Position numbers and translations under genes: made by a program | Notes under the pieces: generated by a model | Database searches by the model: none | The model's input: the letters and a program-made list of their open reading frames with translations, nothing else | What the model was told of the DNA's origin: nothing | Source: Paraglaciecola hydrolytica | GTDB lineage: Bacteria; Pseudomonadota; Gammaproteobacteria; Enterobacterales; Alteromonadaceae | Reading direction: 5' to 3' | Length of the DNA stretch: 64,000 nt | Assembly (NCBI RefSeq): GCF_001565895.1 | Contig: NZ_LSNE01000006.1 | Location: 252,965-316,964 of the forward strand | In this document: positions 1-64,000 of the stretch, piece by piece | How positions within the stretch are numbered: position 1 is the stretch's first letter | Layout: every line of letters starts with the position of its first letter

Positions 1-1
1 C

Positions 2-610
2 AGATTGACTGTCGCTTGGTTCAAACATGGTTTAAGTAAACAACAAAGCACTGACAGTAAACTGGCTTGGTGGGTCGTACTTGCAAGCATTCCTGCTATT
101 ATAATCGGTTTTTTACTGAAAGATTTTATTGAAGTCTATGGCCGTAGTGCACTAGTAATTGCCACCACAACTATCGTATTTGGTTTGTTGCTGTGGTATG
201 CCGATAGAAAAGCCACGCTCGCCAAAAATATTACCCAGATTACCTGGAAAAATGCACTATTTATTGGTATTGCCCAAGCTATTGCGGTTATTCCCGGTAC
301 TTCAAGGTCAGGCATCACCATGACGGCCGGCCTGATGTTAGGCCTTGATCGTGAAAGTGCCGCACGTTTCTCCTTTTTATTGTCTATTCCTGTCATTTTA
401 GGCGCAGGTTTGTTAGCCACAGTAGATTTGCTGCAAAGCCCTGATCCCGTGCAGTGGTTGGAATTGTTATTAGGTGCGGCTTTTTCCTTTGTATGTGCCT
501 ATGCTTGTATCTACCTATTTTTAGCCTGGATTTCACGTATTGGCATGTTGCCTTTTGTGATATATCGCTTGATTTTAGGCTCGTTATTACTACTGTATGT
601 ATTTTTTTGA
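2..610 (+). CDS. uppP: Undecaprenyl-diphosphatase UppP/BacA, C-terminal part
   Basis: Integral membrane phosphatase that converts undecaprenyl diphosphate to the monophosphate lipid carrier used in peptidoglycan and O-antigen synthesis. The frame is open at the left edge, so the gene is cut; about 203 C-terminal residues are present against roughly 270 in the family. The second BacA signature is clear (PGTSRSG followed by a GLDRESAARFSFLLSIP stretch), with several hydrophobic helices before and after. The first catalytic motif lies outside the window. The TTG near base 5 is not a credible start because the frame continues upstream. hinT follows after 19 bases on the same strand, possibly co-transcribed. 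Confidence 0.95.
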   Translation, partial: RLTVAWFKHGLSKQQSTDSKLAWWVVLASIPAIIIGFLLKDFIEVYGRSALVIATTTIVFGLLLWYADRKATLAKNITQITWKNALFIGIAQAIAVIPGTSRSGITMTAGLMLGLDRESAARFSFLLSIPVILGAGLLATVDLLQSPDPVQWLELLLGAAFSFVCAYACIYLFLAWISRIGMLPFVIYRLILGSLLLLYVFF

Positions 611-629
611 TTAAGGTAGACCACTCAAC

Positions 630-998
630 ATGACTACTATTTTTAGTAAAATTATCGATAAATCTATTCCGGCAGACATTTTGTATGAAGATGAACTTGC
701 CTTGGCATTTAAAGATATTAATCCACAAGCCCCTATTCATTTTTTAGTTATCCCTAAAAAAGCTATCGCTACAATTAATGACATTGAAGAAGCAGATAAA
801 ACATTGGTAGGCCATTTATATTGGGTCGCGGCCAAGTTGGCTGCAGAGATGGGTTTTGCCCAAGATGGTTACCGTGCGGTCATGAACTGCAATGAACACG
901 GTGGCCAGACGGTTTACCATATTCATTTACATGTGTTGGCGGGTAAAGCCTTAGGTTGGCCTCCTTATCAAGACAAGCTAAAACCTAAGCTGGTTTAG
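630..998 (+). CDS. hinT: HIT family nucleotide-binding protein (HinT-like)
   Basis: Small cytoplasmic histidine-triad protein, expected to be a purine nucleoside phosphoramidase. The 122-residue length suits HinT. It begins with the typical TIFSKIIDKSIPA segment, has LVIPKK in the middle, and ends with the histidine triad HIHLHVLAG followed by a Trp-Pro-Pro tail. It starts 19 bases after uppP and is followed by a strong hairpin terminator shared with the convergent peptidase gene. The symbol rests on family resemblance; other HIT branches are possible but less likely. Confidence 0.88.
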   Translation: MTTIFSKIIDKSIPADILYEDELALAFKDINPQAPIHFLVIPKKAIATINDIEEADKTLVGHLYWVAAKLAAEMGFAQDGYRAVMNCNEHGGQTVYHIHLHVLAGKALGWPPYQDKLKPKLV

Positions 999-1024
999 AT
1001 AGAAAATAGATTAGCTAAATAAAA

Positions 1025-1053
1025 AGCCCCAACATATAGATGATGTTGGGGCT
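1025..1053. terminator. Bidirectional intrinsic terminator
   Basis: Perfect 11-bp inverted repeat AGCCCCAACAT / ATGTTGGGGCT with a 7-base loop. A T-run follows on the plus strand and an A-run precedes it, so it can end both hinT and the convergent peptidase gene. Confidence 0.93.
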
Positions 1054-1076
1054 TTTTTAATATTAAATATTGAACT

Positions 1077-2765
1077 TTACAGCCCTAAGACTTGAATGCC
1101 TTGTTCAAAGTCAATATCCACCGGAATCGCGGCCTGGGTTAAACGTTCCAAGTCAGCCGCAAGCTGAGGCTTGATAATACCTTTATCGGCTACCAATTGA
1201 TTTACGCCGTCATAATTACCATCACCTTGTAAGGTTAGGATCAAGTTAGACAGAGCATCAACCGCCTCACTCATTTTATCCATATTAACCTGATACAAGC
1301 CTTGCTCATTGCGGCTAAAAGCTTGATGTTCGTTAAAAAAGTTAAAACGGATCATATTGGCTTTACCGTGGGCGGAGCTAGCGCCAAATCTTACTGAGCG
1401 AAAGATACCTGCCATAAAGGTCACATAATAGTCTTCTAGTTGACCTTCAGTAATCACGCCTTTGGCTAACAGTTGTTTTACCATATAGATACCTAGTATG
1501 TCGGCTTTGCCTTCTTCCAACGCTGAAGCATGTTCTTTTAAGGCTTGTCTGACGGTTTCTTCACTGCCTAATACAGTTTTGATACCTAAACCGTGAGCCA
1601 CTTCATGAAACATGGTATTGGCAAAAAAGGCGGTAAAGGTAATGTGTTTGCGTTGTTCTGCTACAATTAGTTCATCGGCAATGGGCAACATGATGTTGTC
1701 AAACTTGGCCTGCATGGCATTTTTAAGTTGCAGGCGACGTGTACCTTTTTGCAGTTGCACTTCTTCATCATTAGGCAGGTTGATGGCAATGGTTTTACTA
1801 CCTGCATTGGAGTGACCTGCATAATAAATTACATCATAGGCATTTAAGTCGGCGTCGGTTCCGGGCATCTGTGCTTTATATTGTTCAGCGACAGGCAAGC
1901 CTGTTTGCAGTTCAGGTAAAAATGCGGCGTATTTACTGAGCCTCTCGCTCCAACTCAAATCTTTAATTAATACATAGGCTTCAAAGGCTGCACGATAACC
2001 AAATAATTGATCTTCATAGGTTTCAATAGGGCCTATCACGAGTTCAATAGGATTGGTTTTCATGTCCATCCAAGCAAAGTCTGAGGCCTGATAGTCATTA
2101 GTGAGTAAGGCTTTTGCCCGTAATTGCAGATACTGCGCAAAACTCTGATCTTCTGCGAGTAAAGCGGCTTTTTCTAATAATGCAGCGACTTCTGTTAATT
2201 CTGCTTTAAACGCTTCTGAATAGGGAAGGGCGAATAGCTTGCCTGCTGCATCGCGTTTAACCATGGAATACAAGCCTTTTTTGTCGGTAAAATTAGCTTG
2301 TTCGAATTCAGCTTTAGTCATATCTGGCGGATAAAACTGCGCTCCAAGTGACTTTTCTGCGGTGTCGGATAAAAAGACATCATCACCGTCGAGTCTGTCC
2401 CAAGGACCGTAGTTGATGTCGGCAAACTGACGTGTTTTAGGATCGGCAATAGTCGCTAAAAATGCCTCTTTATTATCTCCAAAAGCTTGGCGCCAAAAAA
2501 GGTCATCCATGATGCTGGAAGCTTCGATTAACAGTTTAAGCATATCCCGTTGGGCTTGGCTGAGGTGGCTCAAATCAGTGTTTAAGCTGACTTTTTTGTA
2601 GATATCTAAACGTGAACTTTTACTTGTCAGTAACGTCAGTTCTACTCCGCTTGGAGAATCACCGGGTTGCACTGCTGATTTGTCAGCGGGATTGCATGCT
2701 AGCAAGCCAAGGGTAAGTACCAAGGCCCATGGTTTGGGACTTAAAATAGTGAGGGATATTGTCAT
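1077..2765 (-). CDS. M49-like (dipeptidyl-peptidase III family) zinc peptidase, lipoprotein
   Basis: Predicted lipid-anchored metallopeptidase of 562 residues. The N-terminus is a lipoprotein signal ending LGLLAC, so it should sit in the periplasm or on a membrane. The zinc site is visible as HEVAH (residues 387-391) and EEGKAD (from residue 417), the spacing and order of the M49 family. Classical M49 enzymes carry a six-residue HExxxH helix; here it is the five-residue HExxH. Substrate unknown; peptide trimming is the family expectation. It converges on hinT and shares its terminator. Confidence 0.8.
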   Translation of the reverse strand: MTISLTILSPKPWALVLTLGLLACNPADKSAVQPGDSPSGVELTLLTSKSSRLDIYKKVSLNTDLSHLSQAQRDMLKLLIEASSIMDDLFWRQAFGDNKEAFLATIADPKTRQFADINYGPWDRLDGDDVFLSDTAEKSLGAQFYPPDMTKAEFEQANFTDKKGLYSMVKRDAAGKLFALPYSEAFKAELTEVAALLEKAALLAEDQSFAQYLQLRAKALLTNDYQASDFAWMDMKTNPIELVIGPIETYEDQLFGYRAAFEAYVLIKDLSWSERLSKYAAFLPELQTGLPVAEQYKAQMPGTDADLNAYDVIYYAGHSNAGSKTIAINLPNDEEVQLQKGTRRLQLKNAMQAKFDNIMLPIADELIVAEQRKHITFTAFFANTMFHEVAHGLGIKTVLGSEETVRQALKEHASALEEGKADILGIYMVKQLLAKGVITEGQLEDYYVTFMAGIFRSVRFGASSAHGKANMIRFNFFNEHQAFSRNEQGLYQVNMDKMSEAVDALSNLILTLQGDGNYDGVNQLVADKGIIKPQLAADLERLTQAAIPVDIDFEQGIQVLGL

Positions 2766-3109
2766 ATCTATACCTTGTAGTTATGGTGTTTTAACTGAAT
2801 ACCAATTTGATTTGTTTACTACCTGCAGTTAACGTTTCTGGCAGGCTTTGTCCAAGAATATAACAATTTTTTAGCAAAGAGCAGATTAAACCCCCATGGC
2901 TCGACATTAATTATGTGTTAGCATCTTTTTGCTTAACTTGTATTTACTATTTGTTGCATGGATAACGTTCGAACGGCAACATATTAATGAATATGGAAGA
3001 TAAACAGGTCTTGGTTATTTAAAACCGTATTGACTAGCGTTACACTTAGCTTAATTCGATAAACTTTGCGCAACTGATTGATTTGTTGTGATTTAGAACA
3101 GGTAAATAC
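2766..3109. other. Intergenic region between divergent peptidase and HDOD genes
   Basis: AT-rich stretch that must hold the promoters of both divergent genes. TTGACT at 3030-3035 is a possible -35 for the HDOD gene but no convincing -10 sits at proper spacing. Nothing else recognised. Confidence 0.5.
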
Positions 3110-3946
3110 ATGTCTACAGAAAATGCTTTGCTGACAATATTGATAGAAAAGATCAATAACGATACCTTGGTTTTACCCACCTTGCCGGCAGTGGCTTTAA
3201 AAGTCAGAAAGGCAGCAGATGATCCCGATATCAACCTTAATGACATGGCAGATGTGATTGGACAAGATCCTTCACTTAGTGCGCGCATGATTAAAATTTC
3301 AAACAGTGCTTATTTAGGGCGTTCCGTTAAAGTAACCTCTACTACCCAAGCTGTCACACGCATTGGTTTACGCCAGATTAAAAATATTGCAACCGCATTG
3401 GCGATGGAGCAATTATTTGTATCCAAAAATGACATAGTTAAAGCGTATATGGAGCAGATTTGGTCTGACACAGTTGAAATTGTGGCAAGTTCCATGGCGG
3501 TATTACAAATTCATACTAAAGCGACTAAAAACCGTGCACTGAATTTAGATTCAATTATGTTGGCGGCGTTAGTGGCAAATATTGGTAGTTTACCGGTACT
3601 AACTGAAGCTGAGCGTCATGCTGATGTGTTTGGTAATCCAACCTTTTTGGATGTGGCGATCAGCAAGCTATCTGGCAAGATCGGCGAAAGCATAATGCAA
3701 GTGTGGGGTTTTGAGCCTGAGTTCATCATAGTAGCAAAGAGCTGGCGTGATCATAGTGTACAAACCGATGCTATCTCTTATTTAGATATAGTGCGTTTGG
3801 GCGCAGTGCTGTGTGGCAAATATGATAGTCGTAAAGATGCTTTGTTTGCCAACGCATTGGAAAAGAAAATTGTGCCTAGCTTGTCGTTGTTGTTATCCGA
3901 TGAGTTTGATGAATATCGTGCTCACGCCAAACAAATTTTTGGCTAA
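3110..3946 (+). CDS. HDOD domain signalling protein
   Basis: A 278-residue soluble protein made almost entirely of an HDOD domain, an HD-related output module found in bacterial signalling proteins and usually lacking catalytic residues. The opening LPTLPAVALKVRKAADDPD and the QDPSLSARMIKISNSAYLG stretch (about residues 22-72) are the family hallmark. No receiver, GGDEF or EAL domain is attached. The chosen ATG follows AACAGGTAAATAC, a modest ribosome site. It is monocistronic, convergent with rdgC. Target unknown; related proteins influence motility and chemotaxis, but nothing here shows that directly. Confidence 0.88.
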   Translation: MSTENALLTILIEKINNDTLVLPTLPAVALKVRKAADDPDINLNDMADVIGQDPSLSARMIKISNSAYLGRSVKVTSTTQAVTRIGLRQIKNIATALAMEQLFVSKNDIVKAYMEQIWSDTVEIVASSMAVLQIHTKATKNRALNLDSIMLAALVANIGSLPVLTEAERHADVFGNPTFLDVAISKLSGKIGESIMQVWGFEPEFIIVAKSWRDHSVQTDAISYLDIVRLGAVLCGKYDSRKDALFANALEKKIVPSLSLLLSDEFDEYRAHAKQIFG

Positions 3947-3971
3947 GTGCTAATACAGATTGTTATATTTT

Positions 3972-3999
3972 AAGCCAGAGCTAACGAGAGCTCTGGCTT
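3972..3999. terminator. Hairpin between convergent HDOD gene and rdgC
   Basis: Perfect 11-bp stem AAGCCAGAGCT / AGCTCTGGCTT with a 6-base loop, placed between two convergent stops. The T-tail is poor on both strands, so it is a likely but not textbook terminator. Confidence 0.7.
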
Positions 4000-4018
4000 T
4001 ATACTAAAACGTTAGTTT

Positions 4019-4921
4019 CTAGTCATCTGCATTTAACGTGAATATCTCTTTTAATCTTTCTGCAAATCTGACAATTTCACCTGACATTAAAGCAAAGTTA
4101 GCATCAAGTCTGGCTGCCACTTGATCCTTAGGGATATCAGCATTTTGCTCATGCATTACATCACTAAATTTGAGGCGTTTAATGGTCAAGTCTTCTTGGA
4201 TCAGCGCAGATAAAGTTTCATCCCATTCCACTGCTAATTTTTGTACAACTTTACCACTTTGAATATGGTTAATGATTTCTTCACTGCCAAGATCTTGATT
4301 TTTACAACGCAAAACAGCGCCATCTTCTTCTAGCGCTTTTAACTCAGCCTCTTCAAGGATAACCACATCTTTTGGTAAGTCCTTACCTTGCAACCACTCA
4401 GTTAGGTGTGCTTGCACAGATTGGCGAGCCAAAGGCACGACAGGCAATGAACCCATTGCTTTGCGTAACATGGCCAAAAAGGCTTCTGCCTTGCCATCGG
4501 CCGAGGCATCAACTACCACTAAGTTATCCTTGGTAGAAATAAAACCGTGGATAAAACTATTTTTAGTAAAGGCCATAGGCAGCAAACGATGAATGATTTC
4601 CTGCTTCATATCTTGCTGGGCTTTTTTACCTACGGATGAGCCGGTTTCTGCTTCAATCTGCGCGACTTTTTCGGCTAGTTCAGCATTAACAACTACTGAA
4701 GGTAACAAACGCTCTTGTTTCTTAAGCGTAATCCAAATACGCCCATTAGCAGAATGTAACAAGGTCTTGCCTTGATTAAAGGGTGAGGTAAAGCCCATGG
4801 TGGCCATATCTTGACTACCACAAGGACGAAAAACGAACTCAGCCAGTTTTTCTTCTAAGTCTTCTTCTGTTATTTCCAATGCTTGGGTGAGAGCGTAAAG
4901 TTTGAGATTTTTAAACCACAT
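4019..4921 (-). CDS. rdgC: Recombination-associated protein RdgC
   Basis: Nucleoid-associated DNA-binding protein that forms a ring dimer around double-stranded DNA and modulates RecA. The 300-residue length matches E. coli RdgC, and the start MWFKNLKLYALT, the FRPCGSQDMATMGFTSP segment and the C-terminal DANFALMSGEI segment are family hallmarks. It lies downstream of a sensor kinase gene on the same strand, separated by 125 bases that contain a long hairpin, so it is probably transcribed on its own. Nothing odd in the sequence. Confidence 0.96.
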   Translation of the reverse strand: MWFKNLKLYALTQALEITEEDLEEKLAEFVFRPCGSQDMATMGFTSPFNQGKTLLHSANGRIWITLKKQERLLPSVVVNAELAEKVAQIEAETGSSVGKKAQQDMKQEIIHRLLPMAFTKNSFIHGFISTKDNLVVVDASADGKAEAFLAMLRKAMGSLPVVPLARQSVQAHLTEWLQGKDLPKDVVILEEAELKALEEDGAVLRCKNQDLGSEEIINHIQSGKVVQKLAVEWDETLSALIQEDLTIKRLKFSDVMHEQNADIPKDQVAARLDANFALMSGEIVRFAERLKEIFTLNADD

Positions 4922-4966
4922 AATAATTAAGTCCGATCAGATACAATGAATAACAGCCATCAGGCC

Positions 4967-5015
4967 ATCGTCAAAAAGGGCTGTGAGACTAACAGTCTTT
5001 GTCCTTTTTGGCGAT
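4967..5015 (-). terminator. Long imperfect hairpin downstream of the sensor kinase gene
   Basis: Arms 4967-4979 and 5003-5015 pair over 13 positions with one mismatch, and an inner AGACT-AAC-AGTCT hairpin (4986-4998) sits in the loop. On the minus strand the inner hairpin is followed by CCCTTTTTG, so it can act as a terminator between the kinase gene and rdgC. Confidence 0.55.
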
Positions 5016-5046
5016 GCTGAACTTAAATTTTTATAACATAGAAGTA

Positions 5047-6768
5047 CTAAAGTGGGATGGTAATTTTATAGCGTAAACCTTGGTGTACCTTGCTAAATGC
5101 TTGGATCTCACCTTTGAGGGTTTGGGTGACTAAGTTGTACATAATATGAGTGCCTAAGCCACTACCACCTTTACCACGGCGGGTAGTAAAAAAGGCATCA
5201 AAATGTTGTCCCAATGTGCCTTCGGGCAAACCTTGACCATCATCTTGATAGTCTATGATTAAATTATCTTCTTCACTATTGATATCTATTTTGATGGTGC
5301 CTTTAATTTTATTTTCAAAACCATGGATCAAAGAGTTCATGATCATGTTGGTAAAAATTTGTGCGATAACCCCTGGCGCACAATGAATAATCAAATTATC
5401 CGGACAATGAATTTCGATAGTGTGTTGAGTCTTTTTAAAGTTAGGCGCCAATGAATGCACTATCTCACCTAAATAGTGACGCATATTAATTTCACGCTCT
5501 GCTTCACTGGCTTGGTCAACTGCAACTTGTTTAAAGCTTGAGATTAAGTCTGAAGCACGATTAAGGTTGTTAGTCAGTAAGGTAATGGTTTGCTGTGCGT
5601 CAGTTAAAAAGGCTGTCATGGTGCTGCCGGTTAACGTTTTGTCTTCAAAGGCATGTTGTAAACTCACCACACGTTCCTGTAAAAAACTCGTCGCAGTAAC
5701 ACTTACACCTAAAGGCGTATTAACGTCATGGGCAATACCTGCAACCAAACCACCGAGAGAGGCCATACGCTCAGATTCTACCAGTTGATCTTTAGCTAAC
5801 TGCAGGGTTTCCATTGATGTAGCAAGTTCTGAATTGCGCTTTCTTAATTCATCTTCGACAAATTGACGATTTTCATTTTCTTGGCGTAATTCACGTTGAT
5901 TGATGAGCAGTTCATCTTTTTGTTGCTCTAAATCCAACATGATTTTACTGAGGGTCGCGGTTTTTTTGGCAACTTCTTCTTCGAGTGAAATATTTTGATC
6001 ATCAAGGCGACGATTAGCAGCTTGTAATTCAGCCTGAGTGCCGGCCAGTTTAGACTGAAAACTCACTAAATCGTCGATTAAGTGGTTATATGAATCTTGT
6101 AACAGCTTTAATTCGTTGTCATCGTCAATGCTTAAATCGAGCTTTGATGATTCAGGATCATCGACATTAAATTCACTGATCTGTTGAGATAGTTCAGTGA
6201 GAGGTTTGGTTAACATATTACGAAAGGCGTTAATAAACAGAAACACCAAAAAAGCGGTTTTGATCAAGGCATTGCCAATTAAAAAGAAGATACCAACTTC
6301 AATACGACCAAAAATAATGGTGGAACTGGAATACAGGGTTACGTCACCAACTAATGAAGTACGACCTGAAAATTCAAAAATAAGGGGAAAGCTATAACCA
6401 AAAGTACCGCCTGGATGATCTTTAACTATACCTTTAGTGATGGACTCGGTAGCTTGTTTACTGGTGAGACCTAAATCCGCAATATAATTGCCGTTTTCAT
6501 CTCTGATTTGCACACCTTCAACTATGGGTAATTCCATTAACCCAGTGGCGATAGATTTTGCTTGTGGAGTGTTGAGTTCCCAAATGGCACGGGTCAAACT
6601 GGTACTGAAGGTGTTTTTTAAGGTTTGTAATTCGTCTTCAATATGACTTTTAGCATTGAGGTATTCGGTAAAAACCTGTCCCACCGTGACTATCAGAGTT
6701 AAAACAAAATAAACGGACAATACTCTTGCGAGTAACCTTTTGGACAAACCCTGTTTAATTTCTGACAT
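5047..6768 (-). CDS. Membrane sensor histidine kinase (orphan)
   Basis: Inner-membrane kinase of 573 residues. One N-terminal helix (about 13-33), a periplasmic sensor of about 125 residues, a second helix (about 160-182), a HAMP-like linker, a long coiled coil (about 235-330), then the kinase core. The phosphoacceptor is H347 in GIAHDVNTPLG. The ATP-binding domain shows the N box (NMIMNSLIHGF), DDGQGLP and GKGGSGLGTH. No response regulator is adjacent, since the neighbouring phoB has its own phoR. The HDVNTPLG style H-box and coiled coil belong to kinases found as orphans in marine gammaproteobacteria. Signal unknown. Confidence 0.9.
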   Translation of the reverse strand: MSEIKQGLSKRLLARVLSVYFVLTLIVTVGQVFTEYLNAKSHIEDELQTLKNTFSTSLTRAIWELNTPQAKSIATGLMELPIVEGVQIRDENGNYIADLGLTSKQATESITKGIVKDHPGGTFGYSFPLIFEFSGRTSLVGDVTLYSSSTIIFGRIEVGIFFLIGNALIKTAFLVFLFINAFRNMLTKPLTELSQQISEFNVDDPESSKLDLSIDDDNELKLLQDSYNHLIDDLVSFQSKLAGTQAELQAANRRLDDQNISLEEEVAKKTATLSKIMLDLEQQKDELLINQRELRQENENRQFVEDELRKRNSELATSMETLQLAKDQLVESERMASLGGLVAGIAHDVNTPLGVSVTATSFLQERVVSLQHAFEDKTLTGSTMTAFLTDAQQTITLLTNNLNRASDLISSFKQVAVDQASEAEREINMRHYLGEIVHSLAPNFKKTQHTIEIHCPDNLIIHCAPGVIAQIFTNMIMNSLIHGFENKIKGTIKIDINSEEDNLIIDYQDDGQGLPEGTLGQHFDAFFTTRRGKGGSGLGTHIMYNLVTQTLKGEIQAFSKVHQGLRYKITIPL

Positions 6769-6915
6769 CTAAAAATCACTTTCCCTAATGGTAAAATAAT
6801 GTTCAAAGAATATGCGTTATCTTTACAATTAACAAGAATTTAGCATGAATGTATTGAGTAGTAACCTAAGACAAACATGAAATATTAATTAAACAAATAA
6901 AACTCATTGTGAATA

Positions 6916-6933
6916 CTTTCATAAAAGTGTCAC
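6916..6933 (+). promoter_or_regulatory. Pho box upstream of phoB
   Basis: CTTTCATAAAAGTGTCAC matches the PhoB consensus (two CTGTCAT-like repeats spaced 11 bases) at all but two positions. A possible -10, AATAAT (6944-6949), lies 10 bases downstream, the spacing usual for PhoB-activated promoters. This implies autoregulation of phoBR. Confidence 0.85.
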
Positions 6934-6981
6934 ATATAGTCTGAATAATTGCCGACTTTGAAGTTACAGGATAATACTAAT

Positions 6982-7671
6982 ATGGCAAAACGAATATTAC
7001 TGGTAGAAGACGAAGCACCTATTCGCGAAATGCTCAAGTTTGTTTTAGAGCAATCTGGCTACGTTACCATTGAAGCAGAAGATTTTAATGTTGCCCTAGA
7101 GCGCATCGTCGAGCCTTATCCTGATTTGATTTTACTGGATTGGATGTTACCCGGTGGCTCTGGTGTGCAATTAGCCAAAAAGCTTAAACAACATGAATAC
7201 ACCCGTGATATTCCCATCATCATGTTAACGGCTCGCGGTGAAGAAGAAGACAAGGTTCGCGGTTTAGAGGCGGGAGCCGACGACTATGTGACTAAACCTT
7301 TTTCTCCTAAAGAATTGATTGCACGGGTAAAAGCAGTGATCCGCCGAGTAACCCCCACATCAAGTGAAGATGTGATTGAATATCAGGGTTTAAAACTGGA
7401 TCCGGTGTCTCACCGAGTCACGGCGAATGAAACCCCTTTAGACATGGGACCAACTGAATTTAAGTTACTGCACTTTTTTATGACCCATGCTGAACGGGTC
7501 TATAGTCGAGAACAATTACTCGACAATGTCTGGGGTACTAATGTTTACGTGGAAGATCGTACAGTTGATGTGCACATCAGGCGCTTGCGTAAAGCTATTT
7601 CAGAATTTGGCCATGACAATATGATCCAAACGGTGCGTGGCGCAGGTTATCGTTTTTCCACAAAAGTGTAA
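6982..7671 (+). CDS. phoB: Phosphate regulon response regulator PhoB
   Basis: OmpR-family regulator, 229 residues from the ATG of [11 protein letters not shown]; an upstream in-frame TTG lacks a ribosome site and is rejected. Receiver domain (1-120) with acidic residues in VEDE, phosphoacceptor D53 in [18 protein letters not shown] and [15 protein letters not shown]. The winged-helix DNA-binding domain (about 130-228) ends in [11 protein letters not shown] and VRGAGYRFS. Activates phosphate-starvation genes by binding Pho boxes; one lies just upstream. phoR follows after 66 bases. Identification is firm because of the PhoB-type receiver and the partner. Confidence 0.95.
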
Positions 7672-7737
7672 TAAAAGTGATGCACAATAAGCCAAATGTT
7701 GCAGCTTATGCTGTCGTAAAAGGATGATGTAATAACC

Positions 7738-9054
7738 ATGGAAAAAAGCGTTGGCTGGGTCTTAAGTGCTATTTTTTTGTTAGTGTGGTTTAGCCTCGCT
7801 ACTTTGTTAGGGCTGTATTTTGATCAATTGTGGATGGCCTTGGCTATTGCCGCATTTGGCTTAATTGCCAAACATTATTGGAATATATACTGGCTTAATC
7901 ATTGGTTACGCCATAGTAAAAAAATGTCACCCACCCTCACTCGTGGGGTTTGGGGGCATATTTATAATGGTATATTTCAAGCGCAAACTAAAAGCCGTAA
8001 TAAGCGTAAACAACTCAGTGAAATAATTGGGATATTTAAGGCTGGTTCAGAAGCCTTGCCTGATGCCGCAGTGGTAGTAAATAATAAAAATGAAATTGTG
8101 TGGTGTAATCGTCTGGCGCGTATCGAACTGGCATTAAATTGGCCAGAAAAACACGGTATTAAAATTGTAGATGTGATCCCACAAAGTGAATTCATCGAAT
8201 TTATTCAAACCAAACGTTTTGAGTTCCCACTGGAGATAACCTCACCAGCCAATAGTCAAAAAATTCTTGAAGTACGTATTGTACCCTTTGTCGACAGTAA
8301 TTTAATGTTACTTATTCGCGATGTGACACGTCTCACTCAAATTGAAAAGATGCGTAAAGACTTTGTGGCTAATGTATCCCACGAGCTACGTACTCCATTG
8401 ACTGTAATTAACGGTTATTTGGAAATGCTACCTGATTCTGCCAATCTGCCCCCCTTAATGGTGAATAAAGCCATAGCTGAAATGCGTACTCAGTCGGTGA
8501 GAATGCAAACCCTCATCGAAGGATTGTTACAACTGTCACGTATAGAAGCAAGCAACGAGCGAGCTTTTGATAAGCTAGTGAATGTGCCGCAGTTATTGTG
8601 GCAGATTGAAACCGAAGCGCAGGCCCTCAATCGTGAAAAACAACACAAACTGTTTTTTGATATCGCGCCGCAGTTGTGCGTTTATGGTATTGAATCAGAA
8701 TTACGCAGTGCGTTTTCTAACCTAATTTTTAACGCCATTCACTACACGACTGACAAAGGTGTGATTGAGGTGAAATGGCAAATGGTTAAAGACGGTGCGC
8801 GTTTTAGCGTAAAAGATAATGGCGACGGCATAGCCCCCAAGGATATTAACCGTCTTACGGAACGTTTTTATCGGGTTGATAAAGCCCGCTCGCGTAAAAC
8901 TGGGGGGTCTGGTTTGGGCTTATCCATAGTCAAACACGTACTGACTCACCATAACTCCAACTTAAAAATCAGTAGCGCCGTTGGCGTGGGCAGCGATTTT
9001 TCCTGTGAATTTTCACCCGAACTGACGTTTGTAACCAGCAAACCTATTCACTAG
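7738..9054 (+). CDS. phoR: Phosphate regulon sensor kinase PhoR
   Basis: Inner-membrane histidine kinase of 438 residues with the compact PhoR layout: two closely spaced N-terminal helices with almost no periplasmic loop (about 7-48), a PAS domain (about 95-200), HisKA with H215 in ANVSHELRTPLTVINGYLE, and an ATPase domain with NLIFNAIHYT, DNGDGI and TGGSGLGLSIVKHVL. It phosphorylates or dephosphorylates PhoB, normally under control of the Pst transporter and PhoU, which are not in this window. The start ATG follows AAGGATGATG with rather long spacing. Confidence 0.95.
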   Translation: MEKSVGWVLSAIFLLVWFSLATLLGLYFDQLWMALAIAAFGLIAKHYWNIYWLNHWLRHSKKMSPTLTRGVWGHIYNGIFQAQTKSRNKRKQLSEIIGIFKAGSEALPDAAVVVNNKNEIVWCNRLARIELALNWPEKHGIKIVDVIPQSEFIEFIQTKRFEFPLEITSPANSQKILEVRIVPFVDSNLMLLIRDVTRLTQIEKMRKDFVANVSHELRTPLTVINGYLEMLPDSANLPPLMVNKAIAEMRTQSVRMQTLIEGLLQLSRIEASNERAFDKLVNVPQLLWQIETEAQALNREKQHKLFFDIAPQLCVYGIESELRSAFSNLIFNAIHYTTDKGVIEVKWQMVKDGARFSVKDNGDGIAPKDINRLTERFYRVDKARSRKTGGSGLGLSIVKHVLTHHNSNLKISSAVGVGSDFSCEFSPELTFVTSKPIH

Positions 9055-9173
9055 TTTAATCTCAATATCCTGCAAAATAAGAAAAAGGCCAGCTAGATCC
9101 TAAAAAAGGCGTGGCGTTTATGCCTGAACAATCATTTTTCCCTCAATTATTAAACTTTTGTGACGGTAAGATA

Positions 9174-9191
9174 ATGTAACAAAACTGTCAC
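9174..9191 (+). promoter_or_regulatory. Pho-box-like site upstream of the lipoprotein gene
   Basis: ATGTAACAAAACTGTCAC matches the Pho box at 15 of 18 positions, with half sites 11 bases apart. The nearest good -10, TATAAC (9220-9225), is 28 bases past the site, further than usual; a degenerate second PhoB unit could fill the gap. Confidence 0.7.
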
Positions 9192-9275
9192 ACCCATTGT
9201 TTACCCTTTGCCTCGTTTTTATAACTTCTAATTTAAAACGTAAATCTTACTACTTGATTGCATTCGGAGAACACA

Positions 9276-10895
9276 ATGGAATTTAAACGCCTTTTTAACG
9301 CAAGCGCTATTGCTACAGCACTCATTTTGGCCGGTTGTGGTGGTGACATCAATATCACTCCTACGGTAGTGGATAACAGTACCACAACAGATAACAGCAC
9401 TAATAACTCCAACAACACTACAACCACACCCCCTACTACTGTGGATGCTGAGTGTGCGAGCTACGAGAGCGCAGCTGGAACAGTTGAAGGTACTTTTGAC
9501 GGTTTAGATTGTTTGTACAACGATTCTTTTGCTAGCAAAAATATTTCGATTAGCTCCAATATTACCTTTGAAGAGCTGCCAGATGGCGGTGTGCACGTAT
9601 TTGAAGATGCTTTACAAATCGGTGTTGATGGCGACACGACCACGGGATTTGTGGTGCCAACCGCTGGCCCGACTATGACGGTTAAGCCTGGCGCTACCTT
9701 AGCCTTTAAATCAGGCGAAGCCATTATCCGTATCGCACGTGGTGCTAAAATCCAAGCAGTAGGTACGTCTGCTAAGCCTATTATTTTTACCTCCGCTTTT
9801 GCTTATGACCGCTTCGATGACGAAGGTAAAGGTCCTCTTTACGCTGACTGGGGTGGCATCATTATTAATGGTAATGCGATTACTGACCAATGTACTGATG
9901 CTGAGCGTACGGCAGCAACGTGTAACGTGCCGTCAGAAGGTATCACAAGTTATTTTGGTGGTAACAACAACGCCGATTCAAGCGGTAACATCAAATGGGC
10001 AAAAATCTGGTATGCAGGGTCTGGTCCTAAAGTAGGTGGTGATGGTGATGACTTAAACTCACTAACCCTTAACGCAGTCGGTTCAGGTTCTGAATTTGAT
10101 TACATTCATATTCATCAAGGTTTTGATGATGGTGTGGAAATTTTTGGTGGTGCCACCACTCTTAAACATATCGTCGTAACCGATACTCAAGATGACTCAT
10201 TTGACTTTGATGCCGGCTGGCAAGGTAAGGCACAATTCCTGTTTATCCAACACGGTACTGTCACAACACGTGATGGTGCAACGGTATCTATGGGTAACGG
10301 TGGTTTTGAGTCTGATGGTGTTAAAGGTGCATCAAGTGCACAAGTGGCTCCTTCTAATCCAACTATCGCTAACGTAACAGTAATTACCACTGATGGTTTA
10401 TCTGTACGTGATGGTGACCCTTCCATTGCGTTTAAATTTGACGATGAATTTAATGCCAATTTGTACAATGTATTAATCACTAAGCCAGTAGCGACACAAA
10501 CTTACTGTGTTACTTTCTCTTCTGATGGTGAAAAACAAGCTGACAAAATTATGTTCCATAATTCTGTGATGGCCTGTGACGTAGAATTTAGCGATGCCGA
10601 TGGCACCTTTAACAGTGGTAAAGAAGCGGCTTCTTTAAGTGGTACAACCTTAACAGCGTGGTTTGATGGCACCAGTAACCAACGTATCGCAGCGAGTTCT
10701 GCGGTGTTGGCAGCCAATGGTTTTGCCACCGCTACAGCCTCAACTGACGTCACTATTACTGCCAATAATTTAAGTACTTTGGATTCTGGTTTCTTTGATT
10801 CTGTTAATTATATCGGAGCGGTATCTGACCAAGATACAAGCTCAAGCTGGTACAAATGGGTTGAAGCCGCTGTAACAGCTGCTGCACAAGATTAA
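9276..10895 (+). CDS. Surface/periplasmic lipoprotein, beta-helix-like, Pho-linked
   Basis: Lipoprotein of 539 residues from the ATG of MEFKRLFNAS, preceded by GGAG; an upstream in-frame start is rejected. Signal ends LILAGC, giving a lipidated Cys. A Thr/Asn-rich flexible linker follows (about 30-55). The rest has short Gly/Asp-rich strands such as VKPGATLAFK and WGGIIINGNA, resembling right-handed beta-helix proteins found next to TonB-dependent receptors. No enzyme motif recognised. It sits between phoBR and the receptor and has a Pho-box-like site upstream, so I infer a ligand-binding or surface partner of the receptor in phosphate limitation. Confidence 0.8.
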   Translation: MEFKRLFNASAIATALILAGCGGDINITPTVVDNSTTTDNSTNNSNNTTTTPPTTVDAECASYESAAGTVEGTFDGLDCLYNDSFASKNISISSNITFEELPDGGVHVFEDALQIGVDGDTTTGFVVPTAGPTMTVKPGATLAFKSGEAIIRIARGAKIQAVGTSAKPIIFTSAFAYDRFDDEGKGPLYADWGGIIINGNAITDQCTDAERTAATCNVPSEGITSYFGGNNNADSSGNIKWAKIWYAGSGPKVGGDGDDLNSLTLNAVGSGSEFDYIHIHQGFDDGVEIFGGATTLKHIVVTDTQDDSFDFDAGWQGKAQFLFIQHGTVTTRDGATVSMGNGGFESDGVKGASSAQVAPSNPTIANVTVITTDGLSVRDGDPSIAFKFDDEFNANLYNVLITKPVATQTYCVTFSSDGEKQADKIMFHNSVMACDVEFSDADGTFNSGKEAASLSGTTLTAWFDGTSNQRIAASSAVLAANGFATATASTDVTITANNLSTLDSGFFDSVNYIGAVSDQDTSSSWYKWVEAAVTAAAQD

Positions 10896-10912
10896 TCCAT
10901 TTAACCTTGCAT

Positions 10913-10942
10913 AAATAGGCGCACTTAGAGCGCCTATTTTTT
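10913..10942 (+). terminator. Strong hairpin with T-run between lipoprotein and receptor genes
   Basis: Perfect 10-bp stem AAATAGGCGC / GCGCCTATTT, 7-base loop, six T residues. Only 22 bases separate it from the receptor start, leaving no room for an independent promoter; it probably allows partial read-through. Confidence 0.88.
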
Positions 10943-10964
10943 GATATGAGAGCAGAATTTAATT

Positions 10965-13652
10965 ATGAATAGTCAACCTAGTCTCAAAAAAATAGCACTT
11001 GCTGTGAGCATGGCAATATTGGCTACATCCAATGCGGCACTAGCTCAAGAGCAAGATGATAAAGTCCTCGATGAAGTTGTTACAACAGGCTCACGTTTAC
11101 AAGGTAGTGCTTCGGCGGTTATAGAAGAGCGTAAAAATCAAGCTTTTGTGGCAGATATACTCGGAGCTGAACAATTATCTCGCACCGGCGACAGTGATGC
11201 CGCATCGGCCTTAAGGCGTGTAACGGGTTTAACCCTAGTAGATGGTAAGTTCATTTATGTACGTGGTTTGGGTGAGCGATATTCTAGTGCCAGATTAAAC
11301 GGTGCAGCTATACCCAGTCCAGATTTAACCCGTAATGTACTGCCTTTAGATATTATTCCATCAAGTATTATTGAAAGTTTAGCCGTACAAAAAGCCTATT
11401 CACCGTCCATGCCTGCAGCGTTTGGTGGTGGCAGTATTGATATACGTACCAAAACCGTCCCAGCAGAATTTACCGCAGGGATAGAGTTGGGAGCAGGTTT
11501 CGATACATCAGCAAGGGATGGTAATACCTACAATCGTGAATCCAGTAGCATTCCTCAAGGGTTACAGGACGCCATCGTCTTGTATCGCGGTGATTTTTCA
11601 ACGGGTAAGATTATTACTAAAAATAACTTAGTGGATAGCGAAACCGCGACACGTTCACAACAAGCTATAGCCATTAATAATCAGTTATTAGAGTCTTTAC
11701 CGCGTAACTTTGCTCTGCAAGAAGAGTCATTAGACCCCGCCTACAATGTTAAAGCACATATAGGTAATAGCATTGATGAAGAATGGTTGGGGGGAACCTT
11801 AGGTTTCTTATTGTCAGCGTCTTATGATAATAGCTGGGATGCTGCCGATAAACGCACTGCAGTTATTGCTCAAAATATTGATGAAAACTGTGCTACCGAA
11901 CTTAATACCCTAGAAGATGCAGCTGCCTCGTGTTTTAACACCGTCAAAGACAGTACAACGACTACACAAAACGAGCGTTATAACGGCGTATTGAATGTGG
12001 GGTATAAATTAGGTGCACATCAAGTGTCGTACACCAATTTGTATTTAGCCGACAATGAAGATGAGTCAGAAGTATCGTTATTACAAGCTCCGGCAGGTAG
12101 TACGGTTTATACCATCGTCAGTACCGGCAGGGCTAATCGCAGCCATGAGTTTAACTACGAAGAACGTGTCCTCAAGGTATCGCAGTTTGTTGGTAAACAT
12201 ACCTTTTTGGATTACGCAGGTTTAGGTGCCGATTGGCAATATACCCGTTCACATGCCAGCACTGACATTCCAACCAATGTAGAATTTAAGTTCAGAGATG
12301 ACTATCAAGCAGGTCAATTATTCTCTTCGTCTATTACTGGTGATGATAACCGAGTGTTGTTTTCATATACGAATATGGATGACAGGGTAAACTCCTATGG
12401 TGGTAATTTGTCACTGCCGTTAACCTTGGGTGATTTCGACTTAGAATTTAAAGCGGGTTATGATTTTTCTGACCGTGCCCGTACTTATAATACTTCTAGT
12501 TTTGCGGTTAATAATGAGACCGGCTCGCAGATTGTCATTAACGATGGTAGTCAGTCTCCTTTAACTAACGGTGCTTATTTAACGGATGCCTTTATAGAAG
12601 GTCAACGTATCTTGGTTGACTTTAATGAACCTACTGCCCCTGATGCTGATGACTATTTAGCGGCGCAAAAAGTTGCCGCCGGTTACGGTATGTTTGATGT
12701 TTTTTATAAAGGCACCTGGCGCGTTAGCGGTGGTTTGCGTTATGAAGATTTCAAACAAACGTCGATAGGTACCTCTAGTTTGATTTTTAGTCAGCAAGAT
12801 CTCGATATCTATTATGATCCGACTAAAATTGAAGCCGGTAGCATTCTTGCCGATGATCTTTATCCAGCATTATCATTTACTTATATTGGCGGTGAAGATT
12901 ATCAAATTCGTCTTGGTTATGGCGAAACGATAGTACGTCCCGATTTACGTGAAGTTGTACCTGTCGCCTATTATGATCCATTAACCGATATCCGTACCTT
13001 TGGGCGTGTTGGTTTGCAGAGTAGCCCGATCAAAAACTATGACCTGCGTTTTGAACGTTACTTTTCTAATGGTGATAACTATTCTATAGCTGCATTTTAT
13101 AAAGATATTACCGCGCCAATCGAAACCGTATTGCGTGTTGGTGATGAAGACTATTCAGCGACTTTTATCAATGGAGAGTCAGCCGAAGTCTATGGTATGG
13201 AATTTGAGTGGTTACATGATTTGAATTATGTCGCCAGCGGTTTTTTTACCTCGGGTAATATTACTTTAAGTAAATCGGAAGCTGTTATTGATGAAGCCTT
13301 TGCAGGCAGTTTGGCTAATGCAACTAAACCTATGACAGGCCATTCTGAATACGTGGTTAATTTACAACTTAACTATGACTCTGAAAATGGTGAACACTCT
13401 AGTTCTTTGGTTTATAACGTGTTTGGTGAAAGGATCTTAGCGGCCGGATTAGTAGGCAGTGACGATGCTTATGAGCAACCTTTCCATTCATTAGATGCGG
13501 TATATACCTATTATCCAAACTTTAATTCAACGATTAAATTTAAAGTTAAAAACATCTTAGGTGAAGACCAAGAAGTGACTCAGTCAGAGGTCATTGTTCG
13601 AGCCAAAGAAGTGGGTACTTCATTTAGCGTGAGTTACAACTACGCATTTTAG
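10965..13652 (+). CDS. TonB-dependent outer-membrane receptor
   Basis: Outer-membrane active transporter of 895 residues. A cleavable signal ends near ALAQ; the TonB-box-like segment LDEVVTTGSR follows at about residues 34-43. The plug domain (about 45-170) contains YVRGLGERYSSARLNGAAIP and AFGGGSIDIRTK. The rest is beta-barrel with alternating strands and ends in an aromatic residue (YNYAF), as outer-membrane barrels do. Placement after phoBR and before the TonB operon, with Pho-box-like sites on both sides, suggests uptake of a phosphorus compound rather than iron; that is inference. Expression probably depends on read-through from the lipoprotein gene. Confidence 0.94.
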   Translation: MNSQPSLKKIALAVSMAILATSNAALAQEQDDKVLDEVVTTGSRLQGSASAVIEERKNQAFVADILGAEQLSRTGDSDAASALRRVTGLTLVDGKFIYVRGLGERYSSARLNGAAIPSPDLTRNVLPLDIIPSSIIESLAVQKAYSPSMPAAFGGGSIDIRTKTVPAEFTAGIELGAGFDTSARDGNTYNRESSSIPQGLQDAIVLYRGDFSTGKIITKNNLVDSETATRSQQAIAINNQLLESLPRNFALQEESLDPAYNVKAHIGNSIDEEWLGGTLGFLLSASYDNSWDAADKRTAVIAQNIDENCATELNTLEDAAASCFNTVKDSTTTTQNERYNGVLNVGYKLGAHQVSYTNLYLADNEDESEVSLLQAPAGSTVYTIVSTGRANRSHEFNYEERVLKVSQFVGKHTFLDYAGLGADWQYTRSHASTDIPTNVEFKFRDDYQAGQLFSSSITGDDNRVLFSYTNMDDRVNSYGGNLSLPLTLGDFDLEFKAGYDFSDRARTYNTSSFAVNNETGSQIVINDGSQSPLTNGAYLTDAFIEGQRILVDFNEPTAPDADDYLAAQKVAAGYGMFDVFYKGTWRVSGGLRYEDFKQTSIGTSSLIFSQQDLDIYYDPTKIEAGSILADDLYPALSFTYIGGEDYQIRLGYGETIVRPDLREVVPVAYYDPLTDIRTFGRVGLQSSPIKNYDLRFERYFSNGDNYSIAAFYKDITAPIETVLRVGDEDYSATFINGESAEVYGMEFEWLHDLNYVASGFFTSGNITLSKSEAVIDEAFAGSLANATKPMTGHSEYVVNLQLNYDSENGEHSSSLVYNVFGERILAAGLVGSDDAYEQPFHSLDAVYTYYPNFNSTIKFKVKNILGEDQEVTQSEVIVRAKEVGTSFSVSYNYAF

Positions 13653-13670
13653 TTTCTAATGATGATTTGC

Positions 13671-13695
13671 AAGGGCTGCAATGCAGCCCTTTTTT
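13671..13695 (+). terminator. Terminator of the receptor gene
   Basis: Stem AAGGGCTGC / GCAGCCCTT with a 3-base loop and a T-run after it, just downstream of the receptor stop codon. Confidence 0.92.
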
Positions 13696-13898
13696 ATATT
13701 TTGGCCCACTATTTTTTGGTTTCGATCAATAGCCGCGTAGGGCTGCACATAAATGCAAAGGTGCAAAGAGAGCAACAAACACTCAGCAAGTCCCCCGATT
13801 CTATATAAATATTTCACTGAAATGACTGTCACAAAAACTTCATAAATATACTGCAGACCACTGTTTTCGTGCCCTTGACCGTGATCTCATGCTAAACG

Positions 13899-13929
13899 GT
13901 GTAATATTTCTGTCACATATAGCTATTAT
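13899..13929 (+). promoter_or_regulatory. Pho box and -10 of the TonB operon
   Basis: GTGTAATATTTCTGTCAC (13899-13916) matches the Pho box with three differences, and a good -10, TATTAT (13924-13929), follows after 7 bases. This is the arrangement of a PhoB-activated promoter, about 60 bases before the DUF3450 start. Confidence 0.75.
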
Positions 13930-13988
13930 TCTTCGCCCAGTTTTATTGTCTCGGCTAACAGCTGATAATTAATTTTAGGGTTTGAAGA

Positions 13989-14774
13989 ATGAAACGAGAA
14001 TTCTCGACGAGCTTACGCTTAACCGCAGTTGCCGCTACAGTGATTGCGGGTTTGACCGTTACCACTAGCTATGCGCAGGAAGATAAAGATCTTAAACCTG
14101 CAGTTAAAACCGCCACACAAATCAATGAATCAGCTGCAAACTCACAGGTCAAAATCAATACTATTACCGATCAAATTGATAGCAAACTGCAACAGTTCAA
14201 AACCATCAATAAAGAGATTGATGGTTTAGACATATATAACAACCAATTGCGCAAACAAATCGATAGCCAAATGAAAGAGATGGCAGCACTAAATGCCTCT
14301 ATTGATGATGTTAGTGTTATCGAACGTCAAATCACCCCATTAATGATGCGCATGATTGAAGGCCTTGAGCAATTTGTTGCTTTAGATGTGCCGTTTTTGG
14401 CAGAAGAGCGCAATCAACGTATCACTAGTTTAAAAGACATGATGGACAGAGCGGATATCGCTCCTTCTGAAAAATTCCGCCGAGTGATGGAAGCCTATCA
14501 AGTTGAGATGGATTACGGCCGTACATTAGAAGCCTATGCCGGTTTGCATACCATCGATGGCCAAGAGCGCAACGTTGACTTTTTACGGGTAGGTCGCACC
14601 GCTTTGATTTACCAAACACGTGATGCCGCATTGCAAGGTAGCTGGAACAAACAAAGCGGACAGTGGGAAGCACTGCCGTCGAGCTATCGTACGCAAGTCA
14701 CTAAAGGGTTGCGTATGGCCAAAAAACAACTGGCGCCAGATTTATTAATGTTACCTGTTGCGATCACAGATTAA
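13989..14774 (+). CDS. DUF3450 periplasmic coiled-coil protein of the TonB operon
   Basis: Exported 261-residue protein. The signal peptide ends near SYAQ; then comes a coiled coil (about 45-105) and a conserved C-terminal part with DYGRTLEAY and VDFLRVGRTALIYQT, the DUF3450 hallmark. In Vibrio cholerae a DUF3450 protein heads the TonB2 operon in the same order as here. Its role is thought to be support of the TtpC/ExbB2/ExbD2/TonB2 complex in the periplasm. First gene of the six-gene operon; ttpC starts 12 bases after it. A Pho box lies upstream. Confidence 0.92.
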   Translation: MKREFSTSLRLTAVAATVIAGLTVTTSYAQEDKDLKPAVKTATQINESAANSQVKINTITDQIDSKLQQFKTINKEIDGLDIYNNQLRKQIDSQMKEMAALNASIDDVSVIERQITPLMMRMIEGLEQFVALDVPFLAEERNQRITSLKDMMDRADIAPSEKFRRVMEAYQVEMDYGRTLEAYAGLHTIDGQERNVDFLRVGRTALIYQTRDAALQGSWNKQSGQWEALPSSYRTQVTKGLRMAKKQLAPDLLMLPVAITD

Positions 14775-14786
14775 GGACTGAATACA

Positions 14787-16166
14787 ATGAATAAGTTTAT
14801 TAAACAACTCAGTCTGGTAGTTATCTTAAGTGGCTTTTCCACCTTAAGTTTGGCCGCAGACGATAACAAAGCCCTCGATTTAGATGCGCTGTTAAAACAA
14901 TTAGAGCAAGGTAAGTTTCAACAAACTCAGCAAAATACCGCGCGCGAAAAAGAGTTTAGCCAAAAACGTGCTGAGCAGGATCAATTGCTAAAAGCTGCAG
15001 GCTCTGAGCGTGACGCTGCTTTAAAAACGTCAGAAAAGCTTGAAACCGAATTTGAAAACAACGAAATCAAGTTAGCCGGTTTAAATGACGCCATGACTAA
15101 ACGTTTAGGCTCCTTAAAAGAATTGTTTGGGGTATTACAGCAAGTAGCGGGTGATACTAAAAGCAAATTTCAAAACTCGATTATCTCTGCACAAATCCCT
15201 GGTCGAGCCGAGTTTTTAAATGACTTAGCCCAGTCGATGGGCTCTAGCTCAAAGTTAGCTTCTATCGACGAAATCGAACGTGTTTGGTTTGAAATGCAAC
15301 GTGAGATGACTGAATCCGGCAAGGTGACCACCTTTACTACTGACGTAATTGAAGCGGGTGGCCAAAAAGTTAACAAACAAGTTTTACGTGTAGGGCCTTT
15401 TGCTTTAGCGGCTGACGGTAAATACCTAGATTACGACGGTGTCACACAAACGGTTGAAGAATTAATTCGTCAACCAGCCAATCGTTATGGCGACAGTGCT
15501 TTGGCCTTACAACAGTCTAAAGGTGACTTAGTTGAGTTTGGTTTGGATCCAACGGGTGGCTCGATTCTTAAATTATTGGTTCAAGCACCTAGCTTGCAAG
15601 AGCGTGTTGATCAAGGCGGCTTGGTGGGTTACATCATCCTTATTGTTGGTGGCATTGCCTTACTCTTAGCCTTAGAGCGTTTAATTAGCCTGACTATCGT
15701 TAAAGCTAAGGTCGACAAACAATTAAAATCTGACGACTTTAAAGACAGCAACCCCTTGGGCCGCGTGATGAAGGTCAGAGATACCTATCCACAAGCGGAT
15801 ACGGAAGCCCTAGAGTTACATTTAACCGAAGCGATTTTAGGTGAGATACCTAAGCTAGGTCGTAACTTAACCATCATTAAAATCATCTCTGTCGTTGCAC
15901 CTCTGATGGGTTTGTTAGGCACAGTGACAGGTATGATCAATACCTTCCAAGCGATTACCTTATTTGGTACCGGCGACCCTAAATTAATGGCGGGTGGTAT
16001 TTCTACGGCCTTGGTAACGACGGTACTGGGCTTGGTTGTCGCTATCCCTGCCACTTTACTGTACGCCATGCTCAATACTCGCAGTAAAAACATCGTATTC
16101 ATTTTGCAAGAACAAGCGGCTGGTGTGATTGCCGAGCGTGCTGAAAAAACGGCGGTTAGAGGCTAA
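14787..16166 (+). CDS. ttpC: TtpC-like long MotA/TolQ/ExbB proton-channel protein
   Basis: Inner-membrane component of Vibrio-type TonB2 systems, 459 residues. A signal peptide (ending near SLAA) is followed by a long periplasmic coiled-coil domain (about 27-270), then a TolQ/ExbB core: one helix near 275-300 and two more near 360-440 with the conserved PLMGLLGTVTGMI and STALVTTVLGLVVAIPA motifs. Known TtpC is essential for TonB2-dependent uptake in Vibrio. Here it is the second gene of the operon, five bases from exbB. The symbol rests on architecture and gene order. Confidence 0.9.
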   Translation: MNKFIKQLSLVVILSGFSTLSLAADDNKALDLDALLKQLEQGKFQQTQQNTAREKEFSQKRAEQDQLLKAAGSERDAALKTSEKLETEFENNEIKLAGLNDAMTKRLGSLKELFGVLQQVAGDTKSKFQNSIISAQIPGRAEFLNDLAQSMGSSSKLASIDEIERVWFEMQREMTESGKVTTFTTDVIEAGGQKVNKQVLRVGPFALAADGKYLDYDGVTQTVEELIRQPANRYGDSALALQQSKGDLVEFGLDPTGGSILKLLVQAPSLQERVDQGGLVGYIILIVGGIALLLALERLISLTIVKAKVDKQLKSDDFKDSNPLGRVMKVRDTYPQADTEALELHLTEAILGEIPKLGRNLTIIKIISVVAPLMGLLGTVTGMINTFQAITLFGTGDPKLMAGGISTALVTTVLGLVVAIPATLLYAMLNTRSKNIVFILQEQAAGVIAERAEKTAVRG

Positions 16167-16171
16167 GCATC

Positions 16172-16729
16172 ATGGTTGAATTTTTCGAAGCCATTCGCGA
16201 TTTTACTGAAACGGGCGGACAAGTTCTGCTCGTTATCGGCGGCTTGATTTTTGTCATGTGGATACTGATTTTAGAGCGCGTTTTATATGTGTTCATTTGG
16301 CATAAACAATACAAAAACCACATGATCGCTAAGTGGAATGCCCGTCAGGATCGCAGCTCATGGAATGCCGAACAAATTCGCCAGGCGATGATTTCGCGGG
16401 TGAGCTTAAAGCTCGGCAGCGGCATTACGGTTATTCAAGCCTTAGTGGCCTTGTGTCCCTTATTAGGTTTGATGGGCACGGTAACCGGCATGATTGAAGT
16501 CTTTGATGTAATGGCAATTTCCGGCTCAGGTAATGCCCGTTCAATGGCTTCTGGGGTGTCTAAAGCGACTATCCCTACGATGGCCGGAATGGTCGGGGCC
16601 TTATCTGGGGTATTTGCTTCAACGTGGCTAGCCCGAACCAATAAATCTGAGCGAACCCATATTGAAGATGCCATGAGCATGGACAGATGCATTAAGTCTG
16701 TCAAAGCACAGCCAATAGTAGCCAAATAG
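16172..16729 (+). CDS. exbB: ExbB-type proton channel (ExbB2)
   Basis: Inner-membrane proton channel of 185 residues that energises TonB with ExbD. One helix near residues 16-36 and two near 85-115 and 130-155, with the family motif CPLLGLMGTVTGMIEVF and the following ATIPTMAGMVGAL. The short form matches ExbB2 rather than the longer E. coli ExbB. Lies between ttpC and exbD in the Vibrio TonB2 order. Confidence 0.94.
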   Translation: MVEFFEAIRDFTETGGQVLLVIGGLIFVMWILILERVLYVFIWHKQYKNHMIAKWNARQDRSSWNAEQIRQAMISRVSLKLGSGITVIQALVALCPLLGLMGTVTGMIEVFDVMAISGSGNARSMASGVSKATIPTMAGMVGALSGVFASTWLARTNKSERTHIEDAMSMDRCIKSVKAQPIVAK

Positions 16730-16757
16730 CCTAAGCGAACATTATAAAGAGAACTGT

Positions 16758-17165
16758 ATGAAACAACATTTTCAAAACCTGATGGACGAAGAAGAAGCCG
16801 CAATTGACATGACACCCATGCTGGACGTGGTGTTTATCATGTTGATCTTTTTTATCGTTACCGCCTCTTTTGTTAAAGAAGCAGGCATTGACGTTAACCG
16901 TCCAGAAGCCGCTACCGCAGTGAAAAAAGACCGCGCTAACATTTTAGTGGCTATCAGCGATAAAGGCGAAATTTGGATCAATAAACGTCAAGTGGATGTG
17001 CGTGCAGTGCAAGCCAATATTGAACGTCTACATGCTGAAAACCCGCAAGGCACAGTGGTGATCCAGGCAGACAAAAAATCCACTACCGAAACCTTAATTA
17101 AGGTAATGGATGCGTCGCGTGCTGCTGGTATTACTGATGTTTCCATCGCAGCCCAAGAGCCCTAG
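16758..17165 (+). CDS. exbD: ExbD-type biopolymer transport protein (ExbD2)
   Basis: 135-residue single-pass membrane protein. The helix starts in DMTPMLDVVFIMLIFFIV, carrying the conserved Asp that takes part in proton translocation, followed by a periplasmic domain with VAISDKGEIWINKRQV and VVIQADK. It pairs with ExbB to drive TonB. The stop is three bases from tonB. Confidence 0.95.
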   Translation: MKQHFQNLMDEEEAAIDMTPMLDVVFIMLIFFIVTASFVKEAGIDVNRPEAATAVKKDRANILVAISDKGEIWINKRQVDVRAVQANIERLHAENPQGTVVIQADKKSTTETLIKVMDASRAAGITDVSIAAQEP

Positions 17166-17168
17166 AAC

Positions 17169-17777
17169 ATGCCTAGATATATCATTGCCATTATTCTTGC
17201 CGCTGCAGTGACCTTGGGATTGTTTTTTCTGATGCAATCCCTGATTAAAAGTGGTGGCAGTGCCTTAACTGATGCACCCAAGGGCAGTGTGCTGGACTTT
17301 GTGCGAGTCAAAAAAGACGAAGCGATAGAGAAAAAAGATCGCAAACCACAAAAGCCGTCCAAGCCAGAGCAACAACCACCACAAATGCAACAACCCCAGA
17401 TGGACTCACCCAGCCCAGACAATGCCACCAGTGGTATGGACTTTGGAGCCGATGTGACCGCTGATTTGTCTTTAGATGGTGGTTTAGCTTTGGAATCGGG
17501 TGACGGTGAATATCTACCTATTGTACGAGTAGCTGCAGTTTATCCTCGCCGAGCGTTACAACGAGGCATAGAAGGCTTTGTAGATGTGGAATTTATCGTA
17601 ACTAAACAAGGTTCGGTACGTGATCCAAAAGTAATACAAGCATCACCGGAAGGCATTTTTGAACAAGCCGCCATGGATGCCACCTTAAAATACAAATATA
17701 AACCCCGGGTAGTGAATGGCGAAGCGATGGAAGTTGCTGGTGTTGAAGTACGGGTTACCTTTGAGATTGGAGGATAA
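17169..17777 (+). CDS. tonB: TonB energy transducer (TonB2 type)
   Basis: 202-residue energy transducer linking the inner-membrane proton channel to outer-membrane receptors. N-terminal anchor (about 4-26), Pro/Gln/Lys-rich linker (about 55-85), and a C-terminal TonB domain with YPRRALQRGIEGFVDVEFIV and YKPRVVNGEAM, ending in VRVTFEIGG. The short linker is typical of TonB2. It lies three bases after exbD and is followed by the TPR gene with a strong GGAGG site at its stop. Confidence 0.95.
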   Translation: MPRYIIAIILAAAVTLGLFFLMQSLIKSGGSALTDAPKGSVLDFVRVKKDEAIEKKDRKPQKPSKPEQQPPQMQQPQMDSPSPDNATSGMDFGADVTADLSLDGGLALESGDGEYLPIVRVAAVYPRRALQRGIEGFVDVEFIVTKQGSVRDPKVIQASPEGIFEQAAMDATLKYKYKPRVVNGEAMEVAGVEVRVTFEIGG

Positions 17778-17780
17778 AAT

Positions 17781-19145
17781 ATGAGTCAGCAATTTAATGT
17801 AAAAACCACCATGCGTGCCTTGTCATTAGTATTAGGTTTGAGTTCAACCTTGTTGGCGCTTACCTATGCTAGCAATACTATGGCTGAAGAAACCGTCAGT
17901 GAACGCAAAACCCAGCGAGTACCTACCTTGCGTGCCAAGGTATATGACCAATTGTCTCGGGCTCAGACTTTTGCTGATGCGGGTGACAGCAAACAAGCCT
18001 TTGCAGTACTTGATGAAGTAAAAGGCAAAGCCAGTTCAATGAACAGTTATGAATTGGCCATGATGTATAACTTTTATGGTTTTATTAATTACAACCTAGA
18101 ACAATTTGACCAAGCCATCGCAGCCTTTGAACAAGTGGTGCAGCAACAGCCTATTCCTACTTCTTTTGAGCAGGCGACATTATTTAGCCTTGCACAACTG
18201 CACATGATGCGTGGCAACTATGATAAAACCATAGTATTTATTGAAAAGTGGGAAACAATTCAAAAAGAAGTAACACCTGGCGCCGAAATTCCTGCTAAAA
18301 ATCTCGTGCTTAAAGCGCAGGCTATGTACCAGAAACAAGATTATGCCAAGGCCTCAACTTATATTAATCAAGCAGTAGAGCAGCAAGAAAATAGCAAAGA
18401 AGGTTATCAGGTTGATGAAAACTGGTATGTCTTGCAACGTGCGGTTTATTACGAACTTAAACAACCTGAGCAAGTTAAAAATGTATTGTTGAAACTGGTT
18501 AAACAATATGAAAAACCTTCATATTGGATCCAGCTGGCCGGTATGTATGGCGAGTTAGGTGATGAAAAGCAACAGTTGGCTTATATGGAAATTGCCTATC
18601 AATTGGATTACATCGCCACTGGTTCAGACATCTTCAACTTGTCTCAACTTTATTATTATCACCAAATGCCGTTTAAGGCTGCCATGTTAATGGAAAGTGC
18701 CATCAAACAAGGTAAGTTGCCTGAAGATCAGCGTAATCTAACTTTCTTGGCCCAAGCTTGGAGTTTTGCTAAAGAAAATGACAAGGCCGTACCTGTGATG
18801 CTTGCCGCTGCCAAACTGTCTAAAGACGGTGAACTTGACGCTCAATTGGCGCAAATTTATCTTAATTTAGAGCTGTGGGAAAAGGCTATTACTGCCTCTG
18901 AAACGGCGCTGCAAAAAGGCGGCTTACGTAACGAAGGTACAGTGCATTTAGTCTTGGGTATGGCTCACTTTAATGTGGGTGATTACAACCTTGCGTTAAA
19001 TGAACTGGCTCTAGCTGAAAAAGACAAAGGTAGTCAGGGAATGGCTAAACAATGGCTTAAGTTTGTACAAGCAGAAAAGCTTAGTAATGAGCGTTTACAA
19101 GCTCAAGTCGCACCAAGTTCTGCCCATGATCGATATCTTCCATGA
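17781..19145 (+). CDS. TPR-repeat protein of the TonB operon
   Basis: Exported 454-residue protein with a signal-like N-terminus (about 1-35, ending NTMAEE) and multiple tetratricopeptide repeats along its length, for instance MMYNFYGFINYNLEQFDQAI and LVLGMAHFNVGDYNLALNEL. A TPR gene ends the homologous Vibrio TonB2 operon too. Role likely structural, in the periplasm, possibly contacting TonB or DUF3450; not demonstrated by the sequence. Translation starts after GGAGGATAAAAT, overlapping the end of tonB. Followed by a strong terminator. Confidence 0.9.
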   Translation: MSQQFNVKTTMRALSLVLGLSSTLLALTYASNTMAEETVSERKTQRVPTLRAKVYDQLSRAQTFADAGDSKQAFAVLDEVKGKASSMNSYELAMMYNFYGFINYNLEQFDQAIAAFEQVVQQQPIPTSFEQATLFSLAQLHMMRGNYDKTIVFIEKWETIQKEVTPGAEIPAKNLVLKAQAMYQKQDYAKASTYINQAVEQQENSKEGYQVDENWYVLQRAVYYELKQPEQVKNVLLKLVKQYEKPSYWIQLAGMYGELGDEKQQLAYMEIAYQLDYIATGSDIFNLSQLYYYHQMPFKAAMLMESAIKQGKLPEDQRNLTFLAQAWSFAKENDKAVPVMLAAAKLSKDGELDAQLAQIYLNLELWEKAITASETALQKGGLRNEGTVHLVLGMAHFNVGDYNLALNELALAEKDKGSQGMAKQWLKFVQAEKLSNERLQAQVAPSSAHDRYLP

Positions 19146-19170
19146 GAGATAGGATTTATTAATTACCAAT

Positions 19171-19200
19171 AAAAATGCAGCTAGAAAGCTGCATTTTTTT
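19171..19200. terminator. Terminator of the TonB operon
   Basis: Perfect 12-bp stem AAAAATGCAGCT / AGCTGCATTTTT with a 4-base loop and further T residues. It can also serve the small minus-strand gene that converges here. Confidence 0.93.
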
Positions 19201-19217
19201 GTATATGAGCGTGCGCA

Positions 19218-19424
19218 CTAATTTCTTCTCAGCCAAGCGGCTGTCAGCGCCTTGCAGCTACACTTCCAGCCACAATTCTTTTGACAAAAATACCTTTCGT
19301 CTGACTGAAAACACATTGGCGGTTTTTTGTTGGTATTTATCTCTGTCAGCGGAATAGCCCTACTAACATAAGCAGAGCGAATAACTACATGATTATTATC
19401 ACTCACTTTTTCAGACTTCATCAT
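19218..19424 (-). CDS. Small Cys-rich protein, unrecognised
   Basis: Possible 68-residue gene. Its ATG is preceded by a perfect GGAGG with 5-base spacing, one of the best ribosome sites in the window, which argues it is real. The C-terminal half carries five cysteines in a C-x8-C-x3-C-x3-C-x-C pattern (CFQSDERYFCQKNCGWKCSC) and ends in LTAAWLRRN. No signal peptide is evident. The pattern suggests metal binding or a disulfide-bonded peptide, but I cannot name a family. It stands alone between the TonB operon terminator and a divergent hybrid kinase. Confidence 0.65.
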   Translation of the reverse strand: MMKSEKVSDNNHVVIRSAYVSRAIPLTEINTNKKPPMCFQSDERYFCQKNCGWKCSCKALTAAWLRRN

Positions 19425-19790
19425 AATATCCTCCGTTGGTTTGAAGTTGATATAGAGTTTGGGGTCATAAATAAAATCAGCAGGGACTAAAAGTGTAGGC
19501 TCAAATAATGAAAAATCTATGACAAAAGAGAGTTTTTTTACTCTTCTGTGGTTAAAGGGATTTTGTACTTAAATTGTGCATCTTATTGGCGACTATATTG
19601 TCAGAAATGTTTACGTTTTTAATAAAGTGGCTATTAATTGAGGTAGAGTCGAGTATTTAATCAAGTCAATAAATGGCGTGTGACTAACTCACCTATGTGA
19701 CAACGCATAGGGCAAGATCACCATTTGTTCTTTAGGTCTCATATATAAGATGATATTTTTAATCCCATCTGTTTATTGCCGTGGTTTTAT
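19425..19790. other. Intergenic region between small ORF and hybrid kinase
   Basis: AT-rich, divergent promoter region for the small Cys-rich gene and the hybrid kinase. A short AGAGT/ACTCT hairpin lies near 19526-19541. No further gene or named site seen. Confidence 0.5.
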
Positions 19791-21917
19791 ATGCAAGCAA
19801 ACACCCCAAAGTTAAGCCATTCAGAGATTAGAAATGGTTTAATCAATACCGTTATTGGTAGCGCAGCATTATTAGTGGTATTTGCGGCGGCTGCATCATT
19901 GTTACGTATGCAAATCATAGGTTTTCAACCAGTAATGGTTGTTCATCTCATATTATCAGTGCTTATTTTAACATTGTTCATATGCAGAACCCGCATTCCC
20001 CTAAACATTCGGGCCAACATTATTTGTCTTTTCTTTTTTATTGCAGGCATAGGGGGACTGGTTTCGTTTGGATTGGCGGGTGCAGGGACCTTATTATTGT
20101 TAGGCGCCTGTATCTTTACCAGTTTATTGGTCAGCATGCGCTTTGCGGTTATTTATGCGTCTATCGGTGCTGCGGTGATAGCTACCATGATGTTATTAGC
20201 CATGATGGGTATGCTTAGTTTTACAGTGAGTCTGGGGGAGTATTTATTGTCTCCTGTTGCTTGGCTAAACAACTTGATTACATACAGTTATGTGGTGACG
20301 ATAACTTTATTGATCATGCAACGATTTTCTGGCTACCTGAATAGTCTAGCGGCTTCCCAAGCTCAAATTATTAAATATCAAACTAAACAAATTAATACGT
20401 CAGAATCTATTTTGGAAGCGGTGGTCAATTGTCTTCCGTATGGGATTTTGTGGAAAGATACCCAGCTTCGTTACCTAGGGGCAAATAACTATTATTTGCA
20501 AGATGTAAAAATTAGAGATGCCACTAAAATCATAGGTAAAACAGATTACGAGTTATTCCCAAGGGAGTTGGTACAAAAGTATGTAGAAATCGATAAAAAA
20601 TTGCTGACATCAACGGATAAAATTGAAAGTTATACAGAACAACATCGAGATAAAGAAGGCAATGCGGTTTATCTTTCTACCAGCCGACAAAGGCTATGCT
20701 CAAAAGATGGCGAGTTACTTGGGGTACTTAGCGCTTATCATGATATCACCGCCCGAACATTAATGGAGCAAGAGTTGCGAGATTCTAAGCTTTTGGCTGA
20801 AGAGGCCAGTTTGGCCAAATCTCAGTTTCTAGCCAATATGTCCCACGAAATTCGTACACCACTAAATGGTATCTTAGGTTTAATCGAGTTGAGTTTATCG
20901 ACAGAGTTAAATAAAACCCAGCTTGAATATTTAAGTAAAGCCAGTCTTTCCGCTAAAACCTTACGCAATATTATCAATGATATTTTGGATATTTCTAAAA
21001 TAGAAGCGGGGCAAATGGAACTAGAAAGTATCCCCTTTGACATGCATACCATTGTCCAGAATATCGAAAATCAATTTGCTCATATCGCCGAAACTAAAGG
21101 CATTGAGTTTGTCGTGCAATACCATGGACCTCAGCCCCTTTGGCTGCTTGGTGATCCCACACGTTTATTACAAATATTAATGAACCTGTGCGCCAACAGC
21201 ATCAAATTCACTGAGCAAGGTCAGGTATTATTTGAATGTAAGGCCAGCATTGAACAACAACAGGTCAAGCTACAGTTAAAAATAAGTGATACTGGTATAG
21301 GTATGGATGACAAGGCTCTGCCTTTGTTGTTTAACAAATTTACTCAAATTGATAGCTCAACAAGTCGTAAGTTCGGTGGTACGGGCTTAGGTTTATCTAT
21401 TGTAAAGGCCTTGGTGGATTTGATGTCGGGTAGCATCCAAGTAAGCAGTCAATTGGCCAAGGGCAGTTGTTTTGACGTTAATATTCAACTCCCTCTTGGT
21501 GAAGAAAAAAGCACCTCAAATAGTCAAGACGAGCTAGTCGATTTTAGTGGTAAAAAAATTCTGTTGGTAGAAGATAATCAAATTAACCGTTTGATTGTCA
21601 ATGAATTATTAAACTCAGTTGGGGCGACGATCGTTAATGCAGAAGATGGGCAAATCGCCTTGGATGAACTGGCCAGTCAAGCGTTTGATTTGGTGTTAAT
21701 GGATATCCAAATGCCGGTAATGGATGGCTGTACCGCAATTGGCAAAATTAAGGCTCAAGCTAAATATGCCGAGTTACCCATCATTGCGTTAACGGCCAAC
21801 GCCATGCAACACGACATCGAACTGTATAAAAAGCTGGGTTTTTGCGCCCATGTGGCCAAACCCTTTGATTTTGAACTTTTATTACAGGTGATTAAAAAGC
21901 ACTTGCCAGAGGCATAA
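19791..21917 (+). CDS. Hybrid sensor histidine kinase with PAS and receiver domains
   Basis: Inner-membrane hybrid kinase, 708 residues from the ATG of MQANTPKLSH; an in-frame TTG 15 bases earlier is an alternative and neither has a clear ribosome site. About five or six helices (20-180), a PAS domain (about 205-320), HisKA with H352 in ANMSHEIRTPLNG, ATPase with NLCANSIKFT and FGGTGLGLSIVKAL, and a C-terminal receiver with D638 in LMDIQMPVMDG. No HPt domain or regulator is adjacent, so the output partner is elsewhere. The membrane part is a MASE-like integral sensor with unknown signal. Confidence 0.92.
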   Translation: MQANTPKLSHSEIRNGLINTVIGSAALLVVFAAAASLLRMQIIGFQPVMVVHLILSVLILTLFICRTRIPLNIRANIICLFFFIAGIGGLVSFGLAGAGTLLLLGACIFTSLLVSMRFAVIYASIGAAVIATMMLLAMMGMLSFTVSLGEYLLSPVAWLNNLITYSYVVTITLLIMQRFSGYLNSLAASQAQIIKYQTKQINTSESILEAVVNCLPYGILWKDTQLRYLGANNYYLQDVKIRDATKIIGKTDYELFPRELVQKYVEIDKKLLTSTDKIESYTEQHRDKEGNAVYLSTSRQRLCSKDGELLGVLSAYHDITARTLMEQELRDSKLLAEEASLAKSQFLANMSHEIRTPLNGILGLIELSLSTELNKTQLEYLSKASLSAKTLRNIINDILDISKIEAGQMELESIPFDMHTIVQNIENQFAHIAETKGIEFVVQYHGPQPLWLLGDPTRLLQILMNLCANSIKFTEQGQVLFECKASIEQQQVKLQLKISDTGIGMDDKALPLLFNKFTQIDSSTSRKFGGTGLGLSIVKALVDLMSGSIQVSSQLAKGSCFDVNIQLPLGEEKSTSNSQDELVDFSGKKILLVEDNQINRLIVNELLNSVGATIVNAEDGQIALDELASQAFDLVLMDIQMPVMDGCTAIGKIKAQAKYAELPIIALTANAMQHDIELYKKLGFCAHVAKPFDFELLLQVIKKHLPEA

Positions 21918-21967
21918 CTCGCGAGTGGTAATTGGCAGGGCAGCCTAAATGAGTGACAAACCTTTGC

Positions 21968-23905
21968 TTAAAACGTTTTACGTTCTACCCACAGTACACT
22001 GCAACAAACTAACCATAACAACCAGAACCAGAGTTTACTTAGAGGGCTGCGGTGTTCAATTGGCTGCGGCTGAGCAAAAGAATTACTGAGTTTGGCTTGA
22101 TAGGCAGAAGCTTGGTGCTTTTGCTGCTGTTGCCAGGCTTGCCAATCGTTCTCAGCATAGACATATTGATTTTGCTGGGGGCTGATCTCAGTTTGGCTTT
22201 GGCTATCAGACTCATTAGAAACTAAATTAAGCTGTTGCCAGCCTAAGTGCTGCGGCCAGTAGCTGGCACAATACCGCCCTTGCTGCAGAGTATCTGCCAC
22301 TAAATAGAGTTTGAGCGCTGCTGAGTTGTTGCTATTTTGCAGTTGCACCAGTGGATTAGTGGTTTGACTCAATACACAAGCTGCACTGGCTTGATTGAGC
22401 AATAACAGGTCTTCTGCACTTTGCGGTAACCAAATCGCAGAGTGGCGATTGGCGGCAAAAGACTTAAACAAATATTGCCAATAGCTACTGTATTGTGTCG
22501 CCAAGCCCGAGGTTTGCCATTGATGGGTATTGTTGAGCAGCGACACACCAATCTTACCTAAACCCATATTGAGTTTACTCACCAAACCTTGTTGCTGGTC
22601 GCCCATTACTAAGTTTGTTCCTGGTTCCGTTATAAGTTGCAAAGCTTGGGCTTGAATAGCCTGTTCAATTTGACTGTTGGGCCAGTGGGGCACCACGTTT
22701 TGCGCTTCACCTTGTCCAGCAATAGGACTTAAATTTATCTTGCTGGCAAGTTGTTGATCGTGCTGCAATAAAGCTGTTGGTAAAGTCTGATCGGCTAACA
22801 GCAACAAGCCTAAACCTAGTTGCACTGCTTGTTTTAGGGCGATCCACTTGGGCTGGCTGATTAAACTCAACGCGCGACCATCCATTACCACTAAATCAAA
22901 TTGACTTAGCTTGTCCTGCGTCAAAGGCTCACTTTGGGTTTGGGCTTGCCCGACAAAATTAAAATGCTGAGTAAGATGTTTATTCTTGCTGATCTGGGTG
23001 ATAACTGTGACGGGGTTGGCAAATGAGCCTGCCCATTCACGTAACTGACGAGTCTCAAAAGACGGGGCAGACTGGTAAATTAGCAGCTTGATTGCTTTCG
23101 CTTTTTGCACCGTAACAGCCAAATTTTCTTGGATAAGCGCTGCGCCATCGTGATCCTTTGAGCTTAAGCTGAGTTGATATAACCAGTTGCCTGTGGTCGG
23201 TGGCTGAGCCTTAAATTTAAAGGTTTCGTTCGAGCGTAAGTGTTGTTTCGCTAGTATGCTACCCATTGGGTCGATGAGGTTTAGCTCATACAAATCTGCG
23301 CTGTTTTTATCTTGGGCGGCTATGTGGAGTTGACCGGAGATTTCGAGGAATTCACCTTGTTGCAGTTGTTTATTCCAACGCATATTCACTAGGCCGCTTA
23401 GCTGCGTTGATGGAATAAAATCAATCTTAAGCTCAGGATTGTTAGATCTTAGAGCCTGCCATTGTGTTTGGCTTAAACCATCACCTATTACTGTGAGGTG
23501 TTGTAACGTTGGTAACCAATCAAATAATTGTGCAGGCTCGCTGATAACGTGCGCAGAGCTGAAATCCTCAGCGGCTAACGCGGCGACGTCATCCAATACA
23601 AATAATTTAGCGTCAGCTTGTTCTTCGAGCTTTTGCTGGTTTTCAGCACTCAGTGGCAAACTGCCTGTGGTGAATAACCAGGCTTGGGATAATTGAGTTT
23701 TGTTTAGTTTGATATCACTGATAAGCCCCACCACAGCGATGCTGGCGAGGATATTAAGTGCAATTACCAAGACTAAGCGTTTAGGCTGGTCACTTAGGCG
23801 TTTGCTCGCAAGATAGATGCTTACCCCAGTACATAGAATAAGTGCACTCAAACCCATGACTAACCAGACAGGGTGGAGGTTAGCGAAAATCAGTGACCAA
23901 CTCAT
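21968..23905 (-). CDS. Large membrane protein ending the MoxR/BatA operon
   Basis: 645 residues; two N-terminal helices (about 10-32 and 43-62), a large soluble region, and one C-terminal helix (about 626-641). The soluble part contains strands and loops such as FDLVVMDGRAL and GLGLLLLAD that resemble the glutamine-amidotransferase-like fold seen in membrane proteins of such clusters, without the catalytic triad. Last gene of the operon; its start overlaps the upstream stop by four bases (ATGA), so translation is coupled. Very rich in Gln and Leu. Function unknown. Confidence 0.75.
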   Translation of the reverse strand: MSWSLIFANLHPVWLVMGLSALILCTGVSIYLASKRLSDQPKRLVLVIALNILASIAVVGLISDIKLNKTQLSQAWLFTTGSLPLSAENQQKLEEQADAKLFVLDDVAALAAEDFSSAHVISEPAQLFDWLPTLQHLTVIGDGLSQTQWQALRSNNPELKIDFIPSTQLSGLVNMRWNKQLQQGEFLEISGQLHIAAQDKNSADLYELNLIDPMGSILAKQHLRSNETFKFKAQPPTTGNWLYQLSLSSKDHDGAALIQENLAVTVQKAKAIKLLIYQSAPSFETRQLREWAGSFANPVTVITQISKNKHLTQHFNFVGQAQTQSEPLTQDKLSQFDLVVMDGRALSLISQPKWIALKQAVQLGLGLLLLADQTLPTALLQHDQQLASKINLSPIAGQGEAQNVVPHWPNSQIEQAIQAQALQLITEPGTNLVMGDQQQGLVSKLNMGLGKIGVSLLNNTHQWQTSGLATQYSSYWQYLFKSFAANRHSAIWLPQSAEDLLLLNQASAACVLSQTTNPLVQLQNSNNSAALKLYLVADTLQQGRYCASYWPQHLGWQQLNLVSNESDSQSQTEISPQQNQYVYAENDWQAWQQQQKHQASAYQAKLSNSFAQPQPIEHRSPLSKLWFWLLWLVCCSVLWVERKTF

Positions 23906-26256
23906 TGCTTCTGCTCTCTTAGTAAAATCAGTTGATCTTGCAAAAATTGCTGATAGTCAGTCACGGCCGGATTAGCTAACAGAAACCCTGTTGTTTGTTG
24001 AGTGGGCGAGGCCACAACCGCAGGTAACAAGCTCCATAGTTTTTGCTGGAGTTGTTTGATACATGAGTGGCAATCTTGCTTAAGTTGTGTGCTATCAATA
24101 CTTAATTTTTCTAAGGTGGCGATATGTTGAATGTTATCTGGAGCGCTTTCGAGTTCGCCTTGCAGTAGTCTTGTTAGTGCTTGGTATTGCAGGGCGTTAA
24201 CATCACTCGATTTATTGCTGTTATCAAAGCTTAGGGCTGAATCTAAGTAAAATTGTAAGGTATTAATGCTGTCGCTGAGCAGTTGCTGCTGGGCAAAAGG
24301 CATTACCGACTGTTGCTGTTGGCTGGTCTCCTTAATGTCCTTAAGCTCACCTTGATAACGCCGTGACTCACTCACGGGGGGCGGCTCAAAGCCCAAACGT
24401 TTAACATAAATCCGCTCAGCTTGTTTCGCCTGAGTCAAAAATTTAAGGGCTTGTTTTTCATAGGGTAGGGCTTGGGCAGGCTCAGACATCATTAAATGCA
24501 ATTCGGCATTCCACATATTGGCAATGGCTTGTTTCATTAAGGCTGTGGGGCTGGGTTGACCTTTAAAGCCAGTAAAGCCTAACTCGGCTTCACCGTGGTT
24601 GTGGCCATACTGAGCGATGAGCGCGCTGGCACCTGATCTATCTAAAGTGTCTTGCGGCTCTGGCTCATGTTCGTGAGTTTCGGCAGAGGCATGGTCATTG
24701 TGGTCATCATCGTCTTCGCCATGGTCATCTTCATGCAGTTGTTCTGGAAGAGCAGGGCCTGCCTCCATCGTGTGCAAGGTTCCTTCTGCAAACTCATCAC
24801 CTACATATTGGCCGTATTTTTGTTTGAGGTCGCTTTGGGCAAAACCCAGTTCAGTGGATAGTCGTTTAAATTCAACAAGTTCAAGTCGCTCCTTGTCGAC
24901 CAAGAGCTGTTCGGTTTCGATTATGATTTGGCGTTGACTCTTAAAATACTCAGTCATCACATCCATTAAAATGCCATCCGTCGCCAATTCACTTTGCTCT
25001 TCTTCCAACCAACGGATAATTTTACTCGGTGAGCGAGTCAGTTGTGGTTCTGGCTCGCGGTTATCCGACGCCAGAACACTGAAATACATTTCATCCCCTG
25101 GCTCCATATCCAGTTCAATGAGCTTCCAGCGTTTGAAATAATGGGTTTTACCCTCAATGAGCTCCATACGGTCAAACTCAAATTCTTGATCTCTGAACTT
25201 CACCCCTTCGCCCGAACCTTTGGCTATAGATGCCTGAATCCTGACTTTGCTTAGGGCAAAATCATCCGTGACAAGCACTTCTGTTTCTAACTCGGCTAAA
25301 CCATCTTTGGCAATTTCGGTGGTAGTTGAGGTAGGCCTTAAAAAGCGAATTTGTGGGGCCTTATCTGCGGTGACCTTGAGCGTGTATACACCATCTAATT
25401 TGCTAGTGGGAGAGCTACCTCTAGCTGAACTTATCGTGTAAATCGCTGACTGGTTAATGGTGGTACTGGCAGTGAATAAACCTGAATCTTGGGCTGTTAG
25501 TGGCAGAGTTTCACCACTGCTTAGCTCAATTTTGTAGTTAGTGTCAGAGCTGGTTTGTTTAAAGGCGAGTTGCCACTTTACGACAGATCCGGCAAGTAGA
25601 CTGATATTGAGCTCTTCTGAATCTTGTATGGGCAACTGCGCATAAATGGGGGGCTGCACAGAGATTTTAAGCGAGCTAATACCATCAGGCAGCTCTGCTT
25701 GCTGTTCAGTTTGCTTTAAATCTGTCGTCGTTTGAATAGAGTCCCAAACCGGTAATTCAAGTTTGTCAGCCAACACATAAACAGTAATAAGCACAATCAA
25801 ACAGACAACACTCAGTATTAGGGGATATTTAAGGCCATAGTCTGTGTTAGCTAACGCTTTGTTACGCTCAAGTAGGGTGGTTAACAAGGCACTGACTTTG
25901 TTTTGTTGTAGCTGTTGCAGCAAGCTGAGTTCTTGGGGATTGCGGCTGAGAAGCTGAGCACTTTCTTCTAACTCGGGGTAACAGCGATTAAGGTGCAGTA
26001 AATAATTCTGCAGATGAATGTCGGCTAACTCTGTTGAGCGCACTAAGCGCCATATGATGATACTGGCAATAGCCACTGCACCAAGGCTGCTATACAGAAA
26101 ACTTGAGCTAAAAGCATAGGTAAGTGCTAGCACTACAAGCACTGCAGGCAGGCTTTGCAGTAGGCGGTATAGGATCACTTGCTGACGATGTTGTTGCAGT
26201 TGGCTGTGTAGGCGAGTTAACAATTGCGCTTGAGCTGGAATAGCATGTGAGGTCAT
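23902..26256 (-). CDS. DUF4175-like large membrane protein with His/Asp-rich stretch
   Basis: 784 residues. Two N-terminal helices (about 35-70) and another near 145-165, then a large probably periplasmic region with beta-rich part (about 190-410) and helical C-terminal part. The layout resembles DUF4175-type proteins of MoxR/BatA clusters. Residues 507-529 hold six His and many Asp/Glu, a likely metal-binding or flexible stretch. It starts directly after the BatA-like stop and overlaps the next gene by four bases. Function unknown; the cluster suggests a structural membrane component. Confidence 0.72.
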   Translation of the reverse strand: MTSHAIPAQAQLLTRLHSQLQQHRQQVILYRLLQSLPAVLVVLALTYAFSSSFLYSSLGAVAIASIIIWRLVRSTELADIHLQNYLLHLNRCYPELEESAQLLSRNPQELSLLQQLQQNKVSALLTTLLERNKALANTDYGLKYPLILSVVCLIVLITVYVLADKLELPVWDSIQTTTDLKQTEQQAELPDGISSLKISVQPPIYAQLPIQDSEELNISLLAGSVVKWQLAFKQTSSDTNYKIELSSGETLPLTAQDSGLFTASTTINQSAIYTISSARGSSPTSKLDGVYTLKVTADKAPQIRFLRPTSTTTEIAKDGLAELETEVLVTDDFALSKVRIQASIAKGSGEGVKFRDQEFEFDRMELIEGKTHYFKRWKLIELDMEPGDEMYFSVLASDNREPEPQLTRSPSKIIRWLEEEQSELATDGILMDVMTEYFKSQRQIIIETEQLLVDKERLELVEFKRLSTELGFAQSDLKQKYGQYVGDEFAEGTLHTMEAGPALPEQLHEDDHGEDDDDHNDHASAETHEHEPEPQDTLDRSGASALIAQYGHNHGEAELGFTGFKGQPSPTALMKQAIANMWNAELHLMMSEPAQALPYEKQALKFLTQAKQAERIYVKRLGFEPPPVSESRRYQGELKDIKETSQQQQSVMPFAQQQLLSDSINTLQFYLDSALSFDNSNKSSDVNALQYQALTRLLQGELESAPDNIQHIATLEKLSIDSTQLKQDCHSCIKQLQQKLWSLLPAVVASPTQQTTGFLLANPAVTDYQQFLQDQLILLREQKQ

Positions 26257-27639
26257 TTATTGTCCCCCATCTACTGTGGTTATGTTGGTGCTACGGCTCT
26301 TTTTACTGTAAATCCGTTCAACACTAAACAGTATTAATAACAGGATAGCCAGTAAGCTCATCAGGCTTGAGTGTTGCTGACTATTGGGGCTAATGCTGCG
26401 TGTTGGCTGCGGCTGACTCGCTACTGGTTTTGCCGTAATTTGTTGTTGCTCGATAACCTGCCGCGCCAGCTTTTGTTGCTCTGGAATAGCCTTATATAGC
26501 CACTCGCCCAGTATCAAAGGAAAGGTAGGCAGTTCGACTAGGGTGTTCCAGTCTGGATTAAAACGTGAATAAAACTGCAAGAGCTTAGTCTGTTTTATAT
26601 TAAGTTGGCTTAATAGGGGTAAACCTAAGGAGGTTTGCCATAACACCTCACTCAGTTCAGCATTAAATGCGGGGTTGGCTGCGGTCGCTAGCACATCACC
26701 CTTAAGTTCAGCTAACAGCAGAGTAGGGTAAGCTAGTTGCCAAAGGTCTTTGCGACTAATTTGTGGTGCATCCATCAATATCACGTTTTGGTCAGTGCTG
26801 TGGGCGACTAATTCAGGCGCTAAGGGCGCAGAGCTTAACCACAAGATCAATTGAGCCTGTGGTAAAACATTGTTTGTCAGTGTTTGTGCAAAAGCGGTCT
26901 CAGTTAGTGTACTCACCTGAATAGGCATGGCACTTTGTTTTTGTAAGGCGCTAAGTGCGGCATTAATATAACTGGCATCACGTTGGCGGTCGTTTTGATA
27001 AATCAGCAAAATAGCCAAAGGCTCTGGAGCAGAGTTGTTGTTGATATTCAGAACCTGCCAGTCGATAGGCTGAGTGAGCGCCACTTTTTCACCGACAAAC
27101 TGACTAGCACGGTTGCTGGTATAAACCACCAAAGGGGTTTGCGCATCACGGCCAAGTGCATGGCTTTGGACTTTTGCCCATATATTCAGGGTGTGTTGCG
27201 ATTTTTGTGTTTGCCAATTCAATATGTCTTGTTCACTGAGCTCTTGGCTTAACGTTGCAGGGCTATCTAATAAGATGGCTTGTTGCTTACCAAGGCGGGT
27301 CGCAATTTGCTGCTTTTCAGCTTTGTTACTGTTATTCAGCCAATCCTGAGTCAGCATAATGACTTCAGTTTCTGATTGGCTTGGCGGCCAAAAAGGCGAG
27401 CTCAATAACGCCGCGGCTGTGAGTAACATCAGTAAACGCAAGAGCAGTAATACACGCTGAGTCAAACGTAATTCAGAAGTGGGTTGGGGTTTAGTGTTAC
27501 GCAGCAATGCCACATGAGCAAAGGTGACTAACTTGCCACGGCTGCGATTAAGCAAGTGAATAATGATGGGGATGAGCACAGCCAAGGCTGTCAGCGCATA
27601 CCAAGGTTGCTGCCATAACAAACCCAAGCTTTCGTTCAT
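26257..27639 (-). CDS. BatA N-terminal-domain membrane protein
   Basis: 460 residues. The first 85 residues match the aerotolerance regulator (BatA) N-terminal domain: an initial helix, the IIIHLLNRSRGK motif, then a second helix region (LLLLRLLMLLTAAALL). A soluble middle and one C-terminal helix (about 422-440) follow. No von Willebrand A motif is visible. It overlaps the DUF58 gene by ATGA and is adjacent to the DUF4175-like gene, giving a coupled block. Role: membrane partner of the MoxR ATPase, by analogy. Confidence 0.82.
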   Translation of the reverse strand: MNESLGLLWQQPWYALTALAVLIPIIIHLLNRSRGKLVTFAHVALLRNTKPQPTSELRLTQRVLLLLRLLMLLTAAALLSSPFWPPSQSETEVIMLTQDWLNNSNKAEKQQIATRLGKQQAILLDSPATLSQELSEQDILNWQTQKSQHTLNIWAKVQSHALGRDAQTPLVVYTSNRASQFVGEKVALTQPIDWQVLNINNNSAPEPLAILLIYQNDRQRDASYINAALSALQKQSAMPIQVSTLTETAFAQTLTNNVLPQAQLILWLSSAPLAPELVAHSTDQNVILMDAPQISRKDLWQLAYPTLLLAELKGDVLATAANPAFNAELSEVLWQTSLGLPLLSQLNIKQTKLLQFYSRFNPDWNTLVELPTFPLILGEWLYKAIPEQQKLARQVIEQQQITAKPVASQPQPTRSISPNSQQHSSLMSLLAILLLILFSVERIYSKKSRSTNITTVDGGQ

Positions 27640-28580
27640 CGTTTACGCTGCCTGGCAGTTAAAAACTGATGTAAGGTGCTATCCAGTGGCTGATCAATAT
27701 TGGCACGCAGGTGCTGAATTTGCAGTTGTTTAAGTTGAGTGCTCAACTGCTGGTTAAAGTCTTGCCTCGTGGCCAAGTAAGCACTTTTGACATCCTTAGC
27801 GGACACCAGTACTTGTTTTTTACTTTCTAAATCTTCAAAGCGAATTTGGCCTTTATAAGGAAATTCCACTTCGTCATCACACTCAAGCTGCACTGCCACT
27901 ACATCGGTTTTCGCCGGATTGAGTTTTTGCATAAACTCAGTGATTTCTTGTTGTTTTTGATAAAAATCGCTGACCACTATGACCAAGGAATTATGTTGGA
28001 GATGGGCCAACTTGTTTTGCAAGGTGTGTACTGGGGGAAATATGCCGCCTGAACTGACAGTGGCCAGTTGCAACAAAACCTTACGCCAATGTTGCCCACC
28101 GCCATAAGCGGGTAAAAAATGGGTTTTTTCACTGGATATAGCCAACAAACCCACGGCATCACCTTGCTGGTGGGCGAGGTAAGAAACGGTTGCTAACAAG
28201 GTGCGGGCATAATCGAGTTTATGCCAAGTTTTATCCTGTTGTTTACTTACATGTTCAGAGCCTTGCAGCATCGAGAGGCTAGCATCAATCACTAACCACA
28301 CATTAATATTGCTTTCACGTTGGGCTTCTCGCACAAAATATTTATCTGAGCGGGCAAACAACTTCCAGTCAATTTTACTCAGCGCATCACCGGGTTCGTA
28401 ACTGCGATACTGGCTAAACTCCACGCCAGTGCCTTTTTGGGTACTGTGGTGAATGCCATGCAAAAAGCCCTGCGCTAAAGTTTTGGCCACTAAAGGCAAA
28501 TCCTTGACGCGCGCTAAGGTCAGTGGCTCAAACAGTGAGTTTTTCCCTGATGAAGACGATGTTGAAGCTGGTGTTGTCAC
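27636..28580 (-). CDS. DUF58 family protein
   Basis: 314 residues beginning at GTG, six bases after the MoxR stop. The DUF58 core is clear: EFSQYRSYEPGDALSKIDWK (about 50-70), then a von Willebrand-like WLVIDASLSM motif with a DxSxS metal-ion adhesion site. DUF58 proteins nearly always accompany MoxR ATPases and are thought to be their substrates or adaptors. The four-base overlap with the BatA-like gene shows translational coupling. Confidence 0.92.
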   Translation of the reverse strand: MTTPASTSSSSGKNSLFEPLTLARVKDLPLVAKTLAQGFLHGIHHSTQKGTGVEFSQYRSYEPGDALSKIDWKLFARSDKYFVREAQRESNINVWLVIDASLSMLQGSEHVSKQQDKTWHKLDYARTLLATVSYLAHQQGDAVGLLAISSEKTHFLPAYGGGQHWRKVLLQLATVSSGGIFPPVHTLQNKLAHLQHNSLVIVVSDFYQKQQEITEFMQKLNPAKTDVVAVQLECDDEVEFPYKGQIRFEDLESKKQVLVSAKDVKSAYLATRQDFNQQLSTQLKQLQIQHLRANIDQPLDSTLHQFLTARQRKR

Positions 28581-28586
28581 TTTTGT

Positions 28587-29600
28587 TTATTGACCTAAAG
28601 GACTAGTGGGCGGGCTGATATCTTTAAGCAAGGCATCGATCACGCTATCGGTTTGTTTGTTTTCCGCCTCGGCCTGAAAATTCAATAAAATGCGGTGGCG
28701 TAATACACTGTGAGCTACCGCTTTAATATCGTCTACCGTGGTAGCAAAACGTCCCTCTAAAAAGGCACGGGCTTTGGCGCACAGGATCAAGGCTTGTCCG
28801 GCACGAGGGCCTGCGCCCCAACGTACAAACTCGGTGACACTTGCACTAGGACTGTCATCGGGGCGAGTCGCACGCACTAAACGGCTAACATAGTCATATA
28901 AAGGATCGGCCACTTCTACATCACGTACTAACTTTTGTAAGGCAATAATATCGTCGGCATGTAATACCGCATTAATCTGGCTGATGACATTACCTGTGGT
29001 GCGGCGTAATACTTCAATTTCGTCTGCAGCACTAGGGTAACCCACACGGATAAACAATAAAAAACGGTCAAGCTGAGCTTCAGGCAGGGGATAGGTGCCT
29101 GCTTGTTCAACCGGGTTTTGCGTGGCTAAGACAAAAAAGGGTTTGGGTAAGTCATAACTTTGACCGGCGTAACTGACCTTTTTTTCTTGCATGGCTTCAA
29201 GCAAGGCCGCCTGAGTTTTAGGTGGCGTACGGTTAATTTCATCGGCCAACAAAATATTGGTAAATACCGGACCTTGCTGAAATTTAAAAAAGCGCTCGCC
29301 ACTGTCGTGATCAGTCTCCAAAATTTCAGTACCGATAATATCGCTAGGCATCAAATCTGGGGTAAATTGCACCCGGGTAAAGTTTAGTTCTAAACTCTGG
29401 GCCAAAGAGCTAACCATTAAGGTTTTAGCCAAACCGGGCACACCTTCTAATAAACAATGACCACCGGCCAACATGCCCATCAGCAGTTGCTGGATAACCT
29501 CAGACTGACCCACAATCACCTTACCGACTTCGGCACTCACCTTGGATAATTTTTGTTGAAGTTCGCCAACTTGCTGGGCACTTATAGTCTGTTTGTTCAT
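28587..29600 (-). CDS. MoxR family AAA+ ATPase
   Basis: 337-residue cytoplasmic AAA+ ATPase. Walker A is in EGVPGLAKTLMVS, Walker B in LLADEINRTPPKTQAALLEAM, and sensor 1 in VLATQNPVEQAGTYPLPEAQ, the MoxR signature. MoxR proteins act as chaperones that mature or insert metal or cofactors into partners, often together with DUF58 and von Willebrand proteins. It opens the tightly coupled block MoxR-DUF58-BatA-DUF4175-membrane protein. No special start evidence beyond a weak AAGAA site. Confidence 0.95.
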   Translation of the reverse strand: MNKQTISAQQVGELQQKLSKVSAEVGKVIVGQSEVIQQLLMGMLAGGHCLLEGVPGLAKTLMVSSLAQSLELNFTRVQFTPDLMPSDIIGTEILETDHDSGERFFKFQQGPVFTNILLADEINRTPPKTQAALLEAMQEKKVSYAGQSYDLPKPFFVLATQNPVEQAGTYPLPEAQLDRFLLFIRVGYPSAADEIEVLRRTTGNVISQINAVLHADDIIALQKLVRDVEVADPLYDYVSRLVRATRPDDSPSASVTEFVRWGAGPRAGQALILCAKARAFLEGRFATTVDDIKAVAHSVLRHRILLNFQAEAENKQTDSVIDALLKDISPPTSPLGQ

Positions 29601-29631
29601 GTTAATTCTTATATTAATTAAGTAGTTAGAA

Positions 29632-29653
29632 ACTAGTAACTAGTTTCTGCTTT
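29632..29653. repeat. Direct repeat, copy 1
   Basis: A 22-bp sequence beginning ACTAGTAACTAGTTTC, repeated with one mismatch 114 bases downstream (29746-29767). Both lie in the only gap inside the MoxR-DUF4159 block. Confidence 0.85.
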
Positions 29654-29679
29654 TGCACCAACGTTTAACTCGTTTTTGA

Positions 29680-29693
29680 CGGCATAAATGCCG
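29680..29693. repeat. Small palindromic hairpin between the direct repeats
   Basis: CGGCAT-AA-ATGCCG, a 6-bp stem with a 2-base loop, REP-like in size, located between the two 22-bp direct repeats. Confidence 0.6.
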
Positions 29694-29745
29694 ACCTACA
29701 TTTCATCGGAGCTCTGCATGTAATGTCTTTATCTAGCCTCTATTT

Positions 29746-29767
29746 ACTAGTCACTAGTTTCTGCTTT
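29746..29767. repeat. Direct repeat, copy 2
   Basis: Second copy, differing at one base (ACTAGTCACTAGTTTC), running into the stop codon of the DUF4159 gene. Confidence 0.85.
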
Positions 29768-30473
29768 AAGCCGTCATCGCATAGATCACTATATTGACTG
29801 CAAACTTGGTATTATCCACGCGCAAAAAACGTTTGTTTCTAAAATCGTAATCCCATTCACAACCGAGATCTTTGTTGCTGTATAACACCGCAATGCGGCC
29901 GTTGATTTCGATGGCTTTTAAGTAGTTATGCACTAAATCATCGCCCCAACCATTTAACTCTATGGAGGTGCGGGGTGGGCCGTCAAATTCAAAAAAGCTG
30001 GTATAGAGAGCATGATCATTAGGGATTTTTTGTAGAGCTTCATCACCAAACAATTCAGCCATTTGCCTCTCAAATGACTTAGCAAACATGCCATCGATGT
30101 CATGGTTGCAGTCATCCACAAAGATAAAACCGCCATTTTCCACATAACGTTTAAAGTTGTGTTTTTCTTCTTGGCTAAACTGTACCAGTCGATGGCCGGC
30201 CATATAACAAAAGGGCGCCGTTAACATGGCTGGATCAGCTAAGGCTACGATGCGTTCATTTAAATCCACCCGCAAACTGGTGTATTCAATCAGCGAATTA
30301 AGCACATTGGCAGGCATGCGTTCGTCAACTTCCCAATCACCTGACTCGTAACTTAAACGCGTAAATACAAAGTCATATTCTGGGTTATAGGCTGCCATTG
30401 CCAGCTTAGGTAACACTAGACTGGACGCAAACATTGAGCAGGTTTGGATAAACTGGCGACGGTTAAATGGCAT
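29766..30473 (-). CDS. DUF4159 protein with Tat signal
   Basis: 235 residues from the ATG of MPFNRRQFIQT. The twin-arginine motif NRRQFIQ and hydrophobic stretch (about 10-28, ending LAMAA) predict export through Tat. The body is DUF4159: YEFVFTRL-like start, then a segment with CYMAGHRLVQFS and FVENGGFIFVDDCNHD-like features, a Rossmann-like fold without obvious catalytic site. Such proteins accompany MoxR/BatA clusters. An in-frame TTG 18 bases earlier is rejected as start. It sits between MoxR (165-base gap with repeats) and the TldE-like gene. Confidence 0.85.
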   Translation of the reverse strand: MPFNRRQFIQTCSMFASSLVLPKLAMAAYNPEYDFVFTRLSYESGDWEVDERMPANVLNSLIEYTSLRVDLNERIVALADPAMLTAPFCYMAGHRLVQFSQEEKHNFKRYVENGGFIFVDDCNHDIDGMFAKSFERQMAELFGDEALQKIPNDHALYTSFFEFDGPPRTSIELNGWGDDLVHNYLKAIEINGRIAVLYSNKDLGCEWDYDFRNKRFLRVDNTKFAVNIVIYAMTA

Positions 30474-30550
30474 GAAAAACGATGGTCTCAATGGATTAAG
30501 CCAATCGACATAAAAGCCGATCGGCCTAAGCTTATTTACTTGCTGAGAGA

Positions 30551-31894
30551 TTAAACCGCGTCAGACAAAGAGCTGAAGGTAAAATCACGAATTTTCATGG
30601 GTGGAACCATATCACCTTCAATACGCACCGATTCACCTAAAGCCTCAATGTTGTTTAACATTACTATGGGGCTTTCGTTAAAACGGAAGTTTTTGATGGG
30701 ATATTTGATCTTGCCATTTTCGATATAAAACGTGCCGTCACGAGTTAAACCTGTGTACAACAAGGTTTGTGGATCAAGAGCGCGGATATACCATAAGCGA
30801 GTCACTAACACACCACGGCGAGTATTTTTGATCATGTCTTCGAGGGATTCATTACCCCCAGCCATGATAAAAGTACCATTTTGTGGAATGTAAGGCATGC
30901 CGGTTTTTTTCGCCCAATAAGGAGTGTTAGGCATATTGGCGATAACACCATCTTTGACCCAGTCCATGCGTTTACGTGGGTAACCGTCGCCACCAAAGGG
31001 GGCAGAAGGGGCAATAGGGTGCTGAGGATCGGAATAAATGTGTACCCGTTCATCAAACATTTTCATGCCCAATTTGTTTTTTGGGGCTGTAGTCGCGTCT
31101 TCGCCTTCTTTCGCTTTATAACTTAAAAAGCTACGGCCTTCGTCAGCACTGCGTTGAGCAAAGCTGCGCATCATGTTGCCGATCAGCGTATTACTCGCAG
31201 CGGGCTCTAAAATAACCGTGTATTTACCCGGCTCCATTTCTTTAACATCAACGGATGATTTAGCTTTGTGGATGGCAATGTTTGAAGCTTTGGCGGTATC
31301 CAGTAACTTAACATCACTGTAATTGCGCGTTACCCAACCAGAACCTTTGCCATCTTCAGTACGGATAGTGACCGAAAAATCTACATTGGTAGAGGTATTG
31401 TAAGCAAATAAACCTGCACTGTTCATGATGGCGCTAAAACGGGTGGTCTCTTCTAAAAAGCCGGCGGCAACCAGTTTGTCTTTTTTCGAAGGAGCAATAC
31501 TGTTTTGTGCGGCTTGAGCGCGATCTTCCGGGGTAACCTTCGCCGTCGACTCAAAATAAGTATTGGATTTTTCATACTCTTGTTTGCCAAAAATGGGCAT
31601 AAACTCTTCGTTTTCTGGCGCCAGTTTGGCTAGCTCTTCCGAGCGACGTACGACTTTTTCGAGTGAGGCATCATCAAATTCATTGATGGTGGCTGTGCCG
31701 GTACGTTTACCAAAAGTCGATTGCACAGCCAGTACTACATCGCTCTCTTCACCGGCGGTAGACACGGTATTACGGGCATAACGAATATTGCCACCTATGT
31801 TGCCATCCAGATTACATTCAATGGAATCGGCTTTGGAATACTTAAGCACTTTAGTTAAAAGTGTTTTGGCGGTTTGTTCAGATAAAATTGTCAT
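30551..31894 (-). CDS. TldE/PmbA-like modulator-of-gyrase family protein
   Basis: 447 residues from the ATG of MTILSEQTAK, preceded by AGGAC; an in-frame TTG 33 bases upstream is rejected. TldD/PmbA family pattern: metalloprotease-like fold with KYTVILEPAA and LVTRLWYIRALDPQT segments, but no HExxxH zinc motif, as expected for the TldE (PmbA) partner of the heterodimeric protease. No signal peptide. It follows the TldD-like gene by 33 bases. It probably forms the TldD/TldE heterodimer with that protein. Confidence 0.88.
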   Translation of the reverse strand: MTILSEQTAKTLLTKVLKYSKADSIECNLDGNIGGNIRYARNTVSTAGEESDVVLAVQSTFGKRTGTATINEFDDASLEKVVRRSEELAKLAPENEEFMPIFGKQEYEKSNTYFESTAKVTPEDRAQAAQNSIAPSKKDKLVAAGFLEETTRFSAIMNSAGLFAYNTSTNVDFSVTIRTEDGKGSGWVTRNYSDVKLLDTAKASNIAIHKAKSSVDVKEMEPGKYTVILEPAASNTLIGNMMRSFAQRSADEGRSFLSYKAKEGEDATTAPKNKLGMKMFDERVHIYSDPQHPIAPSAPFGGDGYPRKRMDWVKDGVIANMPNTPYWAKKTGMPYIPQNGTFIMAGGNESLEDMIKNTRRGVLVTRLWYIRALDPQTLLYTGLTRDGTFYIENGKIKYPIKNFRFNESPIVMLNNIEALGESVRIEGDMVPPMKIRDFTFSSLSDAV

Positions 31895-31927
31895 TGGGCT
31901 TAGTCCTATAATTCGTTTCAGCGTCAA

Positions 31928-33556
31928 CTACACGTTACGTGCGGTGTTGATGACGTTAATATTATTAAATCGAGTGGTGGGGCAACCGTGCGATACCGCA
32001 CTAACCTGTGAAGGTTGACCTTTACCATCGAAGAACGAACCGCCTAAGCGATAATCAGATTTACCGGCCAACTGGGTGCAGTTATTCCAGAATTCCTGAG
32101 TATTAGACTGATAAGCCACATCTTCAATTTGATCGACAATTTTACCGTCTTTAATTTCGTAAAATAATTGGCCACCAAATTGGAAGTTATAACGTTGCTG
32201 ATCGATGGAAAACGAACCACGGCCGGCAATGTAAATACCTTTTTCGACATCTTTGATCACATCATCTGCAGAGAGATCTTTTTCATTGGGTTTTAATGAC
32301 ACGTTAGACATACGTTGAAACTGCACGTCTTTCCAACTTTGTGAATAGCTACAGCCATGGGATTCTTTTTGGCCAAGCATATGTACTTGATCACGGGTGG
32401 CTTGATAGTTAACCAAGATACCGTTTTTAACCAAATCCCACTCTTTGGTTTTAACGCCTTCATCGTCATAGCCCACATTACCCAGTGAATAATCCTGAGT
32501 TTTATCGGCAAACAAGTTAACGATGTCAGAACCGTATTGAAATTTACCACTTTGCCATTTATCCAAAGTAGCAAAACTGGTACCTGCATAGTTGGCTTCG
32601 TACCCTAAGACGCGGTCTAATTCCAGTGGGTGACCCACTGACTCATGGATGGTTAACATCAAATGAGCAGGATCGAGTACTAAATCGTATTTACCTGGCT
32701 CAACGGATTTGGCTTTTAGTTTGGCTTTTAATTGCTGACCCGCCAGTTTGGCATCTTCGAGTATGTCGTAAGAATTACCATAGCCAACGCTCGCGCCCGT
32801 CACATGGATTTTATCTTTTTCTAGGCCATCTAAATATTCAAAGCCCATACCGACCGGGTTACCTAAACCGCTACGCTGTTTAAAGCCTTTTTCACCTATT
32901 GCGGTTGCGGTAAATGGTGCCCACAAACGATGGATATCTTGATCAATATAAGAGCCATCAGTGGAAGCAAAATACTTTTGCTCGTTAACTAAAAAGAGAG
33001 TGGAATTAATAAAGTTAGCGCCGTTTTCCATGGCCGCTGCGTTCACTGCCAGCAACAAATCAACCTTGTCTTTAATGGGGATTTCCATGGCGTTCTTTTT
33101 AATTGGCGTTTGCCAGCTTACTTCACCCACACCTTTAACCGGTGCTAATTGCACAGGCGTTGTTTGGAATTTTGAGTTAGCTATGGCCACAGCTACTGCG
33201 CGTTCGGCAGTTTTTGCCACACTGTCGGGAGTCATATTAGATGTAGAGGCAAAACCCCACGTACCGTTAGCGATGACTCGCACACCAATACCGGCGGACT
33301 CGGTATTAACGATATTATCCACGCGGTTTTCGTTGGTTCTAACAAACTGGTTTAGATAACGACCAATACGGGCATCGGCATAAGTCGCGCCCTTAGCTTT
33401 GGCCGCGTTTAAAGCGATGTCAGCTAGTTTCTTCTTATAAGCCACGTCCATGGGCTTATCTAACAATTGCTCTGCGCTGATGGCTATGCCAGACATAGGT
33501 AACATTAAGCCACCCATACCTATGCCACCGAGTTTAATAAAATCTCGTCTTTCCAT
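31928..33556 (-). CDS. TldD-like metalloprotease with Tat signal
   Basis: 542 residues. It begins MERRDFIKLGG, a twin-arginine signal with a hydrophobic stretch to about residue 28, so Tat export is predicted, unlike cytoplasmic E. coli TldD. The zinc motif HESVGH is at residues 304-309 (H304, E305, H309). The family's C-terminal CGKxGQ-like motif appears as FDGKGQ, lacking the metal-ligand Cys at that place; a Cys occurs later in SHGCPTTRF. First gene of the operon. TldD/E proteases cut unfolded or modified peptides; periplasmic action here is inferred. Confidence 0.88.
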   Translation of the reverse strand: MERRDFIKLGGIGMGGLMLPMSGIAISAEQLLDKPMDVAYKKKLADIALNAAKAKGATYADARIGRYLNQFVRTNENRVDNIVNTESAGIGVRVIANGTWGFASTSNMTPDSVAKTAERAVAVAIANSKFQTTPVQLAPVKGVGEVSWQTPIKKNAMEIPIKDKVDLLLAVNAAAMENGANFINSTLFLVNEQKYFASTDGSYIDQDIHRLWAPFTATAIGEKGFKQRSGLGNPVGMGFEYLDGLEKDKIHVTGASVGYGNSYDILEDAKLAGQQLKAKLKAKSVEPGKYDLVLDPAHLMLTIHESVGHPLELDRVLGYEANYAGTSFATLDKWQSGKFQYGSDIVNLFADKTQDYSLGNVGYDDEGVKTKEWDLVKNGILVNYQATRDQVHMLGQKESHGCSYSQSWKDVQFQRMSNVSLKPNEKDLSADDVIKDVEKGIYIAGRGSFSIDQQRYNFQFGGQLFYEIKDGKIVDQIEDVAYQSNTQEFWNNCTQLAGKSDYRLGGSFFDGKGQPSQVSAVSHGCPTTRFNNINVINTARNV

Positions 33557-33799
33557 TGGATATTCCTCTGCCTTTTTATTTTCTTTTTATATTATTTTTT
33601 TACGTAATTTTTCATAATCGCTAGTTTCTCAGTGTATTGCAATCCTTGAAAAAACCTCAAGGGATAAGCTGTCTATTTTGTGCGATGAAAAGTCACAAGT
33701 GCTCACATTTTAAACGATGGTAAAGGTGGCCATTGCTAAGGAGCTGCGCTGGGCCAGTTGAACAACAACAGGCCTAGTGTTTAGTGGGTATGTTAGGCA

Positions 33800-34297
33800 T
33801 CAACTAGGCTGATCTATATGGTACCTTTTATTCATTAAGCAGTAGGTCAAAGGCGGCATTAAATAAAGAACACTTAACCACATTAATGCGATCACCGGAC
33901 CAGATTGTTTGAGTGCGACCTCGTTAACTTGAAAATAAACAAAGCCGCCAATATAAGGTATTAACACAATCACTAGAGCGCTAAGGGCGAAGGTTGTGCT
34001 TGAGAAAAGATACTTTTTGTCCAGAGCGTATACCAAGCTAAAGCTCAGCACTGCATAAATAATCGCATCCACATGAAACAACATGACCAAACTGAAATGA
34101 CTCAGCAAACCAGCTCCCACACTTTGCCATAACTCAGGTGCAAAAAAGAGTTGATGGATATGACCGTTTGTCCAATATGCTTGCTGAAATACCGAGGATT
34201 CGGCCACCGATAAAAAATTGATCGCGATGATTAACATTGCCACGACACTCACGCAAAACGCTACCAATAAGGCTGAATATACACGTTGTTTTGTCAT
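33800..34297 (-). CDS. Small integral membrane protein
   Basis: 165 residues from the ATG of MTKQRVYSALLV, chosen because GGAG lies 7 bases upstream; a longer frame reaches into the PadR-like remnant. About four helices (roughly 8-28, 60-80, 85-105 and 105-165 region). No family recognised. It lies after the lipase-like gene on the same strand. It may once have been the gene downstream of a padR gene, such membrane proteins often following PadR-type regulators. Confidence 0.65.
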   Translation of the reverse strand: MTKQRVYSALLVAFCVSVVAMLIIAINFLSVAESSVFQQAYWTNGHIHQLFFAPELWQSVGAGLLSHFSLVMLFHVDAIIYAVLSFSLVYALDKKYLFSSTTFALSALVIVLIPYIGGFVYFQVNEVALKQSGPVIALMWLSVLYLMPPLTYCLMNKRYHIDQPS

Positions 34298-34417
34298 TAA
34301 AAATCTCCAAGAGCGAGACATGCTTTTGCTAACGCCGTAAGCCTGCTCTTTTAAGCTGGCAATACTGAGTAAAACAAAGTGTTCAAACTCACCTAAATAA
34401 CTTTGTTTATTTGGCAT
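34298..34417 (-). pseudogene. Truncated PadR-like N-terminus fused to the membrane protein frame
   Basis: The first 30 codons read YLGEFEHFVLLSIASLKEQA-YGVS, the typical opening of PadR-family winged-helix regulators (LGEFE.LVLLAI....AYGV). After Ser30 the similarity ends and the frame runs straight into the membrane protein. No recognition helix remains. I read this as a deletion that removed the rest of a padR gene and left it in frame with the next gene. Confidence 0.6.
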
Positions 34418-34457
34418 AGTCGTTTCTGGTTATTTAATAATAACTTTTAAATAGATA

Positions 34458-35792
34458 TTACTGCCCACTTAGCATTTTATAATCTGGCAAGGGGGTAGTA
34501 GAAACCGCAATCAACTCGCGCATAAAATCAATCACTTGCTCGCCCCAGATATCGTTGTGGCCATCCATCAAGTCCTCGGATACTTTAATATTCATATAGG
34601 GATTAAGCGGAGTCGTGCGCTGCTTACTGATCAGGTTAACAGAACTATAAATGCTGGGTTGTGTTGGATCAGACGCCGACCAATCAGCATAGGCTCGTTC
34701 TAATTCAAACTTTTTCTCACTGCCATTGGGTAATAACTCAAGTAGGTGAGTTTGGTAAGGCTTAAAGTGGCCAATGGCTGTTCTGTCGGCTTCGCCTTGC
34801 GCAATATTCACAGTAAGCATATTGCCACTACCAGTACCTTTACATTCATGACGTTGCATAGTGCGATGACTTTCAAAAAAAGTTGAAAATATTCGCCCTG
34901 CTGGAAAAGCCAGTTTGGTGGCGTAGTCCGTTTCCGAGGTCAGGATGGCCAGTTTAGGTAACTGGCCTTGCTGATATTTGCGACATTTGTCTTGGGATAG
35001 TTCCATGAGTGATGAAAATCGCAGTGCTTCAAAGGCAGGATTCATCAAAATCACCAAATCGCCAAAACCATCAGCATATTGTTGATAGTTTTTGTCTTGT
35101 TGTGAATCAATAAAACGCTCTGCCATAATTTTTTGTAACGCGCTAAATACTACAGCACCACCAAAACTGTGGCCTATAGTCACTAATCGATTGGCAGACG
35201 GTTGACCTTCGTCATAGCTATTACGCACATTTTTCAACTCCTCCAGCTTGAGTAAGGCCTCTGTAATCCCTTTGTGACCTACCTCATGGGCAGTCGCTTT
35301 GCGATCCCAAAACGTAACCGTATTTAGATATTCAATGTTTAAAGAGTCACCACGCCAGCCAATATATACACCGAGTATCAGACGCTTTTTACGCATAAAC
35401 TTCTGACTGTAATCATTTTCTCTGGCTGAAATAGTACTGAGTAATTTGCGGAATTCCTGAATATTACCGTCTTCGGGTTTAGCACTGTGATGCCAGCCGT
35501 GCACAAACGTGACGATCACCACCTCCTGTTGGCCTGCTAAGTTGTAATAATTATCCAGTATTGCGTCTTGTTGAATGCGGTCACGTAATTGCCCCTGATC
35601 ATCATATTCAATAAAACCCAATCGATACTCATTTTCTGCACCTGGGTAGGCAATTTGGCTGGCATTATTAGAGCAATCTCCCTTTTTGCCATAGACACAT
35701 TCATCCTTATAAACATTGCGATAGATATCGTTGTGACTGCAGCCAGTAATGGAAAACGCTAACAATAAAGTGATGATTAAAGATTTATCCAT
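34458..35792 (-). CDS. Lipase-like alpha/beta-hydrolase lipoprotein
   Basis: 444 residues. A lipoprotein signal ends in SITGC. The nucleophile elbow GHSFGG has S209, and a preceding FVHGWHHSA segment supplies the oxyanion region typical of alpha/beta hydrolases. The catalytic acid and His cannot be assigned with certainty. Substrate unknown; the class includes membrane-bound esterases. The gene is followed on the same strand by the membrane protein at 33800. A near-perfect palindrome lies 160 bases upstream. Confidence 0.78.
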   Translation of the reverse strand: MDKSLIITLLLAFSITGCSHNDIYRNVYKDECVYGKKGDCSNNASQIAYPGAENEYRLGFIEYDDQGQLRDRIQQDAILDNYYNLAGQQEVVIVTFVHGWHHSAKPEDGNIQEFRKLLSTISARENDYSQKFMRKKRLILGVYIGWRGDSLNIEYLNTVTFWDRKATAHEVGHKGITEALLKLEELKNVRNSYDEGQPSANRLVTIGHSFGGAVVFSALQKIMAERFIDSQQDKNYQQYADGFGDLVILMNPAFEALRFSSLMELSQDKCRKYQQGQLPKLAILTSETDYATKLAFPAGRIFSTFFESHRTMQRHECKGTGSGNMLTVNIAQGEADRTAIGHFKPYQTHLLELLPNGSEKKFELERAYADWSASDPTQPSIYSSVNLISKQRTTPLNPYMNIKVSEDLMDGHNDIWGEQVIDFMRELIAVSTTPLPDYKMLSGQ

Positions 35793-35952
35793 AACATATC
35801 CTTTTTATCTTAAAATTTATAATTCCCTTTTTCCTACGAGTGACCAATACACTGGCATATTGAATATTGCGTAATTGTCGTTTGGCTAGACTTAGTATTG
35901 GCTTTAGGCAGATGGAATTTATGCTTCACTCACACAAAATGGCGGAGCGCTC

Positions 35953-35975
35953 CCTAAACATAGGCTATGTTTAGG
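35953..35975. repeat. Near-perfect palindrome, operator-like
   Basis: CCTAAACATAG-G-CTATGTTTAGG, 11-bp arms with a single central base, between the lipase-like lipoprotein gene and the hybrid kinase gene. It could be a regulator binding site or a small hairpin. Confidence 0.6.
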
Positions 35976-36052
35976 TTTAAGCATAACTGTCAGGTCAATT
36001 AAGCCATGTCAGCATCGGTAGCGTGGTGTCGAATTACCAGCCTATAGTATTT

Positions 36053-38407
36053 TTATAGTTTTCCATGTTCGCCTTTTATCGGCTTATCCCGTTGCTCCAA
36101 CAGGGCCATAATCGTCGATAACTCAGTAGGTTTGGTCAAGTGATAATCAAAGCCCGCATCCTTAGACTTAGTGCGGTCACTATCCGCGCCCCATCCGGTC
36201 AAGGCGATTAGAGTAGTATTTATCAGAGTGGGGATTTTTCGAATTGCTTGGGCAGTCTCGAAACCATTCATAACAGGCATGCCAATATCGAGAAAAACAA
36301 CGTCTGGTGTGAGTGTTGTTGCCACTTCCAGCCCCTTTTTACCGTCAAGTGCAACTTGCACTGTATGACCACTCGCTTCGAGGAGCATGGCCAAGCAGGT
36401 GGCTGCTTCTTCATTATCATCCACCACTAAAATGCTTAGTGGTTTAGCGTTATCCTTGGCAGTTTTGTCGGTTTGATTAGATATTTTGGCGTCGAGATCG
36501 TCCTCAACCATGGAACGAACTTTCTCTACAAAACTTGCCATCAAAAAAGGCTTTGTCATGATTTGCGTACCGGACTCCAGCATGTCGTGGTTAGCCATCG
36601 TATTTTGCGCATAACCAGTAATAAATAGCACCTTGAGATCCGGTCGTTTCATGCGCGCGGCATCAGCCAGTTGACGACCGTTCATTCCATTGGGAAGGCC
36701 TATATCGGTGACTAACAAATTAAATTCTTCGCTTGCTTGCAAAAACTTCATTGCATTGGGACCATCCTCGGCTTCAAGCACCTGATAGCCGAGTTCACGG
36801 ATCATTTCAACCACCAAGGAGCGCAACTCCAACTCATCGTCTACCACTAACACCCTTGCTTGCCTTGTTGTGTCTGCTAGTGGAAGGGCGCTAGGGGATT
36901 CAAGGACAGTTGCTACTTTTTTGCCAGCCTGCAAAGCAGGCTTAAAACGTGGCAAATACAACAACACGGTGGTACCTGCCCCCGGTGCTGAACGAATGCG
37001 AACATGTCCTTCGGACTGCTTGATAAAGCCATAGATCATCGATAAACCAAGTCCTGTGCCTTGGCCGGTTGGCTTTGTAGTGAAAAATGGATCGAATGCC
37101 CGTGCCATTATTTGTTCTGGCATACCACTACCGGTATCGATTATTCGTAAACAGACATACTCACCAGGCTCAATCTCTTCTGACAGACCGGTTTTTTCAT
37201 CTATGACGATGTTAGCGGTTTCAATCGTCAGTGTTCCACCATCGGGCATGGCGTCACGACTGTTGATGACGAGGTTTAATAAGGCATTTTCCAATTGATG
37301 CATGTCGGACAAGATATGCCACACCCTATTTTCCTGATTAAAAACCAAATTGATTTGTGGTCCTACGGATTGCTCAATTAATGGCATCATCGATGTCGCT
37401 AACACGTTGACATCGGTTAATTTGGGATCAAGTGCTTGCTGGCGCGAAAAAGCCAACAGACGATGGGTAAGTGATGCTGCGCGATCGGTCAAAGACAAAG
37501 TCGAGTCGATGTGGTGGCCGATTTCTTGGGTGCGATTTTGTGTAATGCGCATGCGCATGATTTCAAGATTGCCTTGCATGCCAGCCAAAATATTATTGAA
37601 ATCATGGGCAATACCCCCAGTCAGTTGACCTATCGCTTCCATTTTTTGCGCTTGGCGCAGTTTTTCATGGGTGTTTTTTAACTCGGAAGTCACATTTTGT
37701 AGGCGGGCCGCCATGGTATTTAAGGCCTCTGACAGAACACCTATTTCATTGTTTGGTGCTTCTTCGATACGATGCCCCAAGTCTCCATATCCAAACGCTT
37801 CGGTTGCTTCTACCAGTTTTTGTAGTGGCAACGATAGATTGCGCCTTACTACATATAAGGCCGCGAGAAATATACAGGTCAGTAAGGCAAGTGCCAGTAC
37901 ACTAAACATCACGGCACGTCGCACGTAATGTTGATCGGCTTGCAGCGTGTTTTGCCGAACGAGGGCAACTTCACCTAGCTGCTCTTCGTACATAATGAAC
38001 AATCGGTCGATTAACATTTGCTGCTGCAGACGCTGACCTTCATCGTTACCGGGTATGCCTAATTGTTGCAACTGTAAAAACAGCTTACCTATCACACTAT
38101 GGCGAGTACGCAGTGACGCTATTTCTTGTGGTGGTGCGACATCGCTGGGTTTGATGTTTTGTAAGGCTGCCAATATGGCGGTGTTTCGGGCGTGCCATTG
38201 TCGCAGTGGACGCGCGCTGAAATATTTCAGGTATTCGTCGGTACGAATTTGTAATTCGGCAGTACCGCTCACGACGGCATACAGTTGTTGACGCTGTTCG
38301 TTTGAATCTTGTAGTGCTGAGTAGGCAAAAAATACTGAGCCTGACAGAATGACAAACGCCGCTCCCGCTGCAAATAAAGTGAGTTGAACTGATGTTGTGA
38401 TCTTCAT
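36053..38407 (-). CDS. Hybrid histidine kinase with two receiver domains, paired with a solute-binding protein
   Basis: 784 residues. N-terminal helix (about 8-30), sensor region, second helix (about 165-190), HAMP (about 190-240), HisKA with H268 in GIAHDFNNILAG, ATPase with NLVINSRDAM and GTGLGLSMIYGF, then two receivers with D568 (VTDIGLP) and D707 (FLDIGMPVMNG). The start overlaps the stop of the solute-binding gene by four bases, so the two are made together and probably sense together. Base composition looks GC-richer than neighbours, a hint of transfer. Output partner not seen. Confidence 0.92.
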   Translation of the reverse strand: MKITTSVQLTLFAAGAAFVILSGSVFFAYSALQDSNEQRQQLYAVVSGTAELQIRTDEYLKYFSARPLRQWHARNTAILAALQNIKPSDVAPPQEIASLRTRHSVIGKLFLQLQQLGIPGNDEGQRLQQQMLIDRLFIMYEEQLGEVALVRQNTLQADQHYVRRAVMFSVLALALLTCIFLAALYVVRRNLSLPLQKLVEATEAFGYGDLGHRIEEAPNNEIGVLSEALNTMAARLQNVTSELKNTHEKLRQAQKMEAIGQLTGGIAHDFNNILAGMQGNLEIMRMRITQNRTQEIGHHIDSTLSLTDRAASLTHRLLAFSRQQALDPKLTDVNVLATSMMPLIEQSVGPQINLVFNQENRVWHILSDMHQLENALLNLVINSRDAMPDGGTLTIETANIVIDEKTGLSEEIEPGEYVCLRIIDTGSGMPEQIMARAFDPFFTTKPTGQGTGLGLSMIYGFIKQSEGHVRIRSAPGAGTTVLLYLPRFKPALQAGKKVATVLESPSALPLADTTRQARVLVVDDELELRSLVVEMIRELGYQVLEAEDGPNAMKFLQASEEFNLLVTDIGLPNGMNGRQLADAARMKRPDLKVLFITGYAQNTMANHDMLESGTQIMTKPFLMASFVEKVRSMVEDDLDAKISNQTDKTAKDNAKPLSILVVDDNEEAATCLAMLLEASGHTVQVALDGKKGLEVATTLTPDVVFLDIGMPVMNGFETAQAIRKIPTLINTTLIALTGWGADSDRTKSKDAGFDYHLTKPTELSTIMALLEQRDKPIKGEHGKL

Positions 38408-39435
38408 CTGGTAATTCTGACCGCAGAAGGTTTGACCGACTGCAGAGCGGAAAACGATAGGTAGTCGAGAAAGTCCGGCAATGGCGCCACAGGTGTTAGC
38501 TCACCACTAGGTACATTACCATGTGAGCGAATCCATAATAACTCCCGCTCCAGAGTTGTGATTAGCGCTTGGGGTAGTTGAACGTCGAAAGTATATTGTT
38601 CCCATGATTCATCCAAATCGGCACGGGACATTTCCATCTCTTGTGCCAATATGTCGAGGCTAGCCTCGTGATTTTCGCCAATGAGTGTCAGGGCATCGAG
38701 TAAGGCGAGTAATAGTTTTTCAGCTACTCGTGGTCGCGTAATCGGAAAGTTCTGATTGGAAGTGAGAGTCCAGTGCGTCGTATGGAGTGAAGGCGCAAAT
38801 ACGATACCAGACTCTCCAAGCGCTTGCGCCGCGCGCTTGTCCCAAGGTGCAAATAGCGCGACCGCATCCACATCGCCGCTGAGGAGTGCGCTTTGGCTAT
38901 CTTGTATAGTGATACTTTTCATATGGACTTTGTTACGGGCTAAATTTGCGTTGGTTAACAAGGCCTCCAAATAAAACTGTGCACTAGTACCTGGTAAAAA
39001 ACCAATGGTTTTGTCTTGCAGATCAGCAGGTTGTGAGATGCCGCGATCCCGTCGTGCCACCACGGAATGCTCGTAATTGCTTTTCGCAATAACTGCGAGG
39101 ATACGCGGCTGAGCGCTTCTGGTTACTATATACGCCAGTGGTAGTGTGGCAACAGCAGCGATATCGGCTTTGCCTGCCAATGTCATCTCGAGAGCTTCCT
39201 TGCCCGTCGCGGTTATTTCTAGTTGGACCTCAAGTCCGTGTTTTGCAAATAAATTATTATGTTTGGCTAAAATTACTAAGCTTGAAAACGGGATCCGTGG
39301 TGTTGCTAGTACCAGTTTTTCGAGGGGCAATGGCTCCGCTCTAGAATATAAATGTCCTTTAAAAAAGTATAAAGTCGCGGTCGCTGCACCAATGAGTAAG
39401 GATGCAAGCAAATAAAAGCGAATGCCAAAATGCAT
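38404..39435 (-). CDS. Membrane-anchored NMT1/SsuA-like periplasmic solute-binding protein
   Basis: 343 residues with an uncleaved-looking N-terminal helix (about 5-25). Periplasmic-binding fold: LVILAKHNNLFAKHGLEVQL, GKADIAAVATLPLAYI, a hinge with TIGFLPGTSAQFYLEALL and DAVALFAPWDKRA. This is the NMT1/THI5/SsuA group, which binds small organic ligands such as pyrimidine precursors, sulfonates or nitrate. No ABC permease or ATPase lies nearby. Translation is coupled to the hybrid kinase that follows, so it probably feeds that kinase as sensor. Ligand unknown. Confidence 0.85.
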   Translation of the reverse strand: MHFGIRFYLLASLLIGAATATLYFFKGHLYSRAEPLPLEKLVLATPRIPFSSLVILAKHNNLFAKHGLEVQLEITATGKEALEMTLAGKADIAAVATLPLAYIVTRSAQPRILAVIAKSNYEHSVVARRDRGISQPADLQDKTIGFLPGTSAQFYLEALLTNANLARNKVHMKSITIQDSQSALLSGDVDAVALFAPWDKRAAQALGESGIVFAPSLHTTHWTLTSNQNFPITRPRVAEKLLLALLDALTLIGENHEASLDILAQEMEMSRADLDESWEQYTFDVQLPQALITTLERELLWIRSHGNVPSGELTPVAPLPDFLDYLSFSALQSVKPSAVRITR

Positions 39436-39823
39436 CTATCTTTCCTTAATGAGAATACAAAGAATAACAGCGTAGAGAGTCGAAAGAATAAACGCTAAGT
39501 CCGCGCTAAGCAATCAGCTGCAATGTGCCCAGTCAACGTGCGGCAAAATTGCCTATAGGAATTACCTCTACTCCCTCATTGCGCATTGAGAAAAAAGTAT
39601 AAGTAGTAAATGCCTTTCTTCTATTTTCAACAGACACGACTTAAGTTGTAAAAAACATCATAGCGAATGTAACGCTTTAGCTGAGAGGCTTACCGCACCA
39701 CAAAATGGCGTGAATATACGCTGAATTTGTCATTTTCGACAGAGATTTACAGGATTCGACTTCTTTTGATGCAAGCTTTGTCCGCAGCTTATATTGAGCG
39801 CAGCTAAACAAGGAACATTAATC
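39436..39823. other. Intergenic region with divergent promoters
   Basis: Promoter region for the minus-strand solute-binding gene and the plus-strand duplicated protein. AAGGAAC before 39824 is the ribosome site of the latter. No other feature recognised. Confidence 0.5.
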
Positions 39824-40687
39824 ATGCAATCGTACAATTTATTATTGAACAAAATATTAATCATCATCGTTATCCTAATTGGAGGTCTGTTTACCCATAT
39901 CGCTATCGCCGATCCGAGTCATGCTAAAGCAAACGCTTCAAAGTCACATTTGGCCCGCGAGTTAATAGGCGGAAAATTAGTGTTGCAAATAGAAACAGTG
40001 AGTGGCACCGATATCAGTGATGTTCCGAATAAAGGTGTTGTGGTTCAGCATTACATCGATAAAAACAAGCTGACTTATTCAGGAGTAGGGGACGAACGTT
40101 TTTTAACAGGAGCCGCTAATTATTCGGTTAAGGACGTAAGTCACAATAAAGTTAAAGAAGTATCAGTGGACCACGCAACAGGGCAAAAGAGCCAAACGAC
40201 TTACCATTTTAGTGACCCGACTCAAGGTGAATGGAAACGTCGTTTTGACAACAGTGATACCATCATCAGTGGCCATTTTAGTTTTACGCATAAAACGTCG
40301 CTGCTGCTGGAACCCTTGGTGCCTAAAGTTCAGGGTGGTAAAACGCTGGTATTAACGGTATTGCATTCAACCAGTAAGGTTTTACCTACTGGCACTTATC
40401 CCGCTGCTGGTGCGGTTATATTGCAGTTTTATTTAGCTGATGGTACCTATACCGCCAAGGGTTATGGTCCGGGCACTGTCGATCATTTTGGCAGCTATAA
40501 AACCACAATGGTAGCGCCTAAGGTGCAGGTGGAGCAGACCTTACAGACTATTCCAGAGCTTAATTATATTGCACCCTATACCCTGATATATCACTATGAG
40601 ACTGCTTTTTCTGGTACTTGGTACCAAAGTTTTGCAGACGGTTTGATTGTATTTTCCGGTACCTTTAGCAGCTTTGATAGTGAATAG
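39824..40687 (+). CDS. Exported protein with internal duplication
   Basis: 287 residues from the ATG of MQSYNLL, with AAGGA nine bases upstream. Signal peptide ends near IAIAD (about 30). Two halves look alike: residues 49-154 and 171-284. Both begin GGK..LVL and end with similar blocks, GEWKRRFDNSDTIISGHFSF and GTWYQSFADGLIVFSGTFSS. This suggests an old duplication of a 110-residue beta-rich, lipocalin- or MoaF-like unit. No family recognised with confidence. It precedes the AraC-type regulator by 53 bases. Confidence 0.72.
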   Translation: MQSYNLLLNKILIIIVILIGGLFTHIAIADPSHAKANASKSHLARELIGGKLVLQIETVSGTDISDVPNKGVVVQHYIDKNKLTYSGVGDERFLTGAANYSVKDVSHNKVKEVSVDHATGQKSQTTYHFSDPTQGEWKRRFDNSDTIISGHFSFTHKTSLLLEPLVPKVQGGKTLVLTVLHSTSKVLPTGTYPAAGAVILQFYLADGTYTAKGYGPGTVDHFGSYKTTMVAPKVQVEQTLQTIPELNYIAPYTLIYHYETAFSGTWYQSFADGLIVFSGTFSSFDSE

Positions 40688-40740
40688 TTTGTTGGCAATA
40701 TAAAAGCACATTGCACTTTGCTTTATTTACAGTGGTTTAA

Positions 40741-41916
40741 TTGAGATGGTTTAAGCGAGATTCGAATTTGCTTAAGCCAATTAGGCATAAATATAGGGTT
40801 GTTCATGGAGTGGTTTGTTTGGGTGCTGTGATAGAGGAATTACTCAAAGTTTGGTTTATATTTTCAGCGAGCATTGGATTGTGGACCTTTTCCAACCTGC
40901 TGTTTATGAAAAATGCGAATCGCAGAAGCAATGCCATATTAATTATATTTGTTGCAGTGTTATTAGTACCTTCAATCAATGCTTATATCCAATTAACTCA
41001 ACGTGAGCCCTTTAGCGCATTGCAAATAGTGAGTCAGAATTTAACCTGGTTATATGGCCCCTTGTTATATTTGTTAGTTAAAAAAACCTTATTGCATCCT
41101 TTGCATTGGCCTGCTGTGTGTTTGCATTTGAGCCCGAGTTTATTTATTAATATTGATAAGCAGTTTGGGGCGATACTGACAGATCAATCCCTGACTTTTT
41201 ATAGTCTATTGTTTGCCTACACACTGTTTTACATCGGCATAACTATTCGTTTGATTTATGTTGAAAAAACGCGTTTTTCACGCCTACTTAGTGGCCATCA
41301 AAATTCCCGCTATTTTTGGCTACTCTTTATTAGTTTTGGTTTTTTTGCTCTCATTGTGCTCGATGTCAGTATTATTTTAATGTTTTACAATAATAGCTTT
41401 CCTGACCTACGTATAGCGGCATTTATCGCTTGTTGTATCAATGTTTACGTTTGTATTATTGCTTTGTTTACCGTACATCAACCGCAAATTTTTCAGTGTT
41501 CGCCCGCCTCTTTGAGTAAAGAAAATGAAGACGACCTTAAAATGCCTAGAAACGTTGAACTTAGCTCTGAGGCGGCGCAACAATTAAATGCGCAATTGGC
41601 AGAGTTAGTCGTATCCCATCAACCCCATCTAGATGATGATATTTCCCTTAGCAAATTGGCTGCCTTATTAGGCGTTACTAGAAATCAACTTTCTGAGTTG
41701 TTTAACGTACACAACGCCACGACTTTTTATGATTTTTTAAATGAATTACGCTATCAAGAATCACTTAGTTTACTCACACAAGGTGGAGCCGAAAATTCTA
41801 TTGGCGACATTGCCTATCAAGCTGGCTTTAACAACAGAAATACCTTTTATAAAGTGTTTAAGGACAAAAAGGGCATTACACCTGCCGAGTTTAGAAAACA
41901 CCAACGTCATGGATGA
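40741..41916 (+). CDS. AraC-family transcriptional regulator with membrane N-terminus
   Basis: About 391 residues. The N-terminal half has some seven predicted helices (about 35-235); the C-terminal half (about 285-391) is an AraC helix-turn-helix pair, with SKLAALLGVTRNQLSELFN and IGDIAYQAGFNNRNTFYKVF. Membrane-tethered AraC regulators respond to envelope signals. The start is uncertain: the frame opens with TTG at 40741 and a GTG at 40828 is possible; the ATG near 40906 would lose the first helix. The two-component pair follows after 72 bases. Confidence 0.85.
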   Translation: MRWFKRDSNLLKPIRHKYRVVHGVVCLGAVIEELLKVWFIFSASIGLWTFSNLLFMKNANRRSNAILIIFVAVLLVPSINAYIQLTQREPFSALQIVSQNLTWLYGPLLYLLVKKTLLHPLHWPAVCLHLSPSLFINIDKQFGAILTDQSLTFYSLLFAYTLFYIGITIRLIYVEKTRFSRLLSGHQNSRYFWLLFISFGFFALIVLDVSIILMFYNNSFPDLRIAAFIACCINVYVCIIALFTVHQPQIFQCSPASLSKENEDDLKMPRNVELSSEAAQQLNAQLAELVVSHQPHLDDDISLSKLAALLGVTRNQLSELFNVHNATTFYDFLNELRYQESLSLLTQGGAENSIGDIAYQAGFNNRNTFYKVFKDKKGITPAEFRKHQRHG

Positions 41917-41988
41917 CATGCGGTATTTCACCGATATTTCACTTGGGTTAAGCTAGTCTTATGCGGTTCTGTCATATTTGATAACTAC

Positions 41989-42660
41989 ATGAATATTTTA
42001 TTGGTTGAAGATAATCACACAATAGCCCGTCAATTGGCTGAGTTTTTGAACCTTCACACTTGGCAGGTCGAACATGCCCACTGTGGCAAACAGGCTATCC
42101 AGTGGGCACAGGACAATTTATATGATGTGGTGTTATTAGATCTCAATTTACCCGATATGGATGGTTTACAAGTCTGTGAAACCATCAAGCAACTAGCGCC
42201 TAATAATCCACCCATATTAATGTTAACCGCCAGAGACAGTTTTGCAGACAAAGTGCGTGGTTTTAACCAAGGTGCAGATGACTATCTGACTAAACCCTTT
42301 GATTTACGTGAAGTGGTCCTGCGTTGTGAAGCTTTGGCACGCCGTCATACCTTACATCGCCAAGCGAAAATGAGTTTAGGAGAGCTGACTTTGGATAACA
42401 ACCAGCAGCAAGTCACTCGTCAACAGCGTGAAATTAAACTGACGCAGATTGGTTTTAAGATCCTCCATGAACTGATGTTGGTGCATCCTGCGGCTCTTTC
42501 AAAAAGGATGTTGAGCCATAAGATATGGCAAGACAATCCGCCGCAGACTGAGGCCTTAAAATCACATATTTATGCTTTGCGTAACGCCTTAGATAAACCC
42601 TTTGAACATAAAATGTTATTGACGGTAGCCAATGTAGGTTATCGCTTGGATATCGGATAG
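41989..42660 (+). CDS. OmpR/QseB-type response regulator
   Basis: 223 residues. Receiver with D51 in VVLLDLNLPDMDG, LTARD and KPFDLREVVLRCEAL; winged-helix domain (about 125-221) ending TVANVGYRLDIG. The stop codon is immediately followed by the start of the kinase gene, so the two are coupled. Target likely the downstream DJ-1/PfpI gene, or genes elsewhere; not shown by the sequence. Confidence 0.93.
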   Translation: MNILLVEDNHTIARQLAEFLNLHTWQVEHAHCGKQAIQWAQDNLYDVVLLDLNLPDMDGLQVCETIKQLAPNNPPILMLTARDSFADKVRGFNQGADDYLTKPFDLREVVLRCEALARRHTLHRQAKMSLGELTLDNNQQQVTRQQREIKLTQIGFKILHELMLVHPAALSKRMLSHKIWQDNPPQTEALKSHIYALRNALDKPFEHKMLLTVANVGYRLDIG

Positions 42661-43866
42661 ATGCCAGTTAAACATCCCTTAAGACGCAGAACCATATTGT
42701 TGTTTGTCGGCTTTACGATGTTGCTTGGCGCACTTTTTACTGCTGGAAGTTTTGTTATTGCCTATGTCATTGAAGATGAACTGATTGACCGTTTGTTGAT
42801 GCAAGAGATTAGCTATCTGCAACAGGCCGATAATGCCAGTATGTTTCCTCGCTACCCGTATTTTTCAGTTCATCAGAGTGTAAATACAATGCCCTCAAAC
42901 ATTGTTGAGGCCTTGCAATTGCGCCCCAATATACAAGAAATATTCACCGCTGATCAAAGCCATTACCATCTTCGCCAATTTCTGTTGGCTGACAAACCTT
43001 CTTATTTATTGGCTGAAGTGAGTAGTTTGCTGACGGTAAGTCAGCATCGTGGGCAAATTAGCATGCTCATGTTGTATATCAGTTTGTTTGCTATTGCTTT
43101 AGCGGCATGGATTGCCTTTAAAATTGCTAATTATACCAGTCGGCCTTTGGTTAGGCTCACTGATGAGCTTGCCAAATATCCTCACACCCACAGTCAGATA
43201 ACATTGTCTGCTGCCACACAAAATAACGAAATTGGTTATTTGGCTAATGCCATTCAAAGCACGATGAATGAGTTGAGTTTTGCATTACAGCGTGAAACCG
43301 AATTTACCCGTGATGTCAGTCATGAACTACGCACACCTATGACGGTCATCAATAACCTGCTGCAGTTAGCTCACCATCGAGGCTGGCAAGCAGGGGATAA
43401 CGTCGAACTACAACAACAATTGCAATTGATGCAACAAGTAGTTGATGTATTGTTGACCTTGGCTCGTCAACAACATGTCAAGTGTGAAAGACTTTTACTT
43501 CTTCCCATCATTGAAGATGCGGTTTTAGAGCAACTTCCGTTGTTAGAGGCAGCTGAAATTCAAGCACAAATTGTGTTGCCAGAAACCCTCGCCGTACAAG
43601 GCAACGCTCAGTTAGTAAGATTATTACTTAAAGTGTTGTTGGAAAATTCCGCTCAACATGGTGTTAAGGGCGATGTGGTATTTCGATACAGCAACCCGCA
43701 ACTCCATATTGAAAACTCCCATGTTGGCAACAATCGGTTGCGTGAAGGAATAGGCTTACGTCTTGCTGAAAAAATCGCAAGTAGCATGGGCTGGCAGCTG
43801 CATGCAAACAACACTGAAAATAATTTTTTGATTATCATTACTTTCGAAACACTCGGCGCAATTTAA
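42661..43866 (+). CDS. Sensor histidine kinase, partner of the OmpR-type regulator
   Basis: 401 residues. Two helices (about 12-36 and 135-160) flank a periplasmic sensor of about 100 residues, then HAMP and HisKA with H221 in VSHELRTPMTVINN. The ATPase domain has an N-box-like LLKVLLENSAQHG, but the canonical DxGxG G1 box is replaced by IENSHVG, and the glycine-rich loop is REGIGLRLAEKIA. It may be a divergent but active ATPase or have altered phosphatase/kinase balance. It begins directly after the regulator stop. Confidence 0.88.
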   Translation: MPVKHPLRRRTILLFVGFTMLLGALFTAGSFVIAYVIEDELIDRLLMQEISYLQQADNASMFPRYPYFSVHQSVNTMPSNIVEALQLRPNIQEIFTADQSHYHLRQFLLADKPSYLLAEVSSLLTVSQHRGQISMLMLYISLFAIALAAWIAFKIANYTSRPLVRLTDELAKYPHTHSQITLSAATQNNEIGYLANAIQSTMNELSFALQRETEFTRDVSHELRTPMTVINNLLQLAHHRGWQAGDNVELQQQLQLMQQVVDVLLTLARQQHVKCERLLLLPIIEDAVLEQLPLLEAAEIQAQIVLPETLAVQGNAQLVRLLLKVLLENSAQHGVKGDVVFRYSNPQLHIENSHVGNNRLREGIGLRLAEKIASSMGWQLHANNTENNFLIIITFETLGAI

Positions 43867-43948
43867 ATCACTTAAATCCCCAAATTTCACCTGCTCTTCA
43901 CCGCTAGCACACTAAGCTACTCCCGAATTAATTTGGGAGTACAAGCTT

Positions 43949-45031
43949 ATGTGGAAAAAAGTATTGTGGACAATTTTGTTGGTGGTAATCGTTATCATTG
44001 GTTCAGGCTATTGGTTTTTTGGCTTAGTTGAAAAACACCCAGATATTGCTGCCTTAAAAGCCACACAGCCTGACCAGCTTGAATATCTAAAACATGCTGT
44101 TGATATTAAACGCGGGCGCATTTTAATCGTGGTCACCAGTACCAACAAAATGGGTGATACGGACAAATATACCGGCTATGAGCTCACAGAATTATCTCGA
44201 GCTTATTATATCTTTGAGGTTAATGGTTTTGCGGTTGATATCGCCAGTCCCTTAGGGGGCCGTCCCCCTGTTGTTATCGACAATGATGACATGGGCGAAT
44301 TGGATTATGCCTTTTTAAACGATGAACTGGCGCAAAACAAAGTTCGTCACTCATTGGCATTGAGCACAGTTGATCCTGATAATTATGCTGCGGTGTACTT
44401 TGTGGGTGGTAAAGGTGCCATGTTTGACTTTCCTGATAATCAGGCGATTCAGCAGTTGGTGCAGAATTATGCTGAGCAAGGCAAAGTGATAGGTGCAGTC
44501 TGCCATGGTCCGGCAGCCTTGGTAAATGTGAGTCTCAGTAATGGTGCACCGATGTTACAAGGCAGGGAAGTGGTGAGTTTTACCAATGCGGAAGAGCTTT
44601 TTTTGATCCCCGAGGCAGCAACGATTTTTCCTTTTTTACTCGAGAGTAAGTTACAACAACAAGGAGCAAGGTTTAGCGGCGGGCCAAATTATCTAGAACA
44701 AGTTGTAGTCGATAACAAGCTCGTCACCGGGCAAAACCCTTGGTCGGTATGGTTGCTTGCTGAGTCGATGATCCAAGCCTTAGGTTATGAGCCAGTGCTG
44801 CGTCAACTCGACAGGCAAGAACACTCGGTAAAACTACTGCAGATTTATCATGATTATGGTTTTGAGATGGCCGCCACAGAGCTAAACCTTATGCTCAATT
44901 CGGCTAAACAATATCCCGATCGTAATTTGATATTAATGCATGGCATTGTTGGTGTTATGCAAGGTGATTTTGGTAAAGCCATCGATCTCGTGCGCTTAGC
45001 CCATAGGGTTAAAAATTGGTCTAGCAGTTAA
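43949..45031 (+). CDS. Membrane-anchored DJ-1/PfpI family protein
   Basis: 360 residues. N-terminal helix (about 5-25) anchors the protein, so the catalytic part is likely periplasmic. The DJ-1/PfpI domain (about 50-275) has the nucleophile C185 in GAVCHGPAALVN and the GGKGAMFDF loop. Family members are glyoxalase/deglycase, chaperone or amidase-like. A C-terminal extension of about 80 residues is unusual. It follows the AraC/two-component genes and may be their target. Confidence 0.85.
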   Translation: MWKKVLWTILLVVIVIIGSGYWFFGLVEKHPDIAALKATQPDQLEYLKHAVDIKRGRILIVVTSTNKMGDTDKYTGYELTELSRAYYIFEVNGFAVDIASPLGGRPPVVIDNDDMGELDYAFLNDELAQNKVRHSLALSTVDPDNYAAVYFVGGKGAMFDFPDNQAIQQLVQNYAEQGKVIGAVCHGPAALVNVSLSNGAPMLQGREVVSFTNAEELFLIPEAATIFPFLLESKLQQQGARFSGGPNYLEQVVVDNKLVTGQNPWSVWLLAESMIQALGYEPVLRQLDRQEHSVKLLQIYHDYGFEMAATELNLMLNSAKQYPDRNLILMHGIVGVMQGDFGKAIDLVRLAHRVKNWSSS

Positions 45032-45083
45032 TATTCATTTGTTAGCGGTTTGAAGAAAGAGTAACGGGCTCTTTCGGATGTGA

Positions 45084-45184
45084 GACATAGACGTCATGGA
45101 TGACGTAAGCGCAGCGCATGCCCTGTCGCGAAGCGATAAGCGCACACAGCGCATTGCGAGCTTGAGCGCCGCGTCTATATTGTC
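45084..45184. repeat. GC-rich structured repeat element
   Basis: About 100 bp, GC-rich against an AT-rich surrounding. GACA-TAGACG at the left end is mirrored by CGTCTA-TAT-TGTC at the right. Inside are a perfect ACGTCAT-GG-ATGACGT hairpin (45091-45106), a TCGC-GAA-GCGA hairpin (45126-45136) and the direct repeat CAGCGCAT at 45112 and 45147. No coding potential. Consistent with a REP/BIME- or MITE-like element. Confidence 0.7.
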
Positions 45185-45222
45185 TAAACTGTCGCACTTT
45201 TTATTTAATCTAGGTCACCAAT

Positions 45223-45471
45223 ATGAACGACACAACAACTCCGCCGGCTTTACCTGATCGCCTTTCAAATAATCCTCGCAGTAAATTTTATGTGGAAGAA
45301 ATTTTAGAACTTAACGTGGGTATTCGTTTAAATGGCAAAGAGCGTACTAATGTTGAGGAATATTGTATCAGTGAAGGTTGGGTGAAAATCGCATCACCTA
45401 AGGCTTTGGATCGTAAAGGCCAACCTTTATTAATGACCTTTAAAGGTGTTGTTGAAGCGTTTTATAAATAA
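45223..45471 (+). CDS. DUF3297 family small protein
   Basis: 82 residues, cytoplasmic, matching the DUF3297 pattern: PALPDRLSNNPRSKFY at the start, GIRLNGKERTNVEEYCISEG in the middle, GVVEAFYK at the end. Function of the family is not known. Followed by a hairpin terminator. Confidence 0.9.
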   Translation: MNDTTTPPALPDRLSNNPRSKFYVEEILELNVGIRLNGKERTNVEEYCISEGWVKIASPKALDRKGQPLLMTFKGVVEAFYK

Positions 45472-45507
45472 ATTTCTAGCCAAAGGGCTTGTACCTATTG
45501 GTTTATT

Positions 45508-45544
45508 AAACCCACTTTGGTTAAGGCCCTAGTGGGTTTTTTTT
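45508..45544 (+). terminator. Terminator of the DUF3297 gene
   Basis: Perfect 9-bp stem AAACCCACT / AGTGGGTTT with a 14-base loop and a run of eight T overlapping the stem end. Confidence 0.85.
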
Positions 45545-45682
45545 AAGAAAAAGTAACCTTATAGGTGAGTTATCTCAAATCAAACCGTACAAGCTGTATA
45601 GATATTACAAAGCAGATTTATGCTGGGATCGGCTAGCAACTTGCTGGTAAGCTAGCTTTAAATTGTAAAAAAAGAATGTCAA

Positions 45683-46177
45683 ATGAGCATAGAAATAGTC
45701 ATTGCAGATTATGCTAATGAGCAACATAAAACCGCTATACCCGCGTTACTGAATGCTTATGCGTCTGATCCTATGGGCGGCGGTAAACCATTAACTGAGC
45801 ATGTAAGACGTAATTTAGTGAATGAGCTGGCTAAAATACCCCATGCTTTTTCGGTCTTAGCTTTTGTTGATGGTGAACCTGCAGGCCTGACAAATTGTTT
45901 TGCAGCCTTTTCGACTTTTGCCTGTAAACCTTTGATTAATATTCACGATCTTATGGTGTTGCAAAACTATCGGGGCTTGGGGCTGAGTCAGCTGATGCTG
46001 GCTAAAGTAGAAGAAATCGCCCGAGCTAAGGACTGTTGCAAGGTTACCCTTGAAGTGCTGAGTAACAACGCCATCGCTAAATCTGCTTATCTTAAGTATG
46101 GTTTTTCCGGCTATGAGTTAGATCCTCAGGCTGGCAACGCTGTGTTTTGGCAAAAATCGTTAAACTCAACAAATTGA
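45683..46177 (+). CDS. GNAT family N-acetyltransferase
   Basis: 164 residues with GNAT fold: INIHDLMVLQNYRGLGLSQL carries the acetyl-CoA binding R/Q-x-x-G-x-G/A-like loop (about 95-110), followed by LEVLSNNAIAKSAYLKYGF. Substrate unknown. Stands alone, 30 bases before the RidA-like gene. Confidence 0.9.
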   Translation: MSIEIVIADYANEQHKTAIPALLNAYASDPMGGGKPLTEHVRRNLVNELAKIPHAFSVLAFVDGEPAGLTNCFAAFSTFACKPLINIHDLMVLQNYRGLGLSQLMLAKVEEIARAKDCCKVTLEVLSNNAIAKSAYLKYGFSGYELDPQAGNAVFWQKSLNSTN

Positions 46178-46207
46178 ATCCTACGTTTTAATTAAGCAGA
46201 GAAAATC

Positions 46208-46645
46208 ATGAATTACATCATTAAATTAGGCTGTGTACTGATTTTGGCTTTTAGCACATTAAATGTGTTGGCAGAGGGCGTGACTTTTTATCCTCACTCT
46301 AATCCTAACTTACCTTTTTCTACCGCGACTCAGGTGGGCAATATAGTGTATTTATCGGGCCAGATAGGTGACAAAGATGGCATGTTATCCAGCGATATGG
46401 CTACCCAGGCCCATCAAGTTATGCTTAATATTCAAGCCGCCACCAAGGCTACTGGTGTGACGATGGCAGATATTTTTAAGTGTACAGTTATGATTGATGA
46501 TATGGCGCAGTGGAAGGCTTTTAGCGATATCTATATCACTTACTTTGATAAAACCACATTGCCCGCACGCAGTGCTTTTGGCGCAGATGGACTGGCAATG
46601 AATGCCATGTTTGAAGTGGAGTGTATGGCGTATAAAGCGCAATAG
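46208..46645 (+). CDS. RidA family protein with signal peptide
   Basis: 145 residues. The RidA domain includes VYLSGQIGDKDG, TMADIFKCTVMIDDM and the conserved active-site Arg in LPARSAFGADGL with the following FEVECMAY. RidA deaminases hydrolyse reactive enamines/imines in the cytoplasm; here a signal peptide (about 1-22, ending VLAEG) predicts export, so the substrate would be periplasmic. It converges with the M19-like gene. Confidence 0.88.
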   Translation: MNYIIKLGCVLILAFSTLNVLAEGVTFYPHSNPNLPFSTATQVGNIVYLSGQIGDKDGMLSSDMATQAHQVMLNIQAATKATGVTMADIFKCTVMIDDMAQWKAFSDIYITYFDKTTLPARSAFGADGLAMNAMFEVECMAYKAQ

Positions 46646-46667
46646 TAAAATTAATAACGCTTAAGCT

Positions 46668-47834
46668 TTACCAAAGACGCTGGGTAAATGCATAAAAGTT
46701 TTTACCCAGAATGCCGTCAATTTGTCTGGTAGTGAGTTTGACCTTACTTAATAAGTCAACGAGTTTGGCAAACTGTTCAGGACCACGCAAATCTTCAATA
46801 AAGGGCAGGGTGTTTGGCCCTTCACCCTTAGCTGCTATGCCTGCAGCCACTCGTTCGGCGTTTTCTTTTTTAAGAGCCTGTTTGTATTTGTCCAAGTCGT
46901 CATAACTTGTCACGCCACCATCAGTGCCTATGCCCACATGTTCACTGCCACACACCTTGACCGCATGTACGATATGACGCACTACATCATCGGCTGTGGC
47001 ATTAGGCTTAGTGCTTAAAAAAGGCATAAAATAAATGCCGACAAAACCACCTTTTTCAGCAATTAAACGTAACTCTTGGTCGCTTTTATTACGGGGTAAA
47101 TCCACCAGAGCACGGCAACCGGTATGACTTATGGCAATGGGTTGCTCTGAGATGTTAATGGCATCTAAACATGTTTTTTCGCCACTGTGGGACAAATCGA
47201 TAATAACCTTGTGTTGGTTCATTTGTTTAACGATGTCTCTGCCAAAAGCGGTCAATCCTGAGTCTTGTGGTTCCATACAACCACTGCCGAGTTGATTTTG
47301 ACGATTATAAGTAAGCTGCATAATTCGTACGCCCAAATCGCTGAACAGTTTAACGCGCTCCACTTTGTCGCCCAACATGGCACAGTTTTGAAAACCGTAC
47401 ATGATGCCCACCTTGTTTTGCTGCTGGGCCAACAACAAGTCATTAGCGTTAAATACTTTAAGTAAATCTTGTGGATACTGGCGAATTATTCTGTCCCAAG
47501 TGGCTATCTCGCTAACACTGTGTTCAAAGGGCTCATATGGCCCTGCCACATAACCTAAGGTTAAATTAATGGCGGTGAGTCCAGACTTTCTGGCATCGTC
47601 AAATGCCCGTTGGTCAAGCTTAATGCTAGCTGGAGTATGAGGGATATCGGCTAAATTAGGATTTTCAATGCCACCCAAGGTATTGATAATCATGGGTTTA
47701 CTTAATTTTTTCTGAGTTGAGTTGGATGTAGCTTGCGCAGATTTAGCTAACAGCGCACTGGCTCCCAGTGCTGCTGCACCCCCCAAGCACTGACGACGGC
47801 TAATATTGATGCCCATTAGCGGTTTATTGTTCAT
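46668..47834 (-). CDS. M19 membrane-dipeptidase-like protein, Tat-exported
   Basis: 388 residues. SRRQCLGG and a hydrophobic stretch give a Tat signal (to about residue 36). The fold is M19: IDLSHSG, ISHTGC and GIGTDGG hold the later ligands. The first HxD motif of the binuclear site is missing (the place reads INTLGG), and the bridging Glu is Gln in YGFQNC. So the canonical two-zinc site is incomplete. It overlaps the end of the amidohydrolase gene by 11 bases. Substrate unknown; peptide hydrolysis cannot be assumed. Confidence 0.85.
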   Translation of the reverse strand: MNNKPLMGINISRRQCLGGAAALGASALLAKSAQATSNSTQKKLSKPMIINTLGGIENPNLADIPHTPASIKLDQRAFDDARKSGLTAINLTLGYVAGPYEPFEHSVSEIATWDRIIRQYPQDLLKVFNANDLLLAQQQNKVGIMYGFQNCAMLGDKVERVKLFSDLGVRIMQLTYNRQNQLGSGCMEPQDSGLTAFGRDIVKQMNQHKVIIDLSHSGEKTCLDAINISEQPIAISHTGCRALVDLPRNKSDQELRLIAEKGGFVGIYFMPFLSTKPNATADDVVRHIVHAVKVCGSEHVGIGTDGGVTSYDDLDKYKQALKKENAERVAAGIAAKGEGPNTLPFIEDLRGPEQFAKLVDLLSKVKLTTRQIDGILGKNFYAFTQRLW

Positions 47835-49251
47835 CGGGCATTTCCAGCTCAGTAATGTTTGGCATGTCCTGGGGTTTAAGCATAAAGCCGCGTTTTACCG
47901 TCATATACTGATCTCTGAGCTTGCTGATATCTGCGCTGGGATCGGCATTTAAAATCAACATATTGGCCAGTTTACCTGCAGTTATACTACCAATGTTGTC
48001 TTGCTGTTTAAGTATATAAGCGCCGTTTAGGGTGGCTGCTTGAATGACAGCTAAAGGCGACAACTTAGTATGTTTAGCCAACAGTTCCAATTCATCAAAC
48101 AGGGCAGGGAAAGCCGAGCTACGTGGCATGATATGGTCGGTGCCTGTGGCTATCTTCACGCCTTTATTGATGGCTTGTTGGGTGAGTGTTGCCGCAAGTG
48201 ACAAGGAGCAATGGGGTTTGGGGCTCATCTGTGGATTAGCGGCGAGACGCTGATCATATTGTTGATAAACGGTGAGGGTGGCATCCAAATAAATGTTTTG
48301 TTGTTGCATCGAAGCAAACAACGTTTCCATTAAATGATTATCGCCAGTTTGTAGTAGGGCAGCGTTGACCGGAAAACGGTTTTTGTAAGTTAAAGGTTTG
48401 GGATCAGAAGCCTGATAAGCCAAATAACAAGTATGAGAAATTACATCGACACCCGCTGCCACCACATCTTTAGGTTCAGTCGGAAATACCATGCCATGAG
48501 CCCAAATTGCCATGCCTTGTTGATGTGCCGCTTGGGTAATTTTGCTGAGAAGTTCTGGTTTTAAGTTATCGTAGAGTTTAATCGCCATGGCACCACTGCC
48601 CTTGGCTTTGGCGATGGCAATAGTTAAATCTGTTTCATCGCTAATGGCCTGCATCCAAGGGCCAGTACCGGGTTTGATGCCGCCGTTGGCGGCGATAGTA
48701 CGAGGATCATTAAAAAAGTCCGGGCCGGCAAATAAAGCGGCTGAATAAATATCTGGAGCGGCTATCTCGCCTGCGATGGATGCTCTGGCATATTCGGTAA
48801 TAGGGCGTAAATCATCGGCCATAATACGAATGCCTGTAATGCCGTGATAGGCCTGTCGGCGCATTGTCGCTTTGGCAAACAAGTCATTAGGCGGTGTGGC
48901 TAAGTGCACGTGGCTATCTATTAATCCGGGCAGCAGATATTTGTCACTGAGGTTGATCACTTGCGCCGATTTTAATTCATTGGCAGAGATTTGATTGGCA
49001 GGTTTTAGAGCTTGAATTTTATCGCCAGTCACAATAACCGACATTTTTGCTGTAAAGGCTTGGCCATTTTCATCGAGGACGTTGGCATTATGATAAATGA
49101 CGATGTTGTCATCAGCTTTAACCGCAAAAGGGGTGACATTGCCTTCTTGGGCTGTTAGCGAAGTACTGGCTAAGCTACAACAAAACAAAAAAAGCCAATT
49201 GCGGCAAATTAACTTGGCGGCTGAATGACAGGCTCTAGGTTTTGTTGGCAT
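47824..49251 (-). CDS. Exported amidohydrolase family protein
   Basis: 475 residues from the ATG of MPTKPRACHS, with AGGAAAC upstream; a longer frame to 49380 lacks support. Signal peptide ends near SLTAQ. The metal-dependent hydrolase pattern is present: GLIDSHVHL (HxH), AIKLYDNL with a possible bridging Lys, WAHGM, DVISHTC, and TGTDHIMP. Similar exported enzymes act on imidazolones, prolyl peptides or related amides; exact reaction open. It overlaps the M19-like gene, so the two probably act on one substrate class. Confidence 0.88.
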   Translation of the reverse strand: MPTKPRACHSAAKLICRNWLFLFCCSLASTSLTAQEGNVTPFAVKADDNIVIYHNANVLDENGQAFTAKMSVIVTGDKIQALKPANQISANELKSAQVINLSDKYLLPGLIDSHVHLATPPNDLFAKATMRRQAYHGITGIRIMADDLRPITEYARASIAGEIAAPDIYSAALFAGPDFFNDPRTIAANGGIKPGTGPWMQAISDETDLTIAIAKAKGSGAMAIKLYDNLKPELLSKITQAAHQQGMAIWAHGMVFPTEPKDVVAAGVDVISHTCYLAYQASDPKPLTYKNRFPVNAALLQTGDNHLMETLFASMQQQNIYLDATLTVYQQYDQRLAANPQMSPKPHCSLSLAATLTQQAINKGVKIATGTDHIMPRSSAFPALFDELELLAKHTKLSPLAVIQAATLNGAYILKQQDNIGSITAGKLANMLILNADPSADISKLRDQYMTVKRGFMLKPQDMPNITELEMPDEQ

Positions 49252-49503
49252 GTTATTGTTTCCTATTATTTTTTGACATGATAAACACCCACTATTTTCT
49301 AACAGGTTTTGCCACAGAGTTACAATAAAATCGCTAATATATCGCGGTGTAAAAACAAAAATTTCTGGGCAAAAAAACATTTTAGCTAAATGAACGACAT
49401 TATTAATGTCGGGCAGGGAATTTAAAACACGCAGGTGTTAACTTAGGAAATTGCCCAAGAGCAAAGGGCTTGTATCGATGAGTCAATTCGCTGAATTTGA
49501 CAC

Positions 49504-49830
49504 TCATTTTTTATTCGGTTCTGGCCACACAAATTCATTTGTCGCTGGACTATCGTTGTTTGGAGCCTCTTGAGTTGTGGGACGTTTAGTTGTCGTTGGG
49601 GCATTGGGCTGTTTAGCAATTTTAGCTAAATAAAGTTGCTCAACTTGTTCGCGTGCCCATGGGGTTTTACGTAAAAACGTTAAACTGGATTTGACGGAGG
49701 GATCACTACTAAAACAATTGATTTTGACTGCCTTGGCCATCTTTTCCCAACCGAGCTTTTCAACTAAGTCTTCGAGTATTTTCTGTAATGTGACTGCATG
49801 CAGGGGATTGTTGTTTTGTGTTGTACTCAT
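49504..49830 (-). CDS. VF530 (DUF2132) family DNA-binding-like protein
   Basis: 108 residues from the ATG of [10 protein letters not shown], preceded by AGGG; an in-frame upstream start is rejected. The core [20 protein letters not shown] and [13 protein letters not shown] is the VF530/DUF2132 pattern, a small helical domain of proposed DNA binding. The last 30 residues are a Thr/Pro-rich tail. Lies downstream of sodB but behind its terminator. Confidence 0.88.
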
Positions 49831-49921
49831 ATTGCTGCCCTGAATTGAAATGGTGTTTGGCATTATAGCGTTTTTTGCCCAGCTAATTGCTAAAACATTT
49901 TAGTGTTTTAAACATAACAGA

Positions 49922-49950
49922 CATAAAAAAGCCCTGATTAACAGGGCTTT
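49922..49950 (-). terminator. Terminator of sodB
   Basis: Perfect 9-bp stem AAAGCCCTG / CAGGGCTTT with a 5-base loop; on the minus strand it is followed by six T residues, just after the sodB stop. Confidence 0.92.
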
Positions 49951-49968
49951 AGTTTATTGTACTAGATA

Positions 49969-50550
49969 TTAAGCAAAGTTAGCTGAGGCAAATTCCCAGT
50001 TAACTAGTGCCCAAAAACCTTCAAGGTACTTAGGACGCATATTACGGTAATCAATGTAATAAGCATGTTCCCATAAATCTACTGTCAATAAAGGTGTTAC
50101 ACCTTTTTCAGTTAAAGGTGTGCCAGCGTTGCTAGTATTAACGATATCTAAAGAACCAGTAGCCGTTTTCACTAACCACGTCCAGCTAGAACCAAAGTTG
50201 TTAACCGCTTTATCGTTTAATGCTGCTTTGAAGTCTGCAAATGAGCCCCATTTAGCATTGATTGCTGCAGCTAGTGCACCAGTGGGTTCGCCACCGCCGT
50301 TTGGACTTAAGCAGTTCCAGTAAAACGTGTGGTTCCAAATTTGTGCTGCGTTATTAAATACGCCACCTTCAGAGGTTTTCACAATCTCTTCAAGGCTTTT
50401 GCTGGCCATATCTGTGCCTTCGACTAAGCCATTTAACTTGGCAACGTAGGTAGCATGATGTTTACCGTAGTGATATTCCAAGGTTTCAGCAGAGATGTGT
50501 GGTTCTAGTGCGTTTTTTTCATAAGGCAGCGCAGGTAGTTCAAAAGCCAT
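49969..50550 (-). CDS. sodB: Iron superoxide dismutase SodB
   Basis: 193 residues, the size of Fe-SOD. Metal ligands are visible: His in [11 protein letters not shown], His in [10 protein letters not shown], and Asp/His in [25 protein letters not shown] and the Gln-bearing AAQ pattern are the Fe/cambialistic type. Cytoplasmic enzyme that dismutates superoxide. Divergent from grxD across 335 bases. Confidence 0.96.
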
Positions 50551-50885
50551 GTTAATTCTCCATTTGGGTGTTGAGTAATGCGTAAAATCGTTTAACGCTA
50601 AATGCTAGACTTTTATTGCTAAGAGTAAAAGTACCAGCTGCTTATTAGTTATAAAAAAGTAATTAAAGCTTAAATCGAGCAATCTGTCTTATATGGCGAC
50701 AGTGACAAATTATTCAAGACCGCTAAGACTACAAAATTGCAAGATTTGTCATACTAACTTGATGATGCCCTCCAACAACTTGTTTATTTTAGCTGATATA
50801 AATCTAAGCAGATGATTTCCAACCTTACTTGAAAAACGCTAAACTAGTACCCATTACTCCCGCATCCCATTATTGAGGCGAACTT
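50551..50885. other. Intergenic region between sodB and grxD
   Basis: AT-rich divergent promoter region. No clear -35/-10 pair or Fur-like palindrome could be assigned by eye. TTGAGGCGAACTT before grxD holds its ribosome site. Confidence 0.5.
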
Positions 50886-51224
50886 ATGGAAACTATTGAA
50901 AAAATCCAACAGCAAATTAAAGAAAACCCTATTTTATTGTATATGAAAGGCTCGCCTAAATTTCCTAGCTGCGGATTTTCAGCTCAGGCATCTCAAGCAC
51001 TCATGTCTTGTGGTGAGCAATTTGCTTATGTTGATATCCTGCAAAACCCAGATATTCGTGCTGAATTACCTAAGTATGCAAATTGGCCAACCTTTCCACA
51101 GTTGTGGGTCGATGGTGAGTTAATTGGTGGTTGCGACATCATTTTAGAAATGGTGCAACAAGGTGAATTACAAGGCATAGTTAAAGAAACCGCAGAAAAA
51201 TACGCAGCGCAAAACGCTGAATAG
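50886..51224 (+). CDS. grxD: Monothiol glutaredoxin GrxD
   Basis: 112 residues, CGFS type: KGSPKFPSCGFSAQ with C29, then NWPTFPQLWVDGELIGGCDI, the glutathione-binding part. GrxD carries a [2Fe-2S] cluster with BolA-type partners and serves iron-sulfur cluster delivery. Placed next to sodB, though on the other strand. Followed by a bidirectional terminator. Confidence 0.96.
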   Translation: METIEKIQQQIKENPILLYMKGSPKFPSCGFSAQASQALMSCGEQFAYVDILQNPDIRAELPKYANWPTFPQLWVDGELIGGCDIILEMVQQGELQGIVKETAEKYAAQNAE

Positions 51225-51247
51225 TTGTTTTGCTTAATCCCAAAATA

Positions 51248-51278
51248 AAAAAATAGAGCGATTACGCTCTATTTTTTT
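51248..51278. terminator. Bidirectional terminator after grxD
   Basis: Perfect 13-bp stem AAAAAATAGAGCG / CGCTCTATTTTTT with a 4-base loop; T-runs on both sides serve grxD and the convergent coiled-coil gene. Confidence 0.93.
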
Positions 51279-51307
51279 AACTGATGATTAGCTATTGGGG
51301 TAGACAA

Positions 51308-52072
51308 TTAAGGCGTTGCTGGTACTGGGGTTGTTACCTTGCTTTGTGCCACACTCTTTTCTAAGGCTTTTAACTTGCTGTCTAAATCATCAACTTTGTT
51401 AGTCAGATTATTGTTACCCAACGCACTAGAAATTAATTTTTCCCGTAAGCTAGCCAGCTGTTGTTCGGTGTTTTGACTATTTTGTTTAATTTGATCCAGT
51501 GATTCTTGCAGTAGTTGAAAGCTCGTGGCGTAGTCGTTTAGCTGGCTGCTTGTATTGCTCAAAGCAGATTCTTGGCTGCTTAGTTTAGTGCTTAAGGTTT
51601 TAATACTATTTTCACTTGAGGATTTGAGTCCATTGACGGCTTTAGTGATGTCGGCAATATCGGATTGATTACGGCGCCAAGCAGAGGCCCATAATTTATC
51701 CATCTGCTCCCACAATTCTTCGGTTTTTTTACTTAGTTCAGTTACCTTAACTCCTAGGGCAACCGTTGACTGATCCATCTCTTCACCAGTAGCTGACAGG
51801 CGTTGTTCTAAATCACTAATGCGTTGTTGTGATGCCAACAGCAATTTATGCTGCGACATCGACCAATACGTCGCACCCGCCCCCAGTAAGGCCAATAGCA
51901 AAATAAACATAAACCACGATGGAGAACGTGATGAACTTTGTGGTGTATCGTCTTGGGCCTTGATTTTACTGGAGCTTGACTTAGTGGCCTGGGCCCGATT
52001 TCTTTGAAAAGACTCTAGATCATCTTTTTCTAAAGTGATTTTGGGCATGTCATCATTAGGTTGTATAGCCAT
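51308..52072 (-). CDS. Single-pass membrane protein with coiled coil
   Basis: 254 residues. A Ser/Lys-rich cytoplasmic head (about 1-50), one helix (about 52-70), and a long coiled coil (about 80-240) with frequent Leu heptads, e.g. ISDLEQRLSATGEEMDQ and LDSKLKALEKSV. No enzymatic motif. Similar unnamed proteins occur in Alteromonadales; a role in envelope or division is possible but not shown. Confidence 0.75.
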   Translation of the reverse strand: MAIQPNDDMPKITLEKDDLESFQRNRAQATKSSSSKIKAQDDTPQSSSRSPSWFMFILLLALLGAGATYWSMSQHKLLLASQQRISDLEQRLSATGEEMDQSTVALGVKVTELSKKTEELWEQMDKLWASAWRRNQSDIADITKAVNGLKSSSENSIKTLSTKLSSQESALSNTSSQLNDYATSFQLLQESLDQIKQNSQNTEQQLASLREKLISSALGNNNLTNKVDDLDSKLKALEKSVAQSKVTTPVPATP

Positions 52073-52383
52073 GAATTTATTGATTTTCCTGTAATTACGG
52101 GCTTATGTCTGGAGCAACAAGGCGGTATTGAGTTTATTATGTTATACGATACCAAACAAAAGCTTAAATGTTATCTTGGAAATAAACGAACTCGTAGCGC
52201 TAAAGAGGGGAAATATCCAGGTGGATGAGTGCTAAATATCTGCAGAGTAAGGCAATTATCATCTTTTTATTTCCTGAACATGGTTAGTAATTTAGTGATT
52301 ACGTTGGATTTTCCCGTGGATGATGCAACAATTAAGTCTATGTCTTTGTCTATCATATATTAGTAATTAACAGGATTTATTTA
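52073..52383. other. Intergenic region between divergent genes
   Basis: AT-rich, presumably with promoters for the coiled-coil gene and the REC-GGDEF gene. No named site seen. Confidence 0.5.
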
Positions 52384-53313
52384 ATGGATCACCTAAAGGC
52401 AAAATATGCCCGCTCATTATCTGAGGCTCGAATACTGATAGTGGATGATGAGCCAATAAATTGTGAAATTATGTCCCATGTACTGGGCGACTTATATAAG
52501 GTATCCAGTGTTAATTCGGGCGAAGCAGCGATTGAAGCATGCTTTACTCTTAGTCCTGACTTGATCCTGATGGACGTGATGATGGGGGGCATGAGTGGCA
52601 TTCAAACTTGTCGCTTGATCAAAGATACCGAAGCCATTTCCCATATTCCCGTCATTTTTATTACTGCCGTACAACACGAGCATGAACAAAGTGAATGTTG
52701 GGATGCGGGTGGTGTGGATTTTGTGGCTAAACCAGTTAATGGTATAGAATTATGTAATAGAGTACGAGCCCACTTAACCCATAAATTTCAAACCGATTTG
52801 TTATTAAAACTCACCTATGTGGATAAATTAACAGGGGTCTATAACCGCCACTTTTTAGACGATATTATTCCCAAGCTCGAAAAACAAGCGCTACGTAGTC
52901 ATACACCCGTTAGTATCCTAATGGTCGATATTGATTGGTTTAAACTTTATAACGACCACTTTGGCCATGTACAGGGTGATGTTTGTTTACGTGAGGTTGC
53001 CAATGCTATTTCTCAAGCACTGCACCGCTCAACTGATCAGTTAGCACGTTTTGGAGGAGAAGAATTCATTGCTTTACTGGCTGATACCGACCTTAAGGGA
53101 GCAATGCATGTTGCCAAAGCAATTATTGCCAAAATTGGCGACTGTAAAATTATCCATCCTAAGTCATCCTTTGGCCGTGTGACGGTGAGTATCGGCGTAG
53201 CTACATATACGACGAGTGATTCAATGACCTTAGACGACACGATTAAGTTAGCCGATAAACAGTTGTATTTAGCTAAAACACAAGGTCGAAATCAAGTCTG
53301 TGGTGTAAGTTAA
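52384..53313 (+). CDS. Response regulator diguanylate cyclase (REC-GGDEF)
   Basis: 309 residues. Receiver (about 15-140) with D64 in LMDVMMGG; GGDEF domain (about 145-305) with active-site GGEEF at 224-228. The inhibitory I-site RSTD (215-218) sits five residues before it, so product inhibition by c-di-GMP is expected. The large hybrid kinase starts two bases after the stop and probably phosphorylates this receiver. Makes c-di-GMP from GTP. Confidence 0.95.
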   Translation: MDHLKAKYARSLSEARILIVDDEPINCEIMSHVLGDLYKVSSVNSGEAAIEACFTLSPDLILMDVMMGGMSGIQTCRLIKDTEAISHIPVIFITAVQHEHEQSECWDAGGVDFVAKPVNGIELCNRVRAHLTHKFQTDLLLKLTYVDKLTGVYNRHFLDDIIPKLEKQALRSHTPVSILMVDIDWFKLYNDHFGHVQGDVCLREVANAISQALHRSTDQLARFGGEEFIALLADTDLKGAMHVAKAIIAKIGDCKIIHPKSSFGRVTVSIGVATYTTSDSMTLDDTIKLADKQLYLAKTQGRNQVCGVS

Positions 53314-53315
53314 AA

Positions 53316-56300
53316 ATGCTCTCCCTAGGCTTCAAACTGTCGGTTAAACAATATAGTTCAGGTTTCATCCTGAATTTTATGACAACAAGCCTAGTGATTT
53401 TATTGTTAGTGATATTCACTATGGCCACCGTGTTAGACAGTAAAATAGTGAGCCGCGCAGATGATGAAATAACAGATGACCTAAATAATGCCCTTAAAGT
53501 ATCCGAGAACGTATTAACCGAAACTCTAACCAGACACCGTAAAACCCTATTGTTTTTATATGAAACACCCCCGGTAATCGGCTTAGTTCGCGCTGCAGAA
53601 AATCACGGCCATGATCCAGTTGACAATACCAGCACAGCACAATGGAAAAGTCGTCTAGCGACTATATTTACCGCCTACATTAAAAATAATACTGACGTTG
53701 ACCAGTTACGAGTCATTAGTTTTGAAGGACAAGGTAAAGAACTGGTTAGAGTTAATCGTGACGCGGGACAAATAAGCTCGGTTGCAGAACCTGACATGCA
53801 AATAAAGGCCAATGAATTTTATTATTCGGCTACCCGTGGTTTAGCCCTCGGACAATTTTATATTTCGCAAATTCAGCTTAACCGCGAACATGGAAAGTTA
53901 GAGTTACCCTATCGACCTACCATTCGTATATCAACACCCATTTTCTATTCAGATGGGCAGCCATTTGGTTTTTTAATTATCAATGTTGATGCCAGTAGCC
54001 TTATTAATGAGTTGCTCGAAAATACCCCAGCACCTTATTTTCCGATATTAACCACCCAAGATGGTTATTTTATCCAGCATCCCAATAAAAAATATTTATT
54101 TAGTCAGGATTTAGCCAGTGGTTATCGCTGGCAAACGAGTTATAAACAGCAGCCAAGTGACGCTTTTAGCCGTTTAACTAAGGTTATATCGTTAGAGCAG
54201 GGGAGTGGTTTTTATTTTGCACAGGCCAATATTCCACTTTCTGGTGGGGCAAAACAAACCCACATGAACCTTATCATTGGTGCCCCTGAAAGTGTTATCG
54301 CTGCCTTGATGTTAGAAAAACGTCTGTTTGCCTATTCGTTTGCCATCATTATTTTATTGATATTGTTTGTGGTGATTTTTGGTTATCAACGTCATATCAA
54401 TCGTGTGGCAGAATTATCTGCGACTCGCGCTCGTTTTGCCGCCATTGTGGACAGTTCTAAAGATGCCATCGTCTCTATGACTCATTCTGGGGTTGTCACC
54501 AGTTGGAATGACGCTGCAATGATCATCTTCGGCCTTGCTGAGTCACAAGCTTTGGGCCAACAATTTGACGAGCTTGCTTTGTTGCAAGGCACAAAAATGG
54601 CGCCAAATATCAAACGATTATTATCCTCAGGTGAAATAGAGGCGATAGAAACCTCTTGCCTAAATAAGCTGCAAGATGTGGTTCATTTATCCATAAACTT
54701 GTCAAAAATTGTGAGCAAGGACGCCAGTCATAATGGTGTGGTGGCTCTCATCAGAGATGTTAGTCTGCAAAAAGAAGCAGAAGAAAAAATTCAACAATCC
54801 AACCATATGCTCGAAATTAAAGTGCAAGAAAGAACGGCCGAGCTTGAAATTGCCAGTCAAAAAGCACTTAAAGTCAGTAGCATTAAAAGTGATTTTATTT
54901 CTACCGTAAGTCATGAAATGCGCACACCTTTAAATGGGATTATTGGTAGTTTGAATTTACTCAAGCGTTTATCCAGAACTACTGAGCAACAAAAGTTAAT
55001 GGATCTGATGGATTCAAGCACCAATATTTTGGCGCGTTTGATCAATGACATTCTGGATCTATCCAAAATTGAAGCGGGTAAACTCGAGTTTGATAACCAG
55101 CCATTTAACCCTATGGGGGTGTTGGAAAACTGCGCCCTTACCATGGCGGTAAAAGCACAAGATAAAAAGCTGGAGTTTATTTTAGATGCCAGTGGTGTAG
55201 TACACACACAAGTGGTGGGCGACGAGGACAGACTCAAACAAATTTTAAATAACTTGTTAAGTAATGCCATTAAGTTTACGCAACAAGGACATGTTGCAGT
55301 AGTGGCCTTTAGCGCTGAGCGTGATAACAAGGTTATTTTAGATATCGCGGTCAGTGACACGGGGAGGGGCATTGCAGAGGAAAATAAAGATAAATTATTT
55401 GAAGCCTTTTCTCAAGAAGACAGCACTATCTCCACTGATTTTGGTGGCACGGGGCTGGGTTTATCCATCTGTAAACGTTTGACTAACATGATGGATGGCG
55501 ATATCAGTTTCACTTCAACCAAAGGCAAGGGCAGTTGTTTCCGCTTTCAGGTAGCCTTCCCGCTTGAGCAATGTAAGTCATTCAAGCCCTTAGCAATCTT
55601 GACTAACCAGCAACTTGCCTTATGGGTAGACAATACAGTATTGCAATACGCTGTAGCCAATATGTTTGTGCACTTAGGCGCAAGTTTGTTTGATGTTACC
55701 TCTGATACACCACCTGAGCACGGACCTAATCGGCCAGATCTTATTAAACTGTTAGTGATAGATCAGGCAAACAAGGAGTTTTCCCAACAACTACGCCTTG
55801 CTCAAACTTGGCTTGATACTCAGTTGCTGGATACTCTAGTGATCTTACAATCTCCCTTTATGGAATGGGATGTAAGTCGCAATGAAAAAATCCTTGTACT
55901 GACAAAACCCTTAACCATCAACGAACTGATTTATCGATTTGATCCTAGTGCTTCGGTTTATAGCGTAAATGACGTGGACCAAGTGAATGGTAATTTGGTG
56001 GCCAATTCAACATTGTATAATCCACAACTTTATGTGTTATTAGTAGATGATAATGATATTAATTTGGAAGTTGCCTCCGGCTATTTATCCTTAATTAGCC
56101 CCAATATACTTAGGGCAAAAAATGGACGTATTGCACTAGACATACTCAACAAAACGCGGGTAAATGGTCAACATATACATAGTGTCTTTATGGATTGTAA
56201 TATGCCTGAAATGGATGGTTATCAATGTGCTCAGGCGATCAGAAGGGGCGAAGCGGGGGCAGCATATAAAACGGTGCCCATTATCGCGATGACGGCCAAT

Positions 56301-56861
56301 GCGATGTCGGGCGAGCGTGAAAAATGCTTAACGGCTGGCATGGATGATTATATGACTAAACCCATTGTGCCCAAGGTATTGGAAAACAAAATCAAACAAT
56401 GGACCTTGCCAGAATTTGACCGACTTACTAAACACAAAAAATCACAGCCTTTAACAGGAGATAGAAAAATGGAAGAGACAACAGCAGCACCGGATGATAA
56501 GAAAGTTGCAACAACTCAACTACCCTTAGCTGTTTGGGATCAAAGTGCTTGTTTAGTGCGTATGATGAATAATCAGGCCTTACTTGATCGTATTACCCAG
56601 ATGTTTTTAGTCGCTGCACCTGAAAAGTTTGCCCTGCTCGAAAGTGCCATGACTGCACAAGATTTTGCACAGGTGCATAGTATTAGCCATTCGCTTAAAG
56701 GTTTATCTGCGGAAGTCGGCGCCTTACGTTTTAATGCTGTGATGATAGAACTAGAAGCCAGCGCAAAAAACCAAGATAGTCAGGCGGTTAGTGCACTAAA
56801 AACCGAAGTCACTGAGCAGTTTAATGCCATGCTTAAGCAGATGTCGGCCCATTATAGTTAA
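53316..56861 (+). CDS. Large hybrid sensor kinase with PAS, receiver and HPt domains
   Basis: 1181 residues. Helices near 20-42 and 332-356 bracket a large periplasmic dCache-like sensor; then PAS (about 370-485), coiled coil, HisKA with H533 in TVSHEMRTPLNGI, ATPase with NLLSNAIKFT and FGGTGLGLSICKRL, a receiver with D960 in FMDCNMPEMDG, and an HPt domain with H1125 in HSISHSLKGLSAEVGA. A full His-Asp-His phosphorelay in one protein. With the REC-GGDEF gene directly upstream the natural output is c-di-GMP synthesis. Signal unknown, likely a small periplasmic ligand. Confidence 0.94.
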   Translation: MLSLGFKLSVKQYSSGFILNFMTTSLVILLLVIFTMATVLDSKIVSRADDEITDDLNNALKVSENVLTETLTRHRKTLLFLYETPPVIGLVRAAENHGHDPVDNTSTAQWKSRLATIFTAYIKNNTDVDQLRVISFEGQGKELVRVNRDAGQISSVAEPDMQIKANEFYYSATRGLALGQFYISQIQLNREHGKLELPYRPTIRISTPIFYSDGQPFGFLIINVDASSLINELLENTPAPYFPILTTQDGYFIQHPNKKYLFSQDLASGYRWQTSYKQQPSDAFSRLTKVISLEQGSGFYFAQANIPLSGGAKQTHMNLIIGAPESVIAALMLEKRLFAYSFAIIILLILFVVIFGYQRHINRVAELSATRARFAAIVDSSKDAIVSMTHSGVVTSWNDAAMIIFGLAESQALGQQFDELALLQGTKMAPNIKRLLSSGEIEAIETSCLNKLQDVVHLSINLSKIVSKDASHNGVVALIRDVSLQKEAEEKIQQSNHMLEIKVQERTAELEIASQKALKVSSIKSDFISTVSHEMRTPLNGIIGSLNLLKRLSRTTEQQKLMDLMDSSTNILARLINDILDLSKIEAGKLEFDNQPFNPMGVLENCALTMAVKAQDKKLEFILDASGVVHTQVVGDEDRLKQILNNLLSNAIKFTQQGHVAVVAFSAERDNKVILDIAVSDTGRGIAEENKDKLFEAFSQEDSTISTDFGGTGLGLSICKRLTNMMDGDISFTSTKGKGSCFRFQVAFPLEQCKSFKPLAILTNQQLALWVDNTVLQYAVANMFVHLGASLFDVTSDTPPEHGPNRPDLIKLLVIDQANKEFSQQLRLAQTWLDTQLLDTLVILQSPFMEWDVSRNEKILVLTKPLTINELIYRFDPSASVYSVNDVDQVNGNLVANSTLYNPQLYVLLVDDNDINLEVASGYLSLISPNILRAKNGRIALDILNKTRVNGQHIHSVFMDCNMPEMDGYQCAQAIRRGEAGAAYKTVPIIAMTANAMSGEREKCLTAGMDDYMTKPIVPKVLENKIKQWTLPEFDRLTKHKKSQPLTGDRKMEETTAAPDDKKVATTQLPLAVWDQSACLVRMMNNQALLDRITQMFLVAAPEKFALLESAMTAQDFAQVHSISHSLKGLSAEVGALRFNAVMIELEASAKNQDSQAVSALKTEVTEQFNAMLKQMSAHYS

Positions 56862-56905
56862 GCTGATATTATTGCGGAAGTGGTAGTTAAAATTAACGGT
56901 GATGT

Positions 56906-58633
56906 TTAGGCTTGTTGATTTTCTGCAAGAGTATTGTGCTTTGCATACACTGTGTTGCGGCCAGCGTTTTTAGCACAATATAACTGCACATCAGCAGCTT
57001 TAATTAATTCATCTACACTGGTTTCGTGCAACAGTTCGGCCACCCCAAAGCTGGCAGTGACAATGACTTTGTTATCGGCCAGTTCAAATTCAGTTTGGCT
57101 TATTTGTTTGCGTATTCTTTGCGCAATAGACACGGCATTGCTTATGTTGGTATTGGGCAATACGACAAGCAGCTCTTCTCCACCCCAACGCACCGCAATA
57201 TCAGCCACTCTGGCGTTTTCTTTAATGATAAAAGAAATTTTTTCCAGCACCTTATCACCTAAAAAATGGCCATATTTGTCATTCAGTAATTTAAACTTAT
57301 CGATGTCGAGTAAGATGGCTGAAACGCTCTGATTGCGCGCTAAAAAGTCATCCCAAATCGGTGCTATTTTTTTGTATAAACCGCGTCTATTGTAAAGCCC
57401 GGTTAAGGGGTCTAGCAGGGCAATACTTTCTGCCACAGATTTTTTAAGTTTTGATTCTCTGACCAATTCTGCCAAGGCCAATGCTAGCAGTACGGCGTCT
57501 AACAACATGCCAATTTCAACTGCTCTGAAGGTAAACTCGTTGAAGGGTATCAAGCCCCATACACTTAAGGCGGTGATAAAGGTGCCAATGGCCGCTGATA
57601 TGCTGCCAATCAAAAAATAGTAGGCTGCTTGATAGCCAAACTTTAAGGACAACAAGCCTAAACTCACCATGATAATTGGGTAGAGCAAGGTAAAGCTCAT
57701 TGCAATGAATAGTGCGGTAATATTGCTGGATGCGAGCACCGTCAGAGTGAATAAGCTCAGTGCCACAACAGCTAAATACAATATGGCTCTGTTGAGCCTA
57801 GGAAAGTGCTGTTTGAGTTCTAAAAACTGCCGCGCGAAAGCCAAGCCGCTGATATTAAATAACAGAATTAGGCTGGATCCACACCACATTTGCCAGGTGG
57901 TATTGTTTGGCCATAACCATCTAAAACCATGACCTGTGTAGGCAAAATTCATCGCCAGAAAAAAGCTTAAAAACACCGAATAATATAAATAGCGGCGGTC
58001 TTTTAAGGAAAAAAACAAAATAAGGTTATAGATCAGTAATGCTGTTATAGCGCCATATAACAAGCCATAGCTGTAAGCATGGTATTCAGTTTTGGCTGTT
58101 AACTGTTGGTCACTCAATAAATAAATTGGCAAGCTGATTGAATCTGGGGTGCTTACTCTGATTAAGACTTGTGTTGTGCCTGGGGGGAACTCAAAGGGCA
58201 CCACAAACAGGCGCGAATCCACTAAACGTTGTTTGAAGGGATAAGCGTCACCCAGTTGATAGCGGCTTGTAATTGTTGAGTCTTTGAAAAAGTAAAAATC
58301 CAGCTTATCTACCCAAATGTTATCAACCAATATATTTCGTTTTAGGGGGGTATTACTACTGTTATGCAACGAGATAAATAGCCAGATTGGTTTAGTGCCA
58401 ATACCAAAGGATATTGCTGAACTATTAATGACTTGTGGAATATAACTTGAGTTGTTTTGTGACTGAGTAAAGGCCTTAAATGCCTCAGTGGCACTAAGCT
58501 CGGCATCAGACTCTTGTATGTAAACCATCAGTTTACCGATAGCAGAGTCGTCAATGCTGGCTAAATCGGTATCTGTGGCTAGGAGTGATGTACACCACAT
58601 CAACATGCAAAAAGTACATAAACGTATCGTCAT
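56906..58633 (-). CDS. 7TMR-DISM diguanylate cyclase
   Basis: 575 residues. Signal peptide (ending near LLATD), an extracytoplasmic 7TMR-DISM ligand domain (about 25-180), seven helices (about 190-400), then GGDEF (about 405-565) with GGEEL at 484-488 and an RVAD I-site at 475-478. The GGEEL form is usually active. Converges on the hybrid kinase; its own promoter lies upstream near 58650. Makes c-di-GMP in response to an extracellular or membrane signal. Confidence 0.93.
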   Translation of the reverse strand: MTIRLCTFCMLMWCTSLLATDTDLASIDDSAIGKLMVYIQESDAELSATEAFKAFTQSQNNSSYIPQVINSSAISFGIGTKPIWLFISLHNSSNTPLKRNILVDNIWVDKLDFYFFKDSTITSRYQLGDAYPFKQRLVDSRLFVVPFEFPPGTTQVLIRVSTPDSISLPIYLLSDQQLTAKTEYHAYSYGLLYGAITALLIYNLILFFSLKDRRYLYYSVFLSFFLAMNFAYTGHGFRWLWPNNTTWQMWCGSSLILLFNISGLAFARQFLELKQHFPRLNRAILYLAVVALSLFTLTVLASSNITALFIAMSFTLLYPIIMVSLGLLSLKFGYQAAYYFLIGSISAAIGTFITALSVWGLIPFNEFTFRAVEIGMLLDAVLLALALAELVRESKLKKSVAESIALLDPLTGLYNRRGLYKKIAPIWDDFLARNQSVSAILLDIDKFKLLNDKYGHFLGDKVLEKISFIIKENARVADIAVRWGGEELLVVLPNTNISNAVSIAQRIRKQISQTEFELADNKVIVTASFGVAELLHETSVDELIKAADVQLYCAKNAGRNTVYAKHNTLAENQQA

Positions 58634-58824
58634 GATGATTAACGTTACCTTTTAATTGATTTAATTTTTACTGCATCCTGCATTATTAAGTTGTTTGGCT
58701 ATAGTGTGCAGTGTTTTAGTTTAAATCAACAAAGCTTAATCACCAGTTTATCTGCAAATTCACATAAGTCTTCGATGATGCTTGAGTCGCAGTAAGGTTA
58801 ACATACACACTTTCAGTGCAAATC

Positions 58825-58851
58825 AGCGGGCGATTCAAGGTGTCGCCCGCT
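58825..58851 (-). terminator. GC-rich hairpin after the M28 peptidase gene
   Basis: Perfect 9-bp stem AGCGGGCGA / TCGCCCGCT with a 9-base loop, 10 bases past the minus-strand stop. The U-tail is short, so efficiency is uncertain. Confidence 0.55.
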
Positions 58852-58860
58852 AGCAAAGTA

Positions 58861-60261
58861 TTAGGGTTTCAACTCTACGTCTGAATCTGCAATCAAATAG
58901 ATGCTCGCTGCGTATGCCGCTATGTTTTGCGCTAGTTCATCGGGATCAATCTTATCTAGGGTATCGTCTGGCGTATGGTGCAGGTCAAAATAGTCGCGGC
59001 CGTTTTGGTTTAAACGAATAGTCGGTACGCCTTTGGCGGCCATTGGAATGATATCAGGCCCGCCGCCTGGCACATCCGCCCCGCCTCTGACAATGCCAAG
59101 AGGAGATAAAATTTTAGCTATTTCATCGATTAATAAAGTGGCTTGTGGGTTGAGGTTCGACTCCAATTGCCAAATGGTTTGCGCCCCAAAATCAGATTCA
59201 GTCGCCAGCACATGATTATTTAGATTAGCTTCATGTTGTTTTGCATAAGCAAATGCGCCAAGCAGACCAACTTCTTCTGCGCCAAACATGACCACACGAA
59301 TAGTACGCTTAGGACGTTTGGGTAGCTTGGCAATCAGGGCCGCCGCCGCGGTGGTAATCGCAATACCTGCGCCATCGTCAACTGCTCCAGTACCCAGATC
59401 CCAACTGTCTAAATGGCCACCAATTAAGACGATTTCATCCGGCTTTTCACTGCCAATTAAATCTAAAATGACATTGCCACTGCTGACTTCGCCTTTCCAT
59501 TTTGATTCTGAATGAAGTGATATGGAAAGCGGTTTGCCTAGATTATGTAAACGACGAAGGTGATCGGCATCAGGATTAGAAATGGCGATAACAGGAATCT
59601 CAGCCCACTTTTCGCCGTCTTTACTCATCATGCCTGAATGGGGGAATCGATGAGAGTCTGAGCCAACAGAGCGAACGACTAAAGCACTGGCACCACCACG
59701 TTGTGCATGTTGCCAGCCTATTCGACGACGTTGGTTAGCTTGACCATAGCCTGCGCCGGTCTGGCTTTTAACCATCATATCGCCATCGATAAATACAATT
59801 TTACCTTTGAGGCTGTTGTCTTTAATCTCCGCCAATGCGTGAATATCTCTGAAATATTCCACATCGGCATTAATACTTTTTTTGGTCGGCGCAGCGCCAC
59901 CTAATGCAGTACCGTATAACTCTTGTTGGTAAGGAGAAGTAAGGGATATATGTAAATGGCCTCGATCCCAAAATGGCATCGTAAACTCTTCAACTTGGGT
60001 TTTATCGAAACCCAAGCTTTCCCCTAGCTTTAAGCCCCAGTCTCTTGCGCGTTTTTCCGCTTCTGAGCCGCCTAAACGGGGACCAATTTCTGTTGTAAGT
60101 GATGTCACTATTTCCATGCCTAAGTCGCTCTTGAGGGCGGTTTGCATGAGTTGTGTCGCAGTTTGTTTTTGCTCGTTTGTAATTAGTGCTGGTGCCGCCA
60201 GTAATTGCGCACTAAAAATACTTAACACAGCGCCAATGGTAAGGCGTTTCAGTTGTTGCAT
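58861..60261 (-). CDS. M28 family zinc aminopeptidase, exported
   Basis: 466 residues from the ATG of MQQLKRLTIG, with GGAG upstream; the frame extends further up without support. Signal peptide ends near LLAAP. The M28 domain has a protease-associated segment (RGGASALVVRSVG) and metal ligands H283-x-D285 in GGHLDSWD, AVDDGAG, GAEEVGLLG, ESDFGA, and HHTPDD. Binuclear zinc exopeptidase, likely periplasmic or secreted. Stands alone. Confidence 0.93.
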   Translation of the reverse strand: MQQLKRLTIGAVLSIFSAQLLAAPALITNEQKQTATQLMQTALKSDLGMEIVTSLTTEIGPRLGGSEAEKRARDWGLKLGESLGFDKTQVEEFTMPFWDRGHLHISLTSPYQQELYGTALGGAAPTKKSINADVEYFRDIHALAEIKDNSLKGKIVFIDGDMMVKSQTGAGYGQANQRRRIGWQHAQRGGASALVVRSVGSDSHRFPHSGMMSKDGEKWAEIPVIAISNPDADHLRRLHNLGKPLSISLHSESKWKGEVSSGNVILDLIGSEKPDEIVLIGGHLDSWDLGTGAVDDGAGIAITTAAAALIAKLPKRPKRTIRVVMFGAEEVGLLGAFAYAKQHEANLNNHVLATESDFGAQTIWQLESNLNPQATLLIDEIAKILSPLGIVRGGADVPGGGPDIIPMAAKGVPTIRLNQNGRDYFDLHHTPDDTLDKIDPDELAQNIAAYAASIYLIADSDVELKP

Positions 60262-60725
60262 GAGTTCTCCAGTGAAATGAGTACCAATTATTAGTTTTAG
60301 ATTTGTGAGTGTACAAAAACCAATACTACTCAGTTTTGTCCTTAAATTCACACAAGTATTCAATAATACACGAACCGCAACGGGGGCTTGTGTGCAATGT
60401 AGGTTTATCTGCTGTAGGAGTAAGCAATTTTGTTCAGCTAAATTAGCTAACATTGCCCTTGGTAAAATTAAACCGATATTTTTACAAGAGCAACTTAGTC
60501 ACTGCATCAAAGATATCACCAAAAGGTAGGCCCTAAGAAGAGTATGGAGATACACAGATAAAAATCTGTAAGGCTAAAACGACTTAAGGTAGTTGAATGT
60601 TTTGCACCTGACGAGATAGCCTAACAATATAAAAACGAAAACAGTCGACCTTGAATCGTTGCATTTGATCTATGTGTTTAAACAATCAGGGTGTCAACGC
60701 GAATACAAAAAGTGAGGGGAGTAAG
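60262..60725. other. Intergenic region between M28 and GH11 genes
   Basis: Divergent promoter region of about 460 bases. Open frames continue into it but have no ribosome sites. GAGGGGAG directly before 60726 supports the GTG start of the GH11 gene. Nothing else recognised. Confidence 0.55.
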
Positions 60726-61556
60726 GTGAAAAATTATTTTTTGAAAAGTGCGATGGTCTTGTGGCTTATATGTGGTGCAGTTGGCTGTTCTTCTGAAGAT
60801 ACATCTTCACCATCAACTAACGAGCTGGTAGCAGAAACACCAGTGGATGGCATTAATAAATTTCAGGCATATACACAACAATACACCGAGAATACAACTC
60901 TTAGTCAAAATCATGCTACAGGCCATATTGGTGACTTATTTTTTACCCATTGGAAAGACGGTGGCACCACCTCTTTGACTATGCAGTTGGACGGTAGTTT
61001 TGATGTGAGTTGGCAAGGTGGCGGTTATAATTACGTTGGTGGCCCAGGCTGGCATTATGGCGATATTAACCGGGTGATTGGCTATAACTTCAGCGAGGAC
61101 AGCGGCGCTAACTTTATTACGGTATACGGCTGGGGCTATGATAAAACTATGTCAGAAACAGATCCCGCGCATTTAGTGGAGTATTACATCTTACAAAGAT
61201 GGTCAGATGCTTATGAGCCGAGCAAGAATGGTGTCTTTGGTAAAACCTTTGTGAGTAATGGTGTGGAGTATTCAAGCTACCGTACCTTGCGTGAACAAAA
61301 GCCTTCAATTAATGGTCCATCCACCTTTTATCAGTATTGGAGCAAACCCAATCAGCCTCTTCCTTTGGGTGAAAGTCGAGAGATTATTTTTGCTGATCAT
61401 GTCAAAGCATGGGCCGATAGCGGTTGGATACTGCCAGATATGAATAACTTTGATGCCAGTGACGATCCGACCTATCAAGTCATGGCGGTAGAAGTGTTTA
61501 ATCCACCTAAAGATGGTACCGCTTCGGGCCGTGTTTGGGATGCCACGCCCAAATAG
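60726..61556 (+). CDS. GH11 xylanase-like lipoprotein
   Basis: 276 residues from GTG, preceded by GAGGGGAG with four-base spacing; an upstream in-frame ATG (60672) is less likely. A lipoprotein signal ends GAVGC. The catalytic domain has SWQGGGYNYVGGPGWHYGD, the nucleophile E152 in LVEYYILQRW, and the likely acid/base E256 in MAVEVFNPPKDG, the GH11 pattern. Endo-xylanase activity on plant or algal xylan is the family expectation. The signal predicts a membrane or surface anchor rather than free secretion. No other carbohydrate genes are nearby. Confidence 0.85.
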   Translation: MKNYFLKSAMVLWLICGAVGCSSEDTSSPSTNELVAETPVDGINKFQAYTQQYTENTTLSQNHATGHIGDLFFTHWKDGGTTSLTMQLDGSFDVSWQGGGYNYVGGPGWHYGDINRVIGYNFSEDSGANFITVYGWGYDKTMSETDPAHLVEYYILQRWSDAYEPSKNGVFGKTFVSNGVEYSSYRTLREQKPSINGPSTFYQYWSKPNQPLPLGESREIIFADHVKAWADSGWILPDMNNFDASDDPTYQVMAVEVFNPPKDGTASGRVWDATPK

Positions 61557-61799
61557 CTACTGCGTCGCAGGGTACTTAGCCAAACAATTTTGGCCAATGA
61601 TGGGCCTTTTAAACTTTATGCTGCCTGCGTTTATTAGATCGACTGCAGATCGTAATCCTAAGACGGCTGAACGTTCGAAACCAGAATTACAACGGGTTGT
61701 CAGAGGCTATCATTTTGAACTTTAGTTGGTCGCTTCAACTTCTCACGCCTGCGCTAATTCACGTAGTCTTTAATATAATGTTAAGGTGAGCATGGTGCG

Positions 61800-64000
61800 T
61801 TATTGATAATACTGATCTAATAGAAATTGCAGTTCCTCGGCTTTGCTACATCGTACTGGACCACACATTGGATCAGCTTCGAATTCTGCGTGTTTAGACT
61901 TACCCATATTTAAATTAGCCTTACGAATCCTTGCTTTATCTTCGGCATATGAACTGGGACCAGTCTGTTTAGACCTAATTTCCAATGCAAAACGCTGTGC
62001 TTTTAGTTCATCTATGAACAAGTAAGTCTTTAACGGTTTGGTTTGTTCATTTCTGCATACACTAATTTCACACTCACCGGGTTTCATTCCAACTACTGAG
62101 CAGTATGGTCTGGCCGTTGTTAGTTCCCACATGTCTTTAACCGACTTACCATCTTGGATTACATTCTGGTATTCAAAGGTGAATGGGAAGGGATTAATCT
62201 GTGGTAGTCGGCAGCTCTGATAAAATGGCGAGACACCTGGAGGGTGTTCTCTAATATATTGGTAGGAAGCTAGTTGATTTTTCTCGATCTTGACTACTCC
62301 CATTTCCACACCGGGTGTTAAGCCTGCATCCCAATCCCACTGACTTCTTACATGAAGAATGCTGACATAATTTGTTTCACCTGGTCGTTGTGCTAAATGC
62401 GTTAAACGACCGCTTTTGTTCACCATAAAATATCTTTTTTGGGAATTGCTCAATACTTGAGGGTGATCCAAAAACTCAATTTCTAATTCGGTTTTACTGA
62501 GTAATTCAATACGCGCTTTAACGCTATCAGAATCCACTTTGCGCGCATTCTCATATGCAATTTGTTTGCGTCTGGCTGCTTCTTCGTGGGTAATAAATGC
62601 CGATAGATCCGCTTGCCAGTTGTTAGATTTTTGAGTGATCGCAATGCACTCGAGATCCTGACAAGTATAACCGGTCGGCACACCAGTAAACCTAAAACTA
62701 ATTTGTTGTGTTTCGGGACAGTAAAGACTGTATTGGTGGCTCAAGTGAGTCGTTATTTCCGATATAGCACTAAATGGAATATCAAGCAGCAACCTGTGTG
62801 AAATTTCTAAGTTGAAATGTGGCTCAGGTTTACAAACTGATTCGGTTTCAAAGTCTATATAGTCGTTGCGTAAGTTTATTTTTGCTCTAAAAGTGGTTGG
62901 TTCAGCATGCCCATGGTAACCATCTTGAAATACCCACTGATTCTTACGCGAAAGCGTACCATATGCGGTACGTGTTGCTCGATGATAAGCCTCCTGCTGC
63001 GCCTTTTCGATTGGCGCAATTTTCGCTTTTGGCACCTCTATCCTGATGGCCTCTATATTTGCTGCACGGCAGGCTAGGTTCAGAGCTTTTACCATGACAT
63101 TAAGTGGTTTAACAAAGGCGGTAAACTCAGAAAGTTTATTCGTTGTATAAAATTGAGTTTGTTCACGAATTAGAAGGGCACTTACATCATCTGCGCGATT
63201 GGCAGTTATACCGTGAAAACCTAAAAAGTTAACCACCATCCAAGGGCTACAGTGGCCTTTAAACTGAAATATGGCACCAGTGAGCATATCAGAAACCGTA
63301 AGCTCAAGACCCAAAGCGCCAAATGGTAATGCCACAGTTAATAAATAGGGTTTGCTATATAGCTTTTTATTCCGATTATTTATATCCAATGCCACCCAAT
63401 TGGTTAGCTGCCAAATGTCTTCTTCGTAATCTGGATTATCACGTAAATGGGGAGAGGTGACTTTTTTCACTACTTTTTTGTTGCTGGGTGATGGCTCATT
63501 GCGTTGGCTAGACACATCCGCTTCCTGAAACGGTAATCGCCCCTCTCCTTGCCCGAAAAATAACGCCTTGTAATCCGTACCATTTTGCGTCAACACCGTA
63601 ACGCTTATCTGATTTGCACTAATTGCTTCAAAAGTAATCTGCTTTATAGTGATACTGGGGCATGAGGTCCGTTCGGCGGCAACTACACTTATGGAAAACG
63701 TTGTATTCGTTGAGCCTTCCAGCTTATCGACAGCATAAATGCAATTCTTACCATCCACAACTAATGTAATCGAACCTGAAAGCCTTCCAGCATTGAATGT
63801 TAGGCCTATTACGTTGCCACTGGAAAGATTGCTTGAACCGGTATTTTCAGGTGTGAACTCTCCAACCCAAATCCCTGGCAGACCTTTTTTGAAAACGCCA
63901 TTAGGAAGCAGCTTTACTTCTTTAGCGCTTAACCAGCCAAACTTAATTGCGTTTTCAAGGTTAACGTAGCTAGCACCTAAAGCAATCGGTCGCCCTTGGC
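61800..64000 (-). CDS. Large unrecognised protein, 5' end cut by the window
   Basis: The frame stays open to the right edge, so the start lies beyond it; at least 733 residues are visible. A GTG at 63758 is not needed as start. The product is beta-rich with clusters such as PFTFEYQNVIQDGKSV and ETNYVSILHVRSQWDWD, and a basic C-terminal part. No helix, signal or catalytic motif is recognised in the part seen. Possibly a secreted or multi-domain structural protein; function not assigned. Confidence 0.7.
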   Translation of the reverse strand, partial: QGRPIALGASYVNLENAIKFGWLSAKEVKLLPNGVFKKGLPGIWVGEFTPENTGSSNLSSGNVIGLTFNAGRLSGSITLVVDGKNCIYAVDKLEGSTNTTFSISVVAAERTSCPSITIKQITFEAISANQISVTVLTQNGTDYKALFFGQGEGRLPFQEADVSSQRNEPSPSNKKVVKKVTSPHLRDNPDYEEDIWQLTNWVALDINNRNKKLYSKPYLLTVALPFGALGLELTVSDMLTGAIFQFKGHCSPWMVVNFLGFHGITANRADDVSALLIREQTQFYTTNKLSEFTAFVKPLNVMVKALNLACRAANIEAIRIEVPKAKIAPIEKAQQEAYHRATRTAYGTLSRKNQWVFQDGYHGHAEPTTFRAKINLRNDYIDFETESVCKPEPHFNLEISHRLLLDIPFSAISEITTHLSHQYSLYCPETQQISFRFTGVPTGYTCQDLECIAITQKSNNWQADLSAFITHEEAARRKQIAYENARKVDSDSVKARIELLSKTELEIEFLDHPQVLSNSQKRYFMVNKSGRLTHLAQRPGETNYVSILHVRSQWDWDAGLTPGVEMGVVKIEKNQLASYQYIREHPPGVSPFYQSCRLPQINPFPFTFEYQNVIQDGKSVKDMWELTTARPYCSVVGMKPGECEISVCRNEQTKPLKTYLFIDELKAQRFALEIRSKQTGPSSYAEDKARIRKANLNMGKSKHAEFEADPMCGPVRCSKAEELQFLLDQYYQ

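Follow-up and report, generated by a model that had tools for sequence, protein, structure and literature searches.

WhiB-like proteins are actinobacterial regulators of carbon and redox genes in which cysteines are arranged as C-x2-C-x5-C, the C-x5-C pair being located near a helix and aromatic residues being found by the cluster. In the CCCH zinc finger, the pattern is C-x8-C-x5-C-x3-H. A different arrangement, C-x8-C-x3/4-C-x5-C, often followed by L-x-A-x-W, is the motif of the Cys4 family treated here, of which no description was found in a literature search covering titles and the openings of abstracts. One member of this family is encoded in a stretch of 64,000 nucleotides from Paraglaciecola hydrolytica (contig NZ_LSNE01000006.1), hereafter called the window. 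By sequence comparison, the C-terminal ~30 residues of this protein are shown to form a module common to a widespread bacterial family.

The gene for this 68-residue protein, MMKSEKV...CFQSDERYFCQKNCGWKCSCKALTAAWLRRN, is located at 19218..19424 on the minus strand, with an ATG at 19424 and a stop codon ending at 19218. The upstream letters of the same strand are ...CCAACGGAGGATATT-ATG-ATG: two start codons stand in tandem, and a GGAGG ribosome-binding site, read directly from the letters at 19430..19434 (minus strand), precedes the first by 5 nt and the second by 8 nt. The start codon is preceded, at a distance of ~530 bases, by the sole promoter-like match of a scan (minus strand, 19980-19952); shuffled sequences averaged 3.5 such matches. 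Beyond the stop codon, a consensus scan found a terminator-like hairpin, AAAAATGCAGCTAGAAAGCTGCATTTTT, at 19171..19198, which is listed for the plus strand and is placed between the small gene and a convergent TPR gene. Because A and T runs flank this hairpin, both strands could be served by it. Three Rfam matches fall over the hairpin beside the gene, all far below the gathering score, and an RNA element in place of the gene was rejected.

The convergent gene encodes a TPR protein by Pfam (17781..19145, plus strand) and is the last gene of a TonB operon spanning 13989-19145, which consists of DUF3450, MotA/ExbB, a second ExbB-like gene (16172-16729, assigned by eye), ExbD, TonB, and TPR. Upstream of the operon, a gene at 10965-13652 has the look of a TonB-dependent receptor when read by eye. 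On the other flank of the small gene, at 19776-21917, a hybrid kinase is encoded, in which Pfam recognizes MASE11, an N-terminal membrane sensor domain, together with PAS, HisKA, HATPase, and receiver domains.

A homologue is found at the same locus in a second Paraglaciecola species (genome G018), where it converges on the TPR gene as in the window and the next gene beyond differs. Between the two species, the 32-codon core gives a pS of 0.94, with silent sites saturated, and a pN of 0.33, a combination indicating strong purifying selection and therefore a coding frame. The short frame is a real, selected protein gene: the original prediction of a small cysteine-rich gene behind GGAGG holds, the frame, the ribosome site, and the selection being in agreement. 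Coding in the antisense or another frame was also considered for the core DNA of the two species and rejected: of the five alternative frames, four are interrupted by stops in each of the two, and in the fifth the two are little alike by eye.

The gene is rare among close relatives. A genus search gave matches in two of 22 genomes, namely the window's own and G018, and a search of close relatives at E 0.001 matched 2/196, the own genome included. The search for homologues among close relatives, which had been suggested along with the prediction, was therefore rewarded in G018 but nowhere else in that set, other orders being richer. G005 has a TPR protein that is 79% identical, and the small frame was not found in the 1.5 kb downstream of the gene for it. 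Across the order, weak matches at E ≤ 0.1 occur in 65/394 genomes, and among the 30 matches whose loci were obtained, a four-Cys core is found at the match only in the two Paraglaciecola genomes; the other 28 were discarded, none having the four-Cys pattern at the match and six having it elsewhere in the locus (11 were also read by eye). In another genome (G001), two overlapping pieces (L022 and L024) are found in place of a whole TPR gene in the TonB operon, possibly as the result of a frameshift or an assembly error.

When a two-row profile was used with short patterns against a species-genome collection, three loci were obtained: the G018 record, a locus (L064) from a Methylomonas MAG, which is a true distant relative, and a false one, a match in Quisquiliibacterium (L065) that sits in a cupin-like gene by eye and was rejected. 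Family-wide matches of profile P0002 at E 0.002-0.04, which contain stops or cover a part only, were left out of the counts. In the Methylomonas order, which is methanotrophic, a three-row profile matched 41 of 151 genomes at E ≤ 1e-3; 16 of these 41 have more than one place (two or three), and at all 58 places the match is free of internal stops. In the window's class, a 28-row core profile (A5), whose rows were selected with the four-Cys pattern, matched 24/369 genomes at E ≤ 1e-3, own included, a count that keeps three weaker matches without the motif on first reading (L126, L129, and L131, the last of which reads C-x8-C-x4-C-x3-C). In the phylum, a profile of the SAP-like type (A9) matched 53/219 genomes at the same threshold: the window's own genome, a second one from the same class, and a further 51 from outside that class, of which 49 belong to one family, this figure being the number of matched genomes among the 219 searched across the phylum and not a share of that family. 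Many of the phylum-wide matches contain a stop, which in L224, L229, and L244 comes within a few residues after the motif, at the protein end. Profile A9 recovers the window protein, which had no part in its construction, at E 4.0e-6, and profile A5, which includes the core of this protein, does so at E 2.0e-13.

Relatives are also carried by plasmids of Leptospirillum (E 2e-12), Megamonas (E 0.01), and Nitrosomonas (E 0.06), which were accepted after reading of the sequences; a plasmid search with the L064 protein gave no match, and one plasmid relaxase match is at chance level. The Leptospirillum ferrooxidans plasmid p49879.2 (NC_006909.1) has a SAP-like Cys4 gene at positions 3001-3177 of its locus (L133), where the PLSDB table lists one feature only, a hypothetical protein encoded by the opposite strand. 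Searches of phages gave no match and those of viral contigs no confirmed relative, and an origin from a phage or a plasmid was rejected. A tree of 62 cores, from which L171 (wrong frame) was dropped, has too few columns to place the window protein.

The conserved core of the window protein covers residues 36-68 (19221..19319, minus strand) and reads C38-x8-C47-x3-C51-x5-C57-x2-L-x-A-x-W64 in core alignment A5. Its cysteines are at 38, 47, 51, 55, and 57 (C-x8-C-x3-C-x3-C-x-C) and its tryptophans at 53 and 64, and the family motif is matched by the cysteines at 38, 47, 51, and 57 followed by L60, A62, and W64. The cysteine pattern proposed originally is therefore conserved in part: Cys 38, 47, 51, and 57 are kept in relatives, but Cys55 is outside the motif and is Ser in G018, the closest relative. 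A looser four-Cys pattern is present near the match in 81/83 loci found by HMM (order, 30/30; class, 21/23; phylum, 30/30), a count in which the last spacing was fixed at five and the pattern of L129 may be there by chance. When a last spacing of 4-6 was allowed, it was five in each of 62 cores, which had been chosen by the four-Cys pattern with L171 left out. The commonest spacings in the order and class sets are C-x8-C-x4-C-x5-C and C-x8-C-x3-C-x5-C, and the first spacing is six in 22/30 of the phylum-wide loci. The tryptophans had been described as conserved-looking, and indeed a Trp in C-x-W after the third Cys is found in 47 of the 62 cores, and L-x-A-x-W or a close variant after the last Cys in 49. 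An AlphaFold model made from three sequences (pLDDT 55) suggests a hairpin at 38-47 and a helix at 54-67 and carries little weight, its quality being too low to establish the fold or to reveal a metal site; a search of solved structures gave four matches only, at E 1.8 and worse.

Scans of the window protein and of several relatives with Pfam and NCBIfam gave no model at cut-off over the Cys part, in line with the earlier view that the family is an unrecognized one. What lies ahead of the module differs among members. DUF2934 (PF11154) is above the Pfam cut-off in two of six relatives scanned, both of the Methylomonas order; it precedes the Cys4 module, covering residues 42-74 of a 162-aa protein with the Cys module outside, and a Nitrosomonas plasmid protein annotated as DUF2934 also bears the module. 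In several relatives, the N-terminal segment gives matches to Rho_N (PF07498, E 0.014-0.027) and SAP (PF02037, E 0.065-0.16), all below the Pfam cut-offs, and the SAP/Rho_N-like segment can be aligned across 15 rows. The window protein has neither DUF2934 nor a SAP/Rho_N match in Pfam, and by eye both it and its nearest relatives are without the SAP-like segment. The free-standing and SAP-like types are related, since their Cys modules align with an hhalign probability of 96% (E 2.9e-9). Several other weak matches were set aside as chance: MIOS_a-sol in the window protein, Rex (E 0.088) in the L064 protein, an arginyltransferase (E 0.0038, below cut-off) in one relative, and two PHROGs for the window protein (E 0.17, the best, and 0.27).

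Genes around the family members give a first clue to function: several relatives adjoin genes for glycogen synthesis or breakdown. Sixty family loci were mapped together with flanks of at most 6 kb, shorter at contig ends; these are 40 of 58 places from the order search and 20 of 23 from the class search, 81 places in all with the window excluded. Neighbors were named by Pfam on eight representatives and then by blastp from these. Among the 40 loci of the Methylomonas order, alpha-glucan phosphorylase directly adjoins the family gene in six (L135, L137, L138, L139, L141, and L143), glycogen synthase in one (L147), and phosphoketolase in one (L157). Among the 20 class loci, GlgA is found within 6 kb in seven, GlgP in one, and Gnd with Zwf in three, the union being nine loci in seven families. 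None of 20 control stretches, 12 kb each and positioned by hand at round coordinates of the contigs concerned in 15 of the 20 genomes, has these genes, and the most recurrent protein cluster there occurs in three; since the neighbor classes were picked after the clusters had been seen and related genomes are not independent, the contrast of 9/20 with 0/20 is suggestive and is given no p-value. By pairwise score, four cores at 61% identity are nearest to the window protein after G018, and three of them adjoin alpha-glucan phosphorylase. No glycogen, pentose-phosphate, or phosphoketolase gene is seen in 42 of the 60 maps, and of the 30 loci from the phylum-wide search, for which the flanks covered were 1.5 kb, a single one showed any representative, namely phosphorylase.

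The gene had been said to stand alone, which is true of the window but not of a fair share of the relatives, which adjoin glycogen genes. In the window's own genome, the single phosphorylase match is on contig C5 and the single glycogen synthase match on C3, and the small gene is on C6. Both enzymes are present in the three other genomes tested in which the small gene was not found (G004, G005, and G012), so that glycogen metabolism does not depend on it. Other neighbors recur as well. The family gene directly adjoins queC of the queuosine pathway six times in the Methylomonas order (L146, L148, L149, L152, L156, and L164), QueC having been checked by Pfam in one representative, and Tol-Pal-like genes, named by eye, are near several of the queC-adjoining loci. 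Genes that look by eye like those for MerR, copper ATPase, or multicopper oxidase adjoin longer SAP-like members (L153, L159, L166, and L168).

The best overall reading, which we hold tentatively and would stop a little short of calling probable, is that the protein works in the cytoplasm as a regulator or adaptor with a Cys4 metal site, serving storage-carbon metabolism in many lineages. It would be cytoplasmic, as no signal sequence is apparent in the window protein by eye. The four cysteines, lying within ~20 residues, would bind one metal centre, with Zn2+ slightly favored over an Fe-S cluster; the zinc or iron binding raised with the original prediction is thus a plausible one. A role as a small regulator or adaptor is proposed because in relatives the module is joined to nucleic-acid-type segments and recurs near storage-carbon genes. 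The SAP/Rho_N-like segment ahead of the module in many relatives suggests nucleic-acid binding, while the free-standing form of the window may act through protein contacts or through weak contacts with RNA or DNA. In many lineages, the job of the module would be tied to glycogen as storage carbon. For the path that leads from the metal through a partner to a target, we rely on inference.

Two other functions deserve to be weighed against this reading, and each seems rather unlikely. One is that the protein holds an Fe-S cluster instead of zinc and works as a redox or oxygen sensor like the actinobacterial WhiB-like proteins. The four conserved cysteines with C-x5-C recall the WhiB spacing, aromatic residues surround the motif, and a few relatives have the MerR-, copper-ATPase-, or multicopper-oxidase-like neighbors mentioned above; a Rieske_4 match in the L064 protein (residues 28-59, E 0.024) also touches the Cys part, although it is below cut-off and was judged a chance match. 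However, the spacing as a whole is unlike C-x2-C-x5-C, and WhiB (PF02467) is absent both from the hits of the window protein up to E 10 and from those of the relatives scanned. The other is a zinc-structured protein that binds RNA or DNA in general, through SAP/Rho_N helices and a zinc module, so that the adjacency to glycogen genes would be inherited synteny with no functional content. The segment aligned in 15 rows, the weak Rho_N and SAP matches, and the scattered contexts, QueC among them, are all consistent with such a protein, but the lack of the segment in the window protein and its nearest relatives is not, and across seven families the adjacent glycogen or pentose genes are not the same, which argues against mere synteny.

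It may also be asked whether the gene does anything in Paraglaciecola at present. A leftover, newly acquired or in the course of being lost in the genus, would account for its presence in two of 22 genomes and for the missing frame after the TPR gene of G005; the open frame, the ribosome site, and the strong constraint between the two species that carry it make this explanation highly improbable. A regulator or adaptor with a metal site remains the reading that we prefer. A bolder form of it, which we consider quite unlikely, is that these are tiny metal- or redox-sensing regulators of a new family, by which glycogen storage is adjusted in several lineages of proteobacteria, the free-standing form of the window being the sensor only and the SAP-like form a sensor with a nucleic-acid-binding segment.

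In the Methylomonas order the family is a common one, and 49 genomes of a single family outside the window's class have it as well, yet in the members scanned its Cys part is left uncovered by Pfam and NCBIfam models at their cut-offs. The genes are short and can be overlooked, as exemplified by the Leptospirillum plasmid, for which just one gene, on the opposite strand, is listed at that position. If the association with glycogen genes is functional, the family would be a newly recognized component of carbon storage, methanotrophs being one example.

Compared with the described systems, the family shares some features with each and differs in others. SAP and Rho_N are small helical domains to which the N-terminal part of several members can be aligned weakly, whereas all of these matches stay below cut-off, none is in the window protein, and the Cys4 part is outside the models. 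In two proteins of the Methylomonas order, DUF2934 is fused ahead of the Cys4 module, but the domain excludes the Cys module and is not present in the window protein. With the CCCH zinc finger, the family has in common a first spacing of eight residues; in contrast, its last ligand is a Cys after five residues, with no His, and no Pfam hit to such a finger was obtained. The WhiB-like regulators are comparable in their small size, four conserved cysteines, and C-x5-C pair, while the remaining cysteines are spaced otherwise and Pfam gives no WhiB hit. In its general plan, the family resembles other small metal-site regulators.
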